Shown here in pieces: positions 1-64,000 of a stretch of 64,000 bases of DNA. Positions within the stretch are counted from its first letter, which is position 1, and each line of letters begins with the position of its first letter. A program made the translations under genes and the position numbers. Under the pieces are notes generated by a model. The model did not search any database. It was not told where the DNA came from and saw only the letters and a list, made by a program, of their open reading frames with translations. This stretch comes from Burkholderiales bacterium (lineage in GTDB: Bacteria; Pseudomonadota; Gammaproteobacteria; Burkholderiales; SG8-41). Location of the stretch: assembly GCA_030833315.1 (NCBI GenBank), contig JAURHM010000006.1:1-64000 (forward strand). The letters run 5' to 3'.

Positions 1-1112
1 GCCTGCTCGTGATCAACATTGAGCTGCTTGACCAGTCCTTCCAGCGTGTCGGACTTGAACGGCTCGCTGGTCGAGTAACGCGGCTCCAGCAGGTGCATCG
101 ATTTGGCATCAAAGATCTGGTAGACAAGGCTCTTCGGCTGCTTGAGGATCAGGCCGCCGTATTTGGCGTAGGTGAAGGCCTGGAAATCAACGCCTTCGTC
201 GATCCAGCGTTTGCCTTCGACGTTGATCATCACGCCATAGGGGTAGGACAGGCGGTTGGTCTTGTCAGTGAGGTCCTTGCGGCCGTAGTCGGGTGCACTG
301 GCGACGATCGGAGTGGCATGGCATCCACCCCAATGGCCCCAGGGCATCGCGCCGGCGTCGATCGCCATGCGCAGGCCGTCGCCGTAGTTGAAGTTGGAAC
401 CGCGCACTTTGGCGTGACCCCATTCCTGACCGAGGAAGTGGGTGCGCCAGGCCGGGTTGGTTTCAAAACCGCCGCTGCCCAGAATCACCGCCCGCGCCTT
501 GATGGTTTCGAGGCCTTTGTCGCCGCGCACCTTGACGCCGCGCACTGCGCCCTGCCCGTCCATCGACAGGTCGAGCACATGCGCTTCGTAACGGATCTCG
601 ACCCCCATGTCTTCGCAGGTCTTGAACCACTGCTGCGACAGACCGACGCCTTCATGCACGGTGCGCACGATTGCGCCCTTGGGCCATTTGATCTTGTCAC
701 CGACCCTGATGCCCATCACCGACTTGGCCAGTTCAAAGTGGTGTTTGCCGACATCCTGCATCCAGCAGGTGGTGTCGTAGGACTCGTCGATCAGCAGCTT
801 CGACAGTTCGGGATCGGACTTGTTGTCGGTGACGCGCATCAGGTCATCGGTGAACGCCTCATGCGGATAGGTCGGCACACCGGCGCGGAAGCCCGGATAT
901 TCCTCTTCGGCATTCGGCACGAAGCGATCAAGCTCATCCACGTGATTGAATACAAAGCGGAAAATGGCACCGCTGAAATGGGTGTTGCCGCCACGTTGGC
1001 CTTTGGGCGCCTTTTCCAGCAACAACACCTTTTTGGCGCCGTTTTCTCGTGCCGATACAGCCGCTGCGCAAGCCGCATTACCGCCGCCGACAATGATCAC
1101 ATCATATTCCAT
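1..1112 (-). CDS. FAD-dependent oxidoreductase, tricarballylate dehydrogenase (TcuA)-like; C-terminus truncated by window edge
   Basis: Minus-strand frame (not in ORF track because it runs off the edge) reads MEYDVIIVGGGNAACAAAVSARENGAKKVLLLEKAPKGQRGGNTHFSGAIFR..., a Rossmann GxGxxxA FAD motif typical of fumarate reductase/TcuA flavoproteins; ATG at 1112 (revcomp). Confidence 0.85.
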   Translation of the reverse strand, partial: MEYDVIIVGGGNAACAAAVSARENGAKKVLLLEKAPKGQRGGNTHFSGAIFRFVFNHVDELDRFVPNAEEEYPGFRAGVPTYPHEAFTDDLMRVTDNKSDPELSKLLIDESYDTTCWMQDVGKHHFELAKSVMGIRVGDKIKWPKGAIVRTVHEGVGLSQQWFKTCEDMGVEIRYEAHVLDLSMDGQGAVRGVKVRGDKGLETIKARAVILGSGGFETNPAWRTHFLGQEWGHAKVRGSNFNYGDGLRMAIDAGAMPWGHWGGCHATPIVASAPDYGRKDLTDKTNRLSYPYGVMINVEGKRWIDEGVDFQAFTYAKYGGLILKQPKSLVYQIFDAKSMHLLEPRYSTSEPFKSDTLEGLVKQLNVDHEQ

Positions 1113-1342
1113 TTAATGGACTCCCGATCACTTCAAGTTGGTCTGTTGGACCGGAAAATTACCGCGTAAGCTTTGCCTTAACCGCAGAATTCACCAGCGA
1201 CGGAAGTATGCGGCTGCCTATAAAAAAGTGTCAAGAAAGCGTACACGGCATTTTTTTCGTTATATGGACTCTCCATTGCCGCGAGCGTTTGCAAAACGCC
1301 GCGGTGGGGTAAACTGCGCACCAGAACAAGGAGGAGTCAGCA

Positions 1343-2722
1343 ATGAATAATGACCGTCGCGCCATCGGCGCACCAACCCGCGAACTCGCGGACTGGATCA
1401 GCAGCCTCAAATACGAAGACATCCCGCAACGCACCCGCGAAGTCGTGCGCATTGCGATCCTCGATACGCTGGGCTGCGGTGTTTACGGCTGGTGCACGCC
1501 CTGGGCCGACATGATGCTGAAGTGGGCGCGCAGCGGCAGCAGCGGTAAAGGTGAAGCCACGGTCTGGGGTGAAAAGAACACATCGATGCGCGTCGCTGAC
1601 GCCGCACTGGTCAACGGCGTGGCCTCCCACGCTTTCGAACTCGACGATTATCACAACGCCAAACTGCATGCGGGTGCGGTCGCCGTGCCCGCCGCCATCG
1701 CCATGGCGGAAAAACTCAATGCCGACGGCCGCGCGCTCGTCACCGCGATCGCTGCCGGTTATGAAACCATGATCCGCTCCAGCCTCGCCTCGAATCCGTC
1801 AGCAACACGCCTTCGCGGCTGGCACATCACCGGCATCTACGGCCCCTTCGCCGCCGCAGCGGCCTGCTCCTCGCTGCTTAAACTGAATCCGGAACAGACC
1901 ACATGGGCCTTGGGCCTGGCCGGCACTCAGGGCGCGGGCACCTGGGCCTTTAATGCCGACGGCACGATGAGCAAACGCCTGCACGCCGGCAAGGCCGCGC
2001 ATTCGGGCGTACTCGCCGCGGAACTGGCTGCACTGGGCTTCACCGGCCCGACGCAGATTTATGAATACGGCGACGGCGGCGTGCTGAAAGCGCACTCCGA
2101 TGATTCCGACGCTGCGCTGCTGACGCGTGATCTCGGTCGCGTATGGCATACCGAAACCAATTCGATCAAGCCCTACTCCTGCTGCGGCAGCACGCATGCC
2201 TATATCGATGCCGCGCTGGCGGTGCGCAACAAGATCGGCGCCCCCTGGGATCTGAATCGCAAGGTCAAGGTCGGCCTGTCCAATGTGGTCGATGTGCAGT
2301 GCGGCTTCACCTATGCCCCGGGCAGCGCACTCAATGCGCAAATGAGCCTGCGCTACGTCATCGCAGCCGCATTGGTCGACGGCAAGGTCCTGCCGCCGCA
2401 GTTCACCGACGAACGCATGAAGGATCCGGCACTGATCAAACTCGCCGCACACCTTGACTGCGAACACGATCCCAAACTTGACGCCCTGTATCCGAAACAT
2501 TTCGCCGGCTGGGTCGCCGCCGAAAAAGACGGCCAGTGGGTGCGTACCGACATCCTCAATCCGACGGGGTCAATCGACAACCCGGTGGATGCCAAAGGTG
2601 TCACCGAGAAATTCCGCGGCATCAATCCGCAACTGCCGGTGGATGCCATCGCCAAAGTCGCGCTCGATATCGAAAACCATTCGGTACGCGAGTTGCTGGC
2701 ACTGGCAGCACAACGCGCCTGA
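1343..2722 (+). CDS. MmgE/PrpD family protein (2-methylcitrate dehydratase superfamily)
   Basis: 459 aa ORF; FELDDYHNAKLHAGAVAVPAAIA and KPYSCCGSTHAYIDA motifs; RBS aggagg upstream. Confidence 0.9.
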   Translation: MNNDRRAIGAPTRELADWISSLKYEDIPQRTREVVRIAILDTLGCGVYGWCTPWADMMLKWARSGSSGKGEATVWGEKNTSMRVADAALVNGVASHAFELDDYHNAKLHAGAVAVPAAIAMAEKLNADGRALVTAIAAGYETMIRSSLASNPSATRLRGWHITGIYGPFAAAAACSSLLKLNPEQTTWALGLAGTQGAGTWAFNADGTMSKRLHAGKAAHSGVLAAELAALGFTGPTQIYEYGDGGVLKAHSDDSDAALLTRDLGRVWHTETNSIKPYSCCGSTHAYIDAALAVRNKIGAPWDLNRKVKVGLSNVVDVQCGFTYAPGSALNAQMSLRYVIAAALVDGKVLPPQFTDERMKDPALIKLAAHLDCEHDPKLDALYPKHFAGWVAAEKDGQWVRTDILNPTGSIDNPVDAKGVTEKFRGINPQLPVDAIAKVALDIENHSVRELLALAAQRA

Positions 2723-2760
2723 ACATCCTTCAATAAAAGCAACAAGGAAAGCGGACCGCC

Positions 2761-3822
2761 ATGGCCGTCAAAAAAATCCAGGATAAAAACCGCAAGATCG
2801 CCGTTGTCGGCAGCGGTGCCATCGGCAGCAGCATCGGCGCCGACCTGACGCGCGCCGGGCATGATGTCACTTTGATCGATCAGTGGCCCTCGCATGTGCG
2901 TGCCATGAAAACCAACGGTCTGCAGATCCAGTTCAAGGACGGCTCGCAGTTTCAGGTGCCGGTAAAGGCACTGAACCTGTGCGCGATGTCATCCGAACAG
3001 CTGGAATTCGACATCGTCTTCCTTGCCTGCAAATCCAATGACACACGCTGGATGGCCGAATTCATCAAGCCCTGGCTGAAAGCGGACGGCTTCGTCGTCG
3101 GCGCACAGAACGGCATGAACGATGACGCCATCGCATCCATCGTCGGCCGCAATCGCGTGGTCGGCTGCGTCGTTGAACTGCAGGCGGAACTGTTCACCCA
3201 GGGCACGATCCAGCGCAACACGCTGCGCAAGGGTACCTGGTTCACGGTCGGCGAACTCGACGGCACGCTGACACCGCGGGTCAAGGAAGTCTCCGGCCTG
3301 CTCGGCGAAGTCGGCCGCTGCGACATCACCAGCAACATCTACGGCGCAAAGTGGACCAAGCTGATCGCCAACACCATGACCATGGGGCCGTTCAGCCTGC
3401 TCGGGCTGCGCAATTTCGAAGCCTGCGCCCTGCCCGGCATGATGGATATTTCGGTGCAGCTGGGACGCGAATCGCTGGCTGTCGGCGCCGCACTGGGTTA
3501 CCGCATTGAACCGCTGTTCGGGCTGCGCGCCGATGAATTTGCCGGTTCCAGCGACGACAACCTGATCACCACGATGAAAACACTGATGTCGCATGTCGGC
3601 GGTGGCCGCACCGCGCCGATTCACGACCACCTCAAGGGACGCACCAGCGAAATCGCCTTCATCAGCGGCCTGGTGTCGGCGAAGGGCCGTGAGCTCGGCA
3701 TCGCCACGCCGGCCAACGATGCCGTCACAGCCATCGACCACCAGATCAACCGCCGCGAAATCATCATGGATGCGGAAAACTATGCGCTGTTGCGCAGCAA
3801 GATCGGCCTGCCGCCGGCATAG
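2761..3822 (+). CDS. Ketopantoate reductase family protein (2-dehydropantoate 2-reductase-like)
   Basis: 353 aa; N-terminal IAVVGSGAIGSSIGADLTRAGHDVTLID Rossmann motif, KWTKLIANTMTMGPFSLLG ApbA/PanE C-terminal motif. Confidence 0.85.
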   Translation: MAVKKIQDKNRKIAVVGSGAIGSSIGADLTRAGHDVTLIDQWPSHVRAMKTNGLQIQFKDGSQFQVPVKALNLCAMSSEQLEFDIVFLACKSNDTRWMAEFIKPWLKADGFVVGAQNGMNDDAIASIVGRNRVVGCVVELQAELFTQGTIQRNTLRKGTWFTVGELDGTLTPRVKEVSGLLGEVGRCDITSNIYGAKWTKLIANTMTMGPFSLLGLRNFEACALPGMMDISVQLGRESLAVGAALGYRIEPLFGLRADEFAGSSDDNLITTMKTLMSHVGGGRTAPIHDHLKGRTSEIAFISGLVSAKGRELGIATPANDAVTAIDHQINRREIIMDAENYALLRSKIGLPPA

Positions 3823-3858
3823 GTGGCGATCAACATAAAAAAATTCCGGAGGAGCATC

Positions 3859-4833
3859 ATGGGAACACCTTTTAACCGCGCCGTTGTTCTGGCCTGCATG
3901 GTTGCCGCCGGCGGTATCGCCCCTGTTACCGCCGCAACTTTTCCTGAACGCCCGGTGCGCCTGCTCGCAGCTTCAGCAGCCGGCGGCGGCACCGACATCA
4001 TCGCGCGCCTGCTCGCACAGAAACTCACCGACATCTGGGGCCAGCAGGCGATCGTCGACAACCGCCCGGGTGGCGGCGGCGTGATTGCCACCGACATCAC
4101 CGCGAAGGCGGTACCCGACGGCTACACGCTGCTGCTGCAGAGCGTCGGCATTGCCTATGCACCGGCGCTGTACAAGAACCTGCCCTTCGACGTGAAGCGC
4201 GACATCACTGCGATTTCCATTGTCGGCACGCAACCCTTCGTGCTGGCCCTGCACCCTTCGGTGCCGGCGAAATCGGTGACCGAACTGGTCGCTCTCGCAA
4301 AATCGAAACCCGGCCAGCTGCGTTTTGCCTCAGGCGGCGTCAGCGGCGCATCCCACCTCGGCTCGGAACTGTTCCGCGTCACCGCGGGCGTCGACATGAT
4401 CCATGTGCCGTATAAAGGCACCGGCCCCGGCACCACGGCGCTGTTGACCGGTGAGGTGCAGATGGCAATTGCCGGTGTCGGCACCATCATGCCGCACGCC
4501 AAAAGCGGCAAGGTGCGCGCTCTCGCGGTCACCGGCGCCAAGCGCAGCCCCGTCGCACCCGAGCTGCCGACAGTCGCCGAAAACGGCCTGCCCGGTTATG
4601 CCTTCGATGTCTGGTACGGCGTGTTCGCCACTTCCAAAACGCCGCGCGCGACCCTCGGTAAAATCAACGCCGACATCAACACCGCGGTGCGCGATACCGA
4701 AACCATCAAACGTTTTGCCGGCGCAGGCGTCGACCTGATCGGCGGCAGCGTTGAGGATTCGAACAAGTACCTGCAGGCGGAAATGACCAAGTGGTCGAAA
4801 GTCATCCGTGAAGCAGGCATCAAGGCCGATTGA
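3859..4833 (+). CDS. Tripartite tricarboxylate transporter substrate-binding protein (Bug/TctC family)
   Basis: Signal peptide then FPERPVRLLAASAAGGGTDIIARLLAQKL...VDNRPGGGGVIATDI; RBS ggagg before ATG 3859 (ORF track start 3823 is upstream). Confidence 0.93.
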   Translation: MGTPFNRAVVLACMVAAGGIAPVTAATFPERPVRLLAASAAGGGTDIIARLLAQKLTDIWGQQAIVDNRPGGGGVIATDITAKAVPDGYTLLLQSVGIAYAPALYKNLPFDVKRDITAISIVGTQPFVLALHPSVPAKSVTELVALAKSKPGQLRFASGGVSGASHLGSELFRVTAGVDMIHVPYKGTGPGTTALLTGEVQMAIAGVGTIMPHAKSGKVRALAVTGAKRSPVAPELPTVAENGLPGYAFDVWYGVFATSKTPRATLGKINADINTAVRDTETIKRFAGAGVDLIGGSVEDSNKYLQAEMTKWSKVIREAGIKAD

Positions 4834-4861
4834 TTTTTCTGCACAACCGGAGGAGAACTGC

Positions 4862-5839
4862 ATGCAAACCGCAAAATTCCTATCCGCTGCAATGGCGCTG
4901 GCCGCACTCTGCGCAACGCCCCACACGTTTGCAGCACAGGCCGACAAATATCCCAGCCGGCCGGTGCGCATGCTGGTGCCTTTTGCTCCGGGCGGCGGCA
5001 CCGACATCACCGCGCGCCTGATTGCCGCCAACGTCACCACGGCCTTCGGCCAGCAGGTGATCGTCGACAACCGTGCCGGCGGCGGCGGCACGATCGGCGC
5101 CGAGATGGCGGTACGCGCCGCACCCGACGGCTACACCGTGATCATGGTGTCGGGCAGCTACGGCACCAATGCCGCGCTTTACAGCCTGCCCTATGATCCG
5201 GTGAAGGATATCCAGCCCATCGTGATGATCGGCGATACCGGATTCGTGCTGTCGCTGCATCCTTCGGTGCCGGCAAAAACCGTTCAGGAACTGATCAATC
5301 ATGCGAAGGCCAATCCGGGCAAACTGAACTACGCGTCGACCGGTACCGGCGGCATCACCCATCTCGCCACCGAATTGTTCAATCTGATGGCAGTCACCAA
5401 AATGACGCACATTCCCTACAAGGGCACCGGCCCGGCGCTCGCCGATCTGCTCGGCGGACAGGTTCAGCTCATTTTCGGCGCGATGCCGGCGGCGATTCCG
5501 CACGTCAAATCCGGCAAGCTGCGCGGCGTCGGCGTCACCACCGCAAAACGCGCTCCCGCGCTGCCCGACATGCCGACCATCGGCGAAACGGTGAAGGACT
5601 ACGAAGCGCCGCTGTGGTACGGCTTGTGGGGCCCGAAAGGCCTGCCGAAACCGATCATCACGCGCTGGAACCAGGAAGTGGCGAAAGCACTGCAGACCGA
5701 GGAAATGAAAAAGCGGCTCGCCACCGACGGCGTCGAACCGGCCGGCGGACCGCCTGAACAGTTCCTCAATGCCATCGCCCGTGACGTCGAGAAATGGAAG
5801 AAAGTGGTCAAGGCAGCTAATATCAAGGTATCGAGCTGA
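4862..5839 (+). CDS. Bug/TctC family substrate-binding protein
   Basis: YPSRPVRMLVPFAPGGGTDITARLIAANV...IVDNRAGGGGTIGAEM; RBS ggagga before ATG 4862. Confidence 0.93.
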   Translation: MQTAKFLSAAMALAALCATPHTFAAQADKYPSRPVRMLVPFAPGGGTDITARLIAANVTTAFGQQVIVDNRAGGGGTIGAEMAVRAAPDGYTVIMVSGSYGTNAALYSLPYDPVKDIQPIVMIGDTGFVLSLHPSVPAKTVQELINHAKANPGKLNYASTGTGGITHLATELFNLMAVTKMTHIPYKGTGPALADLLGGQVQLIFGAMPAAIPHVKSGKLRGVGVTTAKRAPALPDMPTIGETVKDYEAPLWYGLWGPKGLPKPIITRWNQEVAKALQTEEMKKRLATDGVEPAGGPPEQFLNAIARDVEKWKKVVKAANIKVSS

Positions 5840-5915
5840 TGGTGAACAGCGGTGTTACGGCTTTTGCAGCACTCGGGAAAACGTAAAAACCGTTTTAAAA
5901 CATAAGCTTAATAAA

Positions 5916-5946
5916 ACCGGCGCCTCAGGGGCGCCGGCGTTTTTTC
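5916..5946 (+). terminator. Rho-independent terminator after the Bug pair
   Basis: ACCGGCGCC-TCAG-GGGCGCCGGCG followed by TTTTTT. Confidence 0.8.
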
Positions 5947-5978
5947 AACCCGGCATCACACTGGAGAATGCAGCAATC

Positions 5979-6434
5979 ATGAAATTCCGCAGAGTCGTCA
6001 CCGACACCAACAAAGAAGGCAAGGCCTACATCAAATCCGACGCCGTGATCGACCCGATCCCGATGCGCCCCGGTTTTCACAACATCCCGATGTGGGCGAC
6101 CAAAAAACTGCCTGCGGAGATGACCACAGAAGATCCGAACACCTGGGAACTGGGCACCAGTCTGGCCGGCGGTTCGGTATTCCGCCTCGCCAAGTACGAT
6201 CCGGGCGTCGCCAAACGCTGGCACGTCACCGATTCGGTCGACTACGCGATCTGCCTCGCCGGCGAACTGTGGATGCAGCTGGACGGCGGCGAAGAAGTGC
6301 ACCTGACGCCGGGCACCGTGATCATCCAGCGCCAGACCATGCACAACTGGGAAAACCGCGGCAAGGAACCCTGCATCATGGCCTACGTACTGCTCGCCAC
6401 CGAGGGCGCGAAGACCACCGGCTGGGATCACTGA
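5979..6434 (+). CDS. Cupin domain-containing protein
   Basis: Starts MKFRRVVTDTNKEGKAYIKSDAVID; cupin motifs GELWMQLDGGEEVHLTPGTVIIQRQTMHNWENRGKEPCIM. Confidence 0.85.
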   Translation: MKFRRVVTDTNKEGKAYIKSDAVIDPIPMRPGFHNIPMWATKKLPAEMTTEDPNTWELGTSLAGGSVFRLAKYDPGVAKRWHVTDSVDYAICLAGELWMQLDGGEEVHLTPGTVIIQRQTMHNWENRGKEPCIMAYVLLATEGAKTTGWDH

Positions 6435-6479
6435 TCAAGACTGCGGCGCGGAAACATTCCGCGCCGCATCTCTTCTGTC

Positions 6480-6875
6480 ATGGCCTACATCGAAGAATCA
6501 CTCTCCGCAGGCGAAGAAATAGCCGGCCTGTTCGAACAGCACTGGATCGTTCGCATCCCGATGGTGATCTGGCTGTTTTTCGTCATCACCCTGCCACTCG
6601 CGGTATATGAATACCTGCGCGTGCGTTACACCGAACTCGGTCTCACCAACAAACGAGTCATCTGCAAGACCGGCATCATCAGCCGCCAATCCGAAGAAAT
6701 GAAACTGACCTCGATCGAAACCGTCGAGATCGATCAGGGGGTCCTTGGCCGCATCCTCGGCTACGGCAATATCCACGTCAGCGGTCGCGGCATCAGCGAT
6801 GTGGTTCTGCGCAGCGTCAAGGACCCGATGGCGGTCAAACGCGCCATCGAAAGCATCAGCAACCCGGCCTCCTGA
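6480..6875 (+). CDS. PH domain (bPH2/YdbS-like) membrane protein
   Basis: 131 aa; YLRVRYTELGLTNKRVICKTGIISRQSEEMKLTSIETVEIDQGVLGRILGYGNIHVSGRG. Confidence 0.85.
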   Translation: MAYIEESLSAGEEIAGLFEQHWIVRIPMVIWLFFVITLPLAVYEYLRVRYTELGLTNKRVICKTGIISRQSEEMKLTSIETVEIDQGVLGRILGYGNIHVSGRGISDVVLRSVKDPMAVKRAIESISNPAS

Positions 6876-6905
6876 ACCGCCGGAACAGCCCGGGCCGCCT
6901 CCGGC

Positions 6906-8345
6906 TCAAGTCCAGTTCGCCCGCGCGCGCAATCCTGCCGCGCAATCCGCAGCCTCGCGCAGCACCTGAGTGTGATCCAGCGCAGTGAACTGCCCCGCGC
7001 GGCGCAGCACCCGGCCATCCACGATCACCGTATCGACATTGCGCGGCTGCGCGAACGTTACCAGCGCTTCATAGGGATCGCTCATCGGCGACATATTGAT
7101 GTCGCCGGTGCGCACCAGGATGATGTCGGCGCGTTTGCCTGGCGTCAGTGAACCGGTGCGGTCGGCGATGCCCAGATCGACGGCACCGTCGAGGGTCGCC
7201 AGCTGCACCAGCCGCTTTGAAGTCAGGGGTACCTTCGGTCCGATGCGGTGCTGGTGCAGCGCATACAGAATGCGCATGCACTGGAAATAATCGCAGGCGT
7301 AACTGCCGGTATGGTCGATCGAGATACTGACCTTGACCCCTGCCTGCAGCAACTCCGCCAACTGGATCACGCCGGCGCTGGCCGCGCGACGCGACTCCCC
7401 GGTCGGCGAGGTGCTGTAACTGACGCCGTGTTTGCTGAGCATCTGGCGTTCCGCCGCCGTGGTCAGCAATGGATGCACCAGCTGCAGGTCCGGACCGAGC
7501 AGTCCTGTCGATTCCAGCAGCGTGATCGGGCTCGGCCCCGAAGTGTGCATGGTGATCGGCAGACCGAGGGCGCGTGCCCCGCCCCAGTCCTTGCGCGCGG
7601 TGTCCACCGAGATATTGCCGCGCAGCGGATTGGTCGTGTCGCCGACGTTACGCGATGAAATGCCCAGCGTCAGCATTCCGTCATTCGGCATCCACTGGCG
7701 TTTGATCTGCGCCAATCCTTCGAGATCCATCGGCTGCTCATCGGGATAACCCATCGGCGTGCCGTAGGCGAGACGGCCGCGCAGTCCGACGTCGCGCATC
7801 GCGCGCAGCTCGGCATCGGCATGCGCCGGCGAGCGGATGTTGTGCGCCCAGTTGTGCACCGTGGTTGCACCCGCGCTCAAGCCTTCGGCGAGGCCGAGTT
7901 TGACGCTGCGGTAACTGTCTTCCGGCGTGTAGAACCGGCCGAGGCGGTTGGTCACCGGCTGATAACCGCTTTTCGGATTATCAATGCGGATTACCGGACG
8001 CAACACGCTGGTCCACAGATGCCAGTGCGTATCGACAAAACCCGGCATGCAGATCATGCCCCCGGCATCGATCACCGTCGCCGACGGTGCCGCGATGTCG
8101 CGCGCCACGCCGACAATCGCGCCATCGCGCACAAGCACGTCGCCGCGGACAAAATCACCGACTTTGGCGTCCATACTCAGAATGGTCGCGCCGCGAATCA
8201 GATATTCACCACGACCGGGCAGGCCGCCGGCGGCGCCGCTAAGGCCGCCCGTCTGCGCGCAGCCCATTCCCGACGCCAAACCCGTTGCCGCCAGTGCTGT
8301 TGCGGTCTTGAGCCAGCTGCGCCGGCCCGCATTCAGTTCATCCAT
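6906..8345 (-). CDS. Amidohydrolase family protein (metal-dependent deaminase/chlorohydrolase-like) with N-terminal export-like signal
   Basis: PGFVDTHWHLW metal motif, TLDGAVDLGIADRTGSLTPGKRADIILV C-terminal motif; likely start MDELNAGRRSWLKTATALAATGLASGMGCAQ at 8345. Confidence 0.85.
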   Translation of the reverse strand: MDELNAGRRSWLKTATALAATGLASGMGCAQTGGLSGAAGGLPGRGEYLIRGATILSMDAKVGDFVRGDVLVRDGAIVGVARDIAAPSATVIDAGGMICMPGFVDTHWHLWTSVLRPVIRIDNPKSGYQPVTNRLGRFYTPEDSYRSVKLGLAEGLSAGATTVHNWAHNIRSPAHADAELRAMRDVGLRGRLAYGTPMGYPDEQPMDLEGLAQIKRQWMPNDGMLTLGISSRNVGDTTNPLRGNISVDTARKDWGGARALGLPITMHTSGPSPITLLESTGLLGPDLQLVHPLLTTAAERQMLSKHGVSYSTSPTGESRRAASAGVIQLAELLQAGVKVSISIDHTGSYACDYFQCMRILYALHQHRIGPKVPLTSKRLVQLATLDGAVDLGIADRTGSLTPGKRADIILVRTGDINMSPMSDPYEALVTFAQPRNVDTVIVDGRVLRRAGQFTALDHTQVLREAADCAAGLRARANWT

Positions 8346-8426
8346 GATCCCCTCCCTGCAGGCCGTGGTCGGCCCTGTTGGACTGTAATTCTTTATGACC
8401 ATGCTAGCACGCGTTGCGGGGCGCCC

Positions 8427-9398
8427 TCAGTTCCTCATCGGCGTGATTCCGGCGCCGCGGATCACCGTCCCCCACTTGGCGATCTCCTTGCGCACCCGGT
8501 CATCCAACTCCGCCGGTGTCGAGGTTGAAAACTCGGCCCCTTGCGCGACAAAACGCTCGCGGATTTCACGCTGCGTGAACATGGCCACAGTTTCGGAATT
8601 GATCTTGTGGATCACGGTGCCCGGCGTATGCGCAGGGGCAAACAGCGCGAACCAGCCGATCGCCTCATAACCCGGCAGTCCAGCTTCCGCCATCGTCGGC
8701 ACTTCCGGCAACACCGTGGCGCGTCGCAAGCTCGAAATCGCCAGGGCGCGGGTGCGGCCGTTGCGGATATTGGGAAAGGTGGTGGCCAGTCCGCCGAACA
8801 TCACCGAAATCTGTCCACCGAGCAACTCATACATGGCCGGAACCCCGCCTTTGTACGGCACATGGGTAATGAACAATCCCGCGCGCTGCGCAAACAGCAC
8901 GGCCGCCAGATGCGAAGCAGTCCCCACACCGGAACTGCCGTAATCGAGTTCATGCGGACGGCGCCGTGCAAAGTTGATCAGTTCCGCCACCGATTTCACC
9001 GGCAGCGACGGATGCACGATCAAAACGCTGGGCACCTGCGCCACCATGGTCACCGGCGCGAAGTCGCGCAGCGTGTCGTAAGGCAATCGCGTCCACAGCG
9101 AGGGATTGGTGACATGCGAGGTGTATGCCATCAGCAGGTTGTAGCCGTCGGGCGGCGACTTGGCGACCAGTTCGGAGCCGATCATGCCGCCGGCACCGGG
9201 GCGGTTGTCGACGATCACGCCCTGCCCCCAGACCTCGAAAAAATGCGCCGCCAGTGTGCGTGCGAACACGTCGGTGGAGCCGCCGGCCGCAATCGGCACG
9301 ACGATGCGCACGGTACGGCTCGGGTAGGCCTGCGCCGCGGCCGTTGCGGCAGCCGCCAGCAGAATCCAGGCCAAACCGGTGCGATAAAAACGATTCAC
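8427..9398 (-). CDS. Bug/TctC family substrate-binding protein
   Basis: YPSRTVRIVVPIAAGGSTDVFARTLAAHF...VDNRPGAGGMIGSELVAKSPPDGY. Confidence 0.92.
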   Translation of the reverse strand: MNRFYRTGLAWILLAAAATAAAQAYPSRTVRIVVPIAAGGSTDVFARTLAAHFFEVWGQGVIVDNRPGAGGMIGSELVAKSPPDGYNLLMAYTSHVTNPSLWTRLPYDTLRDFAPVTMVAQVPSVLIVHPSLPVKSVAELINFARRRPHELDYGSSGVGTASHLAAVLFAQRAGLFITHVPYKGGVPAMYELLGGQISVMFGGLATTFPNIRNGRTRALAISSLRRATVLPEVPTMAEAGLPGYEAIGWFALFAPAHTPGTVIHKINSETVAMFTQREIRERFVAQGAEFSTSTPAELDDRVRKEIAKWGTVIRGAGITPMRN

Positions 9399-9503
9399 GG
9401 GGAAATTGTAATCTGCGGCAAGGGGGTTTCGCGCTAAAATTGGTCCTGTTAAGAGCGGCCCTATTTACCGCAATACGTCACGGCAAAACACGGCAACATC
9501 TCC

Positions 9504-9752
9504 ATGAGCAAACCCACCCTGTTCGAAGGCGAGCTGCACGACGCCATGCAGCAACTCTGTGACGAGACCATTGAGGCCATGCAACTGGCCAAGGTCAGCC
9601 CTGATCTGGATGATCTTTCAGCGGTTTTCGCGGTCGCCCTGCTGAAACTGGGCATGGCCACAGGCTTCGTCGAACAGCAGCACCCCGGCTTCGCCAAGGA
9701 AGTCGAAGAAAAACGTCAGCGGGTGATTGCCGCGCTGACCCAGAAACACTGA
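9504..9752 (+). CDS. Conserved hypothetical small acidic protein
   Basis: 82 aa ORF, in frame and tightly upstream of the cysteine desulfurase; no antisense competitor with better support. Confidence 0.55.
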   Translation: MSKPTLFEGELHDAMQQLCDETIEAMQLAKVSPDLDDLSAVFAVALLKLGMATGFVEQQHPGFAKEVEEKRQRVIAALTQKH

Positions 9753-9757
9753 GGCCC

Positions 9758-10915
<1,158 letters not shown>

Positions 10916-10917
10916 GC

Positions 10918-11453
10918 CTGACAATACGCTGAATCAGGGCCGCGGCAGCCGGTTTGCGGCTTCCTGCAGATGGATAAAGCTGTGGTCGCCGAAACTGGGT
11001 TCGGCCAGCTCCTGCAAATCTTTGTAAAATCGCTTTGCGGCTCGTGCTCCAGACAGGCGCAAACCGTGGTCACGACATACATGCCCGCAGTGCGCTCGAT
11101 GTAATGCAGGTAACGCCTCCAGCACCACCTGCACATCAACGGCGCCGGAGCGCCGGGTATCGATGGAACGCACCCGCTGGCCGCGCTGCCGCTGGTAATG
11201 CGTCAATGAATCGGAACGCCCCTCAACCAGCAGCTACGGCCCCGTCTGCGGATCGATATCATAGGCGCGGTAAAAGGCTAAGGCGCCATCGGGCTGCGCA
11301 CCAGTTGTTCGTAGGGAATCGCTGCCGATTGCTGGGCCGCCGCCGGTACAAAGGCAAAAATCACCAGCAGCACGCTGCCACAAAAAATCCCTGCTTTGGT
11401 CACGGATTTTTCCACTGCAGGGCTAGTCTGCACCCGCTCCCGGCGGCTGTCCA
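10918..11453 (-). pseudogene. Degraded gene for a small secreted protein
   Basis: Minus strand opens with a good signal peptide (MDSRRERVQTSPAVEKSVTKAGIFCGSVLLVIFAFVPAAAQQ...) then stops; coding-like stretches (DGALAFYRAYDIDPQTG*, LLVEGRSDSLTHYQRQRG..., YLHYIERTAGMYVVTTVC) continue in shifted frames with internal stops. Confidence 0.55.
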
Positions 11454-11748
11454 TCGCCTTGGAAAACAGATCGCGTAAGGCAAGTGCGGCTCACTAAAAT
11501 AAGGCTTAAAGCGAACCCAAGAGACATGGATATGGAACGCATCCACCTCAATCCGCATGACTTATTGACCGACCAAGAATTGAACCTTAAACTAAGTTCG
11601 CATAATTTGAACAGTATTAAGATGGCTGCAGCTACATATACTTAAACCGAATCAAAGCTGATGCAGCATCCCGCACCCAGCCCCGCTAAATCCCGAAAAA
11701 CGACCGTTAACTCCATTATTTACTGAACTTTTACTAAAGGAATTATTC

Positions 11749-12165
11749 ATGGAAAAGCAAAAGTACAAACTAAGACACATCGCCCTGTCCGTTCGAGATG
11801 TTGCAAAAACACAGAAATTTCTCGAAGACGCATTTGGCATGACCAAGGCAGGCGATGCTCAAAACGGCATCTACATGACCGACGGGACCATTAATATCGC
11901 CGTTCTAAACAAAAAAGGTAACGCGCCCGGAATCGAAACCGGAAAAGAGTTTTATGGAGTCATGCACTTCGGTATGTGGGTCGATGATCTCGCCCAGGCT
12001 GAAGAACAGGTCAAGGCTGCGGGAGCAACCCATTTTCAGGGACGCGCGCCGAACACACCCAACAGCTTTTATGAAGTGAAGTATCGTGACCATGACGGCA
12101 TTGTCTTTGATATAACCGCGAGCGGATGGCGTGGCGCAGTAAAAAACGTGAAGCCTGTGGAATAA
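11749..12165 (+). CDS. VOC (glyoxalase/dioxygenase) family protein
   Basis: 138 aa; YKLRHIALSVRDVAKTQKFLEDAFGM ... YRDHDGIVFDI vicinal-oxygen-chelate pattern. Confidence 0.85.
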   Translation: MEKQKYKLRHIALSVRDVAKTQKFLEDAFGMTKAGDAQNGIYMTDGTINIAVLNKKGNAPGIETGKEFYGVMHFGMWVDDLAQAEEQVKAAGATHFQGRAPNTPNSFYEVKYRDHDGIVFDITASGWRGAVKNVKPVE

Positions 12166-12169
12166 ACTG

Positions 12170-13390
12170 ATGACCAACCTCAATAAGCCAGTAGTAATCA
12201 TTGGCGCCGGCCCCGTAGGCATTTGCCTTGCTTTGTATCTGGCCCAGAAAGACATCCGTTCGATCATGATCGAACGACTTGACCCCCAGACCTTTCTTGA
12301 TCAGGAACCCCGGGCGGGCAGCATCCATCCCGCCACGCTTGAAATGCTCGATGACCTTGGACTTTACGAGCGCATGGAACGCAGGGGCCTGATTGCACCA
12401 ACAGTTCAGTATTGGGATCGCGAAACAGACTCGATATTTGCGGAATTTGATCACGCCGTCCTTAAAAACGACACCCGTTTTCCTTATGTTCTGCAATGCG
12501 AACGAACCAAGATAATTGATGAAGCAATGCAGGTTCTTCGCGAAACAAAGATGTGCGATGTCAGGATGTCCACCGAATTTGTATCTTTTACGCAAAATGA
12601 AAAAGGCATTGAGGCACTGATCACTGACAATGCAGGAAATGAAGAACGCATCAGCGGCAGCTATATAGTCAGCGCCGAAGGCGGAAGAAGCATTATCAGA
12701 AAGTCACTGGGTATCGAATTCGAGGGTTACACCTACCCCGAAAGAACCCTGACAGTCGCTGTCTGCTACGACTTTGACAAAGCGCATGGCTACGCGTATA
12801 GAAACTACCTCTCCGACCCCGAGCAATGGTCCAATCTCTTCAAATGGACGCAACCCGAACGCTGGAGAGTTCACTTCCCGACAGATATTCAGGATCCACC
12901 GGAAAAAGTGCTCAGCGACGAGTATATTCAAACCCAGTTGCAGCGCTTTCTCCCCCGCGATCAGCCCTATGAAGTAGTTCACCGCACCACTTATACCGTT
13001 CACCAGCGCATTGCCTCGACCTTCCGTAGCGGGCGTGCAATTCTTGCGGGTGACTCAGCCCATGTGAACAGTCCGATCGGCGGTATGGGAATGAATAGCG
13101 GCGTGCATGATGCAATCAACCTCGGACAAAAGCTTTGCGATATCCTGCAAGGTCGCACCAGCGACGAAGTCCTCGATCGCTACAGCCGGCAGCGCCGGCA
13201 TGTTGCTGTCAACCACACCAAAGCCCAAACAGAACGAAACAAGAAACTGTTAGCCGAGAAAGATCCTGCCGTACGTAAAAAGAATCACGACCAGGTAAAG
13301 CGAACTGCTGAAGACAGCAAACTGTGCCGCGAATTCATGCTACGCACATCTTTGATCAACAGCGTCAAAGAAGCCGCAGAAATACTTTAG
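12170..13390 (+). CDS. FAD-dependent monooxygenase (aromatic hydroxylase/UbiH-PHBH type)
   Basis: 406 aa; VVIIGAGPVGICLALYLAQKDIRSIMIER (GxGxxG), GRAILAGDSAHVNSPIGGMGMNSGVHDAINLGQKL (GD motif). Confidence 0.9.
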   Translation: MTNLNKPVVIIGAGPVGICLALYLAQKDIRSIMIERLDPQTFLDQEPRAGSIHPATLEMLDDLGLYERMERRGLIAPTVQYWDRETDSIFAEFDHAVLKNDTRFPYVLQCERTKIIDEAMQVLRETKMCDVRMSTEFVSFTQNEKGIEALITDNAGNEERISGSYIVSAEGGRSIIRKSLGIEFEGYTYPERTLTVAVCYDFDKAHGYAYRNYLSDPEQWSNLFKWTQPERWRVHFPTDIQDPPEKVLSDEYIQTQLQRFLPRDQPYEVVHRTTYTVHQRIASTFRSGRAILAGDSAHVNSPIGGMGMNSGVHDAINLGQKLCDILQGRTSDEVLDRYSRQRRHVAVNHTKAQTERNKKLLAEKDPAVRKKNHDQVKRTAEDSKLCREFMLRTSLINSVKEAAEIL

Positions 13391-13394
13391 ATCG

Positions 13395-14216
13395 CTAAAT
13401 CTCATGACAACGGCGCGTCAAACGACGCGCCGCTTCAGCGGTGACCTCAGCAAAAGCGCTGATTTCCTTTTTTGTCATTGCCCCTACCGGGCTTGATACA
13501 ACAAGTACCGCAGTCAGAAGATTGTCCGCTCCCATAATAGGCGCCGCCACACTGAAATAACCCGGCCTGGTCTCCCCCTCACTGACAGCATAACCATGCG
13601 CTCTTACACGGCGAACCGCACTGAAAAATTCTTTTTCAGTTGTCAGGGACTTTGCCGTAAATCGCGGAAGCCCGTATTTTCGTATGAGCCTCCGGGAATC
13701 CTCGTCAGCACGAAATGCGGCCATCACCTGTCCACCGGCACCATAATTCAATGGAACTCTCGCACCTTGAGGAATATGGATAGGAAGATGGGTCAGACTT
13801 TCTATCATGTCGACCACCAGAAGATCGTCGTCAACGACCAAGCGCAGCGAAACGGTTGCCTTTAATTTTCGGGCCAATTTCCTGAGTTCAGGCCTGGACC
13901 AAGCCATCCGGTTGGTCAGCCGCCCCGCCAGAGAGCCCACCTCGAATGTTTTGAAGCCCATCAAATACCGGCGGCTACTGGGATCTCTCCGCAAGAACCC
14001 CATTTCCTCCAGCGTTTTTATGGATCGATGAATCAAACTCTTGTGAAGATTCATCTGATGCGCGATTTCCGTAATGCCCCATTCCGGCCTTTCTTCTGAA
14101 AAAAGGCACAAAATCTCCAGGCCCCGCCGCAAACCTGCGGAACGACCGGGATCATTCGATACAGCAGACACCGCCGTTTTTTTAGTGGTTGAGGCTGATT
14201 TACTTCGGCTCTTCAT
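13395..14216 (-). CDS. IclR family transcriptional regulator
   Basis: 273 aa; N-terminal wHTH RGLEILCLFSEERPEWGITEIAHQMNLHKSLIHRSIKTLEEMGFLRRD and effector domain GYAVSEGETRPGYFSVAAPI. Confidence 0.9.
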   Translation of the reverse strand: MKSRSKSASTTKKTAVSAVSNDPGRSAGLRRGLEILCLFSEERPEWGITEIAHQMNLHKSLIHRSIKTLEEMGFLRRDPSSRRYLMGFKTFEVGSLAGRLTNRMAWSRPELRKLARKLKATVSLRLVVDDDLLVVDMIESLTHLPIHIPQGARVPLNYGAGGQVMAAFRADEDSRRLIRKYGLPRFTAKSLTTEKEFFSAVRRVRAHGYAVSEGETRPGYFSVAAPIMGADNLLTAVLVVSSPVGAMTKKEISAFAEVTAEAARRLTRRCHEI

Positions 14217-14394
14217 ATTCGAATTTCCACTTTCATAAACACCAAAAAGCAGTCGTTGCGACGCATCATTTTCTGGTGCTAGACTGCATTAATATTGAGT
14301 TATATCAATATAGTACAAAAGTTTTCATAATCCTTCGTCCGCGCCAAGTTGAGTAACCTGATTTCCAACAAACTGAAATTGAACTGGAGAAATT

Positions 14395-15375
14395 ATGTTG
14401 CGCCGTCTCGCACGACTTATTCCAATTCTGCCGCTGATTTTCCCGTTTTTGGCAGGAATTAACCCGGCATCCGCGCAGACTTATCCCAACAAACCAGTTC
14501 GAATAATTTCAGCCTTTGCAGCGGGCGGAACGAATGACGTAATTGCCCGAACCATAGCCCCCAAGCTATCCGAGCACTTTGGACAACAATTCATCGTTGA
14601 GAACAGACCCGGCGGCGGCGGCGTTATAGGCACTGAATTTGCAGCCAAATCGCCCGCCGATGGTTATACGCTGACCATCGCCACAACAACCACGCATGTA
14701 ATTGCTGCAGCAATGCGCAAACTTCCCTACGATCCCGTAAAGGATTTTTCACCCATCAACTTGATAGGTGCCACCCCTTATATGATTGTTGTTCATCCAT
14801 CCATGCCCGTTAAAAACGTAAAGGACTTGATCGCAGTTGCGAAATCACGTCCGAATCAGGTCGAATTCGGCTCTGGCGGCGTAGGAACACCCGGACATCT
14901 CGCTGGCGCAATGCTCAATACGATGACCGGAATCAAAATGCTGCACGTCCCCTACAAGGCCGGCAATCTCGCGCTCAATGAATTGATTGGAGGACATGTT
15001 TCCCTTACCTTTTCCACAACAATCACTTCCACACAATTTATTCAATCCGGCCGGTTGCGCGGCATTGCAGTGACCAGCATTAACCGCCTGCCTGCCTTCC
15101 CCAATCTGCCCACCGTAGCGGAGTCCGGTGTACCGGGCTATGAATTCAGCCTTTGGCTTGGACTTTCAGCACCGGCAAAAACGCCTGAGCCCGTTATACA
15201 GATGTTAGCTGACGCCGTTGCCAAGGCCCTGCAAAACGAATCGGTACGCAGCACCTTGATCGCACAATCAGTTGAACCGGTATCGATACCAAGGCAAACC
15301 ATTGCTAAACGCATTGAATCAGAACTAATTGCATACGAAAAAATTGTCAAGCAGAGTGGAGCAATGACAAATTGA
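14395..15375 (+). CDS. Bug/TctC family substrate-binding protein
   Basis: YPNKPVRIISAFAAGGTNDVIARTIAPKLSEHFGQQFIVENRPGGGGVIGTEFAAKSPADGY. Confidence 0.93.
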   Translation: MLRRLARLIPILPLIFPFLAGINPASAQTYPNKPVRIISAFAAGGTNDVIARTIAPKLSEHFGQQFIVENRPGGGGVIGTEFAAKSPADGYTLTIATTTTHVIAAAMRKLPYDPVKDFSPINLIGATPYMIVVHPSMPVKNVKDLIAVAKSRPNQVEFGSGGVGTPGHLAGAMLNTMTGIKMLHVPYKAGNLALNELIGGHVSLTFSTTITSTQFIQSGRLRGIAVTSINRLPAFPNLPTVAESGVPGYEFSLWLGLSAPAKTPEPVIQMLADAVAKALQNESVRSTLIAQSVEPVSIPRQTIAKRIESELIAYEKIVKQSGAMTN

Positions 15376-16280
15376 ATCAGACATTGCAGGAAAGTGACCA
15401 AAAGAACTGCGAAGGAATCGTCTTCCTTCAGTACACCCAAAGTGAACTGGACCACGCCTACAATCAGAGAGCCTTCGCACCGAATTCTGAGCATGTAAGA
15501 AAGCGGCTTTCGGTTCTCAGCAAAGACATCAGATTACGCACCCCTCCCTCAGGACGACATTCTTACGGCACTGAGGAAATCGAACAATTAGACATTTACA
15601 GTGCAGGCAGAACGAATTCGCCGGTGAATATATACATTCATGGCGGCGCATGGCGAAAAGGCAGCGCTGCTGCAAGCGCATATTTGGCGGAAGTTCTCAC
15701 CAAAGCGGGATCAACACTTGTCGTTCCTGATTTTTACAACGTTGAACAAGCCAATGACAGCCTTCGAACCATGGTCAGCCAGGTTCGATCCGCCATTGCC
15801 TGGGTTTATCAAAATTCGAAAAAACTGGGGTTGGATGACAACCGTATCTATGTGTCAGCCCATTCCTCGGGGGCGCACCTTGCAGCCTGCACCCTCATCA
15901 CAGACTGGGTGAAAGATTTTGGCCTCCCTGCCGATATTCTGAAGGGGGCTTTTTTATGCAGCGGCATGTACGATCTCAGAGGGCCGCGATTATCGGCCCG
16001 CAGCTCATACGTCAAGTTCGATGACCCCATGGAAGAAGAACTCAGCCCGCAACGTCATGTAAACAAAATCAACACCCCGATCATATTGGCTTACGGAACA
16101 CAGGAAACCCCGGAGTTTCAGCGGCAAGCCATCGAGTTTGCTTCAACTCTTGAACTGGCCGGAAAACAAGTGGAACTCATTGTTGGTCACGAGTACAACC
16201 ATTATGAAATTCGCGAGACATTTGCAAATCCTTACGGTCTCGCCGGAAAAGCTATTTTGTCCCAGATGAAACTTTCCTAG
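15372..16280 (+). CDS. Alpha/beta hydrolase (kynurenine formamidase/esterase-like)
   Basis: 302 aa; TTG start overlaps the upstream stop; VNIYIHGGAWRKGS oxyanion HGG motif, YVSAHSSGAHLAA nucleophile elbow. Confidence 0.85.
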   Translation: MNQTLQESDQKNCEGIVFLQYTQSELDHAYNQRAFAPNSEHVRKRLSVLSKDIRLRTPPSGRHSYGTEEIEQLDIYSAGRTNSPVNIYIHGGAWRKGSAAASAYLAEVLTKAGSTLVVPDFYNVEQANDSLRTMVSQVRSAIAWVYQNSKKLGLDDNRIYVSAHSSGAHLAACTLITDWVKDFGLPADILKGAFLCSGMYDLRGPRLSARSSYVKFDDPMEEELSPQRHVNKINTPIILAYGTQETPEFQRQAIEFASTLELAGKQVELIVGHEYNHYEIRETFANPYGLAGKAILSQMKLS

Positions 16281-16327
16281 GCTGTTGACGAACCAACCCC
16301 GCAATTCAAAATAAAAAGAATTTCATC

Positions 16328-17599
16328 ATGTCAGCAATGACCGCAGTAGAAAAAGTGCTGGCCGCAAAAAGCGGCCGCAACTCCGTCAAACCCGGAGATG
16401 TCGTTTCCCCCGATCCCGACTACATCATGATCCACGACGGTGTGGTGATGGCGGCAAAACGCGAACTTGACGCTCTGGGCATCACCCGGCTGGCAACGCC
16501 GGATAAAGTCATGATGGTCACCGACCATGACGTCATTTACGGCAGCGCACGCGCGGCCGAACGCGGCGCCTTCAACCGCAAGGCGGCAGCACAATGGGGA
16601 GTAAAGAATTTCTTTGATGTCGGCCGTGGCGGCCACGGTCATATCTTCCCGATGGAATCCGGACTGCTGCTGCCCGGCATGTTCTATTTCGACAACGACC
16701 GCCATGCCACCAACGCCGGCGCCATCGGCGCCTTCGGTTTCCGCATGGGTACAGAGATTTCACGTGTGCTCGCCACCGGTACCAACTGGGTAATGGTGCC
16801 GAAAACCGTGCGCCTCACCCTCAAAGGCCGGCTGCAGAGCGGCGTGCATGCCCGCGACGTCGGTTTTCATTTTGCGGCAATGCTCAAGCAGGAAAAACTG
16901 TCCGCCGACCTCGATTACCGCGTACTTGAATACGCCGGCGACCTTGAGCAGTTCGATCTCGCTTCACGCGCCGCACTATGCTCCACGCCGACCGAGATCC
17001 GCGCTTACGGCGTGTTCGTGCCGCCGTCACAGGCGATCATTGAACACGCTAGGGCACGCGGTCAGCGGCTGTTCACGGCGGTGTATTCCGACGCCGATGC
17101 GGCTTATGACGCTGATCTGATGCTGGACATTTCAAGACTCGAACCGCAGGTATCGCTGCCGGGCAGCGTCGAAAACGCAGTGGATGTCTCGAAAGTCGAA
17201 GGCACCGTCATTGATCACGCCTTCATCGGCTCCTGCGGCTCCGGCATGTGGGAAGACCTGGTAACAGCGGCTTCCATTCTCAAAGGCCGCCGGCTCGCGC
17301 CAAATGTCCGGTTGTTTGTCGCCCCGGGCTCGGAAACGACCAACCGCCGGCTGGCCAGCGAGGGCCTGCTCGGCATTTTCATCGAAGCCGGCGCAGTCAT
17401 GCTGCCGCCGGGCTGCGGCCCCTGCAATGACGCCGTGATCGGCCCGGTGCATTCGGGTGAGGTTTCGATGTCGACGGCAACCAATAACAATGCCGGGCGC
17501 TTCGGCGCCAAAGACGCGCAGTTGTATCTGGGCAGCCCGGCCACGGTCGCCGCCTCCGCAGTCGCCGGTAAAATCACTGATGCACGCAAGTTGAACTGA
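16328..17599 (+). CDS. 3-isopropylmalate dehydratase/aconitase-family large subunit
   Basis: 423 aa; FDVGRGGHGHIFPMESGLLLPGMFYFDNDRHATNAGAIGAFGFRMG, FIGSCGSG, GCGPCNDAVIGPVHSGEVSMSTATNNNAGRFG Fe-S ligand motifs. Confidence 0.9.
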   Translation: MSAMTAVEKVLAAKSGRNSVKPGDVVSPDPDYIMIHDGVVMAAKRELDALGITRLATPDKVMMVTDHDVIYGSARAAERGAFNRKAAAQWGVKNFFDVGRGGHGHIFPMESGLLLPGMFYFDNDRHATNAGAIGAFGFRMGTEISRVLATGTNWVMVPKTVRLTLKGRLQSGVHARDVGFHFAAMLKQEKLSADLDYRVLEYAGDLEQFDLASRAALCSTPTEIRAYGVFVPPSQAIIEHARARGQRLFTAVYSDADAAYDADLMLDISRLEPQVSLPGSVENAVDVSKVEGTVIDHAFIGSCGSGMWEDLVTAASILKGRRLAPNVRLFVAPGSETTNRRLASEGLLGIFIEAGAVMLPPGCGPCNDAVIGPVHSGEVSMSTATNNNAGRFGAKDAQLYLGSPATVAASAVAGKITDARKLN

Positions 17600-17611
17600 G
17601 AAAGCACGGTC

Positions 17612-18145
17612 ATGAGCGAATTCCAATGGGTTTTGAAAGGCCGCTGCTACAAACTGGGGCATGACGTGTGGCATGCCGGCGGCGTGGTGCCGAGCTGGAT
17701 CATTACCGGGAGACATTTCGATCCCAAGGACATCATCCCGCATCTGTTTGAGGAAACCGACCCCGGCTTCCATACCCGCTGCAAACCCGGCGACATCATC
17801 GTCACCGGAAAAAACTTCGGCATGGGCCCGAAAATGAACGGTTATATCGCGATGCAGGCGCTGGGGCTGGGACTGGTCTGCGAATCGATGCCCTTCCTCG
17901 CCTACCGTGCGGCCATCGGCTGCGGCGTGCGAGTGATGACCGACTGCGTCAACGCCACCGACCTGTGCGACACCGGCGATGAAATTGAAGTCAATTTCCG
18001 CGACGGCTTTTTCATTAATCACACACGCGACATCCGCCGTGAATACCCGCCGATCCCCGATGCGCTGATGGAAATCGTCGAACTCGGCGGCAATGCCGGA
18101 TGGCTGCAGCAGTGGCAGGCCAAACGCGCCACCGCCGTATCGTGA
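17612..18145 (+). CDS. 3-isopropylmalate dehydratase-family small subunit
   Basis: 177 aa; directly downstream of large subunit; GDIIVTGKNFGMGPKMNGYIAMQALGLGLVCESM swivelling-domain motif. Confidence 0.88.
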   Translation: MSEFQWVLKGRCYKLGHDVWHAGGVVPSWIITGRHFDPKDIIPHLFEETDPGFHTRCKPGDIIVTGKNFGMGPKMNGYIAMQALGLGLVCESMPFLAYRAAIGCGVRVMTDCVNATDLCDTGDEIEVNFRDGFFINHTRDIRREYPPIPDALMEIVELGGNAGWLQQWQAKRATAVS

Positions 18146-18873
18146 CGCAACATTTCAACGCGCTGGGCCAGCCGGTCGGATTTCCGCTGCCGGACTGGAC
18201 AGCACCGCCGCGGCCGCCGCGCACAACACTGACCGGACGTTATTGCCGCGTCGAACCGCTGGATGCGCAACGTCATCCCACCGAACTGCACACGGCAAAC
18301 CGGCTTGATCCGAGCGGACGCGCATTCACCTATCTTGCAGCCGGACCTTTTGACAGCCTCGACAGCTACCTGAAGTGGATCAACACCAGCTGTCTCAGCC
18401 CTGATCCGTTGTTCCACGCCATCATCGACGGCGACAGCGGCAAGGCCTTGGGCGTCGCTGCCTATATGCGCATTGATCCGGCCAACGGCGTGATCGAAGT
18501 CGGCCACCTCAATTTTTCACCGCTACTACAGCAGACCCGCGTCGCGACCGAAGCGATGCATCTGATGATGAAAAACGCCTTCGCACTTGGCTACCGGCGT
18601 TACGAATGGAAATGCGACTCGCTGAACGCGCCGTCGCAGGCGGCGGCACGACGGCTGGGCTTTTCCTACGAGGGCCGCTTCATCCAGGCGATCACCTACA
18701 AGGGACGCAACCGCGACACCGACTGGTTCTCGATCACCGACCGCGAATGGCCTGCACTTCGCGCAGCTCATGAACAGTGGCTCGCGCCGGAGAATTTTGA
18801 TGGTGAAGGCCGGCAGCGCCTCAGCCTGTCGGCACTGACCGCGCCGCTGCTGCGCGCCGCGGATAAACAATAA
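18142..18873 (+). CDS. GNAT family N-acetyltransferase (RimJ-like)
   Basis: GTG start overlaps upstream stop (GTGA); TGRYCRVEPLDAQRH, EVGHLNFSPLLQQTRVATEAMHLMMKNAFALGYRRYEWKCDSLNAPSQAAARRLGFSYEGRF. Confidence 0.9.
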   Translation: MTQHFNALGQPVGFPLPDWTAPPRPPRTTLTGRYCRVEPLDAQRHPTELHTANRLDPSGRAFTYLAAGPFDSLDSYLKWINTSCLSPDPLFHAIIDGDSGKALGVAAYMRIDPANGVIEVGHLNFSPLLQQTRVATEAMHLMMKNAFALGYRRYEWKCDSLNAPSQAAARRLGFSYEGRFIQAITYKGRNRDTDWFSITDREWPALRAAHEQWLAPENFDGEGRQRLSLSALTAPLLRAADKQ

Positions 18874-19917
18874 CTATTTGTTTTTATTGTGTTTTTTTGA
18901 ACGCGCCCGACTGAGCGCTTCATTCACAATACGCCGCAGCGCATCCCCCCAGGCAACACCGGCAAAACACTGGTTGTTGCCCATCGCGTGCGGGTGCAGA
19001 TCCGGATTGGCGTTGGCCTCGAGAAACACCAACCGTCCGTCCGGCGTCAACCGGTAATCTATACGCCCGTAATCGCGCTGCTCAAGCGCATGGAAAATTG
19101 CACTGCTGACGGTTTCAATATCCCGCCGCAGATTGCCGGAGATTTTCGCGACACGCCAGCGGATGCGCCAGCGGCTGCGGTAAGCGCCGTCATTTTTCAG
19201 TTTATACGAGGCAAAGGTCGGTGCACCCGGACCGCGACGGCCAATGAACAGTTCAACCGCCGGCATCACATCCGGTTTGTTGCCAAGCAGGGCCACATAC
19301 AGGTCGCGGCCTTCGATGAATTCCTCGCAGATCAGCGGCGCATGCACGCGCTTGCGCAACATGCGCACGCGCTGCAGCAGTTCGCGCTCGTTCTTCACCA
19401 GTGAATTGACGCGCACTTCGTCGGAACCGTCGCCGAACTGCGGCTTGATGATCAGCGGGTAAGGTACACGCGGATTGCGGATCGGGCCCGTCGGCGGAAT
19501 CACGAAGTAACGCGGCACCGCCACGCCAAGGTCGGCAGCAATGTGTTTGGACAGCGCCTTGTCGCGCGCCAGTCGCAGGCCGCCGGGACCGGATCCCGTA
19601 TACGGAATCTTCAGCAGATCGAGCAGGCCTGCAATGGACGCATCCATGCTGCGGTCACCATCGACGCATTCGGTCAGATTGAACACCAGCCGCGGCTTCA
19701 GCGCCCGCAGTTCGGCAATCGTGGCGTCGACACCGGCGACAAAAGGCAGCGCCGTGACCCGCAGGCCTTGACTGCGCAGTTCCGCCAGCAGATAGGCTTC
19801 AACGCTGCTGCGATCGGGAACATAAAGCCCGTTTTTGCGGCGGTCCACCGCCTCCGCATCGACCAGCAGCGCAATGTCGCAACGCACGGCTTCGGCTCGT
19901 TTTTGTTGTTGGGCCAT
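18874..19917 (-). CDS. ATP-grasp protein, D-alanine-D-alanine ligase-like
   Basis: 347 aa; IPYTGSGPGGLRLARDKALSKHIAADLGVAVPRYFVI, PLIIKPQFGDGSDEVR, FLEANANPDLHP. Confidence 0.85.
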   Translation of the reverse strand: MAQQQKRAEAVRCDIALLVDAEAVDRRKNGLYVPDRSSVEAYLLAELRSQGLRVTALPFVAGVDATIAELRALKPRLVFNLTECVDGDRSMDASIAGLLDLLKIPYTGSGPGGLRLARDKALSKHIAADLGVAVPRYFVIPPTGPIRNPRVPYPLIIKPQFGDGSDEVRVNSLVKNERELLQRVRMLRKRVHAPLICEEFIEGRDLYVALLGNKPDVMPAVELFIGRRGPGAPTFASYKLKNDGAYRSRWRIRWRVAKISGNLRRDIETVSSAIFHALEQRDYGRIDYRLTPDGRLVFLEANANPDLHPHAMGNNQCFAGVAWGDALRRIVNEALSRARSKKHNKNK

Positions 19918-20032
19918 GTCCCGATTTTAACCCCGGCGCCGGCACGTTGCGCCCGCCCCCCTGTCGCTGCTATCGTGCCCCCCATCCGCGGAGACCACTT
20001 CGTCTTTCGCAGCAACCACCGGAGGATAGACA

Positions 20033-20989
20033 ATGAAACTCGCAACCATCGCCTCAGCGATCCTGGCGACATTGCTGCTGTATGCCGGCAGCGCAGCTGC
20101 ACAGGCCTGCCCCGAGAAAAACATCAACTACTGGCAGGCCTTTCCCGCCGGCGGCGAATCCGATATTTCGGCGCGGCACCAGCAGCTGGTACTGAAAAAA
20201 CGCTGCCCCGGTATCGAAACCATCGTGCAGTACAAACCCGGTGCAGGAGGTGGCCTGATGTGGGCGCAGATCAACAACATGCCCGCCGACGGCTTCAACG
20301 TGATCGGCGTCAACCTGCCGCATATCGTGCTGCAACCCTTCGAGGGCCAGGTGCAGTACAAGACAGACGATGTGATGCCGGTCTACTGGTTCCATTACAC
20401 GCCGGATGCGCTGGTGGTGCCCGCCGACAGCCCGATCAAATCCTTCCAGGACCTGGTCAAGGCCGCGAAGGCACAACCCGGCAAGCTAACCCTCGCCGGC
20501 TCAGGCACCAACTCCGCCAACCATGCCGCACATGAAAAACTTAATCTGGTCGCCGGCGTGCAGACCACCTATGTGCCGTTCAAGGGCACCGGCGACATGA
20601 CCACCGCCGTGCTCGGCGCGCATGTCACCGGGGCGATGTCGTATTCGGCCTTTGCCATCAACAACAAGGGCAAGGTTCGCGCGCTGGCGGTCGCGATGGA
20701 CAAGCGTCACCCGCTGCTGCCCGACGTGCCGACCTTCAAGGAACTGGGCTTTGACTGGATCGACGGCGCCTACCGCGGCATCGGCATGCCTAAATCGACC
20801 ACCCCGGATGCACGCAAGCGCATGTCGGACCTGTGGGCTGCGCTCAACAATGATCCGGAGATGAAGGAACTCGCCGCCAAAAGCGGATTCGAACTGGTCA
20901 ATGTCGGCGTCGACAAGATGGAGCCCTTCATGAAAGACCGCATCCGCGCCTATACCGAAGTGGCCAAACGCATGGGGCTGACCAAATAA
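20033..20989 (+). CDS. Bug/TctC family substrate-binding protein
   Basis: 318 aa secreted; NYWQAFPAGGESDISARHQQLVLKKRCPGIETIVQYKPGAGGGLMW; TYVPFKGTGDMTTAVLGAHV. Confidence 0.88.
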   Translation: MKLATIASAILATLLLYAGSAAAQACPEKNINYWQAFPAGGESDISARHQQLVLKKRCPGIETIVQYKPGAGGGLMWAQINNMPADGFNVIGVNLPHIVLQPFEGQVQYKTDDVMPVYWFHYTPDALVVPADSPIKSFQDLVKAAKAQPGKLTLAGSGTNSANHAAHEKLNLVAGVQTTYVPFKGTGDMTTAVLGAHVTGAMSYSAFAINNKGKVRALAVAMDKRHPLLPDVPTFKELGFDWIDGAYRGIGMPKSTTPDARKRMSDLWAALNNDPEMKELAAKSGFELVNVGVDKMEPFMKDRIRAYTEVAKRMGLTK

Positions 20990-21008
20990 GCAATACACCG
21001 CTCAATAA

Positions 21009-21040
21009 AAAACGGGGCCTGCAGGCCCCGTTTTTTATTT
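21009..21040. terminator. Bidirectional rho-independent terminator between convergent genes
   Basis: aaaaaaCGGGGCCTGCAGGCCCCGtttttta. Confidence 0.85.
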
Positions 21041-21053
21041 CTGCGAACAGCTC

Positions 21054-23288
21054 TCAGGCAAACTTCACGCCGGCCTCGCTCATTGCCTGCTGCACCCGTC
21101 CCGGCAGCAACGGCTGCTGGCGCAAGCGCACACCGGTGAGCTGGTGGAAGGCATTGGCGATTGCCGACGGTACCAGCGGTGTCGCCATCTGGCCGGCGCC
21201 CGTCGGATGGTTGGGCGTCTGCACCAGCTTGATGTGGATGTTCGGGATGTCGCGCATCCGCGGCACGTGGTAATCGAAGAAATTCGACTGCTGCACGAGA
21301 CCGCCGCTGACATCGATATGCTCGGTCAGCGCCAGACCGATACCGTAGACAATCGAACTCTCGGTCTGGGCAACAATGTTGTCGGGCTGAATAGCGACCC
21401 CGGCATCAATCACGCACCAGAAATCATGCACGCGGATGCGGCCGTCCTTGTTCAGTGAGACTTCGGCAATACCCGCGAGCTGGGTGCCGCTGTAATCGAG
21501 ATAGGCCACGCCAAGGCCGCGCCCCTCACGCTTGCGGCCCCATGCGGCCATGCGGGCAACCTCACGCAGCACGTCACGTCCACGCTGTGCACGCGGCGTG
21601 CCCGCCAGCTGGCGAATGCGGAATTCAACCGGATCCACACCCAGCTTCGCCGCGACTTCGTCGATGAATACCTCGTTGGCAAAACTGTTCTGGCCGACAC
21701 CAATGGCGCGCAGCGGCGCGGTGCGGATACCGGTGGGCTGCTGCAGACCTTCAGCCAGGCGATGAGGAATGTCATAAGTCGGCAGTTCGGTGCCGCGCAT
21801 CGCGATATTGTCACGGCCCTGCGAAGCCTTGAAGCGAACCGGATCCATATAGGCCAGCGCCTCGTCGCTGACCACGCGATGGTGCCAGGCGACGATCTTG
21901 CCCTTGTCATCCACCGCTGCGCGGATGCGGTTCACGTATTGCGGACGGAAGCGGCCGTTCTTGACATCGTCCTCGCGCGTCCACAGCACTTTCACCGGCT
22001 TGCCGACGGCTTTGGACAGCAGCGCCGAATCGACCATGAACTCGAGGTCACGGTTGCCGCGACGGCCGAATCCACCGCCAAGCAGCATGCCGTTGAACTT
22101 GATCTTGTCCGCAGACAGGCCAAGCGCCGCAGCCACGGCATCCACGGCAATGGTCTGGCTTTGCGTGCCGCACCAGATCTCGCAGCCGTCCTTGCTCACC
22201 GAGGCCACCGAGTTCAGCGGCTCCATCTGCGCATGATAGGCATAATCGGCGCGATACTCGCCTTCAATGACGTTCTGCGCCTTGCCCAGTTCGGGAACAG
22301 CCTGCCCGACGGTTTCCCAGGCCACGCCTTTTTTGCTGTCATCGCGGGCAATTTTCGTGAACGCTTCAAATCCGCTGCCACTGGAATGTTTCCAGCCGCG
22401 CGCCTCGGAGGACCAGGTCACTTTCAAAGCCTGCTTGGCCTTGAACGCCGCCCATGGCGATTCGGCAATCACGCCGACACCGTATTGCAGCGGCACGATC
22501 TGCAACACGCCGGCTACGGCACGCGCCTCGCGGTCGTCGATCTGCACCGGCTGCGCGCGATCCACCGGTTCACGCAGGATGGCGCCGTAGACCATGCCCG
22601 GCACCTGCACGTCGATGCTGTATTGCGCCGATCCGTTGGTCTTGCCGGCAACATCGACCCGCGGCACATCTTTGCCGATCAGACGGAAATGCGCCTTGTC
22701 GAGCGCATCCAGCTGAACTTCAGGCGCCTGCGCCGGCACCTTGGCAAATGCTGCGATCTCGCCATACGACAGCCGGCGCCCCGACTTCGTATGCTCGGCA
22801 TAACCGGGCCCGCTGACGACTTCCGTCAGCGGCACGCCCCAGCGCTGGGCTGCGTTATCGAGCAACACGTAGCGCACCTGGGCGCCGAACTGGCGCAGAT
22901 TGGTGAAGTAACCGGTGACGGTAGCGCTGCCCGCGGTGTACTGCAGGTAACGGAAGGCCGGATTGCCGTAGATCTGATTGTTCGGCGGCGCCGCGACAAT
23001 GCGCACCTTTGACCAGTCGGCATCCATTTCCTCGGCGACGATCAGCGGCAGCGAAGTCAGCGACCCCTGCCCCATTTCAGCCGCCGGCGACTGGATAACC
23101 ACCGTGCCATCGGTGAATACCGTCACCCAGTTGTTGATTTTGCTGCTGCCGGTCGCCGCCTCCGCGGCGCCGACCACCAGTTCCTGCAGTCCCGGCGACG
23201 CCACAGCGACACCGAAGGTCAGACCGGCAGCACCGGTCATGAAACGGCGGCGCGACGGATTCTTGATCATGGGGTTTTGTGCACTCAT
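21054..23288 (-). CDS. Xanthine dehydrogenase family molybdopterin-binding subunit (isoquinoline 1-oxidoreductase beta-like), Tat-exported
   Basis: Start MSAQNPMIKNPSRRRFMTGAAGLTFGVAVASPG (twin-arginine signal); EMGQGSLTSLPLIVAEEMDADWSKVRI, GGGFGRRGNRDLE, PLRAIGVGQNSFANEVFIDE. Confidence 0.9.
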   Translation of the reverse strand: MSAQNPMIKNPSRRRFMTGAAGLTFGVAVASPGLQELVVGAAEAATGSSKINNWVTVFTDGTVVIQSPAAEMGQGSLTSLPLIVAEEMDADWSKVRIVAAPPNNQIYGNPAFRYLQYTAGSATVTGYFTNLRQFGAQVRYVLLDNAAQRWGVPLTEVVSGPGYAEHTKSGRRLSYGEIAAFAKVPAQAPEVQLDALDKAHFRLIGKDVPRVDVAGKTNGSAQYSIDVQVPGMVYGAILREPVDRAQPVQIDDREARAVAGVLQIVPLQYGVGVIAESPWAAFKAKQALKVTWSSEARGWKHSSGSGFEAFTKIARDDSKKGVAWETVGQAVPELGKAQNVIEGEYRADYAYHAQMEPLNSVASVSKDGCEIWCGTQSQTIAVDAVAAALGLSADKIKFNGMLLGGGFGRRGNRDLEFMVDSALLSKAVGKPVKVLWTREDDVKNGRFRPQYVNRIRAAVDDKGKIVAWHHRVVSDEALAYMDPVRFKASQGRDNIAMRGTELPTYDIPHRLAEGLQQPTGIRTAPLRAIGVGQNSFANEVFIDEVAAKLGVDPVEFRIRQLAGTPRAQRGRDVLREVARMAAWGRKREGRGLGVAYLDYSGTQLAGIAEVSLNKDGRIRVHDFWCVIDAGVAIQPDNIVAQTESSIVYGIGLALTEHIDVSGGLVQQSNFFDYHVPRMRDIPNIHIKLVQTPNHPTGAGQMATPLVPSAIANAFHQLTGVRLRQQPLLPGRVQQAMSEAGVKFA

Positions 23289-23289
23289 C

Positions 23290-23757
23290 TCACACCTCCC
23301 CTTTCGCGGCGCGCTCAATCGCACGGGCGATACGCACATAGGTGCCGCAGCGGCAGATGTTGGGACTCATGTATTCAACAATATCTTCGCGCGAGGGCCG
23401 TGAATTCTGCTTGAGCAGGCCGGCAGCACGCATGATCTGCCCGGACTGGCAGTAACCGCACTGCGGTACCTGTTCGGCGCGCCAGGCTTTCTGCAAGGGG
23501 TGATTGCCGTCCGGCGACAGACCTTCGATGGTCGTCACCTGCTTGCCATCGACATCCTTGATCGCATGCAGGCAGGATTGCGTTGGCTCGCCGTTCAGGT
23601 GCACGGTGCAAGCGCCGCACTGGCCGACGCCGCAACCGAATTTGGTACCGGTGAGTTTCAGTTGCTCACGCAGCACCCACAACAGCGGCGTATCGGGTGC
23701 AGCGGTGATTGTTTTTCGCTGGCCGTTGATGGTCAGCGTCACGGTAACGTTGCTCAT
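23290..23757 (-). CDS. (2Fe-2S)-binding subunit of molybdenum hydroxylase (IorA/CoxS-like)
   Basis: 155 aa; [26 protein letters not shown] and [10 protein letters not shown]...[13 protein letters not shown] cluster motifs. Confidence 0.93.
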
Positions 23758-23925
23758 GACCCCCCCTTTGAGATTGGCTTTGCGTCCCTCGTTGCGCGCG
23801 TTCTGCGCCGCGCGCTGCGACGGTTTAGATGTTTAGATATTAGCCCAAACCTTGCTCCCCGAAACCCGCAGCTCGACAGCGCCGCAGGTAATCCCCTGAA
23901 CCTACATAAGTTATTGTTTTTATTA

Positions 23926-25128
23926 TTAAATATTTTGACCGGCGCGGAACAGCCCTCGTGGCGCGCGATGCAGCGGCTCGCAACCGTCGCGTGTGATGCG
24001 CATCAGCTCACCAACCTGCACGCCGGATCGTTTCGATTCATCCGCTTCGGTGGTTACCGGATTGGGTTGGACCACCACGGTCATGTTTTCTTCCAGCGTC
24101 ATCTGCGGCAAGGCGCGCCCGGCCATGCGGCTTTTCGTACCGATGATCGGCTGGAAATAGCCGCCACCGAAACCGTGCACCAGGTCATCACACACCGTGT
24201 AACCCTTTTGCTCGATCAGTGCGGTGGCGTCCATGATTTCCTGCATGGTCGTGCCATGGCGCAATACCTTGGTCACCGCATCGAAGGTGGCTTCGGCCGT
24301 CGCATGCAGATCCGCATAACGCGGCGTCGGATCGGCATCAACGGTAAAGGTGCGCAGGATCTGCCCGGGATAATCCCACCAGAATGCCGACAGCTCGCAG
24401 AAAATGACATCGCCCGCCCGCACCTTGCGCGGCGAAGGATGCTGCGGCGGCACATAGATATGCGGCTGCGCCATCGACGTCACGCCGATGTAATGGATCA
24501 TCGTCGTGCCGCCGTGTTTGATATAGGCGCTCTCCACCAGCGCGCCGAGTTCACGTTCATCCATGCCCACGCGCGTGCCGGCCACCAGCGCGCGCAGTCC
24601 GGCGTCAGACAGCGCCGCACCGATGCGCAGCCAATCGATTTCCTCTTCCGATTTGCGCATGCGCAACTGGGTGTAGTCAGCATCCAGCAGCTTCACTTCG
24701 AAAGCCGCTTCAAGCTGGCGGCATTTGGACAGCACCAGCGGACCGATCAGACCGATACGTTTCGCGCCACGCCGTTTCAGCTCCTCGATGGTCAGCGCGA
24801 TGCCCTGATGCTGCCCCCAGCGCACATCGACATCGCGGGCGATCTTGCGGCCCAGCGGAAAATGGTTGAACCACTCCATGTGCATGACCATGCGCTCACC
24901 GGGCTTGAACACGACATAGGCCTCGACCGTTCCGGGCCAGCCGGTCAGCCATTGCACGGCATTGCCGGCGCGGTGATCGGTGACCACTAGCAGATGGTCA
25001 CAGCAATGTTTTTCCATCGCTGCCGCCAATGCGGTCTGGCGTCTTACATATTCAGCATCCGAAAAATGCGGGTATTGCTGCTGCATCACTGCCTGCAGAC
25101 GCGGCTCAACCTTCAACACTGCACTCAT
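23926..25128 (-). CDS. M24 (creatinase/aminopeptidase P fold) protein with degenerate metal ligands
   Basis: 400 aa; LVHGFGGGYFQPIIG; but FCELSAFWWDYPGQILRTF, VVVQPNPV and SGVQVGELMRIT replace canonical metal-ligand motifs. Confidence 0.85.
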   Translation of the reverse strand: MSAVLKVEPRLQAVMQQQYPHFSDAEYVRRQTALAAAMEKHCCDHLLVVTDHRAGNAVQWLTGWPGTVEAYVVFKPGERMVMHMEWFNHFPLGRKIARDVDVRWGQHQGIALTIEELKRRGAKRIGLIGPLVLSKCRQLEAAFEVKLLDADYTQLRMRKSEEEIDWLRIGAALSDAGLRALVAGTRVGMDERELGALVESAYIKHGGTTMIHYIGVTSMAQPHIYVPPQHPSPRKVRAGDVIFCELSAFWWDYPGQILRTFTVDADPTPRYADLHATAEATFDAVTKVLRHGTTMQEIMDATALIEQKGYTVCDDLVHGFGGGYFQPIIGTKSRMAGRALPQMTLEENMTVVVQPNPVTTEADESKRSGVQVGELMRITRDGCEPLHRAPRGLFRAGQNI

Positions 25129-25159
25129 TGCTTCTCCTGAATCGGGTAAGTGGAACAGA

Positions 25160-26161
25160 TCAGATGGATTTGGAAAACACCGGACTGACCGGCTCCTTGA
25201 GACTGGGCAGATCGGGCGCGGACGGCAGATCCGTGCGCGAACCGAGCAATTGATGGTAACGCACGGCCAACGCCAGATCCTGCAAGGCCGTGCCTACGGA
25301 TTTGAAGGCGACAAGCCCTGATGCAGGCGGCTTGACCACAGCCGCGACAATATGCGCCAGTGTTGCCTGTTTCGTTTCTGACACGGCACCGGCCTGAACC
25401 GCCCTCTGCAGGTCACCGGCCTCATCCGCAGCACGGGGTGAATCCACCACCACCAGCGCAGCATCGGCAAAACACCGCGCATCGACTTCCACCGATTCGG
25501 GTCGCGTGCTGCCGACCGCGCACAGCAGGCGGCAGCCTTCCAGCCATTCGCCACGCACCAGCGGCTCACTGCCGCGATGGCTGGTCGCGGCAACCACAAC
25601 CGAGTGTCCGCGACAGGCGGCTTCTGCGCTGAAAACCGGTGTAACCGGAATCCCCAGACGGGCCGAGTTGTCCCGCGCAAAACGTTCACGGTTTTCAGAA
25701 GAGCGGCTGAAGACGCTGACCGAGGCCAGCGGATAGACGCTGGCCAGACTGTCGAGTTGCATGCGCGCCTGATGGCCGGAACCGACCAGCCCCACCGACA
25801 CCCGTCCGGCAATGGCAACCTGCCGCGCCAGCACGCCGCTGGCCGCACCGGTGCGCAGATCGGTAATCAGGCGGCCGTCGAGCACTGCCAGCAGTTCACC
25901 GTCGGAGAGACGGTACAAGGACACGACGTAACGCACGCCGTGGCCTTCGCGCAGATGGAACACCTTGGTCGCCGCATAACCCGCGGCGTAATCGGTGGCG
26001 AACATCATGCGCATCCAGCCGCCCTCGAAGGCGGTATTCAGCCGCGGCGACACGAAGGTCTTGCCTGCAGCCTCATTCCGCGACATCGCCTCGAGCAAGT
26101 CGATCGCATCCCGCATGCCCAGCACGCCTTCCAGCGCACCGCTTCCCAGCATCACCGCCAT
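25160..26161 (-). CDS. Ornithine cyclodeaminase/mu-crystallin family protein
   Basis: 333 aa; LDGRLITDLRTGAASGVLARQVA, VGLVGSGHQARMQLDSLASVYPLASVSVFSRS, LCAVGSTRPESVEVDAR. Confidence 0.9.
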   Translation of the reverse strand: MAVMLGSGALEGVLGMRDAIDLLEAMSRNEAAGKTFVSPRLNTAFEGGWMRMMFATDYAAGYAATKVFHLREGHGVRYVVSLYRLSDGELLAVLDGRLITDLRTGAASGVLARQVAIAGRVSVGLVGSGHQARMQLDSLASVYPLASVSVFSRSSENRERFARDNSARLGIPVTPVFSAEAACRGHSVVVAATSHRGSEPLVRGEWLEGCRLLCAVGSTRPESVEVDARCFADAALVVVDSPRAADEAGDLQRAVQAGAVSETKQATLAHIVAAVVKPPASGLVAFKSVGTALQDLALAVRYHQLLGSRTDLPSAPDLPSLKEPVSPVFSKSI

Positions 26162-26171
26162 CTGCCGCTCC

Positions 26172-27218
26172 CTATTTCAGATGGTCTGCGAGCCAGTCGG
26201 CGATCAGCGGACGCACGATATGGTGCAGGTTGTTGCAGACATGCACGCCGTCGTCATAAACGATTGTTGTCGTCGGCCCCTTCACTTCCTTTTCGACGCG
26301 ATAGGCGTGTTCCGGCGGCGAGGCCTTGTCGAGTCCGCCGTAGATCTGGAGCAGCGGCACCGTCAGCTTCGCCGCGACATCGGCCATGGTGATGCTGTTT
26401 TGCACCTCTTCCGCGTTCTCGCCCATGTACTGCATCAGCCCGACCTGCGACAGCGGATCCATATGCTTGAAACGGCCGGCCGGCGTGTACCAGCTGCTCA
26501 CGGAGACTGCCGCCATGTAACGCTTGTCCAAAGCCGCGGCGCGGCAGGCAAAAATGCCACCATAGGAAATCCCGCCGATGGCCATGCGCGTGGTATCGAG
26601 ATCCTTGCGCGCAGCAACCAGATCGGTGACCGCCTTGATCGGCACTTCGTAGTCGGGACGGATCTTGCTCTGCGTGCTGAGCATGCCCTGCCCCGGGCCG
26701 TCGAAGGCGAGAACGGCCAGGCCGCGGCGGAGCATGTGCTCACCGAAATCGTAAAGCTCTTCCTTGGTCGAGTCGCCGCCGGGCACCAGCACCACCACCG
26801 GCGGCTTCGCCACGCCCTTGGGTTTGCGCAGCCATCCCGGCATGCGCAGGCCTTCAAACGGAATCTCCAGCAACTCCATCGGCGGATCCACCAGCGGCGC
26901 CGCTTTTTTCCAGCATTCGTCCATCGCCAGCATCGCGCCGACAAACTGCTTCTGGTCGTGCACAAACAGGAAATTCGCCCAGTGGTAATACAGCGCCGCG
27001 CGGATATAGGCGCCGCCGGCCGTCAACGCATGACCTTCCTTCGCCGCCTTGTCCCCGGTTGCGGCATGTTGTGCCGCGACCTTGCTCCATTCCTCGCACC
27101 ACTGGTCCCAGCGATCGATGCGCTGTTTCAGTCCGTCGAACTCCCACTGCGAAACCTGCTGCGACAACATGCGCCAGGTAAAACGGTCCAGCGCCACTTG
27201 CGTATTGCGGTCTGCCAT
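26172..27218 (-). CDS. Alpha/beta hydrolase (FrsA/2,6-dihydroxypseudooxynicotine hydrolase-like)
   Basis: 348 aa; VVVLVPGGDSTKEELYDFGEHMLRRGLAVLAFDGPGQGM, MAIGGISYGGIFACRAAA nucleophile elbow. Confidence 0.85.
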   Translation of the reverse strand: MADRNTQVALDRFTWRMLSQQVSQWEFDGLKQRIDRWDQWCEEWSKVAAQHAATGDKAAKEGHALTAGGAYIRAALYYHWANFLFVHDQKQFVGAMLAMDECWKKAAPLVDPPMELLEIPFEGLRMPGWLRKPKGVAKPPVVVLVPGGDSTKEELYDFGEHMLRRGLAVLAFDGPGQGMLSTQSKIRPDYEVPIKAVTDLVAARKDLDTTRMAIGGISYGGIFACRAAALDKRYMAAVSVSSWYTPAGRFKHMDPLSQVGLMQYMGENAEEVQNSITMADVAAKLTVPLLQIYGGLDKASPPEHAYRVEKEVKGPTTTIVYDDGVHVCNNLHHIVRPLIADWLADHLK

Positions 27219-27265
27219 TCTGCTGTTCCTTGTTGATGGCCGCGGACGGCCGGTTTCAGGGACGA

Positions 27266-28231
27266 CTATTCGGCTTTTGCGCCACTGGCCTTGATCAGCG
27301 GCACCAGTTTTTCGATTTCGGCGCGCAGGAACCTGGCGAACTCTTCCGGCGTACTGCCGACAAGTACCGAACCTTCACGCGAAAGGTAATCCTTGAACTC
27401 CGTTGTATTCGCCGCTTTCAGCGTCGCTGCGTTGAGCCGGCGCACGACATCCGGCGGCGTACCGGCGGGCACAAAAATCCCCTGCCAGCCGCCGAACTCA
27501 TAACCCGGAAGGGTTTCCGCGATGGCCGGCAGATCCGGCAGATTGGGCAGACGTTTGGGACTGGATACGCCGAGCATGCGCAGCTTGCCTGCCGCCGCCT
27601 GACCGATGGCGGTGGAAACCGGCGAGTACGAGAGATGCGCCTCGCCCGAAACCACAGCAACCACCAGCTGGCCACCGCTCTTGTACGGCACATGCAGCAT
27701 GCGGGTACCACTCATGCTGTTGAACAATGCACCGGCGAGGTGACTGGTCGATCCGTTGCCGGCAGAACCCATCAGCAACTCACCCGGCCGCGCCTTGGCC
27801 AGCGCCACCAGTTCCTTGACGGTTTTGACGGGCAGAGAAGGATGTACGGAGGCGACGTTATAAAACTGCGAAACCAGCGACACCGGCGCAAAGTCCCGGA
27901 GCGAGTCGTAACCGACCTTGGCATACATCGCCGGACTCACCACCATCGACACCGACCCGCCGACATAAATGACATAACCGTCAGCCGGCGATTTTGCTGC
28001 CGCTTCCGTACCGATCACTGCACCCGCACCGCCGCGGTTGTCGACCACGATCTGCTGGCCCACCGCCTCCCCGAGGCGCTGGGCAAACGCACGCGCCATC
28101 ATGTCGGTGCCGCTGCCCGCCGACCAGGGCACGATAAAGCGTATGGGTTTGGCCGGGTAAGACTGCGCCATCGCCAGCGGCGCGGTGCAAAGCGCCAGCA
28201 GGACCACCATCCTCAAATGCCTGGTCAACAT
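27266..28231 (-). CDS. Bug/TctC family substrate-binding protein
   Basis: YPAKPIRFIVPWSAGSGTDMMARAFAQRLGEAVGQQIVVDNRGGAGAVIGTEAAAKSPADGY; likely start MLTRHLRMVV at 28231. Confidence 0.92.
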   Translation of the reverse strand: MLTRHLRMVVLLALCTAPLAMAQSYPAKPIRFIVPWSAGSGTDMMARAFAQRLGEAVGQQIVVDNRGGAGAVIGTEAAAKSPADGYVIYVGGSVSMVVSPAMYAKVGYDSLRDFAPVSLVSQFYNVASVHPSLPVKTVKELVALAKARPGELLMGSAGNGSTSHLAGALFNSMSGTRMLHVPYKSGGQLVVAVVSGEAHLSYSPVSTAIGQAAAGKLRMLGVSSPKRLPNLPDLPAIAETLPGYEFGGWQGIFVPAGTPPDVVRRLNAATLKAANTTEFKDYLSREGSVLVGSTPEEFARFLRAEIEKLVPLIKASGAKAE

Positions 28232-28277
28232 GTCTCCTCCTATTGGTATTGCTTTTTGTTGTGCCTCTTTTACCGGA

Positions 28278-29276
28278 TCAGGCCGCCCGCGCCGGCGCTG
28301 CAGCGGCATAACGACCCAGCAGCCCGCAACGTTCAAGGTCGGCGCGCATTTCAGCACGCTGCGCATCCGTCACCTGCGGCAGCGGCGCCCGTACGTGGCC
28401 GCCGGCCATACGGATCAGGTCAGCCCAGGCCTTGAGCAGGTGGATGGGGATGAGCTTGTGTTTGAGCCAGGGTTCGCGCATCCATTTCTCGTGCACGTCG
28501 CGCAGCGGCTGGATGCTGTCGCGCAGCGCCTGCGCTTCAGCGAATTTTCCGGCCAGCGCCAGCTCGCCGTAGTCGCGCATCGGCGTCCAGCCCGCAACCT
28601 GCATCAGGAACGGCGCCGCCGAAGACATATGCACCTTCATGTCGTTTTCGCGGACCAGTTTCAGGAACTCCGTTTCCGACGGATGCGAAAACACGATCTT
28701 GTCGCCGCACAGTTTCTGCGCCGTGGCGTAATGATCCAGCGGCCGCGAGCACTTGATACCGCAGATGTTTTCTATTTTTGCAATGCGCGCGGTCAGTTGC
28801 GGTGAAAACGCCACGCCGGAAAACGGCGTATCGAACATCCAGATGCCGATATCAACGCGCGCCGCAACGGTGGCGAACCATTCATACAGCGTGTCTTCGC
28901 TGGCCCATGGATAGTAGGGATTAATGACAATCGCGAAATCGGCGCCGACATCCTGCGCATGGCGGGTCAGGTCGGCGGTCTCGTTCGGCGAATGATGGCC
29001 GGTATGGGCAATGACCTTGCACTTGCCGTGCGCTTCCTCAACGACGATTTCGACGGCGCGTTTGCGCTCTTCCTTGGTCAGCGCCCAGAACTCGCCCATG
29101 GTGCCGGTGCAGAAAATGCCGTCGACACGCAGTGCATCGGTGTAATGGCGCATATTGCGCCGGAGCCCTGCTTCGTCCAGCCGGTCATCCGGCGTAAACG
29201 GCGTCGGTATCGCCGCCCAGACGCCGCGAAACTCGGCGCGTGATGCTTCCTTGGCTTCGGATTTTCGGTAACGCAT
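28278..29276 (-). CDS. Dihydrodipicolinate synthase family protein
   Basis: 332 aa; GVWAAIPTPFTPDDRLDEAGLRRNMRHYTDALRVDGIFCTGTMGEFWALTKEER; Schiff-base Lys in CGIKCSRPLDHY. Confidence 0.9.
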   Translation of the reverse strand: MRYRKSEAKEASRAEFRGVWAAIPTPFTPDDRLDEAGLRRNMRHYTDALRVDGIFCTGTMGEFWALTKEERKRAVEIVVEEAHGKCKVIAHTGHHSPNETADLTRHAQDVGADFAIVINPYYPWASEDTLYEWFATVAARVDIGIWMFDTPFSGVAFSPQLTARIAKIENICGIKCSRPLDHYATAQKLCGDKIVFSHPSETEFLKLVRENDMKVHMSSAAPFLMQVAGWTPMRDYGELALAGKFAEAQALRDSIQPLRDVHEKWMREPWLKHKLIPIHLLKAWADLIRMAGGHVRAPLPQVTDAQRAEMRADLERCGLLGRYAAAAPARAA

Positions 29277-29376
29277 GCAGGCTCCCCCGGGATTTCTACC
29301 CTTTATGATTTGCAGAAAAAAACGGGCGGCGCATGAAGCACCGCCCGTCCGTTACATGCCGGTCGACACGGTGCGC

Positions 29377-30339
29377 TTACTGCGGCTTGATACCCGCCGC
29401 CTGCAGCACTTTCGCGCCGACTTCAATTTCACTGCGCACGAACTTGGCGAACTGCGCCGGATCCATCTCCATCGGCTCGTTGCCGAGTCCGGCCAGTTTG
29501 GATTTCACGCCGGCATCGTTACCTGCAGCCTTGATCGACTGCGAGATCTTGTTGATCACCGGCTGCGGAACACCGGTGGGTGCCCAGACGCCAAACCACA
29601 ACGAGAAATCAAAACCGGGAACGCCGGATTCGGCGATGGTCGGGATGGTCGGAAGGATACTGCTGCGCTTGATCGTGCTCACCGCAATGGCACGCACCCT
29701 GTTCCCCTGCACATGCGCCAGCGTGGTCGAGATCGGCGCGAAATAGAAGTCAACGCGGTTGCCGAGAACGTCGGCCAGCGCTTCCGCCGAGCCCTTGTAC
29801 GGCACATGGTTCATGTTGATCTTGGCCATCAGCTTCAGCTTCTCGAGATTGAGATGCGTGCCGCTGCCGACACCGGCCGATGCAAAATTCAGCGCGCCGG
29901 GCTTGGCCATCGCTGCTTTCAGAACATCCTGCACTGTCTGGTACGAGGTGCTGGGATGAGTCACCATGACATTGGGCTGCTGCGCCAGCGGGCCGATATC
30001 GACAAAATCCTTCAGCGTGTCGAAGGGCAGCTTGGCATACAGCGAAGGATTGACCGTGTGGCCGGAGGAATGCATCAACAGCGTATAACCGTCGGCCGTC
30101 GATTTCGCCGCGATGGCCGCAGCAATCGAACCCCCGGCGCCCGGCCGGTTGTCGGCAATGACCTGATGCCCCCACATTTCCGTCCACTTCTGGGTATACA
30201 GGCGGCCGACGATGTCGGTGGCGCTGCCAGGAGGGAAAGCCACGATGAAACGCACCGGCTTGTTCGGATAGTCCGCGGCAAATGCCGAAGCACCGGCATA
30301 CGCCAGTGCCGCCAGCATCAGGGTGGTCATTTTTTTCAT
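29377..30339 (-). CDS. Bug/TctC family substrate-binding protein
   Basis: YPNKPVRFIVAFPPGSATDIVGRLYTQKWTEMWGHQVIADNRPGAGGSIAAAIAAKSTADGY. Confidence 0.92.
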   Translation of the reverse strand: MKKMTTLMLAALAYAGASAFAADYPNKPVRFIVAFPPGSATDIVGRLYTQKWTEMWGHQVIADNRPGAGGSIAAAIAAKSTADGYTLLMHSSGHTVNPSLYAKLPFDTLKDFVDIGPLAQQPNVMVTHPSTSYQTVQDVLKAAMAKPGALNFASAGVGSGTHLNLEKLKLMAKINMNHVPYKGSAEALADVLGNRVDFYFAPISTTLAHVQGNRVRAIAVSTIKRSSILPTIPTIAESGVPGFDFSLWFGVWAPTGVPQPVINKISQSIKAAGNDAGVKSKLAGLGNEPMEMDPAQFAKFVRSEIEVGAKVLQAAGIKPQ

Positions 30340-30368
30340 GTTTTTCCTCCTCCAGGTTGGATCAACGA

Positions 30369-31292
30369 TCAGAGCCCGTCGCCGATGTCCACGTTCTCGG
30401 ATTTGAGTTCGATGCCCGAAGCCTTGGCCTGCAGCAACAGCAGCTGCGAGAAGTCCTGATCATAGCCGTTTCCGATCAGGGTTTGCACCAGATCGCGGGT
30501 GACGCTGGTGGTCGGCATCGGTACGCCAAAAGTGCGGCCGGCGGCCAGACCCAGGTCGATGTCCTTGCGCAGCAGTTCCGGCGTGAAGGTGACATGGAAA
30601 TCGAGGTTCGAAATCGCCGGCGTCTTGTAAGCGGTGAACATCGAGCCCATCACGCTCTTGTTGAGGAAGTCGAGAAAAGCATGGCGCTGCATTCCGGCCT
30701 TTTCGGCAAGCACGGTGATTTCGCAAAGATTCTGGATCACCACACCGAGCATCACGTTGTGACAGATCTTGGCGATACGCGACAGTTCGCCGTCGCCGAC
30801 ATAGGACACGCCGCGGCCAATGGCCTCCAGATAGGGGCTGACCGCCTTGAAAGCATCTTCAGGACCCGACGCCACCACCGTCAGCTTGCCGGCCTTGATG
30901 ACCTTGGCATTGCCGGATACCGGCGCCGCCAGCATCTGGATGCCCTTCTCGCCCAGCTTGGCGCGGATTTCCGCGGACTCTTCCAGAGAGATCGAGGTGC
31001 TGTCGACGATCATCTTCGGCTTGCCGCCCTTGGACATCACGCCGTTCGGTCCGAACAGCACTTCCTTGACATCCTTGCCTGTCGACACCATCGTAAACAC
31101 GATGTCGCAGCCGGCGAGATCAGTCAGGTTGTCGGCGACCTTGGCGCCCGACTTGGCCAGCGGCTCCGCTTTGGATTTGGTACGGTTCCACACGGTGATG
31201 TCGCAACCGGCTTTCGCCAGACGCTCCGCCATCGCGTAACCCATGCGACCGATGCCGATCCAGCCGAGTTTATGTTGTTTCATGTTTGCCAT
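30369..31292 (-). CDS. NAD(P)-dependent oxidoreductase, 3-hydroxyisobutyrate dehydrogenase family
   Basis: 307 aa; LGWIGIGRMGYAMAERLAKAGCDITVWNRT, APVSGNAKVIKAGKLTVVASG, KICHNVMLGVVIQNLCEI. Confidence 0.9.
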   Translation of the reverse strand: MANMKQHKLGWIGIGRMGYAMAERLAKAGCDITVWNRTKSKAEPLAKSGAKVADNLTDLAGCDIVFTMVSTGKDVKEVLFGPNGVMSKGGKPKMIVDSTSISLEESAEIRAKLGEKGIQMLAAPVSGNAKVIKAGKLTVVASGPEDAFKAVSPYLEAIGRGVSYVGDGELSRIAKICHNVMLGVVIQNLCEITVLAEKAGMQRHAFLDFLNKSVMGSMFTAYKTPAISNLDFHVTFTPELLRKDIDLGLAAGRTFGVPMPTTSVTRDLVQTLIGNGYDQDFSQLLLLQAKASGIELKSENVDIGDGL

Positions 31293-31355
31293 TTTCTTAT
31301 TTCCTCGAAGATTTCAGATTCAATATGAATTCAATAATTCCATGTGACCCGTACA

Positions 31356-32603
31356 TCAGGATTCCAGCGCCTGTTCCCAGTTGCGCGTCTCGATCGCATT
31401 TTTGACCTCAGCGAGAAAAGCCGCGGAATAGGAACCATCGACCGCGCGATGGTCGAAACTCTGCGCGAGCACGCCGACCGGACGGATCGCAATCGAATCG
31501 CCGCCGTCGCTCTCGACCACCACCGGCTTTTTACGGATGCCGTCAGCGGACAGAATCGCCACCTGCGGCTGATTGATGATCGGCGCGGTGATCACGGTGC
31601 CGAAAGCGCCGTTATTGGTGATGGTGTAAGTGCCCTCGGTCATCTCATCCGGGCGCAGCTTGCCGGCGCGGGCGCGCTGAGCCAGATCATTGATCTCGCG
31701 CGCGATCTGCGGCAGCGATTTCGCCGGCACATCCTTAAGCACCGGCACCACCAGCCCGTCGAAGTTCAGATCGACGGCAATGCCGATATTGATCCGGCGA
31801 TGCAGCACGAGGCCGTCGCCCTGCAGGCTGGCGTTAAGCTTGGGAAACTTGCCCAGCGCAATCGACACCGCACGCACGATGAACGGCAGATAGGTCAGCG
31901 AAAAACCTTCACGCGCTTTCCATGCTGCGCCATGCAGCTTGCGCGCCTGATCGACACGCAGGAAATCGGCTTCGGCCACTTGCAAGACATGCGGCGCGGT
32001 CTGCCAGGACTTCGCGGTGTTTTCGGCGACACGCTTGCGGATGCCGTTGAAAGCCACCGTCTGTCCGGCCTGAACCGGTGCGGGTGCAGCAACAGCTGCC
32101 GGCGCAGATGCCGGACGCGAACCACGGCGTGCGATGAACTCCTTGACGTCTTCACGGGTAATGCGGCCGTCGCGGCCGGTACCGGTGATGTCCGACGGAT
32201 TCAGGCTGTGTTCGGCAACCAGACGGCGCACCACCGGCGACAGCCGGTCGGCCGCATTGACCCGCGGCCGGCCCGAAGGTGCCTGAGAAAGCACCGCTGC
32301 GGCAGCAGCAGGAGCAACACTGGCCACAGCGGGCGCAGCAGCCGCGGGTTTCGCAGCCGCCTTGGCGTCACCGGCTTCCCGGATGATCGCCAGCGTCGCA
32401 CCAACCTTGGCAGTCACGCCTTCAGCGACCACGATCTCGGCAACTATCCCCGCCACCGGCGACGGAATCTCGGTGCTGACTTTGTCGGTCTCGACATCGA
32501 ACAGCGTTTCGTCGGCCTTCACGGCATCGCCGACTTTTTTGTACCACTTGGTGACAACGCCCTCGGCGACGGTCTCGCCGAGCTGCGGCATGATGATGTT
32601 CAT
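31356..32603 (-). CDS. 2-oxoacid dehydrogenase E2 (dihydrolipoamide acyltransferase)
   Basis: 415 aa; lipoyl motif VETDKVSTEIPSPVAG, E3-binding-like VVRRLVAEHSLNPSDITGTGRDGRITREDVKEF, catalytic SFDHRAVDGSYSAAFL. Confidence 0.93.
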   Translation of the reverse strand: MNIIMPQLGETVAEGVVTKWYKKVGDAVKADETLFDVETDKVSTEIPSPVAGIVAEIVVAEGVTAKVGATLAIIREAGDAKAAAKPAAAAPAVASVAPAAAAAVLSQAPSGRPRVNAADRLSPVVRRLVAEHSLNPSDITGTGRDGRITREDVKEFIARRGSRPASAPAAVAAPAPVQAGQTVAFNGIRKRVAENTAKSWQTAPHVLQVAEADFLRVDQARKLHGAAWKAREGFSLTYLPFIVRAVSIALGKFPKLNASLQGDGLVLHRRINIGIAVDLNFDGLVVPVLKDVPAKSLPQIAREINDLAQRARAGKLRPDEMTEGTYTITNNGAFGTVITAPIINQPQVAILSADGIRKKPVVVESDGGDSIAIRPVGVLAQSFDHRAVDGSYSAAFLAEVKNAIETRNWEQALES

Positions 32604-32618
32604 CGTTTGCGCCCCCGC

Positions 32619-33596
32619 CTAGTCAATCTTTTCGCGGATTTCGCGCACGATGCGCTCCACCGACGGGATGGTGTTGTCTTCCAGCTGATCGGCTGAAGGC
32701 AGCGGGATATGCGGCGTGGTAATGCGGATGATCGGACCGTCGAGCTCCCAGAAACATTCATCGGCGATGATCGAGGCGATTTCCGCGCCCCAGCCGCAGA
32801 GCCGCGGATTCTCTTCCACCGTGACCAGACGACCGGTCAGCGCCACCTCGGCGAGGATGGTCGCGGTATCCAGCGGCACCAGCGAACGTACGTCGACCAC
32901 CGTACAGGAAATACCATGCTCCTTCTCGAGAATCTCCGCAGCCGCCAGTGCACGGTGCACCATCAGCGCCAGCGCGACAATCGTGCAGTCCTTGCCCCGG
33001 CGCAGCACACGTGCCTTGCCCAGTTCGTCAACATATTCGCCGTCGGGCACCTCGCCCTTCATCGGATACAGCGACTTCTGTTCGAAGATCAGCACCGGAT
33101 CATCGTCGCGCACTGCAGCGGCGATCAGGCCTTTGACGTCAGCGGGGAACGCCGGCGCCACGACCTTGATGCCGGGGATCATCATCGCCCAGTTTTCCAC
33201 CGATTGCGAGTGCTGCGCGCCGAAACGCGAGCCGGCGCCGTTAGCGGTGCGGATCACCAGCGGCATCTGCACCTGGCCGTTGGTCATGTAACGCGACTTC
33301 GCAATCTCGTTGGCCACGATGTCCCAGCACACCGCCAGAAAATCCGAGAACATGATTTCGGCAATTGGCCGCAGGCCGGTCATCGCCGCGCCCATGGCCG
33401 CACCGAGGATGGCCTGTTCCGAGATCGGCGTGTCACGCACGCGCATCGGACCGAATTTGTCGAGCAGGCCGACGGTGGCCTTGAACACGCCGCCGGCGGC
33501 GGCAATATCCTCTCCGAGGAAAACCACGCGCTCATCGCGCGCCATTTCCTGTGCGATACCCGCGGCGACCGCGTCGCGATAGGTCAGTTCCGCCAT
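32619..33596 (-). CDS. 2-oxoacid dehydrogenase E1 beta subunit
   Basis: 325 aa; TYRDAVAAGIAQEMARDERVVFLGEDIAAAGGVFKATVGLLDKFGPMRVRDTPISEQAILGAAMGAA. Confidence 0.93.
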   Translation of the reverse strand: MAELTYRDAVAAGIAQEMARDERVVFLGEDIAAAGGVFKATVGLLDKFGPMRVRDTPISEQAILGAAMGAAMTGLRPIAEIMFSDFLAVCWDIVANEIAKSRYMTNGQVQMPLVIRTANGAGSRFGAQHSQSVENWAMMIPGIKVVAPAFPADVKGLIAAAVRDDDPVLIFEQKSLYPMKGEVPDGEYVDELGKARVLRRGKDCTIVALALMVHRALAAAEILEKEHGISCTVVDVRSLVPLDTATILAEVALTGRLVTVEENPRLCGWGAEIASIIADECFWELDGPIIRITTPHIPLPSADQLEDNTIPSVERIVREIREKID

Positions 33597-34624
33597 GATG
33601 CACCTCCATCCGCCCAGACATGTTGATGGATGCCGTCCAGTGAAGGCGGCGGCGATGCCTTGGCGATTTCAGTGGCTTCGTTGACCTGTTGATTCACTTC
33701 GTCCTCAATGTCTTTCAGCGTGGCGTCGACAATGCCGAGGCCCAGCAGGCGTTCACGGTAAATTTTGATCGGGTCGCGCTCCAGCCACTTCTCCAACTCG
33801 CCCTCGGGGCGGTATTTCGCCGGATCGGCGCGCGAGTGTCCGGAATGGCGATAGGTCATGCACTCGATCAGCGCCGGACCGCCGCCCTTGCGTGCGCGGT
33901 CGATGTATTTGGTCGCCGTGCGATAGACCGCGTCGGCGTCGTTGCCGTCGACAACAATTTTTTCCAGGTTGTATGCCGAAGCACGATCCGCCGCGGGGTG
34001 TTCCACTGCGGTCACGGTGTGGATCGGCGTGTATTCCATATAGAGATTGTTTTCGCAAACAAAGATCACCGGCAGTTTCCAGATCACCGCGAAGTTCAGC
34101 GCCTCATGGAAAGCACCGATATTGGTGGTGCCGTCGCCGAAGAAACACACGGAAACCTGTTCGGTGCCGCGATACTGCGCGCTCCAGGCCGCACCCGCCG
34201 CCACCGGCAGATGCGCACCGATGATGGCGTAGGAACCCATCGCGCCCTTGGAGACATCGGTCAGGTGCATGGAGCCGCCCTTGCCGCCGAGGAGACCGCA
34301 TTCACGGCCCATCAGCTCGCCGAGCACGCCGCTCATCGAGGCGCCGCGCGCCAGAGTGTGCGCGTGTCCGCGATAGGTACAGAACGTGTAATCATCAGGT
34401 CGCATTGCCACGCCAAAGGCCGCAGCAATCGCCTCCTGTCCGAGCGACAGGTGGCTGGTGCCCTTGATCATGTTCTGCAGGAACAGATCGAAGGCGCGCT
34501 TTTCACAGAGCCGCAGCTCCAGTTGCATGCGGAACAGCTCGAGCCGGATATCGCGGCCGATGTCGTCTTCCGCCACGGCGGTTTTCTTGCTTTTCACTTT
34601 GGGTTCCTGTCCTTGAAAACTCAA
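33584..34624 (-). CDS. 2-oxoacid dehydrogenase E1 alpha subunit (TPP-dependent)
   Basis: 346 aa; SHLSLGQEAIAAAFGVAMRPDDYTFCTYRGHAHTLARG, CFFGDGTTNIGAFHEALNFAVIWKLPVIFVCENN (TPP motif). Confidence 0.93.
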   Translation of the reverse strand: MSFQGQEPKVKSKKTAVAEDDIGRDIRLELFRMQLELRLCEKRAFDLFLQNMIKGTSHLSLGQEAIAAAFGVAMRPDDYTFCTYRGHAHTLARGASMSGVLGELMGRECGLLGGKGGSMHLTDVSKGAMGSYAIIGAHLPVAAGAAWSAQYRGTEQVSVCFFGDGTTNIGAFHEALNFAVIWKLPVIFVCENNLYMEYTPIHTVTAVEHPAADRASAYNLEKIVVDGNDADAVYRTATKYIDRARKGGGPALIECMTYRHSGHSRADPAKYRPEGELEKWLERDPIKIYRERLLGLGIVDATLKDIEDEVNQQVNEATEIAKASPPPSLDGIHQHVWADGGASWRN

Positions 34625-35979
34625 TACTTGTTGGCGATCGGCAGTTCCTGCGCCGGGAACAGCGTGATGATCTTCGCGCCGGTCGGCGTCAGCACCACTT
34701 CTTCTTCTATACGCGCGGCGGAAACGCCATCCTTGGCCGGGCAGAAGGTTTCAACGGCGAACACCATTCCGGCCTTGAGCTCGTACGGATCCTTGAACGA
34801 ATTCAGACGCGAGATCAACGGACGCTCATGCAGGCCAAGACCCAGGCCGTGACAGAAGTTCAGGCCGAAGGCCGCCATCTCGGTTTCAAACCCGATCTCG
34901 GTGCACTTGGGGAAAGCCTTGGCCACAGCCTCGGTGGAGACGCCCGGCTTCAACATCGCAATGGCGTCATCCATCCACTTGCGCGCCCGCTTGTAGGCAT
35001 CATGCTGCGCCGGCGTGGCGCTGCCCACGGTGAAGGTGCGGTAGTAGCAGGTCTTATAGCCCATGTACGAGTGAATCAGGTCGAAATAGGCCTGGTCACC
35101 CGGACGGATCAGCCGGTCGGTGAAGTTGTGCGGATGCGGACTGCAGCGTTCTCCGGCAATCGCGTTGACGGCTTCCACGCAGTCCGAACCCATTTCATAA
35201 AAACGCTTGGCCGCCATCGCGACCACTTCGTTTTCGCGGATGCCCGGCTTCAGGGCTTCGAAAATATCCTGATACACGCCGTCGCCCATCGCCGCTGCAG
35301 TATTGAGGAGAGTGATTTCGTCGTAGCTCTTGATCTCGCGCGCATCGAGCATCACCTGCTGGCCGTCCATCACTTTAAGGCCCAGCTTCTGCAACGCAAA
35401 CAGAAAAGGCGGCTCAACGACGTCGATGCCGATCGGCATGTCGGCGACGCCCTCCTGTTTGAGGATGTCGTAAATCTCTTTCGCCGCGGCTTCGAACAGG
35501 CCGACCTTCGGCGACACCGCGCCGCGTAGTCCCGCCAACCCCGGAATGTTGTGGTTCTTCGGCAGCCACGGCGCGTACAGTTTGTGATGGCGCACAGCGG
35601 AACCGAAGTCCCAGACCCAGGGCTCGCCGTTGCCGGTCAGCAGACACCAGCGCGTGAGTTTGTCGCGTGCCCATTCGCCGATCACCGTACTCGAGATGTA
35701 ACGCATATTGATCTGATCGAACACCAGCAGCGCACCCAGCTTGGATTTTTTCAGCGCATTGCGCGTGCGTGCGAGGCGGTATTCATGCAGGCGCTGGAAA
35801 TTGACGCGTTCTTCAAAGTCGACCTGCATGCGGCCCGGGGCCTGCAGCGGACGCTCCCAGCGATGACCCGGATCGGCCGGATCAAACAGCACATCTGGTG
35901 CTGACGACACGCCCTTGTCCGGGTTGATGCTGGCGGTCTTGATGAGTTTCGGCTCGACCGGTTTTTTCTTCCGCGCCAT
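34621..35979 (-). CDS. M24 (creatinase/DddP-fold) protein, one metal-binding Asp position altered
   Basis: 452 aa; FDLIHSYMGYKTCYYRTF, FCHGLGLGLHERPLISR, VFAVETFCPAKDGVSAARIEEEVVLT; stop overlaps E1alpha start (4 bp). Confidence 0.85.
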   Translation of the reverse strand: MARKKKPVEPKLIKTASINPDKGVSSAPDVLFDPADPGHRWERPLQAPGRMQVDFEERVNFQRLHEYRLARTRNALKKSKLGALLVFDQINMRYISSTVIGEWARDKLTRWCLLTGNGEPWVWDFGSAVRHHKLYAPWLPKNHNIPGLAGLRGAVSPKVGLFEAAAKEIYDILKQEGVADMPIGIDVVEPPFLFALQKLGLKVMDGQQVMLDAREIKSYDEITLLNTAAAMGDGVYQDIFEALKPGIRENEVVAMAAKRFYEMGSDCVEAVNAIAGERCSPHPHNFTDRLIRPGDQAYFDLIHSYMGYKTCYYRTFTVGSATPAQHDAYKRARKWMDDAIAMLKPGVSTEAVAKAFPKCTEIGFETEMAAFGLNFCHGLGLGLHERPLISRLNSFKDPYELKAGMVFAVETFCPAKDGVSAARIEEEVVLTPTGAKIITLFPAQELPIANKY

Positions 35980-36032
35980 TAATATTTCTCCAGTATAAAC
36001 AAATACTTATAAATTAACGCTGTGGCCGTACC

Positions 36033-37010
36033 TCAGTCCGCCTTGATGCCGGCGGCCCGGATGATCGGCGTCCATTTTGCCAATTCGCTTTTGACATAGG
36101 CCTGCAGTTCTTCCGGCGTTGTCGGTGAGGCCACTGCACCACGCTGCAACAGGGAAGCCTTGACCTCCTCCGTACTCAGGATGCCGGTGATTTCCTTGTG
36201 CAGCTTGGCAACGATGGGCTTCGGCACTTTCGCCGTGGTGAACAGCCCGAACCACAGTTCGGCTTCCATGCCGGCAATGCCGGCCTCGATCGTGCTGGGA
36301 ATGTCCGGCGCGCCGGGGAAACGCTCCTTGCCCGATACCGCCAAAGCACGCACCTTGCCGGTCTTCAACTGCGCATAAGCGGTGACCGGCGACAGGAAGG
36401 AAATCTGCGTTTCGCCGGAGAGAATGGAGGTCAACGCGAAGCCCGCGCTTTTGTACGGAATGTGCTGCACATCGACCTTGGCAACCTGCTTGAACAGTTC
36501 ACCGGTGAGATGGCTGACCGTACCGTTGCCGGCCGATGCGTAACTGAGATTACGCTGCTTGGACAACGCCACCAGTTCCGGAATGTTTTTCGCCGGCACC
36601 GAAGGGTGGACGACCAGCACAGTGACGCCGGTCGCCGTGCGGGTGATCGGCGAAAAATCCTTCAGCGGGTCGTAAGGCAGGTTCTTGTACAGCGACACCG
36701 CACTGACCATCGGGCCGGCATGGCCCATGATCAGCGAATAACCGTCAGGCGTAGCCTTCGCCACCACTTCCGCCGCCAGCGTGCCGCCGGCACCGGCGCG
36801 ATTGTCGACCACCACCGCCTGGCCCCAGCGTTCAGTCAGCTTCTGGCCGATGTAACGTGACAGGTAATCCGCCGTGCTGCCCGCGCCCTGGCCCATGATG
36901 CGTATCGGTTTTGACGGGAACTTGTCTGCCGATTCCGCCGCAACCACCGGTCCGGCGATCAGAGCCGCGCCCATCACCATGCCGCTTAATGCGTATCCGA
37001 TTTTTCTCAT
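36033..37010 (-). CDS. Bug/TctC family substrate-binding protein
   Basis: FPSKPIRIMGQGAGSTADYLSRYIGQKLTERWGQAVVVDNRAGAGGTLAAEVVAKATPDGY; likely start MRKIGYALSGMVMG at 37010. Confidence 0.92.
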   Translation of the reverse strand: MRKIGYALSGMVMGAALIAGPVVAAESADKFPSKPIRIMGQGAGSTADYLSRYIGQKLTERWGQAVVVDNRAGAGGTLAAEVVAKATPDGYSLIMGHAGPMVSAVSLYKNLPYDPLKDFSPITRTATGVTVLVVHPSVPAKNIPELVALSKQRNLSYASAGNGTVSHLTGELFKQVAKVDVQHIPYKSAGFALTSILSGETQISFLSPVTAYAQLKTGKVRALAVSGKERFPGAPDIPSTIEAGIAGMEAELWFGLFTTAKVPKPIVAKLHKEITGILSTEEVKASLLQRGAVASPTTPEELQAYVKSELAKWTPIIRAAGIKAD

Positions 37011-37059
37011 GTGACACCTCCGTGGATTTGGTATTGGTAAGAACTTGTTATGAACGAAA

Positions 37060-37959
37060 TCAGTTGCCGGCGCGCTGCTGATACGACAGATCCATGTATT
37101 TGCCCGGCTCACCCTTGGGCACGGACAGCCCTTCGGCCTGCCAGTAAACATCGATGACCTGGCGCAGGCCCGACGCATCGATCGCCGGCAGCGGACGCGC
37201 GACGAAGGCATCAAAAGCTTTGTTCGCCAGTTCCGGCGCAATCTTCAGGCGCTCGGGCAGCAGCTTGATTGCTTCGGCCTTGTTCGCGGGATCTTTCAGC
37301 CAGCGGCAGGCATTGCGGAAAGCGCGGATAAAAGCCACCAGACGGTCACCGTTCAGGCTCGCCCAGGAACGGCGTGCTGCGGCAATCGAGCCGGGATATT
37401 CGGGGAAAAACTGCATGGTCGTGCCGAGCGAAGCGAAACCTGCAGCAAACAGATTGCGATCAAAGGGCGGATTGAGCCAGCTCGCCACACACTGACCCGA
37501 CTGCAGCGCATCGAAGCGCTCCTGCGAACCGCCGATTTCGATAAAGCGGTAATCGGTTTTGGCCAGACCGTTTTCGGCGAGCAGCTTACGCAGCAGCAGC
37601 GCATATCCGGTATTCGCACCGTCGACGGCAATGTCACGGCCTTTCAGATCGGCGATGGCCTTGATGCCGGGTGCCACCACCAGCGACAGCTCCGGCGCAT
37701 GGCCCTGCGCCATCACGATGCACAGGTCGCTGCCGGTTTCGACGGCGCGCACCACGTGGTCGGACTGCTGGAAACCGATGTCGTAACCGCCGCTGCGCAT
37801 CTGCTCCAGCTGGTGGTTCGAAGAGCCGGTCAGCGTGACATCAACCGCAACGCCTTCCTGCTCAAACAGTTTGCGGCCCTGGGCCACATATAGAGGCCAG
37901 GCATTGACCCCTTCGGAAATGATTGCCAGTTTGACCGGCGTTGCAGCGGCTGCGGACAT
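37060..37959 (-). CDS. ABC transporter substrate-binding protein (NMT1/SsuA-like)
   Basis: 299 aa; VKLAIISEGVNAWPLYVAQGRKLFEQEGVAVDVTLTGSSNHQLEQMRSGGYDIGFQQSDHVV. Confidence 0.85.
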   Translation of the reverse strand: MSAAAATPVKLAIISEGVNAWPLYVAQGRKLFEQEGVAVDVTLTGSSNHQLEQMRSGGYDIGFQQSDHVVRAVETGSDLCIVMAQGHAPELSLVVAPGIKAIADLKGRDIAVDGANTGYALLLRKLLAENGLAKTDYRFIEIGGSQERFDALQSGQCVASWLNPPFDRNLFAAGFASLGTTMQFFPEYPGSIAAARRSWASLNGDRLVAFIRAFRNACRWLKDPANKAEAIKLLPERLKIAPELANKAFDAFVARPLPAIDASGLRQVIDVYWQAEGLSVPKGEPGKYMDLSYQQRAGN

Positions 37960-38101
37960 GACTCCTCGCGGATTTTCTTGGAATGGTTACGTATTGTCGT
38001 TGATCAACAGCGGTCGTTGATCAAAAGCGGTCGTTGCTTGCGGCGTCCAGACCACGGTCCGTAGCCGCAAAACAGCGGTGACAGCGCCCGAAACTCTAGA
38101 C

Positions 38102-38114
38102 TTGGTTCAACCAA
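38102..38114. promoter_or_regulatory. FadR/GntR-type palindrome TTGGTTCAACCAA
   Basis: Matches the TGGT-N3-ACCA half-site logic known for FadR-subfamily GntR regulators; lies in the divergent region beside a GntR gene. Confidence 0.55.
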
Positions 38115-38135
38115 TAGTCAATGATTGAGCCAAAT

Positions 38136-38154
38136 TGGTTGTTTAATTCAACCA
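38136..38154. promoter_or_regulatory. Second inverted repeat TGGTTG-tttaatt-CAACCA
   Basis: Direct reading; same half-site as 38102-38114 with 7 nt spacer. Confidence 0.4.
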
Positions 38155-38252
38155 GCGCCTTTTCCCTATATGACGCATTGCACAAGAGAGAAAACCCGCC
38201 TTGGCCGGATTGGTGTGCGCATATGATGGTTGCAAATTGGGCGGATTTCACG

Positions 38253-38274
38253 AACCAATTGACCTGAATTGGTT
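38253..38274. promoter_or_regulatory. Third inverted repeat AACCAATT-gacctg-AATTGGTT upstream of the GntR gene
   Basis: Perfect 8-bp arms, 6 nt spacer, 35 bp upstream of predicted GntR start. Confidence 0.5.
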
Positions 38275-38308
38275 TAAAGCGGCACAATCCGCCGCAACCG
38301 GAAAAACC

Positions 38309-39013
38309 ATGACCACGATCCGCCGCTCCGAAACCGATCACCACCGCCGCAGCAGCAAGCGCGACGGCGTACAGGAAATCCGCGCCTTCCTGCTGGAGAC
38401 AGTCGCCCAGGGCGCACTGGGGCCCGGCGGCAAACTGCCGACTGAACGCGAACTGGCGACGCGTTTTGCGCTACCGCGAAATACCGTGCGCAAGACGCTG
38501 TCGCAGCTGGAAGCCGAAGGCGCGATCACCCGCCATGTCGGCCGCGGCACCTTTCTCGCCGACATCGGCGGCTTCCCTGCTGACAGCATCACCCACACCA
38601 GTCCTGCCGAACTGATGGAAGCGCGGATGCGCCTGGAACCGACGATGGCGGAATTGATTGTCATCAATGCCACGCCCGCCGATTTCGAACGCATGGAAAC
38701 CTGCCTCGACCGTGCCGAAAGCGGCGCCTCCCTCGATGACTTCGAAGTCTGGGACGCGGCGCTGCACCAGGCTCTGGCCGCCGCCACGCACAACCGTTTC
38801 ATGATCCGCGTCTTCGACATGGCCACCGCCGTCCGTCACCAGACCGAATGGGGCAAGCTGAAAGACCGCGTGGTGACCGCCGAACGGCGGCTGAAATACC
38901 AGCAGGAACACCGCGCCATCGTCGAGGCCTTGAAAGCACGCGACGCCGACCGTGCACGCGCCGCGATCCTCACCCATCTGCAACACGCCCGCCGCAACCT
39001 CTTCGGCTTTTAG
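38309..39013 (+). CDS. GntR family (FadR subfamily) transcriptional regulator
   Basis: Likely ATG 38309; PGGKLPTERELATRFALPRNTVRKTLSQLEAEGAITRHVGRGTFL wHTH and FCD-like C-terminal helical domain. Confidence 0.9.
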   Translation: MTTIRRSETDHHRRSSKRDGVQEIRAFLLETVAQGALGPGGKLPTERELATRFALPRNTVRKTLSQLEAEGAITRHVGRGTFLADIGGFPADSITHTSPAELMEARMRLEPTMAELIVINATPADFERMETCLDRAESGASLDDFEVWDAALHQALAAATHNRFMIRVFDMATAVRHQTEWGKLKDRVVTAERRLKYQQEHRAIVEALKARDADRARAAILTHLQHARRNLFGF

Positions 39014-39171
39014 GTGCCCCGAATAACCTGCTGCGCGGCGCAATTGCAGCGTCGCCCGGTGCTCGAAGTCTCGCCTATCCACATGATATGTCTCGACTCC
39101 TGCGCGCCGTGCTGCTTGCGCTTGCACCGCTCGCTACGGTGCTTCAGGGCACCTCGGGGTAAACTGTCTTA

Positions 39172-39771
39172 ATGGACGTTTCATTCACCTCGACGCTGGT
39201 CGTGCTGCTGCTGGTCATGGACCCGGTCGGCAATATTCCGGTATTCGCCGCGCTGCTGCGCAATCTCGAACCCGCACGACGGCGCCTGGTGATCCTGCGT
39301 GAATGTGCGATCGCTTTCGGACTGCTGCTGTTTTTCCTGTTTTTCGGCCGCAGCATTCTCGACCTGTTCGGCCTGTCCGATTCCTCGCTGAATATCGCCG
39401 GCGGCGTGATCCTGTTCCTCATCGCGATCCGGCTGATCTTCCAGCACCCCGAAGGCGCTTTCGGCACCGACAGCGTTGATTCAGAACCCTTTATCGTCCC
39501 GCTGGCAATCCCCTCGATTGCCGGCCCCTCGGCCATCGCCACTATCGTGCTGGTGGTGTCACGTTCGCCGGAACGCATCACCGACTGGATCATGGCTCTG
39601 GCCATCGCCAGCACGATCACTCTGCTGTTGCTGCTGGCTGCCGACCGTATCGCCCGTCACATCGGCCGCCGCGGACTGGCGGCGCTGGACCGGATGATGG
39701 GACTGATCCTCACCGCCATCGCCGTGGAAATGCTGCTCAAGGGCATCGAGAGCTTCGTCCGCGGGCTCTAA
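39172..39771 (+). CDS. MarC family integral membrane protein
   Basis: 199 aa; LLLVMDPVGNIPVFAALLRNL, PLAIPSIAGPSAIATIVLVVS. Confidence 0.92.
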   Translation: MDVSFTSTLVVLLLVMDPVGNIPVFAALLRNLEPARRRLVILRECAIAFGLLLFFLFFGRSILDLFGLSDSSLNIAGGVILFLIAIRLIFQHPEGAFGTDSVDSEPFIVPLAIPSIAGPSAIATIVLVVSRSPERITDWIMALAIASTITLLLLLAADRIARHIGRRGLAALDRMMGLILTAIAVEMLLKGIESFVRGL

Positions 39772-40060
39772 GCCCCCGCCAATCCGTTTTCCAGCGCCCG
39801 AAATGGCTTGACAGCGTCGCAATTGCGGCATGTTGATATCTCACGCATCGCAACAGAACCAGGCCGCTACAAAAGTCGAACAGCACTGTCAATATCCGGG
39901 GTGCCATACAAATGGCACAAGGGGCAAACGAGTGCTAAGTGTTTGACGTAATTAGGCTTTTACGACGTTTTTTTGACAGCATGCAAGCCTTTGTTTTTTA
40001 TGAATAAATCGGCGCTTTCCCCTTGCGAAAATCCGTTCAAAATTTTTTTTCGCGGGTTCG

Positions 40061-40097
40061 GAGCGCGGTCCGCAAGGTATGCGCCGGGACCGCGCTC
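40061..40097. other. Intergenic hairpin (11-bp perfect inverted repeat)
   Basis: GAGCGCGGTCC-15 nt-GGACCGCGCTC; not followed by a T-run. Confidence 0.7.
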
Positions 40098-40245
40098 ACC
40101 GTTCCGGTGCATGGCCCGAAAAAGCATGCACAATTTCTGTGGATAAGTCTGTGAGCAAACCCAAAAATACCGGGCCGGGACTGCGCCACACCGGCGCACA
40201 AATGAGCTTGCCTAAAATTTCATCAATTACGCCACTATCTGTACC

Positions 40246-40908
40246 ATGACCGCCCGGCAGCCCCTTCTTCACCTCATCGCCGCAGTCGCCGCCCTGCTGA
40301 TCACATCAGTTAGTGCGCACGAACCTCTGACGCTGCACATCGCACATCGCGCCGCAATACGCGACCTGCCGGCGCCCGCCGCCACAACACAGTCTCTGGA
40401 GTTACGTGTGGTCAATCTTGATCAATGGCCGGAAGCAGAGATCCACGCTGCTTTGCGCAGCACTGCACAAATCCTCGGCCAGTGCGGCATCCGAGTCACC
40501 CGCGCCGACCTGCTGCAGGTCACCGCGCCTGAAAGCCACCGTCATTTCGACACGCCGCGCTCGCGTGAACTGGCACGCGAGCTGGCACTGCCAAAACCCG
40601 CGGTTTTTTTTACCGCCGGCACGCGCCAGATCCCGGCCTTTGATGCCGAAGCCATCGGCCGCGGCAACAGCCGCACGCGCCCGGAACTTGCTGACACCGT
40701 GTGGATCGCCAAAGGTGCGCGCGACCTGGGTATCGTCGTCGCGCATGAACTCGCTCATGTACTGATGGACAGCGGCGAACATGACAGCAGTTCCGGCAAT
40801 CTGATGAGCGAGTCAACCACGCCGCAGAACACGCAACTCACCGCCGCGCAATGCGAACGCCTCAATGCCACCGGCCGGCGCAACGGCCTGTTGCGCGGCG
40901 TAGACTGA
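40246..40908 (+). CDS. Secreted metzincin-like zinc metallopeptidase candidate
   Basis: Signal peptide; VVAHELAHVLMDSGEHDSSSGNLMSESTT (HExxH, downstream His, NLM Met-turn-like). Confidence 0.65.
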   Translation: MTARQPLLHLIAAVAALLITSVSAHEPLTLHIAHRAAIRDLPAPAATTQSLELRVVNLDQWPEAEIHAALRSTAQILGQCGIRVTRADLLQVTAPESHRHFDTPRSRELARELALPKPAVFFTAGTRQIPAFDAEAIGRGNSRTRPELADTVWIAKGARDLGIVVAHELAHVLMDSGEHDSSSGNLMSESTTPQNTQLTAAQCERLNATGRRNGLLRGVD

Positions 40909-40913
40909 CGTTC

Positions 40914-42719
40914 ATGCCGATCACCCTGCAGCTGCAGCTGAGCGAAGGGCCGTGGAATCCGGGGCTGCAATCGCAGATCCCCGCCGATCTGCTGCCGTTG
41001 GCGACGATCTACCGGCCCGAATACGTACGCACCACGCTGCGCGAGGCGCGCGAACTTGCCGACCTCACCGGCCTGGCGATGGAAGAACTGGTGGTCTTCC
41101 GCCCCGAACGCCTGGTCGTGCATGAACTGCTCGCACTCGTCACCGCCGATTTCACGGTGGAAGACGGCCAGAAAACCGAAGATCTCGGCATCAACTTCAG
41201 GCGCATGACCGACGCGCTGCTGGCGCGTCACATCGCGCCGCAGATGCCGCAGATTGTTGCCGCTTACGAAACCGTCCGCAGTCGCCTGCACGAAGCCGCA
41301 ACCGCAGAGCTCGAACGCGGCCTCCACGAAGACATTGCCGCCGCCAAACCGGCGCGCGGCTTCTGGGCGCAGCTGTTCGGCAAACACAAAACCGCACCGG
41401 TCATTGATGAAGGTGAAACCACCGACGTGCGCGCAATCCGTCGCTGGGAAGCACAGTCACAGTCCGCTGCCGATCCGCTGGTTCGCGCCGCAGCTGCCGC
41501 ACTGGCCCGCGTCGCCACCGCGATGCTCAACCGCCATGGCCGGCTGTGGCGCGACCGCGCGCTGATCGCCCGCGTCGCCACCGATCTCGCCTGCAATGAA
41601 TACGGCAGCGAGGAAATCAGCCGGCTGATCGAGCCTTATGTGCAGCGCGGCGCCGACGCTGAAGGTTTCCGCCGCCTGCCGGTGCAGGCGCAGCCGGTGG
41701 TGATGAACACCAAGGGCGCCTCCGCCGCCGGTAAAAGCACATTACGCCCACTGCAGCGCGCGCTCGCCGCACGCATCGGCGTCAGCTGGCAGGATTTCGC
41801 GCTGATCAGCCCGGATATTTTCCGCAAGTTCCTGCTCGACTATTCGACGCTGGGGCCGGCCTATAAATACGCCGGCTCCTTCAGCGGCCACGAACTGCAG
41901 ATCGTCGATCACAAACTCGACCGCACGATGGCGCGCAAGGCCGAGCGCGGCCTGATGTCGCATCTGCTGATCGACCGTTTCCGCTTTGATACCTTCGCGC
42001 CGGCATCGGATGTCGCCGGCAGTAATCTGCTGACGCGTTTCGGCAGCCTCGTCTATCTGTTTTTCTTGATCACGCCGCCGGACGCCACCGTTGAGCGCGC
42101 TTGGTACCGCGGCCTCGAAGTCGGCCGCTACAAGGCTGTCGATGACCTGCTCGCGCACAACGTCGAAGCCTTCTCCGGCGTGCCCGAGGTGTTTTTCACC
42201 TGGGCGCTGGCCGCCGACAAGAAGGTGCATTACGAATTCCTCGACAACAGCGTCGCACTCGGCGAGACACCACGCACCGTGGCCTTCGGCTGGAACGGCG
42301 AAATGCATGTACTCGATGTCGGCGGCATGCTCGACATCGAGCGTTACCGCAAAATCCATGTCGAAGCGCGCACGCCGTGCGAGGTCTACCCCGGTGCCGC
42401 CGAAATGACGCCGGAGAACAACACCCAGTTTCTCGCGCAGTGCATCCGCCGCCTGCCCATCGTCAATTTTGCCGATCGCAGCAGCCAGCGCATCTGGCTG
42501 CGCATGGAACAGGGCAAGCCGGCGTGGTTCGATCCCGCCGCGCTGGCCCTCGCCATCACCGATCCCGAAACCCGCGCCGGCATCGCCGCGATTGCACCGG
42601 AAGCACTGAGCGGCCACAAGCTGCCGGAAGCCACCGCACGCATCCTCGACAGCGAGCGCCTGCACACACTGGGCAACTGGGGCCTCGCATGCGAAGATGT
42701 TGAAAAAATTCCTGAATAA
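40914..42719 (+). CDS. P-loop kinase, zeta-toxin-like domain protein (601 aa)
   Basis: Likely ATG 40914; Walker A-like VVMNTKGASAAGKSTLRPLQRAL; SPDIFRKFLLDYSTLGPAYKYAGSFSGHELQIVDHKLDR; MSHLLIDRFRFDTF. Confidence 0.65.
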   Translation: MPITLQLQLSEGPWNPGLQSQIPADLLPLATIYRPEYVRTTLREARELADLTGLAMEELVVFRPERLVVHELLALVTADFTVEDGQKTEDLGINFRRMTDALLARHIAPQMPQIVAAYETVRSRLHEAATAELERGLHEDIAAAKPARGFWAQLFGKHKTAPVIDEGETTDVRAIRRWEAQSQSAADPLVRAAAAALARVATAMLNRHGRLWRDRALIARVATDLACNEYGSEEISRLIEPYVQRGADAEGFRRLPVQAQPVVMNTKGASAAGKSTLRPLQRALAARIGVSWQDFALISPDIFRKFLLDYSTLGPAYKYAGSFSGHELQIVDHKLDRTMARKAERGLMSHLLIDRFRFDTFAPASDVAGSNLLTRFGSLVYLFFLITPPDATVERAWYRGLEVGRYKAVDDLLAHNVEAFSGVPEVFFTWALAADKKVHYEFLDNSVALGETPRTVAFGWNGEMHVLDVGGMLDIERYRKIHVEARTPCEVYPGAAEMTPENNTQFLAQCIRRLPIVNFADRSSQRIWLRMEQGKPAWFDPAALALAITDPETRAGIAAIAPEALSGHKLPEATARILDSERLHTLGNWGLACEDVEKIPE

Positions 42720-42731
42720 AAACATCGCCCT

Positions 42732-43910
42732 ATGAATATCCTGCTGCCCGGCGCCAATGGCGCCCTGACGACCTACACACTGCGCGGCCCCTGCGCCTTT
42801 GATGCCCCCACAGCGCCGTTCAACCGTGTCGCCTATGCCGCAGCGCATGTCGTCGCCGATCCGCGCGCCGCGATCAATCCCTGGCAGCAGACCGCGATCG
42901 ACTGGGACGCCACGCTCGCCTACCGCCATTACCTTTGGAGTCTCGGTTTCGGCGTCGCTGAAGCGATGGACACCGCACAGCGCGGCATGGGCATGGACTG
43001 GAAGGATTCGCTGGAACTGATTCAGCGCTCAGCGGCAGCAGCGCGCGATGTACCCGGCGCACTGCTCGCCTCCGGCTGCGGCACCGACCAGCTCGCCCTC
43101 GAAGAAGCCAAAACCCTCGACGACGTGATCCGCGCCTATGAAGAACAGATGGCCGCGATCGAACGCGCCGGCGGACGCCTGATCCTGATGGCCAGCCGCG
43201 CGCTGGTGCGCGTCGCGCGCAGCCCTGCCGATTACGAAAAGGTTTACGACCGCTTGCTGCGCCAGGCGCGCGAACCGGTGATCCTGCACTGGCTGGGCGG
43301 AATGTTCGACCCCGCACTGGAAGGTTACTGGGGCAGCCTCGAACTGCCGGGGGCGATCAACACCGCGCTGGGCGTGATCAACGCCAATGCGGCCAAGGTC
43401 GACGGCATCAAGATGTCATTGCTCGACAAGGACATCGAAATCGCGATGCGCCGCCGCCTGCCCGCGGGCGTGCGCATCTACACCGGCGACGATTTCAATT
43501 ACGCCGAACTGATTGCCGGCGACGGTGAAGGTTCGCTGCCCAACCACGGTCACAGCGATGCACTGCTGGGCATTTTTGACACCATCGCGCCGGCCGCCAG
43601 CGCCGCACTCGGCAAACTCGCGCAAGGTGATACAGCCGGCTTCCACCGCATCCTCGAACCGACAGTGCCGCTGTCACGCCATATGTTCCGAGCGCCGACC
43701 TGGCATTACAAAACCGGCGTGGTGTTCATGGCCTGGCTCAACGGCCACCAGGATCACTTCGTGATGGTGGGCGGCCAGCAGAGTGCACGGTCGCTGATGC
43801 ACTTTGTTGAACTGTTCAAACTGGCCGATGCAGCAGGATTGTTGCTGAAACCGGAACTGGCGGTGGCGCGAATGAAGAAGCTACTGAAATTGCACGGCGT
43901 CGGTCAATAA
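42732..43910 (+). CDS. DUF993 family protein (aldolase-like)
   Basis: 392 aa; FNRVAYAAAHVVADPRAAINPWQQTAIDWDATLAYRHYLWSLGFGVAEAMDTAQRGMGMDW. Confidence 0.8.
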   Translation: MNILLPGANGALTTYTLRGPCAFDAPTAPFNRVAYAAAHVVADPRAAINPWQQTAIDWDATLAYRHYLWSLGFGVAEAMDTAQRGMGMDWKDSLELIQRSAAAARDVPGALLASGCGTDQLALEEAKTLDDVIRAYEEQMAAIERAGGRLILMASRALVRVARSPADYEKVYDRLLRQAREPVILHWLGGMFDPALEGYWGSLELPGAINTALGVINANAAKVDGIKMSLLDKDIEIAMRRRLPAGVRIYTGDDFNYAELIAGDGEGSLPNHGHSDALLGIFDTIAPAASAALGKLAQGDTAGFHRILEPTVPLSRHMFRAPTWHYKTGVVFMAWLNGHQDHFVMVGGQQSARSLMHFVELFKLADAAGLLLKPELAVARMKKLLKLHGVGQ

Positions 43911-43992
43911 CCAATATATCTGTCTTTGAGAACAAGTCACAGAAAGTCTGACGAAGCCACAAAATGGGGGCGGTCGCGGGTGTCCGGTTCCG

Positions 43993-44007
43993 CAACCCGA
44001 AGCGGAC
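43993..44007 (+). repeat. Flanking repeat copy 1, CAACCCGAAGCGGAC
   Basis: 14/15 identical, same orientation, to 45138-45152. Confidence 0.6.
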
Positions 44008-44272
44008 ATTCAGACCAAACAAATATCCCACCGCAACGGCGCCCCCCTTTTTGTCAGTCAGGGCATAGGATTTGTTCTAAGCGCTACAAAACTGTCACAA
44101 CAGGGTCCGAAGATAATTCGGATGACTGCCACCGGATAAAGTTTTCTTATGCAACCCAAGGCGCCGCGTGACACCCGTTTGACATGGATCAATGCGGTTG
44201 GGCGAAAAAGCGCGTGAAGTAAACATCAACGCAGTTCTTTGAATGCGCACCTTAATACGGAGGAAGCAGGCA

Positions 44273-45070
44273 ATGAACGGACTCGCCGCAGGTGCTGTAC
44301 GCTGCCAGCCTTGTGAGTCGTTGTTGCTTGCGGCATCGATGGTCACCGTTCTGCTGACCGTGACGGTCCAGCCCGTATTCGCCCAGCATGGCGAGCGCAG
44401 CGGCAAGCAGGTTGTCGAATCGGTGTGCACCGGCTGCCATGCTGAAGGTCTCAACGGGGCCCCCAAGATCGGCGACAAAAGTGCATGGATTCCGAGGTTG
44501 TCGCATGGTCTGCCACTGCTCTTACAATCCGCGATTCGCGGCCATGGCGGCATGCCACCGCGCGGCGGCGTCGCCAGCCTCACAGACAACGAGATCCGCA
44601 GCGCCATTATTTACATGTTTTATCCGGTTGTGCCGCCGGTTGGCACCCCGGGGATGAGCAGCCGCGAGTCGGGTGCAACTGGCAAGAACGCAGACCCGAA
44701 CTACAGAACGGCTGGGAATATGGAAATCTACCTGGGGATTGCGCCTGCGAGCCGCCTGCGTGGCTTTCCCAGTGGCTCCCCCGAGCGATCGATGCACGGC
44801 GGCCTGCCGGGCGGCGAGAACTATCAGCACGTCAACATTACCCTGCTCGACCAAAAGCGCAAAGCTCCGATTACCGGTGCGAAGGTAGACGTTCGGGTCG
44901 AGCAGCCGAACCTGGCGCGAGTATCGAAGATGCTTGAACCGATGCCGTTCGGGGGATCGTATGGCAACTACGTGAGGATACGGACAGACATTGGTTACCG
45001 CATTACCGTCAACGTGCAGATCCCAGGCGCTGCGCGGCCGACCGAGGTCCACTTTGAGCATGAGCACTGA
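44273..45070 (+). CDS. Secreted c-type cytochrome with C-terminal beta-sandwich/FixH-like extension
   Basis: RBS ggagg; VVESVCTGCHAEGLNGAPKIGDKSAW (CxxCH); C-terminal YLGIAPASRLRGF...HVNITLLDQKRKAPITGAKVDVRV...YRITVNVQIPGAARPTEVHFEHEH. Confidence 0.8.
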   Translation: MNGLAAGAVRCQPCESLLLAASMVTVLLTVTVQPVFAQHGERSGKQVVESVCTGCHAEGLNGAPKIGDKSAWIPRLSHGLPLLLQSAIRGHGGMPPRGGVASLTDNEIRSAIIYMFYPVVPPVGTPGMSSRESGATGKNADPNYRTAGNMEIYLGIAPASRLRGFPSGSPERSMHGGLPGGENYQHVNITLLDQKRKAPITGAKVDVRVEQPNLARVSKMLEPMPFGGSYGNYVRIRTDIGYRITVNVQIPGAARPTEVHFEHEH

Positions 45071-45136
45071 AAAAACGGAACGGGATCTCACTTCGGCATC
45101 ATTACTGTTCTGCCGCCGTACCGGCGGCAACCCGTT

Positions 45137-45256
45137 CCAACCCGTAGCGGACGGTCTCCACGCAAACAAAAACCCGCCGCGGCGGGCTCAGTAAAAAGTC
45201 TGAATCCGGCTAGCGCGGACCGTCCGCTTCTGGCCGATAACAGTCATACGGGTTGG
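45137..45256. repeat. Nested, interrupted inverted repeat downstream of cytochrome gene; includes flanking repeat copy 2 (45138-45152)
   Basis: CCAACCCGTAGCGGACGGTC (45137-45156) vs GACCGTCCGCT (45218-45228)+19 nt+ACGGGTTGG (45248-45256); inner hairpin CCCGCCGCGGCGGG at 45173-45186. Confidence 0.75.
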
Positions 45257-45299
45257 GGAGCGAATTCCAACCTGAAGCGCCAGTACCCCACACAGTAGG

Positions 45300-46775
45300 T
45301 CACGAAATCTTCGCCGCCTTCTTGATCGCCGCCACCTTCGCCATCTCCGGCGACTTCTTGTAATGCGCATCCAGCGGATAACAGCCTGACACCAAGCCGT
45401 GACGCGGCGCGGTGGTGCAGTCGCTGAAGGTGCGGCAAAGACGTTTGCGCTGCAGCGGCCGCCCGGCGAGTACGTCGGCGGGAAGGTCGGGATAGGAGAG
45501 CATCATGCGGCCAAGGCCAACGCTGTCGGTCCAGCCGGCGCGCACCGCCGCCTGTGCAACGTTGGGCAGGAATTCCTGCAGATAGGTGTAACCGCTGCCG
45601 ACGAACACCGCACCCGGGAAGGCCTGCTTGAGTTCGCGCACCACATTCAAATGCCTCATCACCCCGATCAGCGGATCTTCCGGCGGGTGGTAGCCGTCGG
45701 AAGGTGGATACAGCGCGGGGCGCGTCAGGTGCGGGTTGTAATAAGGGCTGCCCAGCGTGATATTGAAAAGGTGAATGCCGAGGTCTCGTGCGATGGCGAT
45801 GACTGACTTGGTTTCACTGAGATCGAAGGCCAGCGGATCGGATTCCTTCGTACCGAAGCCGTAGCGGTACGGCAGCAGATTCGCAAAATCCTCCGGCGCG
45901 CCCGCCCCCATCGCGTCCGCCGTAGTCAGCGCGGGATCGGGACGGAAGGGCACCAGATCCGCAGCGGAAATGCGCATGCCGAACTTCATGCCCGGCGCTT
46001 CGGCTTTGATGCCGGCGACGATTTCACGCAGGAAACGCGTGCGGTTTTCCAGCGAGCCGCCGAATTCACCGTCGCGGGTTTTCGCGGACAGGAACTCGTG
46101 GCCGAGGTAGCCGTGGCAGGCTTTGACATCGACAAACTCGAAACCGAGCTTCGCCGCGCGTTTGGCGGTCTGCACATAATCATCAATCAGCCGGCGGATT
46201 TCGCCGTCGCTGATCAGCGGATAGTCGGGGCCGAGTTTCTGGCGGCGGTCGAGCAGCGGATGCCGGTAGAGGATCATCGGCTCCATCTTGTGATGATCGT
46301 TGGGTTTGCAGAAACGGCCGGAGTGCGTCAGTTGCAGGCCGACGACCAGCCCCTTGTCATCACCCATCGCTGTGCGGTGCGCGGCGACCAGGGATTCGCG
46401 CATCGCACCGATTTCGGCTTCCGTGTGCGCATTGAGCATCAACTGATTCGGATTGGCGCGGCCGTCGGGGCGCACCGCAATCGCTTCGCAACCCCAGATC
46501 AGCTTGGCGCCGGAGGAACCGAAACGCTCCCAGCGCCGCCGCGTATTGTCAGAGGGACACCCGTCGTTCAGCGCATCCCAGCCTTCCATCGGATGTACGG
46601 TATAGCGGTTGCCGATGGTCAGGCCATCGACCTTGAGCGGCGCAGCCATCGGCGACGCAGGCCCGGCTTCAAGTGCATCGTCGCAGGGCATGTCAAGCCC
46701 GAGACGCTGCAGGTTTTCCCGGAATCCCATTGCGGTCTGCAGCGATTTGACCTTGACGTAATCACCGAACTTCAT
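45300..46775 (-). CDS. NADH:flavin oxidoreductase (Old Yellow Enzyme family)
   Basis: Likely start MKFGDYVKVKSLQTAMGF at 46775; HPMEGWDALNDGCPSDNTRRRWERFGSSGAKLIWG, GLQLTHSGRF, FVDVKACHGYLGHEFLS. Confidence 0.9.
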   Translation of the reverse strand: MKFGDYVKVKSLQTAMGFRENLQRLGLDMPCDDALEAGPASPMAAPLKVDGLTIGNRYTVHPMEGWDALNDGCPSDNTRRRWERFGSSGAKLIWGCEAIAVRPDGRANPNQLMLNAHTEAEIGAMRESLVAAHRTAMGDDKGLVVGLQLTHSGRFCKPNDHHKMEPMILYRHPLLDRRQKLGPDYPLISDGEIRRLIDDYVQTAKRAAKLGFEFVDVKACHGYLGHEFLSAKTRDGEFGGSLENRTRFLREIVAGIKAEAPGMKFGMRISAADLVPFRPDPALTTADAMGAGAPEDFANLLPYRYGFGTKESDPLAFDLSETKSVIAIARDLGIHLFNITLGSPYYNPHLTRPALYPPSDGYHPPEDPLIGVMRHLNVVRELKQAFPGAVFVGSGYTYLQEFLPNVAQAAVRAGWTDSVGLGRMMLSYPDLPADVLAGRPLQRKRLCRTFSDCTTAPRHGLVSGCYPLDAHYKKSPEMAKVAAIKKAAKIS

Positions 46776-47042
46776 GGTTCTCCCCGATCTGCTGCGCCAT
46801 TTTCCGGCCGTTGTTGTCGGGCGGCGACAGCCACCCACAATGATTGTCGCCGTAAGCCGCCACACTGGCAAGAAATCACCCTTTAAAAACGCCGCGGAAA
46901 CATCTGCTTACACATTAATACAGAATGGCACAAGGCAAGCCCTTAATCTGTGGCCGTGGTTCAAAGCAAGGGATCACGCATAAGAACAGTGAACACAGGG
47001 GCACGCGGTACACCACACCGTGGCCACACAAAGGAGACCAGA

Positions 47043-47333
47043 ATGAAACGGATGACAGGTGCAGTGTTGGCGGCGGTGATGCTGGCAGCAGCTCCCGCCT
47101 GGGCGGATCGCGGTGATGACCGCGGCCGGGGTCACGGACATGGGCATGGCCATGAGCATAAACACTGGAAGGATGCGCGGCATTACCACCCGCACTATGC
47201 TCCACCGCGCGTGGTTTACCGCGAAGTGGTGCGCCACCATGCTTACTACGCACCGGCACCGGTGTATTACGCGCCTCGGCCGGCAGCCGGGATCCATGTC
47301 GTGCTGCCGAATATTTATATCCCGATTCGTTAA
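47043..47333 (+). CDS. Small secreted His-rich protein
   Basis: MKRMTGAVLAAVMLAAAPAWADRGDDRGRGHGHGHGHEHKHWKDARHYHPHY...; RBS aaggag; followed by a terminator. Confidence 0.75.
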   Translation: MKRMTGAVLAAVMLAAAPAWADRGDDRGRGHGHGHGHEHKHWKDARHYHPHYAPPRVVYREVVRHHAYYAPAPVYYAPRPAAGIHVVLPNIYIPIR

Positions 47334-47348
47334 CGGCAGGGCGCAATA

Positions 47349-47383
47349 AAAACGGCAGGGTATGACACCCTGCCGTTTTCTTT
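47349..47383. terminator. Rho-independent terminator (convergent)
   Basis: aaaCGGCAGGGTatgacACCCTGCCGttttcttt. Confidence 0.8.
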
Positions 47384-47396
47384 GTACGGAGCCGGA

Positions 47397-47825
47397 TTAT
47401 TTTTTGAGCAGTGACTTGAGACCGGTCAGCGCGAACCTGTAGCTTTCGATACCGAAGCCGTAAACGCAGGCCTTGCACACCGGCAGCATTACCGAAGTAG
47501 TGCCGCGCGCCGTCGGATTGCTCAAGTGGACTTCGATCACCGGGAATTTCATCTGCGCCACCGCTGCACGCAGCGGACCGGTGACCATGGTAAAGCCGCC
47601 GGGGTTCATCACCACACCGGCGATGTCGCTGTCGAAGGCCTGGTAGAGCTTGTTGACGACTTCTCCTTCGATATTGGAGTGGAAGAACGAGACTTCGATT
47701 CCGAGCTCCCTGGCGTAACCGCGGATATGTTCTTCATACTGCGGCAGCGTCATCGGGCCGAAGACGTCGAGCTGCACCTTGCCTCGCATGTCGAGGCCGG
47801 CGCCGTGGATGACCAGTATTTTCAT
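47397..47825 (-). CDS. aroQ: Type II 3-dehydroquinate dehydratase
   Basis: 142 aa; MKILVIHGAGLDMRG, SFFHSNIEGEVVNKLYQA, GVVMNPGGFTMV, PVIEVHLSNP. Confidence 0.85.
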   Translation of the reverse strand: MKILVIHGAGLDMRGKVQLDVFGPMTLPQYEEHIRGYARELGIEVSFFHSNIEGEVVNKLYQAFDSDIAGVVMNPGGFTMVTGPLRAAVAQMKFPVIEVHLSNPTARGTTSVMLPVCKACVYGFGIESYRFALTGLKSLLKK

Positions 47826-47841
47826 CGCATTTCTCTCATGG

Positions 47842-48804
47842 TTATTCTTCCTTGATGTTGGCGGCTTTCACCACCTTGCGCCACTTCTCGATTTCAGCCT
47901 TGATGAAGGCCTGGCTCGCCGCCGGCGTCGTGCCGATCATCTCCGCGCTGTATTTTGCGAAGTTCTGCTGCACCTGCGGGGTTTTCATGACCTTATTCAT
48001 GTCTTCATTGATGCGCGTGACAATGGCCTTGGGCGTTTTCGCCGGCGCCAGCATCGCGGTGAAGGTACCCGCCTCAACACCGGTCACGCCGGCCTCCTTG
48101 GTCGTCGGCACTTCCGGCAATTCGGGGGAACGGTTGGTCGCATTCACCGCCAGCGCCCGGACCTTGCCGCCCTTGATATGGCCGATGGCCGAGGAGATCT
48201 GGTCGAACATCACGTCGATACGGCCGCCGATCAGATCGAGCATCGCCGGATTGCCGCCCTTGTACGGCACATGCGTGAACTTTGTGCCGGTGATGCCCTG
48301 AAACAGTTCACCCGCAAGCCGGCCGGTGGAAAAGTTGCCCGACGAGCCCATGATCAATTCGCCGCGGGATTTGGCGTAGGGAATGAACTCCTTCACCGTT
48401 TTCGCCGGCGACGACAGCGGCACCAGCATGATCACCGGCACGTTGGACGCCAGGTTGATGGTTTCGAAATCCTTCACCGGGTCGTAACGCAGCTTGGTGG
48501 AAACGACTGGCGCAATGGTCAGCGAACCGGTCGAGGAAAACAGCAGCGTGTAACCGTCGGGCTGCGAAGTCGCAACGATTTCGGAACCCACGGCGCCGCC
48601 GGCACCGGCGCGGTTATCGATGATCAGGTTACGGCCCAGCAGCTCACCGAGACCCGGCGTGATCGTGCGCGCAGTCAGGTCGACATTGCCGCCGGGTGCG
48701 AAGGGCACGATGACGCGGATCGGGCGCTCGGGCCAGGCTGCGGCGGCATTCATCGCCACCGTCACCAACAGGACGCAGAAAAAGTCGGTAAATCGATATT
48801 TCAT
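47842..48804 (-). CDS. Bug/TctC family substrate-binding protein
   Basis: WPERPIRVIVPFAPGGNVDLTARTITPGLGELLGRNLIIDNRAGAGGAVGSEIVATSQPDGY. Confidence 0.92.
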   Translation of the reverse strand: MKYRFTDFFCVLLVTVAMNAAAAWPERPIRVIVPFAPGGNVDLTARTITPGLGELLGRNLIIDNRAGAGGAVGSEIVATSQPDGYTLLFSSTGSLTIAPVVSTKLRYDPVKDFETINLASNVPVIMLVPLSSPAKTVKEFIPYAKSRGELIMGSSGNFSTGRLAGELFQGITGTKFTHVPYKGGNPAMLDLIGGRIDVMFDQISSAIGHIKGGKVRALAVNATNRSPELPEVPTTKEAGVTGVEAGTFTAMLAPAKTPKAIVTRINEDMNKVMKTPQVQQNFAKYSAEMIGTTPAASQAFIKAEIEKWRKVVKAANIKEE

Positions 48805-48967
48805 TGCTGGCTCCGGATCGGGCTTCACAATGAAGCCTTCTTGAGAATGGGTTGCCGGTTTCTACTGAAGATGCCGGGAGATACCCGCTTGGGCGAATCA
48901 AGGGCTTCCGCTAAACTGCGGCTGGATTTTACAGGCATCCAGCCGGTATTTTAATCACGGAGCAAAC

Positions 48968-49351
48968 ATGGACCCGAAACACATCGAAGCCGGTCTCGCC
49001 ATCCGCCGCAAAGTCATGGGCGATCAGCATGTCAACAAGCGCCAGACCAGCACGGACAAGTACACCAGACAACAGCAGGAACTGGTCAATGGATTTTCCT
49101 GGGGCCAGATCTGGACAAGGCCGCAGCTGACGCTCAAGGAACGCAGCCTGGTCACGCTGGCCTTCATCTGCGCCGCCGACAGGATGGATGAGCTGCCCGG
49201 ACATATCCGGGGCGCCCTCAACAACGGCGCGACCCCTGATGAAATCGTCGAGGTTTTCGTGCAAGCTGCCGTTTACTGCGGCTTTCCCTCCTCAAATACC
49301 GCTGTACGGCGGTGCGTGGAGGTTTTCAAGGAGCTGGGCGTCGTTACTTGA
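48968..49351 (+). CDS. Carboxymuconolactone decarboxylase family protein
   Basis: 127 aa; WTRPQLTLKERSLVTLAFICAADRMDELPGHIRGALNNGATPDEIVEVFVQAAVYCGFPSS. Confidence 0.9.
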   Translation: MDPKHIEAGLAIRRKVMGDQHVNKRQTSTDKYTRQQQELVNGFSWGQIWTRPQLTLKERSLVTLAFICAADRMDELPGHIRGALNNGATPDEIVEVFVQAAVYCGFPSSNTAVRRCVEVFKELGVVT

Positions 49352-50342
49352 CGGACATACCCAGATCGTCGAGGGCTTTTTTCAGTTCACCGTACTGCGT
49401 CTTCAGATAGGTCTGGGTCTCCCTGCTCGTCATGAACAGGGCTTCGAACTCGTTGTCATCGATGTCCTTTTTCCATTCCGGCGTTACCGCCATCCGGCCC
49501 AGCGTCGCCTCCCAGTAGGTGACCTGTTGCGGCGTCATCGCCTTGGGGCCCACCATCATGCGGCCGTTGCTGATCACCACGTTGTAACCCTGTTCGCGCA
49601 AAGTCGGTACTGCGGCAAAGGATCCCTCAAGCCGCTTCTCCGATGTCACGCCAAGGACGCGAATCTTGCCCCCCTGCAAGTGGGGCACGACATTGTTGGC
49701 TGCTGAAGCCATCAGATCGACATGTCCACCCAGCACGGCGGTCATGGCCTGGCCGCCACCCTGAAAAACGACTGCACGCAATTTCCGGGGGTCGGAACCC
49801 GACAGCCGCGCCAGGCGCGCCATCGCGATATGGTTGGCGCTGCCGAGACTGCTGCCGACGGAGAAACTGACCGAGGCGGGATCCTTGCGCAAGCGTTCGG
49901 AAAGGTCCTTGATCGAGCGGATCGGCGACTCGGCGCGTACGCTGATCGCCACCGATTCAGTAAACAGGTTGGCGACCATCGTAAGGTCGGTGTAATTGAT
50001 ATTCGAACGACCGGTGATGTGATTGGTCAGCAGCGTCGGATTGGCAATCGCGATGAAATGACCGTCCGCGGCCTTCTGATTGAGATAAGTCCAGGCCACC
50101 AGACCGCCACCACCCGGCTTATTCTGCACCGTGGCCGCCACCGGCAAAATCCGGCCTTCCTGCAAAATCCGCTGAACCGTGCGCGCGGACTTGTCCTGTC
50201 CGCCACCGGCGCCGGTGGCAACAATGATCTCGACCACGCGATCCGGTTTCCACTCAGCCGCGCCAGCTGCGCCGGGCATCGCCAGCATTGCGCAACAGGT
50301 CACAACCCCCAGCCACTGCACTCCCCTGAACCTGACCTCCAT
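49344..50342 (-). CDS. Bug/TctC family substrate-binding protein (divergent)
   Basis: WKPDRVVEIIVATGAGGGQDKSARTVQRIL...VAATVQNKPGGGGLVAWTYLNQKAADGH. Confidence 0.88.
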   Translation of the reverse strand: MEVRFRGVQWLGVVTCCAMLAMPGAAGAAEWKPDRVVEIIVATGAGGGQDKSARTVQRILQEGRILPVAATVQNKPGGGGLVAWTYLNQKAADGHFIAIANPTLLTNHITGRSNINYTDLTMVANLFTESVAISVRAESPIRSIKDLSERLRKDPASVSFSVGSSLGSANHIAMARLARLSGSDPRKLRAVVFQGGGQAMTAVLGGHVDLMASAANNVVPHLQGGKIRVLGVTSEKRLEGSFAAVPTLREQGYNVVISNGRMMVGPKAMTPQQVTYWEATLGRMAVTPEWKKDIDDNEFEALFMTSRETQTYLKTQYGELKKALDDLGMSVK

Positions 50343-50364
50343 CATCTCCTCCTGCCCTGAATAA

Positions 50365-51453
50365 TCACGCTGCCGCATTGACCTTGACCGGTTGACCGGT
50401 TCTGAGCGATTCCTCCATGGCCAGCGTCACCGCAAGCGTCTGGCGTGCCTGGGACGGCGTTGAATGCAGCGCAGGCGTCCCGGCTGTCAGGTGGTCAATC
50501 CAGGCACGCGTTTCGCTTGCCACCGGCCCAAGAAACTCGTCCATGGCCCAGTCGCCCGGCGTGCCGCTGCCGAGGAAAGCCATGTTGACTTCGTGCCCGG
50601 GAATATAGACATGCCCGACGCCATGATCGCTGTAGAGCATGCGGTCGGTATGGTCATCGTCGAGCAGCATCACGCCGTCAGGACCCAGCAGCTCAACGCG
50701 CGCCGCGTGTCCGAGAACCGGAAAACCTTTGGGCAAGGCGTAGCTGACGCTCATCGCGATGACAGCGCCATCGGCACAGGTCAGGATCGCATGCGCGAGA
50801 TCCGTGGTGTTGTGCCCCGAATTCAGCAGCACGCCGCGCTTGCCCCGGGCCACCACTTCGACAACCGGATTGTTCTCGAAAAACCAGCCCATCAGGTCAA
50901 TGTAGTAGGTGAGCCCGGAAGTAGGACTGTTCTCCGGCAGGCGCGAGAGGGTTTGCATCGCCTGCGATCGGGTATTGAACAACCGTACTACCGCACCCGT
51001 CAGCGCACCGAGCCGGCCGCGCCGGAGCTGTTCCTTCGCAATCATGTAACGCTTTTTGAAGCGACGGCTGAAGCCGACATGCAGCGTTGCGCCCCGATCG
51101 GCATGCCGGCGCGCGGTATCGATCAGCAGATCGGCGTCAGCCAGCTTCAGCGCTATGGGTTTTTCGACAAAAACTTTTTTGCCCATCTCCAGCGCCTGCA
51201 CCACCGGCTGCACATGCTCGAGTTCGATCGTCGATACCACGACCGCATCAACCTCCGGCCTCGAAATCACTTCAAGATTGTCGCCGGACCAGAACTGAGC
51301 GCCGCATTGTGCTGCCAGCTTTTCCGCCTTTGCAGGCTCACGGTCGGACACCGCCACAAAATTTACTGCAGGGTGACGGGACGCCATGACGGCCCGCAAG
51401 GTGCCAATCCGCCCGGATCCGACGACGGCAACGCCGATTGTTTTCTGATGCAT
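50365..51453 (-). CDS. Gfo/Idh/MocA family oxidoreductase (inositol 2-dehydrogenase-like)
   Basis: 362 aa; IGVAVVGSGRIGTLRAVMASRHPAVNFVAVSDR, VFVEKPIALKLADADLLI. Confidence 0.9.
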   Translation of the reverse strand: MHQKTIGVAVVGSGRIGTLRAVMASRHPAVNFVAVSDREPAKAEKLAAQCGAQFWSGDNLEVISRPEVDAVVVSTIELEHVQPVVQALEMGKKVFVEKPIALKLADADLLIDTARRHADRGATLHVGFSRRFKKRYMIAKEQLRRGRLGALTGAVVRLFNTRSQAMQTLSRLPENSPTSGLTYYIDLMGWFFENNPVVEVVARGKRGVLLNSGHNTTDLAHAILTCADGAVIAMSVSYALPKGFPVLGHAARVELLGPDGVMLLDDDHTDRMLYSDHGVGHVYIPGHEVNMAFLGSGTPGDWAMDEFLGPVASETRAWIDHLTAGTPALHSTPSQARQTLAVTLAMEESLRTGQPVKVNAAA

Positions 51454-51472
51454 GTCAGGAAGGCTCTGGAAA

Positions 51473-53620
51473 TCAGGCGCTCAGCGCAGCAACAATGCGG
51501 TCGCGCGTGAACGGCATGTCGCGCAGCCGTGCACCGATGGCATTGTAAATGGCATTGCCAATCGCACCCGATACGGGACCCTGCGTGCCCTCGCCTGCGC
51601 CTACCGGCGGCGCTTCGGGCCGGTTGATCAGCGCAACCTCGATCTCCGGCACTTCAACAAAACTGAGGATCGGGTAATCGAGCCAGTTGCGCGTGGTGAT
51701 GCCGACCTTGTCGAAATCGACACGCTCCTTCAGCGTCCAGCTCGCACTCTGGATCATGCCGCCTTCGATCTGGTTGATCACCCCATCGGGATTGATCGCC
51801 TGACCGACATCGACCGCGCCCCACAGCTTGGTGACGCGAACATCTTCGGCAATATGCACTTCGGCGATCACCGCGATATACGCCGCAAGATTCTTGTAAC
51901 GCGCGAAACCGATGCCGCGACCGCGTTCGCCGTCGCCCTTCTCATTGGGTTTCCACCTCGCCATCTGTGCCACTTTTTCGATGACCGCCTTGGCGCGGGG
52001 ATCTATCAGGTGGCGCAGGCGGAATTCCACCGGATCGGCGCCCGCCGCTTCCGCCAGCTCATCGATGAAACATTCGATGGCATAGGCGTTGGCATGACCG
52101 CCCAGCGCGCGCAGCGCAGAAGTGCGCAGCGGCGATTGGCGGATCAGGTGGTTGGTGACTTTCTGGTTGGGGAAATCGTACAGCGGCACCGCATTGCGAT
52201 GGCTGCCGCCGCCGGGCAGCGGCGGATTGCCGGGCTTGGCTGCGGGCAGTGGTTTTTCCAGATGCCAGGCCGCCAGCAGGTTGACACCACCCTTGCCGCC
52301 GGGCCGCGTGCTGTGCGCGTGACTCCACAACTCATGCCCCCAATTGACGATATTGCCTTTGTCGTCGAGCGAGGCATTGAGCCTGACCACCATCGGTGAA
52401 CTGAAGGGCTCCCAGGCGAATTCATCTTCGCGCATCCACTGCACACGCACCGGCTTGCCGGGCACCGCGCGCGCCAGCAGCACGGCGTCGAGCGTGACGT
52501 CGTCGGCGGCGTTGTGGCCGTAACAGCCTGCCCCTTCGGCGTGGGTGATGATGATGTCCTGCTCGGGCATGCCCAGCACCTGCGCCATGTCACCGCGCAG
52601 CGGATAAATGCCCTGGCTGTGCGTCCAGATCCACAACTTGCCGCTGTCCGCACCGCTACCCCACTGCGCCAGCGCGCAGGACGGCGCGAGTGAAGCGTGG
52701 GCGAGATAGGGTTTGGTGTATTCGGCGCTGAGCTGCTTCGCGCCCGCAGTCGACGGATCGCCCTTGGTGCTGATGACTTCGCTTTCGGCCTGCGCCTGCA
52801 ACGTCAGCAGATGGCGCGGATCGTTGGCGGGCAATTCGGGGCCGTTATTCCATTGCGCAATGCGCGCAAGACGGCGCTCGGCGCGGATCGCCTGCTCTTC
52901 GCGCTGGGCCACCACGCCGAGGAAATTGCCGTCGCGCACGACGGCAACGACGCCCGGCATCTGCTCGACTTCCTTGAGATCGATGGCTTTCAGCGTCGCC
53001 TTCGGTCCCGGCGGACGGCTGATGCGTCCATGCAGCAGCCCTTCCGGCTGCATGTCCTGCACAAAGGACGGCTTGCCCGTGACCTTGTTCGGGATGTCGA
53101 CGCGCTCCAGCGAAGTGCCAACAACGACATGTTCCTGCGGCAGCTTGGCGGTGATATCGAAGGTCGCCTCGCGCGCCAGCAGATCCGGCGTGGCGAGTTC
53201 CCAATACGTAACCGATCCGCCGCCGCGCGCCGAGACCACGCCGTCGGCAACCGTGAGGCTTTCCAGCGTCACACCAAGCTTCTGCGCCGCGCGGGTCAGC
53301 AGCAGGTCGCGCGTTTCGGCGGCGACATGGCGCAATGCTAATCCACTTTCCTGGATCGAGCGGCTGCCCGAGGTGATGCCTTCATCGGGGCTGAATGCGG
53401 TGCTCGCGGCCTTCAAACGGATGCGCGAGACATCGATGTCGAGTTCTTCGGCGGTCATTTGCATCACCGCGGTGAGAATGCCCTGACCGATTTCGACTTT
53501 GCCGGTGTACAGCGTCACTGTGCCGTCGGCGTTGATGGATAACCAGCGATCGAGACGGCGGTTGGTATCGAGACTGCCCGGCAGTTTGCGTGCGGGGGCT
53601 GCGGTATTGGCCTGTGCCAT
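51473..53620 (-). CDS. Xanthine dehydrogenase family molybdopterin-binding subunit (nicotinate dehydrogenase B/IorB-like)
   Basis: Likely start MAQANTAAPARKLPGSLDTNRRLDRWLSINADGTVTLYTGKVEIGQGILTAVMQMTAEELDI; QWMREDEFAWEPFSSPM; PLRTSALRALGGHANAYAIECFIDELA. Confidence 0.9.
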   Translation of the reverse strand: MAQANTAAPARKLPGSLDTNRRLDRWLSINADGTVTLYTGKVEIGQGILTAVMQMTAEELDIDVSRIRLKAASTAFSPDEGITSGSRSIQESGLALRHVAAETRDLLLTRAAQKLGVTLESLTVADGVVSARGGGSVTYWELATPDLLAREATFDITAKLPQEHVVVGTSLERVDIPNKVTGKPSFVQDMQPEGLLHGRISRPPGPKATLKAIDLKEVEQMPGVVAVVRDGNFLGVVAQREEQAIRAERRLARIAQWNNGPELPANDPRHLLTLQAQAESEVISTKGDPSTAGAKQLSAEYTKPYLAHASLAPSCALAQWGSGADSGKLWIWTHSQGIYPLRGDMAQVLGMPEQDIIITHAEGAGCYGHNAADDVTLDAVLLARAVPGKPVRVQWMREDEFAWEPFSSPMVVRLNASLDDKGNIVNWGHELWSHAHSTRPGGKGGVNLLAAWHLEKPLPAAKPGNPPLPGGGSHRNAVPLYDFPNQKVTNHLIRQSPLRTSALRALGGHANAYAIECFIDELAEAAGADPVEFRLRHLIDPRAKAVIEKVAQMARWKPNEKGDGERGRGIGFARYKNLAAYIAVIAEVHIAEDVRVTKLWGAVDVGQAINPDGVINQIEGGMIQSASWTLKERVDFDKVGITTRNWLDYPILSFVEVPEIEVALINRPEAPPVGAGEGTQGPVSGAIGNAIYNAIGARLRDMPFTRDRIVAALSA

Positions 53621-54090
53621 TATTGTTCTCCCCGGAGTTCTTTGGCTGCGCGCTTGATCGCACGCAGGATGCGACTGTGCGTGCCGCAGCGGCAAAGATT
53701 GCCTTCGAGCGCCTTGCGGATCTCGGCGTCGGACGGGTTGTTGTTGACGTCAAGCAAGGCTTTCGCCGACATCAGGATGCCGCTGGCGCAATAACCGCAC
53801 TGCGCGGCCTGTTCGGCGATGAAGGCCTGCTGCAGCGGATGCATGGCCGCATCAGTGCCGAGCGCTTCGACGGTGGTGATCGGTTTGCCGACCACCGCGG
53901 ACACCGGTACGTCGCAGGACTGCACCGGTTTGCCATCGATGATCACGGTGCATGCGCCGCACTGGCCGAGGCCGCAGCCGTAACGCGAGCCGATCAGTCC
54001 AAGGTCGTTGCGCAGGGCATAGAGCAGCGGGGTTTCCGCGTCGGCCTGAACCTCACGCGGTTTGCCGTTTACCTGTATCGTCAGAGCCAT
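53620..54090 (-). CDS. (2Fe-2S)-binding subunit of molybdenum hydroxylase
   Basis: 156 aa; [58 protein letters not shown]. Confidence 0.93.
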   Translation of the reverse strand: MALTIQVNGKPREVQADAETPLLYALRNDLGLIGSRYGCGLGQCGACTVIIDGKPVQSCDVPVSAVVGKPITTVEALGTDAAMHPLQQAFIAEQAAQCGYCASGILMSAKALLDVNNNPSDAEIRKALEGNLCRCGTHSRILRAIKRAAKELRGEQ

Positions 54091-54194
54091 ATAAATTTAC
54101 CAATAAAAACAAATAGTTATAAATAACCCGCCTTGCCGTTGCCGGCCTGCAGGCCTATACTGCGCTTCCCCTCAACTGCCGTTCCGCACCCCTC

Positions 54195-54404
54195 ATGTCC
54201 GACCGCAACGAGACCGACGCCATCGAAGCACGCATCGCCGAGCTCAAGCTGGAGCATCGCGATCTCGATGACGTGATCTTGCGGCTCACGCAAACGCCGG
54301 TGATCGATCAACTGCAGCTGCAGCGGATGAAAAAACGCAAGCTGATGGTCAAGGACCAGATCGCGCTGCTCGAGCGGCAACTGACGCCGGACATTCCCGC
54401 CTAA
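54195..54404 (+). CDS. YdcH family (DUF465) small protein
   Basis: 69 aa; RIAELKLEHRDLDDVILRLTQTPVIDQLQLQRMKKRKLMVKDQIALLERQL. Confidence 0.85.
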   Translation: MSDRNETDAIEARIAELKLEHRDLDDVILRLTQTPVIDQLQLQRMKKRKLMVKDQIALLERQLTPDIPA

Positions 54405-54904
54405 GCAGTACTGCGGCGGGAGCGCATCGCCAGCCACACCAGCGCAACACCCAGCAGGACAAACCACAGCAGCGACCAGCCGGGTATCGTCAGCCCGAGA
54501 AAACGCCATCCGGCTTCGGCACATTCGCCCGAACCCGACAAGACCTTTTCCAGCATGCGCGTCACCGCATACTGCTCCAGCATGTATGACAAGCCTGGCC
54601 CACAGGCCGGCACCTGGTCCGGCGGCAGGCTTTGCAGCCAGACATGGCGCGCGGCAATACCCGCGCCGGTCAATGCAAACAATCCGCCGAGCAGGGCATA
54701 AACTGCCGCACCGGTTTTGCCCGGGCCATGCAGTGCAGCGACCACAAAAACCAGACCCAGCGCGATAAACGCGACGCGCTGGAATACACACAGCGGGCAG
54801 GGTTCCAGGCCTTCAACATGCTGCAGATAGAGACCGAAACCCAGCAGTGCGGCGCAGATGAGCGCACCCAGCAGATAAGCGATACGTTTGTTCATAAGCT
54901 CCAT
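54401..54904 (-). CDS. dsbB: Disulfide bond formation protein B
   Basis: 167 aa; LQHVEGLEPCPLCVFQRVAFIALGLVF (CPLC motif), PACGPGLSYMLEQY, CAEAGWRFLGLTIPGWSL. Confidence 0.9.
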   Translation of the reverse strand: MELMNKRIAYLLGALICAALLGFGLYLQHVEGLEPCPLCVFQRVAFIALGLVFVVAALHGPGKTGAAVYALLGGLFALTGAGIAARHVWLQSLPPDQVPACGPGLSYMLEQYAVTRMLEKVLSGSGECAEAGWRFLGLTIPGWSLLWFVLLGVALVWLAMRSRRSTA

Positions 54905-54907
54905 ACT

Positions 54908-55396
54908 TTACACATAAGCCAGCAGTCGGCCGCAGGCAATGATACCGATCCAGATCAGCAGCGAAACCGCTGCATGCAATTTGGCAAGCGCAGGCACCGC
55001 AACATTGCTGTCCCAGACGGCCGCGCCGCGAAACACGCCGGCGTGAAACAGTGCCGCATTAAGTCCGGCGCAGAACAGCAAAGACATCTTGATCACAAAC
55101 GCCGGGTTGGCAATCAGATCCCCGGCGTGCGCGATGAACATCAGAAACCCCGACGGCACGATCAGCAGCAGCGCGCCGAAACTCCACGGCAGTGCATGAC
55201 GCGCCAGCGCTCGCACCGGCAACGCCCGGGTCAATCCCAGCAGCCGCAGGTCGAACACCAGCACCGACCCCACCAGTATGACAAAACCGAGGATGTGCAC
55301 AATCTCGACCGCAGGATACAGCCAGAGTTCCTGGCGCATGGCGACCGCCAGCGGCAGGCGCTCGATCGCAGCAAGCGGCGCGCCGGGATCGGTCAT
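54908..55396 (-). CDS. Hypothetical integral membrane protein (DUF6644/CopD-like)
   Basis: 162 aa with about 4 TM segments; PAVEIVHILGFVILVGSVLVFDLRLLGL. Confidence 0.7.
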   Translation of the reverse strand: MTDPGAPLAAIERLPLAVAMRQELWLYPAVEIVHILGFVILVGSVLVFDLRLLGLTRALPVRALARHALPWSFGALLLIVPSGFLMFIAHAGDLIANPAFVIKMSLLFCAGLNAALFHAGVFRGAAVWDSNVAVPALAKLHAAVSLLIWIGIIACGRLLAYV

Positions 55397-55749
55397 CGCA
55401 GCTCGACGGTTTTGCCGCCGACGATGATGCGCTCGGCGCGCATTTCATCCGGTTTGCTGCGATTGGGGTAACCAACAACGGTCACCGTGCTTCCCGACTT
55501 GAGGTCAGCCGGCGGCAGTCCGCGCGCGGTCATCCGCGACGGCGGCGCGAGTACGGCATGCCAGGTCTTGCCCGGCACCACCAGCTGGATATGACCGTGC
55601 GGATGTTCATATCCGGATTCGGCGATGGTGCCGGTCAGCTTGAGTTCCTTGCTGCTGTCGTATTCGCTCCAGCCATGGTGCGCCAGCGCCGGCAGACCCA
55701 GCACGGCCGCCAATGTTGTTGATGCGGCCAACAATAGAATTTTCAGCAT
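55393..55749 (-). CDS. DUF6152 family periplasmic protein
   Basis: 118 aa; signal peptide, LAHHGWSEYDSSKELKLTGTI...HPHGHIQL; ATGA overlap with downstream gene. Confidence 0.75.
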   Translation of the reverse strand: MLKILLLAASTTLAAVLGLPALAHHGWSEYDSSKELKLTGTIAESGYEHPHGHIQLVVPGKTWHAVLAPPSRMTARGLPPADLKSGSTVTVVGYPNRSKPDEMRAERIIVGGKTVELR

Positions 55750-55810
55750 GTCCGGGCTCCTCTTGCGCCACGCGGATTGCGCGGGCGCGTTACTTTATAC
55801 TTAATCGAAT

Positions 55811-56227
55811 ATGCGAGTCACGCGCAGCATCACCATTGACGAATCGGAGTTGACCGAGCGTTTCATCCTGGCCTCCGGACCCGGCGGCCAGAACGTCAAC
55901 AAGGTCGCCACTGCGGTCGAGCTGCGCTTTGATGTCGCCCATTCAAAAAGCCTGCCCGCAGCGGTGCGCGAACGCCTGATTGCACTCGCCGGCAAACGCT
56001 TGTCCTCTGCCGGCATCCTGGTGATTGCCGCGCAACGCTTCCGCAGCCAGCCGCGTAACCGCGAGGACGCGCGTGAACGCCTCGCCGCACTGATCCGCGA
56101 AGCCGCGACACCGCCCAAGCTGCGCCGCGCCACCAGCCCGTCGAGGGCCGCCAAACGTCGGCGTGTCGATGACAAGCGTCAGTTGGGCGCGCGCAAACGC
56201 GAGCGCAGCGGCAGCGGCTGGGATTGA
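55811..56227 (+). CDS. arfB: Alternative ribosome-rescue factor ArfB (peptidyl-tRNA hydrolase)
   Basis: 138 aa; SGPGGQNVNKVATAVELRFD (GGQ) and basic C-terminal tail RAAKRRRVDDKRQLGARKRERSG. Confidence 0.92.
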   Translation: MRVTRSITIDESELTERFILASGPGGQNVNKVATAVELRFDVAHSKSLPAAVRERLIALAGKRLSSAGILVIAAQRFRSQPRNREDARERLAALIREAATPPKLRRATSPSRAAKRRRVDDKRQLGARKRERSGSGWD

Positions 56228-56421
56228 ATGTATCAGTATCCTTTAAAACTCTAATATTTAATAAAAACAATAACTTGAGCCGATAGACCGGCACTGAAAT
56301 CCCGATCAAATGGTTATAACAAACTGCTAAACTGCGTCGCCTCAAGAAATAAAGCCGTTCCTGCAAGCGCTTGCCAGCGGCAAGTGATTGAATCGCATTA
56401 ACAACCCACGGGAGATTATTC

Positions 56422-56877
56422 ATGAAGCACGCTCTGATCACCGCACTCATCGGCACCTCGACGCTACTGGCCAGCGGCACCGCGTCCGCGCAAGCGAAAC
56501 CGGAAGATGTCATCAAATACCGTAAGGCGCTGATGGTGATGCAGGCCAACAGTGTGCGTCCGCTCGCCGCAATGGCCAAAGGCCAGCGCCCCTACGACAA
56601 GGACATCGCCATCCGCAACGCCGCCATTCTGGAACTGACTGGCAAAATGATGATGGAAACCGTCGCTGCCGGCTCCGACAAAGGCGCCGAGACCCGCGCC
56701 AAGCCGGAAATCTGGTCGGACGCTGCCGGATATAAGAAAGTCTCGGACAACTACAGTGCTGAAGCCGCCAAACTTTCGGAAGCTGCAAAAGCCGGAAACG
56801 TTGACGCGCTCAAGGCCCAGATCGGCGGCGTCATCAAAGCCTGCGACTCCTGTCACGACGCGTATCGCAGCAAATAA
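56422..56877 (+). CDS. Cytochrome c' family protein
   Basis: 151 aa; signal peptide; KPEDVIKYRKALMVMQAN; C-terminal IKACDSCHDAYRSK haem motif. Confidence 0.9.
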   Translation: MKHALITALIGTSTLLASGTASAQAKPEDVIKYRKALMVMQANSVRPLAAMAKGQRPYDKDIAIRNAAILELTGKMMMETVAAGSDKGAETRAKPEIWSDAAGYKKVSDNYSAEAAKLSEAAKAGNVDALKAQIGGVIKACDSCHDAYRSK

Positions 56878-56898
56878 GCCTTCATAAACCGCGTCACG

Positions 56899-56928
56899 AA
56901 AAAAGCCGCCTCCGGGCGGCTTTTTTAT
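56899..56928. terminator. Bidirectional rho-independent terminator
   Basis: aaaaaaGCCGCCtccgGGCGGCttttttatt. Confidence 0.85.
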
Positions 56929-56944
56929 TGCCGGAGTTGCACCC

Positions 56945-57613
56945 TCAGATTCTGATCAGCGCCCAAACCCCTGCCGCACAGACCGCCAGCAATATCACAG
57001 CCAGCAACGCGCTGCGCATCGTCGCCGGCGCAGTACCCGCAGGCAGGTGCTTGCATCCGGTAAACATCGGCTTGATCAGATTCTCCGATTTATAGAACAG
57101 GTAAAACAGCACCGCGCTGATGTGCACACCGATCAGCGCCAGCAACAAATTGAAGTTGTATTTGTGGATGGTCGTCAGCCAGTCACTTAGCTCCTTGGTG
57201 ACATGCTTATAGAGCGGACCTTCAGTCAGTATGTCGTCATTGGAAAACAGCCCGGTGCCCGCCTGCACCAGAACGCAGAGCAGGATCAGCACGACACTGA
57301 TTCCGCCCAGCGGATTATGTCCGGCGAACTTCGCAGCGGTACGCGACGGCAAGGTGCGGATATAGGCAATGACGGCGCCGGGGCCGTAAATGAAACTGCT
57401 GAAACGCGCATGAGTACTGCCGACAAAACCCCAAATCACGCGGAACAGCACGAGCGCGAGCACGGCATACCCGGAATACAGATGCCATTCCATCCAGCCC
57501 ATCTCGCCGGACAGCCAAGAGAATGCAATCAGCAGCACCAGCGTCCAGTGGAAAAACCGTACCGGAATATCCCAGACCGGGGTTGCGCCGTTGTTGTGTT
57601 GCGTTTCTGGCAT
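56945..57613 (-). CDS. Cytochrome b561-type (cytochrome b/b6 domain) membrane protein
   Basis: 222 aa; VWDIPVRFFHWTLVLLIAFSWLSGE, LYSGYAVLALVLFRVIWGFVGSTHARF, GHNPLGGISVVLILLCVLVQAGTGLF. Confidence 0.9.
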   Translation of the reverse strand: MPETQHNNGATPVWDIPVRFFHWTLVLLIAFSWLSGEMGWMEWHLYSGYAVLALVLFRVIWGFVGSTHARFSSFIYGPGAVIAYIRTLPSRTAAKFAGHNPLGGISVVLILLCVLVQAGTGLFSNDDILTEGPLYKHVTKELSDWLTTIHKYNFNLLLALIGVHISAVLFYLFYKSENLIKPMFTGCKHLPAGTAPATMRSALLAVILLAVCAAGVWALIRI

Positions 57614-57933
57614 ATTCAGCCTCCCCTTTAAACCGTTACCGGAATGAGCATGCTCCCGACATTATGACAGCGACTGCTGTTCAAGCGTCACGCAATCCAC
57701 CTTCAATACCCGCCGCACTACCGCCAGATCCTGCGCATTGATCAGCCGCGCTGCGAACAGCAGTGCAATGCGGTCCAGCTTGGGATCGGTGGTCAGCAAC
57801 ACCGTGCTTTCACCGGTATTGGTCATTTCCACCAGCGCGGCATGTTTGAAATCGGGCGCTTCCCGGCAAGCGAAGTGCTCGGCTCGCTCCAGCGACACTA
57901 ATTCACCTGCGATCTTGGCGAAACATTTGACGC

Positions 57934-58200
57934 GGCCGTGGATTGTGAAAAACCGTCCTCATCGACGCTGACTACGCCTTTACCCAGGATCTGAGTGACT
58001 CCGAGGAAAGCCGGGTATTCGTCAAAGCCGTCAACGGCCTTACCTGTGACCTCAAGCGACAGGTGATCGCCAAGAGCGTCGAGACGGAACTGATGCTGAA
58101 TCTGCTGAAGGATGCCAGCTTGCTGTATGCCGGCTCGCTGTATGCCTAGGGAGATTATTTCCAGCCGGCCGCCCCGCTGGCCTCGTCCATTCCGGCCCCC
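57934..58200 (+). pseudogene. EAL (c-di-GMP phosphodiesterase) domain remnant
   Basis: Frame reads VLIDADYAFTQDLSDSEESRVFVKAVNGLTCDLKRQVIAKSVETELMLNLLKDASLLYAGSLYA*GDYFQPAAPLA, matching the C-terminal EAL pattern KID..F..D...VKAV..L...VIAE.VET...L.LL......QGYYF..P; in-frame stop and no intact N-terminus. Confidence 0.65.
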
Positions 58201-58265
58201 GACCGGAAAACTTCTCTCGGCTGGCTGACCTGCGGCGCCGCAAGACGCTGGCGTACATCAAAACC

Positions 58266-58826
58266 CTACCACTCGCCTTTGGCAATTTTCTCGGCCCACA
58301 GCAGGCCGAGAACGGTTTTTGAATCGCTGATCCGGCCTTCGACCACCCAGTCCAGCGCCTCGCGTAGCGATACGGTCATGACTTCAAGAAACTCCCCCTC
58401 GTCGAGCCGGTCGCCGACATGCTGCAAATCCGTGGCGAGGAACAGCTCAACACGTTCATCGGCATAGCCGATGCAGGGATGCAGCGTGGTCAGGTGCCGC
58501 CATTGCCCGGCGATGTAGCCGCACTCCTCCTGCAGTTCCCGTTCAGCAGTAGTCATTGGTTCTTCACCTTGATCGATCTTGCCAGCCGGCAGTTCGATGA
58601 AATGCCGGCCCACCGGATAACGGAACTGCCGCTCCATCAGTACCGACTGCGGATCGGGCTGGGCGATAACGATGACGGCGCCGGGGTGTTTGATGTATTC
58701 GCGGGTGGCGGTGCCGCCATCCGGCAGGCGCACGGTGTCGCGATGCACGCGCAGCAACTGGCCCTCGAACACCGGCTCCGAGGATAGCTTTGTTTCGGTG
58801 AAATCAGCAGGATCGCGCGGCTTCAT
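58266..58826 (-). CDS. NUDIX hydrolase (ADP-ribose pyrophosphatase-like)
   Basis: ELPAGKIDQGEEPMTTAERELQEECGY Nudix box; likely start MKPRDPADFTETKLSSEPVFEG at 58826. Confidence 0.92.
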   Translation of the reverse strand: MKPRDPADFTETKLSSEPVFEGQLLRVHRDTVRLPDGGTATREYIKHPGAVIVIAQPDPQSVLMERQFRYPVGRHFIELPAGKIDQGEEPMTTAERELQEECGYIAGQWRHLTTLHPCIGYADERVELFLATDLQHVGDRLDEGEFLEVMTVSLREALDWVVEGRISDSKTVLGLLWAEKIAKGEW

Positions 58827-58837
58827 GCCGACAGCAC

Positions 58838-59141
58838 TCAGAGCCCCGGCCTGCGCCAGAGGAAGCGATAGACAAAACCGGGGTAGGCAAACACCAGGAA
58901 CAGGCAGACGGTCACCGCGTAGAACTCCCAGCGCTGGGGATGGACCTGCCCGGCGCGGCCTTCCATCAGCCAGGCCGCGGTGCCGACGACGCAGTACAGC
59001 AGCACGAGTTCCAGCAGACGCCACCCTCCTGCCTTGTGGCCACCCGGGGCGGGCCTCACCAGCAGAATGCGTTCAGACAGAAACGGCAGGTTGGCGAGAA
59101 CCAGCGCCAGCAACAGCAGCGCGGCGGCACTCCAGTTCATG
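58838..59141 (-). CDS. DUF2818 family membrane protein
   Basis: MNWSAAALLLLALVLANLPFLSERILLV...; position directly after nuoN, as usual in betaproteobacteria. Confidence 0.85.
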
Positions 59142-59142
59142 A

Positions 59143-60591
59143 TCAGATCGAGGCGCGGACGGCTTCGATGCAGAGCACCAGCAGCGGTTGCGGTGCGATG
59201 CCCAGGACCAGCACGGCGAGGCCGTTGGCCGACAGCAGCGCACGCACGTCGCCGGAAGCGGCGATCGGTGCGGTATCGACCGGCGCATCGAAATACATCA
59301 GCTTGACGATACGCAGGTAGTAGAAGGCGCCGATCAGCGAGAACACCACGGCGACGACGGCAATCCACCACATGCCGATGCTCACCACGGCCTGCAGCAC
59401 CGACAACTTGGCGTAAAAGCCCACGGTCGGCGGAATGCCGGCCATCGAGAACATCAGCAGCAGCATCAGGAAGGCATACCAGGGGTTACGCTGATTGAGA
59501 CCTTTGTAGTCCTCGAGGTTTTCAGCCTCGAAACCGCTGCGCGCGAGCAGCAGGATGATGCCGAAGGAACCCAGCGTCATCAGCACGTAAACCACGACAT
59601 AGAACATGCCGGCGCCGTAACCGTCGATGGTGCCCGACAGCACGCCGAGCAGCAGGAAGCCCATGTGCGAGATCGTCGAATAGGCCAGCATGCGTTTCAG
59701 ATTGGTCTGCATGATGGCCGTCAGGTTGCCGATGACCAAGGACAGGATCGCCATCACCGTCAGCATATGGCGCCATTCATCCACGAGCATTTCCGCACCC
59801 AGACTCTGCGCCAGCAGGCGCATCACCATCGCGAACGCGGCGAACTTCGGCGCCGAGCCGATGAACAGGGTTACAGCCGTCGGGGCGCCCTGATAAACGT
59901 CGGGCACCCACATGTGGAAAGGTACGGCGCCGAGCTTGAAGCCGAGGCCGGCGACTATGAAAACCAGGCCGAAGACCAGCACCAGCTGTGCCTGCACGCC
60001 TTGCGTCGACAGCTGCGCGAGTTCGGTGATTTCAAGCGTGCCGGTGGCGCCGTAGAGCATCGACATGCCGTACAGCAGTACGCCGGAAGCCAACGCGCCA
60101 AGCACAAAATATTTCATCGCCGCCTCGGTCGCACGCACCGAATCGCGCTGCAGCGCGACCATCGCATACAGCGACAGCGACAGCAGCTCAAGGCCCAGAT
60201 ACAGCGTCAGCAGGTGGTTGGCGGAGATCATCACCATCATGCCCAGCGTGGCAAACAGCGCCAGCGTGAAAAACTCGCCGCGGAACATGCCGCGCGCGGC
60301 GTTATAGGCGCGGGCATAGACCATCACCATGATCACCGAGACACAGGTCAGCAGTTTCAGCACATCGGCCATCAGGTCGTCGACGAACATGCCGCTGAAG
60401 GTATAGACGGGCTCGGGATTGCCGGTGAAGAAGGTCAGCAGCGCGCAGCCGGCCAGCGTGAACTGGGTCAGCCCGTAGGTGACGATCCGGTTGTCGTCGC
60501 TGACAAACAGATCAACGATCAGGACCACGCACGTCATCACGAGCAGGAACAGCTCGGGGTAGGCGGGCCACAGCGGCATGATGAATTCCAT
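59143..60591 (-). CDS. nuoN: NADH-quinone oxidoreductase subunit N
   Basis: 482 aa; [54 protein letters not shown]. Confidence 0.96.
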
Positions 60592-60599
60592 AGTCAGCT

Positions 60600-62093
60600 C
60601 TATTGCGCCGGCAGCTTGCTGAAGGACACGTGCGCCAGCAGTTCATTGACCGAAACGTGCAGCACATCGGCGAAAGGCTGCGGCCAGACGCCCATCACCA
60701 GCACGAGCACGGCGAGGACGCCCAGCACCAGGAACTCGCGGGCGTTGAGGTCCTGCAGTTCATCGACATGGGCATTGGCCACTGCACCGAAAATCACCCG
60801 CTTGTACATCCACAGCGTATAGGCGGCGCCGAAGATCAGCGTGATCGCGGCAGCAAAGGCAAACCAGAAATTCACCTGCATCGCGCCCATGATCACCAGG
60901 AATTCGCCGACAAAACCGCTGGTGCCCGGAAGGCCGGCATTGGCCATCGAGAAGAACATGAACAGCGCGGCGAACACCGGCATCCTGTTGGCGACGCCGC
61001 CGTAATCGGCAATCAGCCGCGAATGCATGCGGTCATACAGCACGCCGACGCAGAGGAACATGGCGCCGGAAATGAAGCCGTGCGAAATCATCTGGATGAT
61101 CGCGCCTTCCATGCCCTGCGCGTTGAACAGGAAAGTGCCCAGCGTGACGAAGCCCATGTGCGAGATCGACGAATAGGCGATCAGCTTTTTCATGTCGGTC
61201 TGCACCAGCGCGACAAGGCCGATGTAGACCACGGCGATCAGCGACAGGCCGATGACAATCGGCGCCAGCAGGTGACTGGCATCAGGCACGATCGGCAGCG
61301 ACAGCCGCAGGAAGCCATAACCGCCCAGCTTCAGCATCACCGCGGCCAGCACCACGGAGCCGCCGGTAGGCGCTTCGACGTGGGCGTCGGGCAGCCAGGT
61401 GTGCACCGGCCACATCGGCACCTTGACTGCAAATGCCATAAAAAATGCAATAAAAACAGATACTTGCAAAACAAGCGGCAGCTGCGTCTGGTAGAAATCA
61501 AACAGGCTGAAACTGCCGCCGGCGGAGAAATACAGGTAAATCAGCGCAACCAGTGACAGCAGCGAACCCATCAGCGTGTAGAGGAAGAACTTGACCGCCG
61601 CATAAACACGGTTAGGTCCGCCCCAGACACCGATGATGATGAACATCGGGATCAGCGTCGCCTCAAAGAACACATAGAACAGCAGCGCGTCGAGCGAGGA
61701 GAACACGCCGTTCATCAGGCCCGACAGGAACAGGAAGGCCGCCATGTACTGCGACACACGCGATTCAATGACCTGCCAGCCCGCCGCCACCACCAGCACC
61801 GTGGTCAGGCTGTTGAGCAGAATCAACAACAGCGAAATACCGTCGATGCCGATATGGTAGTTGGCGTTAAGCGTGTCGATCCAGGTACGCATTTCGACGA
61901 ACTGGAAGCCACCCTGCTGCAGATCGAAGCCGGTGTAGAGCGGTATCGTCACCGCGAAACCGATCAGCGCACCGATCAGCGCGATCACCCGCGCGGCCTG
62001 GGCATTGCGGTCGCCACCGGTCAGCAATACCGCCACGCCGGCGATGATCGGCGCCCAGATGGCGAGGCTCAGTAGTGGTAATCCCTGCATCAT
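60600..62093 (-). CDS. nuoM: NADH-quinone oxidoreductase subunit M
   Basis: 497 aa; [42 protein letters not shown]. Confidence 0.97.
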
Positions 62094-62112
62094 GAGGTCT
62101 TTTTCTTCAATT

Positions 62113-64000
<1,888 letters not shown>

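What the first reader, a model, noticed from the sequence alone, without database searches (positions are those of the whole stretch)
40246..43910. Three-gene operon: metzincin-like secreted protein, zeta-toxin-like P-loop kinase, DUF993
Gaps are 5 and 12 bp. The middle 601-aa protein has GASAAGKST followed by features like a zeta-toxin/chloramphenicol phosphotransferase fold (SPDIFRKFLLDYS..., conserved RFRFDTF), with long extra N- and C-terminal regions and no antitoxin gene. This is a plausible uncharacterised small-molecule or sugar-nucleotide kinase system rather than a toxin.
Basis: partly seen in the sequence, partly recalled or inferred. Interest (0 to 1): 0.6.

Follow-up and report, generated by a model that had tools for sequence, protein, structure and literature searches.

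The report
Zeta-fold kinase linked to oxalate genes
The middle gene encodes an enzyme shaped like the zeta toxins that poison bacteria, but it has no antitoxin and its relatives repeatedly sit inside the gene clusters bacteria use to eat oxalate, so it is probably a previously undescribed metabolic kinase of oxalate users rather than a toxin.

Summary
The three genes and their 5- and 12-bp gaps are real. The 601-aa protein is a zeta-superfamily P-loop kinase: its AlphaFold model (pLDDT 84.7) matches PezT and zeta best, and the Walker A lysine and PDxxR aspartate are invariant. It adds a 240-aa helical N-terminal domain with no PDB match and a C-terminal extension.

Linkage with the metalloprotease and DUF993 exists only inside the window's genus, where the whole neighbourhood is syntenic; 0 of 42 outside loci have either gene. 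Instead, formyl-CoA transferase, oxalyl-CoA decarboxylase or OxlT lies within about 10 kb in 17 of those 42 loci, in Alpha- and Betaproteobacteria. In a class-wide sample all 4 kinase genomes carry formyl-CoA transferase, against 3 of 365 others (P 5e-8). The window's genome has the oxalate pathway on another contig. A sister subfamily without oxalate neighbours shares the catalytic motifs but differs in one pocket segment.

Best reading: a dedicated, accessory metabolite kinase of oxalate users, not a toxin. Substrate unknown; conventional glycerate kinase is present as well.

The parts
40246..40908 (+). secreted metalloprotease-like protein (220 aa): signal peptide by eye, HELAHVLMDSGEH...GNLM
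   Evidence: conserved only in the window's genus; not linked to the kinase elsewhere
40914..42719 (+). 601-aa zeta-superfamily P-loop kinase, the subject of this report
40971..41687 (+). N-terminal all-helical domain (residues 20-258), no solved structural relative
   Evidence: best PDB E 0.6
41688..42251 (+). zeta-type kinase domain (residues 259-446)
41715..41741 (+). Walker A GASAAGKST (residues 268-276)
   Evidence: G273, K274, S275, T276 invariant
41808..41825 (+). SPDIFR (residues 299-304), D301 = predicted catalytic base (zeta D67)
   Evidence: S299, P300, D301, I302, R304 invariant; aligned to zeta PDDLR
41961..42044 (+). pocket segment HLLIDRFRFDTFAP...GSNLLTRFG (residues 350-377); its second half differs in the sister subfamily
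42252..42683 (+). C-terminal extension (residues 447-590), mixed strands and helices
42732..43910 (+). DUF993 protein (family with solved structure 4dnh)
   Evidence: linked to the kinase only within the genus
40128..40157 (.). conserved upstream element TGCACAATTTCTGTGGATAAGTCTGTGAGCA with a DnaA-box-like 9-mer

Best explanation
The 601-aa protein is an ATP-dependent small-molecule kinase of the zeta-toxin superfamily that serves oxalate-using bacteria as an accessory metabolic enzyme, not as a toxin. Shown here: predicted fold, invariant catalytic motif, absence of a recognisable antitoxin gene, physical linkage and co-occurrence with oxalate catabolism genes. Inferred: K274 holds the ATP phosphates, D301 deprotonates a hydroxyl of the substrate, D354 (zeta E116) helps bind metal, and lid arginines (R395, R399, R405) stabilise transfer. 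The invariant pocket 350-377 binds one dedicated, probably acidic substrate, most likely a metabolite or CoA/nucleotide-type compound arising in oxalyl-CoA / formyl-CoA / glyoxylate metabolism. The helical N-terminal domain is a regulatory or substrate-presenting module. In the window's genus the gene has left the oxalate cluster and lies, by ordinary synteny, between a metalloprotease gene and a DUF993 gene, while the genome keeps the oxalate pathway elsewhere.
For: Fold: PDB best matches PezT 2p5t (E 7e-4, prob 1.0), PFKFB, zeta 1gvn/3q8x, AvrRxo1. A divergent member passes the Pfam Zeta_toxin cut-off (25.3 > 22.3) and two more reach 21.5-21.6. Linkage: frc/oxc/oxlT in the flank of 17 of 42 loci outside the genus, e.g. 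G413 GntR-oxc-frc-formyltransferase-fhs-Bug-TctB-TctA-kinase, three Methylobacterium-like genomes with frc 0.5-0.9 kb away, L091 with frc 0.36 kb away. Neighbours named by NCBIfam: oxalate/formate antiporter 567.8 bits (cut-off 335), formyl-CoA transferase 664 (504). Co-occurrence: class sample kinase 4, frc 7, both 4 of 369, P 4.6e-8; phylum sample kinase 5, frc 33, both 4 of 399, P 1.9e-4; 26 of 35 records with the kinase outside the genus carry frc over cut-off. Own genome: oxc 979 bits, frc 554.5 bits. Tree: the deepest branches of the main clade are oxalate-linked; the sister subfamily is not.
Against: 25 of 42 loci outside the genus have no core oxalate gene in the flank, though many flanks are short. 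In the window's own genus the kinase is not beside the oxalate locus, and no shared upstream motif was found. Many frc genomes lack the kinase (3 of 7 in the class sample, 29 of 33 in the phylum sample), and one Methylobacterium-like genome has a similar island without it, so it is not essential. In the window's family frc is nearly universal with or without the kinase. The substrate is untested.
Confidence: 0.68

Rival explanations
1. It is a zeta-type UNAG kinase toxin whose N-terminal helical domain acts as a built-in antitoxin, used as a growth brake.
For: Closest solved folds are PezT and zeta; the N-terminal domain is helical; RefSeq calls a sister-subfamily protein 'zeta toxin family protein'.
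Against: No antitoxin gene; the N-terminal domain has no fold match to epsilon/PezA or anything else; zeta contacts to UDP-GlcNAc phosphates (T118, R120, PMC3062530) fall by motif on invariant F356/F358; genuine zetas occur separately in related genomes (L167-L169); linkage is to catabolic genes.
Confidence: 0.1
2. It is the glycerate kinase of the glyoxylate/glycerate branch of oxalate assimilation.
For: Kinase fold, oxalate context, and a basic invariant pocket that would fit a small acid.
Against: The conventional MOFRL-type glycerate kinase is present in 17 of 17 high-quality genomes tested and in 25 of 32 in all.
Confidence: 0.07
3. The three window genes form a functional operon: the kinase works with the DUF993 protein and the secreted metalloprotease.
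For: Gaps of 5 and 12 bp; order kept in most species of the genus.
Against: The whole neighbourhood is equally syntenic in the genus; in most of the genus a fourth gene intervenes; 0 of 42 outside loci have either partner.
Confidence: 0.08
4. The oxalate link is passenger linkage: the gene travels in plasmid- or island-borne catabolic regions and has an unrelated role.
For: Patchy distribution; present on plasmids of Skermanella and Azoarcus and on a record filed as a Methylobacterium plasmid; linkage lost in several lineages.
Against: Co-occurrence persists where linkage is not seen; deep branches are linked; linkage occurs in different gene orders.
Confidence: 0.15

Closest known systems
Zeta/PezT toxins of epsilon-zeta and PezAT toxin-antitoxin systems (Pfam PF06414)
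   Same: Kinase fold, Walker A, PDxxR catalytic motif, arginine lid
   Different: 601 aa instead of about 240-290; large helical N-terminal domain without known relatives and a C-terminal extension; no antitoxin; UNAG-contact residues replaced; oxalate gene context
AvrRxo1 (NAD 3'-kinase of zeta fold)
   Same: Zeta-type fold (4z8v), kinase of a small metabolite (PMC5491322, PMC5087710)
   Different: Secreted effector encoded with its own partner protein; no sequence relation detected; different context
frc-oxc-OxlT oxalate catabolism gene clusters, with PanE-type reductases
   Same: The kinase gene is a recurrent member of, or neighbour to, these clusters
   Different: I found no description of a kinase in them in the papers held

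Membership tests
Zeta_toxin superfamily P-loop kinase (PF06414) | zeta-type kinase fold | tested here: met
   Foldseek best PDB matches include PezT and zeta, prob 1.00, whole-model E 7e-4
Zeta_toxin superfamily P-loop kinase (PF06414) | Pfam score over gathering cut-off | tested here: inconclusive
   Window protein: no hit. Azoarcus member 25.3 > 22.3; Methylobacterium members 21.5 and 21.6; 16 of 38 members hit weakly
Zeta_toxin superfamily P-loop kinase (PF06414) | Walker A lysine and catalytic aspartate (zeta K46, D67) | tested here: met
   K274 and D301 invariant; both aligned with real zetas by hhalign, P 0.0011 but Prob only 20.8
epsilon/zeta or PezAT toxin-antitoxin | adjacent antitoxin gene | tested here: not met
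   none in window, none recurrent at loci outside the genus
epsilon/zeta or PezAT toxin-antitoxin | UNAG-binding residues T118 and R120 | tested here: not met
   By motif position F356 and F358 in LIDRFRFD, invariant; placed by motif, not by superposition
epsilon/zeta or PezAT toxin-antitoxin | toxicity through UDP-GlcNAc phosphorylation | not testable with these tools
   needs an assay
AvrRxo1 | sequence homology and NAD kinase activity | tested here: inconclusive
   fold match only (E 0.011); activity not testable here
chloramphenicol phosphotransferase | sequence or fold match | tested here: inconclusive
   not among the 50 best PDB fold matches listed
MOFRL glycerate kinase | MOFRL domain | tested here: not met
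   no Pfam hit in P0001; conventional enzyme is encoded elsewhere in the genome
DUF993 (third gene) | Pfam PF06187 | tested here: met
   E 1.9e-183, 610 bits
metzincin peptidase (first gene) | HExxHxxGxxH and Met-turn | tested here: not met
   HELAHVLMDSGEH has the third His two residues late; a GNLM Met-turn-like motif is present

The most novel reading that the evidence does not exclude
A so far undescribed enzyme step or regulator of bacterial oxalate catabolism: a toxin-fold kinase recruited to phosphorylate a dedicated metabolite of the oxalyl-/formyl-CoA pathway, with a new helical domain that controls it and a pocket segment (residues 363-377) that separates it from a sister subfamily with another substrate.
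Probability: 0.5. Interest if true: 0.75.

Novelty: new variant of a known kind. Interest (0 to 1): 0.56.

Why it matters
Zeta-fold proteins are annotated as toxins by default; a sister of this family already is. If the family is metabolic, it shows a toxin fold serving ordinary carbon metabolism. It would also mean that oxalate catabolism, which matters in soil carbon, plant roots and kidney-stone research, has an unrecognised ATP-using step or control. The gene is present in named Methylobacterium and Skermanella species, so the question is directly testable.

Tried and rejected
Toxin-antitoxin reading: no antitoxin, UNAG contacts not kept. Missing glycerate kinase: rejected as a necessity, MOFRL enzyme present in 17 of 17 good genomes. 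Functional tie to DUF993 and the metalloprotease: 0 of 42 outside loci. Phage origin: no relative in phage records or viral contigs. Shared regulatory motif between this operon and the frc locus in the genus: none at k = 9-12. N-terminal domain by fold: no match better than E 0.6. Literature for DUF993 and for oxalyl-CoA with zeta toxin: nothing held. Profile search of the PDB by sequence: only a weak P-loop hit.

Full report
Observation. The three ORFs are at the stated coordinates with gaps of 5 and 12 bp. The third is DUF993 (E 1.9e-183; 5e-153 to the solved structure 4dnh). The first has HELAH and a GNLM turn but passes no peptidase model; its zinc-site residues are conserved in 11 relatives. 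The middle protein has no Pfam hit, only a noise-level NCBIfam hit and no PDB hit by sequence.

Distribution and synteny. Named relatives of the window's genus are Burkholderiales/Betaproteobacteria MAGs. The kinase is in 19 of the 21 genus genomes searched, and in two of the other eight genera of the family that were searched. In the genus the whole surrounding stretch is kept in order, so the closeness of the three genes carries no special weight. In most genus members a small His-rich secreted-protein gene lies between kinase and DUF993; in the window its homologue is at 47043-47333. In the two other genera the kinase stands apart from both partners. A scan of genome contigs gave 50 loci, plasmids four more in Skermanella, Methylobacterium bullatum and Azoarcus, phages and viral contigs none.

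Oxalate link. Clustering the neighbours of loci outside the genus brought up the same genes repeatedly. NCBIfam names them oxalate/formate antiporter and formyl-CoA transferase, both over cut-off; of the two TPP-enzyme types, the one in the window's own genome is true oxalyl-CoA decarboxylase, and the other, seen in L087, scores below that model's cut-off. PanE-like reductases, SucCD/MtkAB-like ligases and a malonyl-CoA-synthase-like ligase also recur. A methylotroph reduces oxalyl-CoA to glyoxylate (Schneider 2012, cited in PMC3720670); that its enzyme is a PanE-type protein is from my own knowledge. A uniform tblastn over 42 loci found frc, oxc or oxlT near the kinase in 17, and DUF993 or P0002 in none. 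In G413 the kinase directly follows the tripartite transporter genes at the downstream end of the oxalate cluster; in three Methylobacterium-like genomes it is inside the island, and a congener has an island without it.

Co-occurrence. To avoid choosing loci, I used even samples. Class sample: kinase 4, frc 7, both 4 of 369 (P 4.6e-8, or 2.4e-6 without the window's genome). One of the four, G325, carries only the sister subfamily. Phylum sample: kinase 5, frc 33, both 4 of 399 (P 1.9e-4); three of these are one genus, so events are fewer than genomes. Among 35 records with the gene outside the genus, 26 have frc over cut-off. The window's genome has oxc (979 bits) and frc (554.5 bits) on contig C72. 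In the window's family frc is nearly universal and so uninformative.

Structure and residues. AlphaFold2 on 38 sequences: mean pLDDT 84.7, pTM 0.83. Best PDB folds are PezT, PFKFB and zeta, then adenylate kinases and AvrRxo1; many of the best viral matches are 'zeta toxin domain' proteins. One divergent member passes the Pfam Zeta_toxin cut-off. hhalign against real zetas from related genomes aligns Walker A and PDxxR (P 0.0011, but low probability). Zeta needs K46, D67, E116, R158 and R171 (PMC6356619), and T118 and R120 contact UDP-GlcNAc (PMC3062530). By motif the first three become K274, D301 and D354; T118 and R120 become F356 and F358. The N-terminal 258 residues fold on their own as helices (pLDDT 85.3) with no PDB match.

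Tree. The family has a main clade of 46 sequences split by a long branch from the Azoarcus, G325 and G818 sequences (quick method, SH-aLRT support only). The deepest branches of the main clade are oxalate-linked, and the linkage label needs six changes on the tree, so loss of linkage in the window's lineage is the simple reading. The sister sequences keep 60-61 of 74 clade-invariant residues, including DRFRFD, but replace GSNLLTRFG by a different sequence: a candidate specificity segment.

Verdict. Shown: predicted kinase fold, invariant catalytic core, oxalate association, no specific tie to the two window neighbours. Inferred: catalytic roles, dedicated acidic substrate, regulatory N-terminal domain. 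Unknown: the substrate.

Noticed in passing
window 40128-40157: Conserved upstream element TGCACAATTTCTGTGGATAAGTCTGTGAGCA (kept in 10 of the 11 relatives aligned) with TGCACA and TGTGAGCA as partly inverted ends, holding the only perfect DnaA-box 9-mer TTATCCACA of the window (0.12 expected).
   Followed up: partly
window 47043-47333: Small His-rich secreted-protein gene (GHGHGHGHEH) whose homologue in most of the genus sits between the kinase and DUF993 genes; here it lies about 3 kb downstream.
   Followed up: partly
L087:5687-7447 and L148:5188-6951: Second type of TPP enzyme beside OxlT and Frc; the L087 copy scores only 213 bits to oxalyl-CoA decarboxylase (cut-off 739) and 441 to an acetolactate-synthase-like model: a possible distinct oxalyl-CoA decarboxylase or carboligase.
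   Followed up: no
L103, L144, L163: Sister subfamily of the kinase (569-590 aa, pocket RVLHxTYxRY) without oxalate neighbours; the Azoarcus copy lies next to gabT and a PLP-dependent aminotransferase-family regulator. RefSeq labels it zeta toxin family protein.
   Followed up: partly
L162 (G593): Methylobacterium-like oxalate island without the kinase: a natural comparison for its role.
   Followed up: no
window 1-64000: Many Bug/TctC-type solute-binding protein genes, most not next to transporter genes.
   Followed up: no
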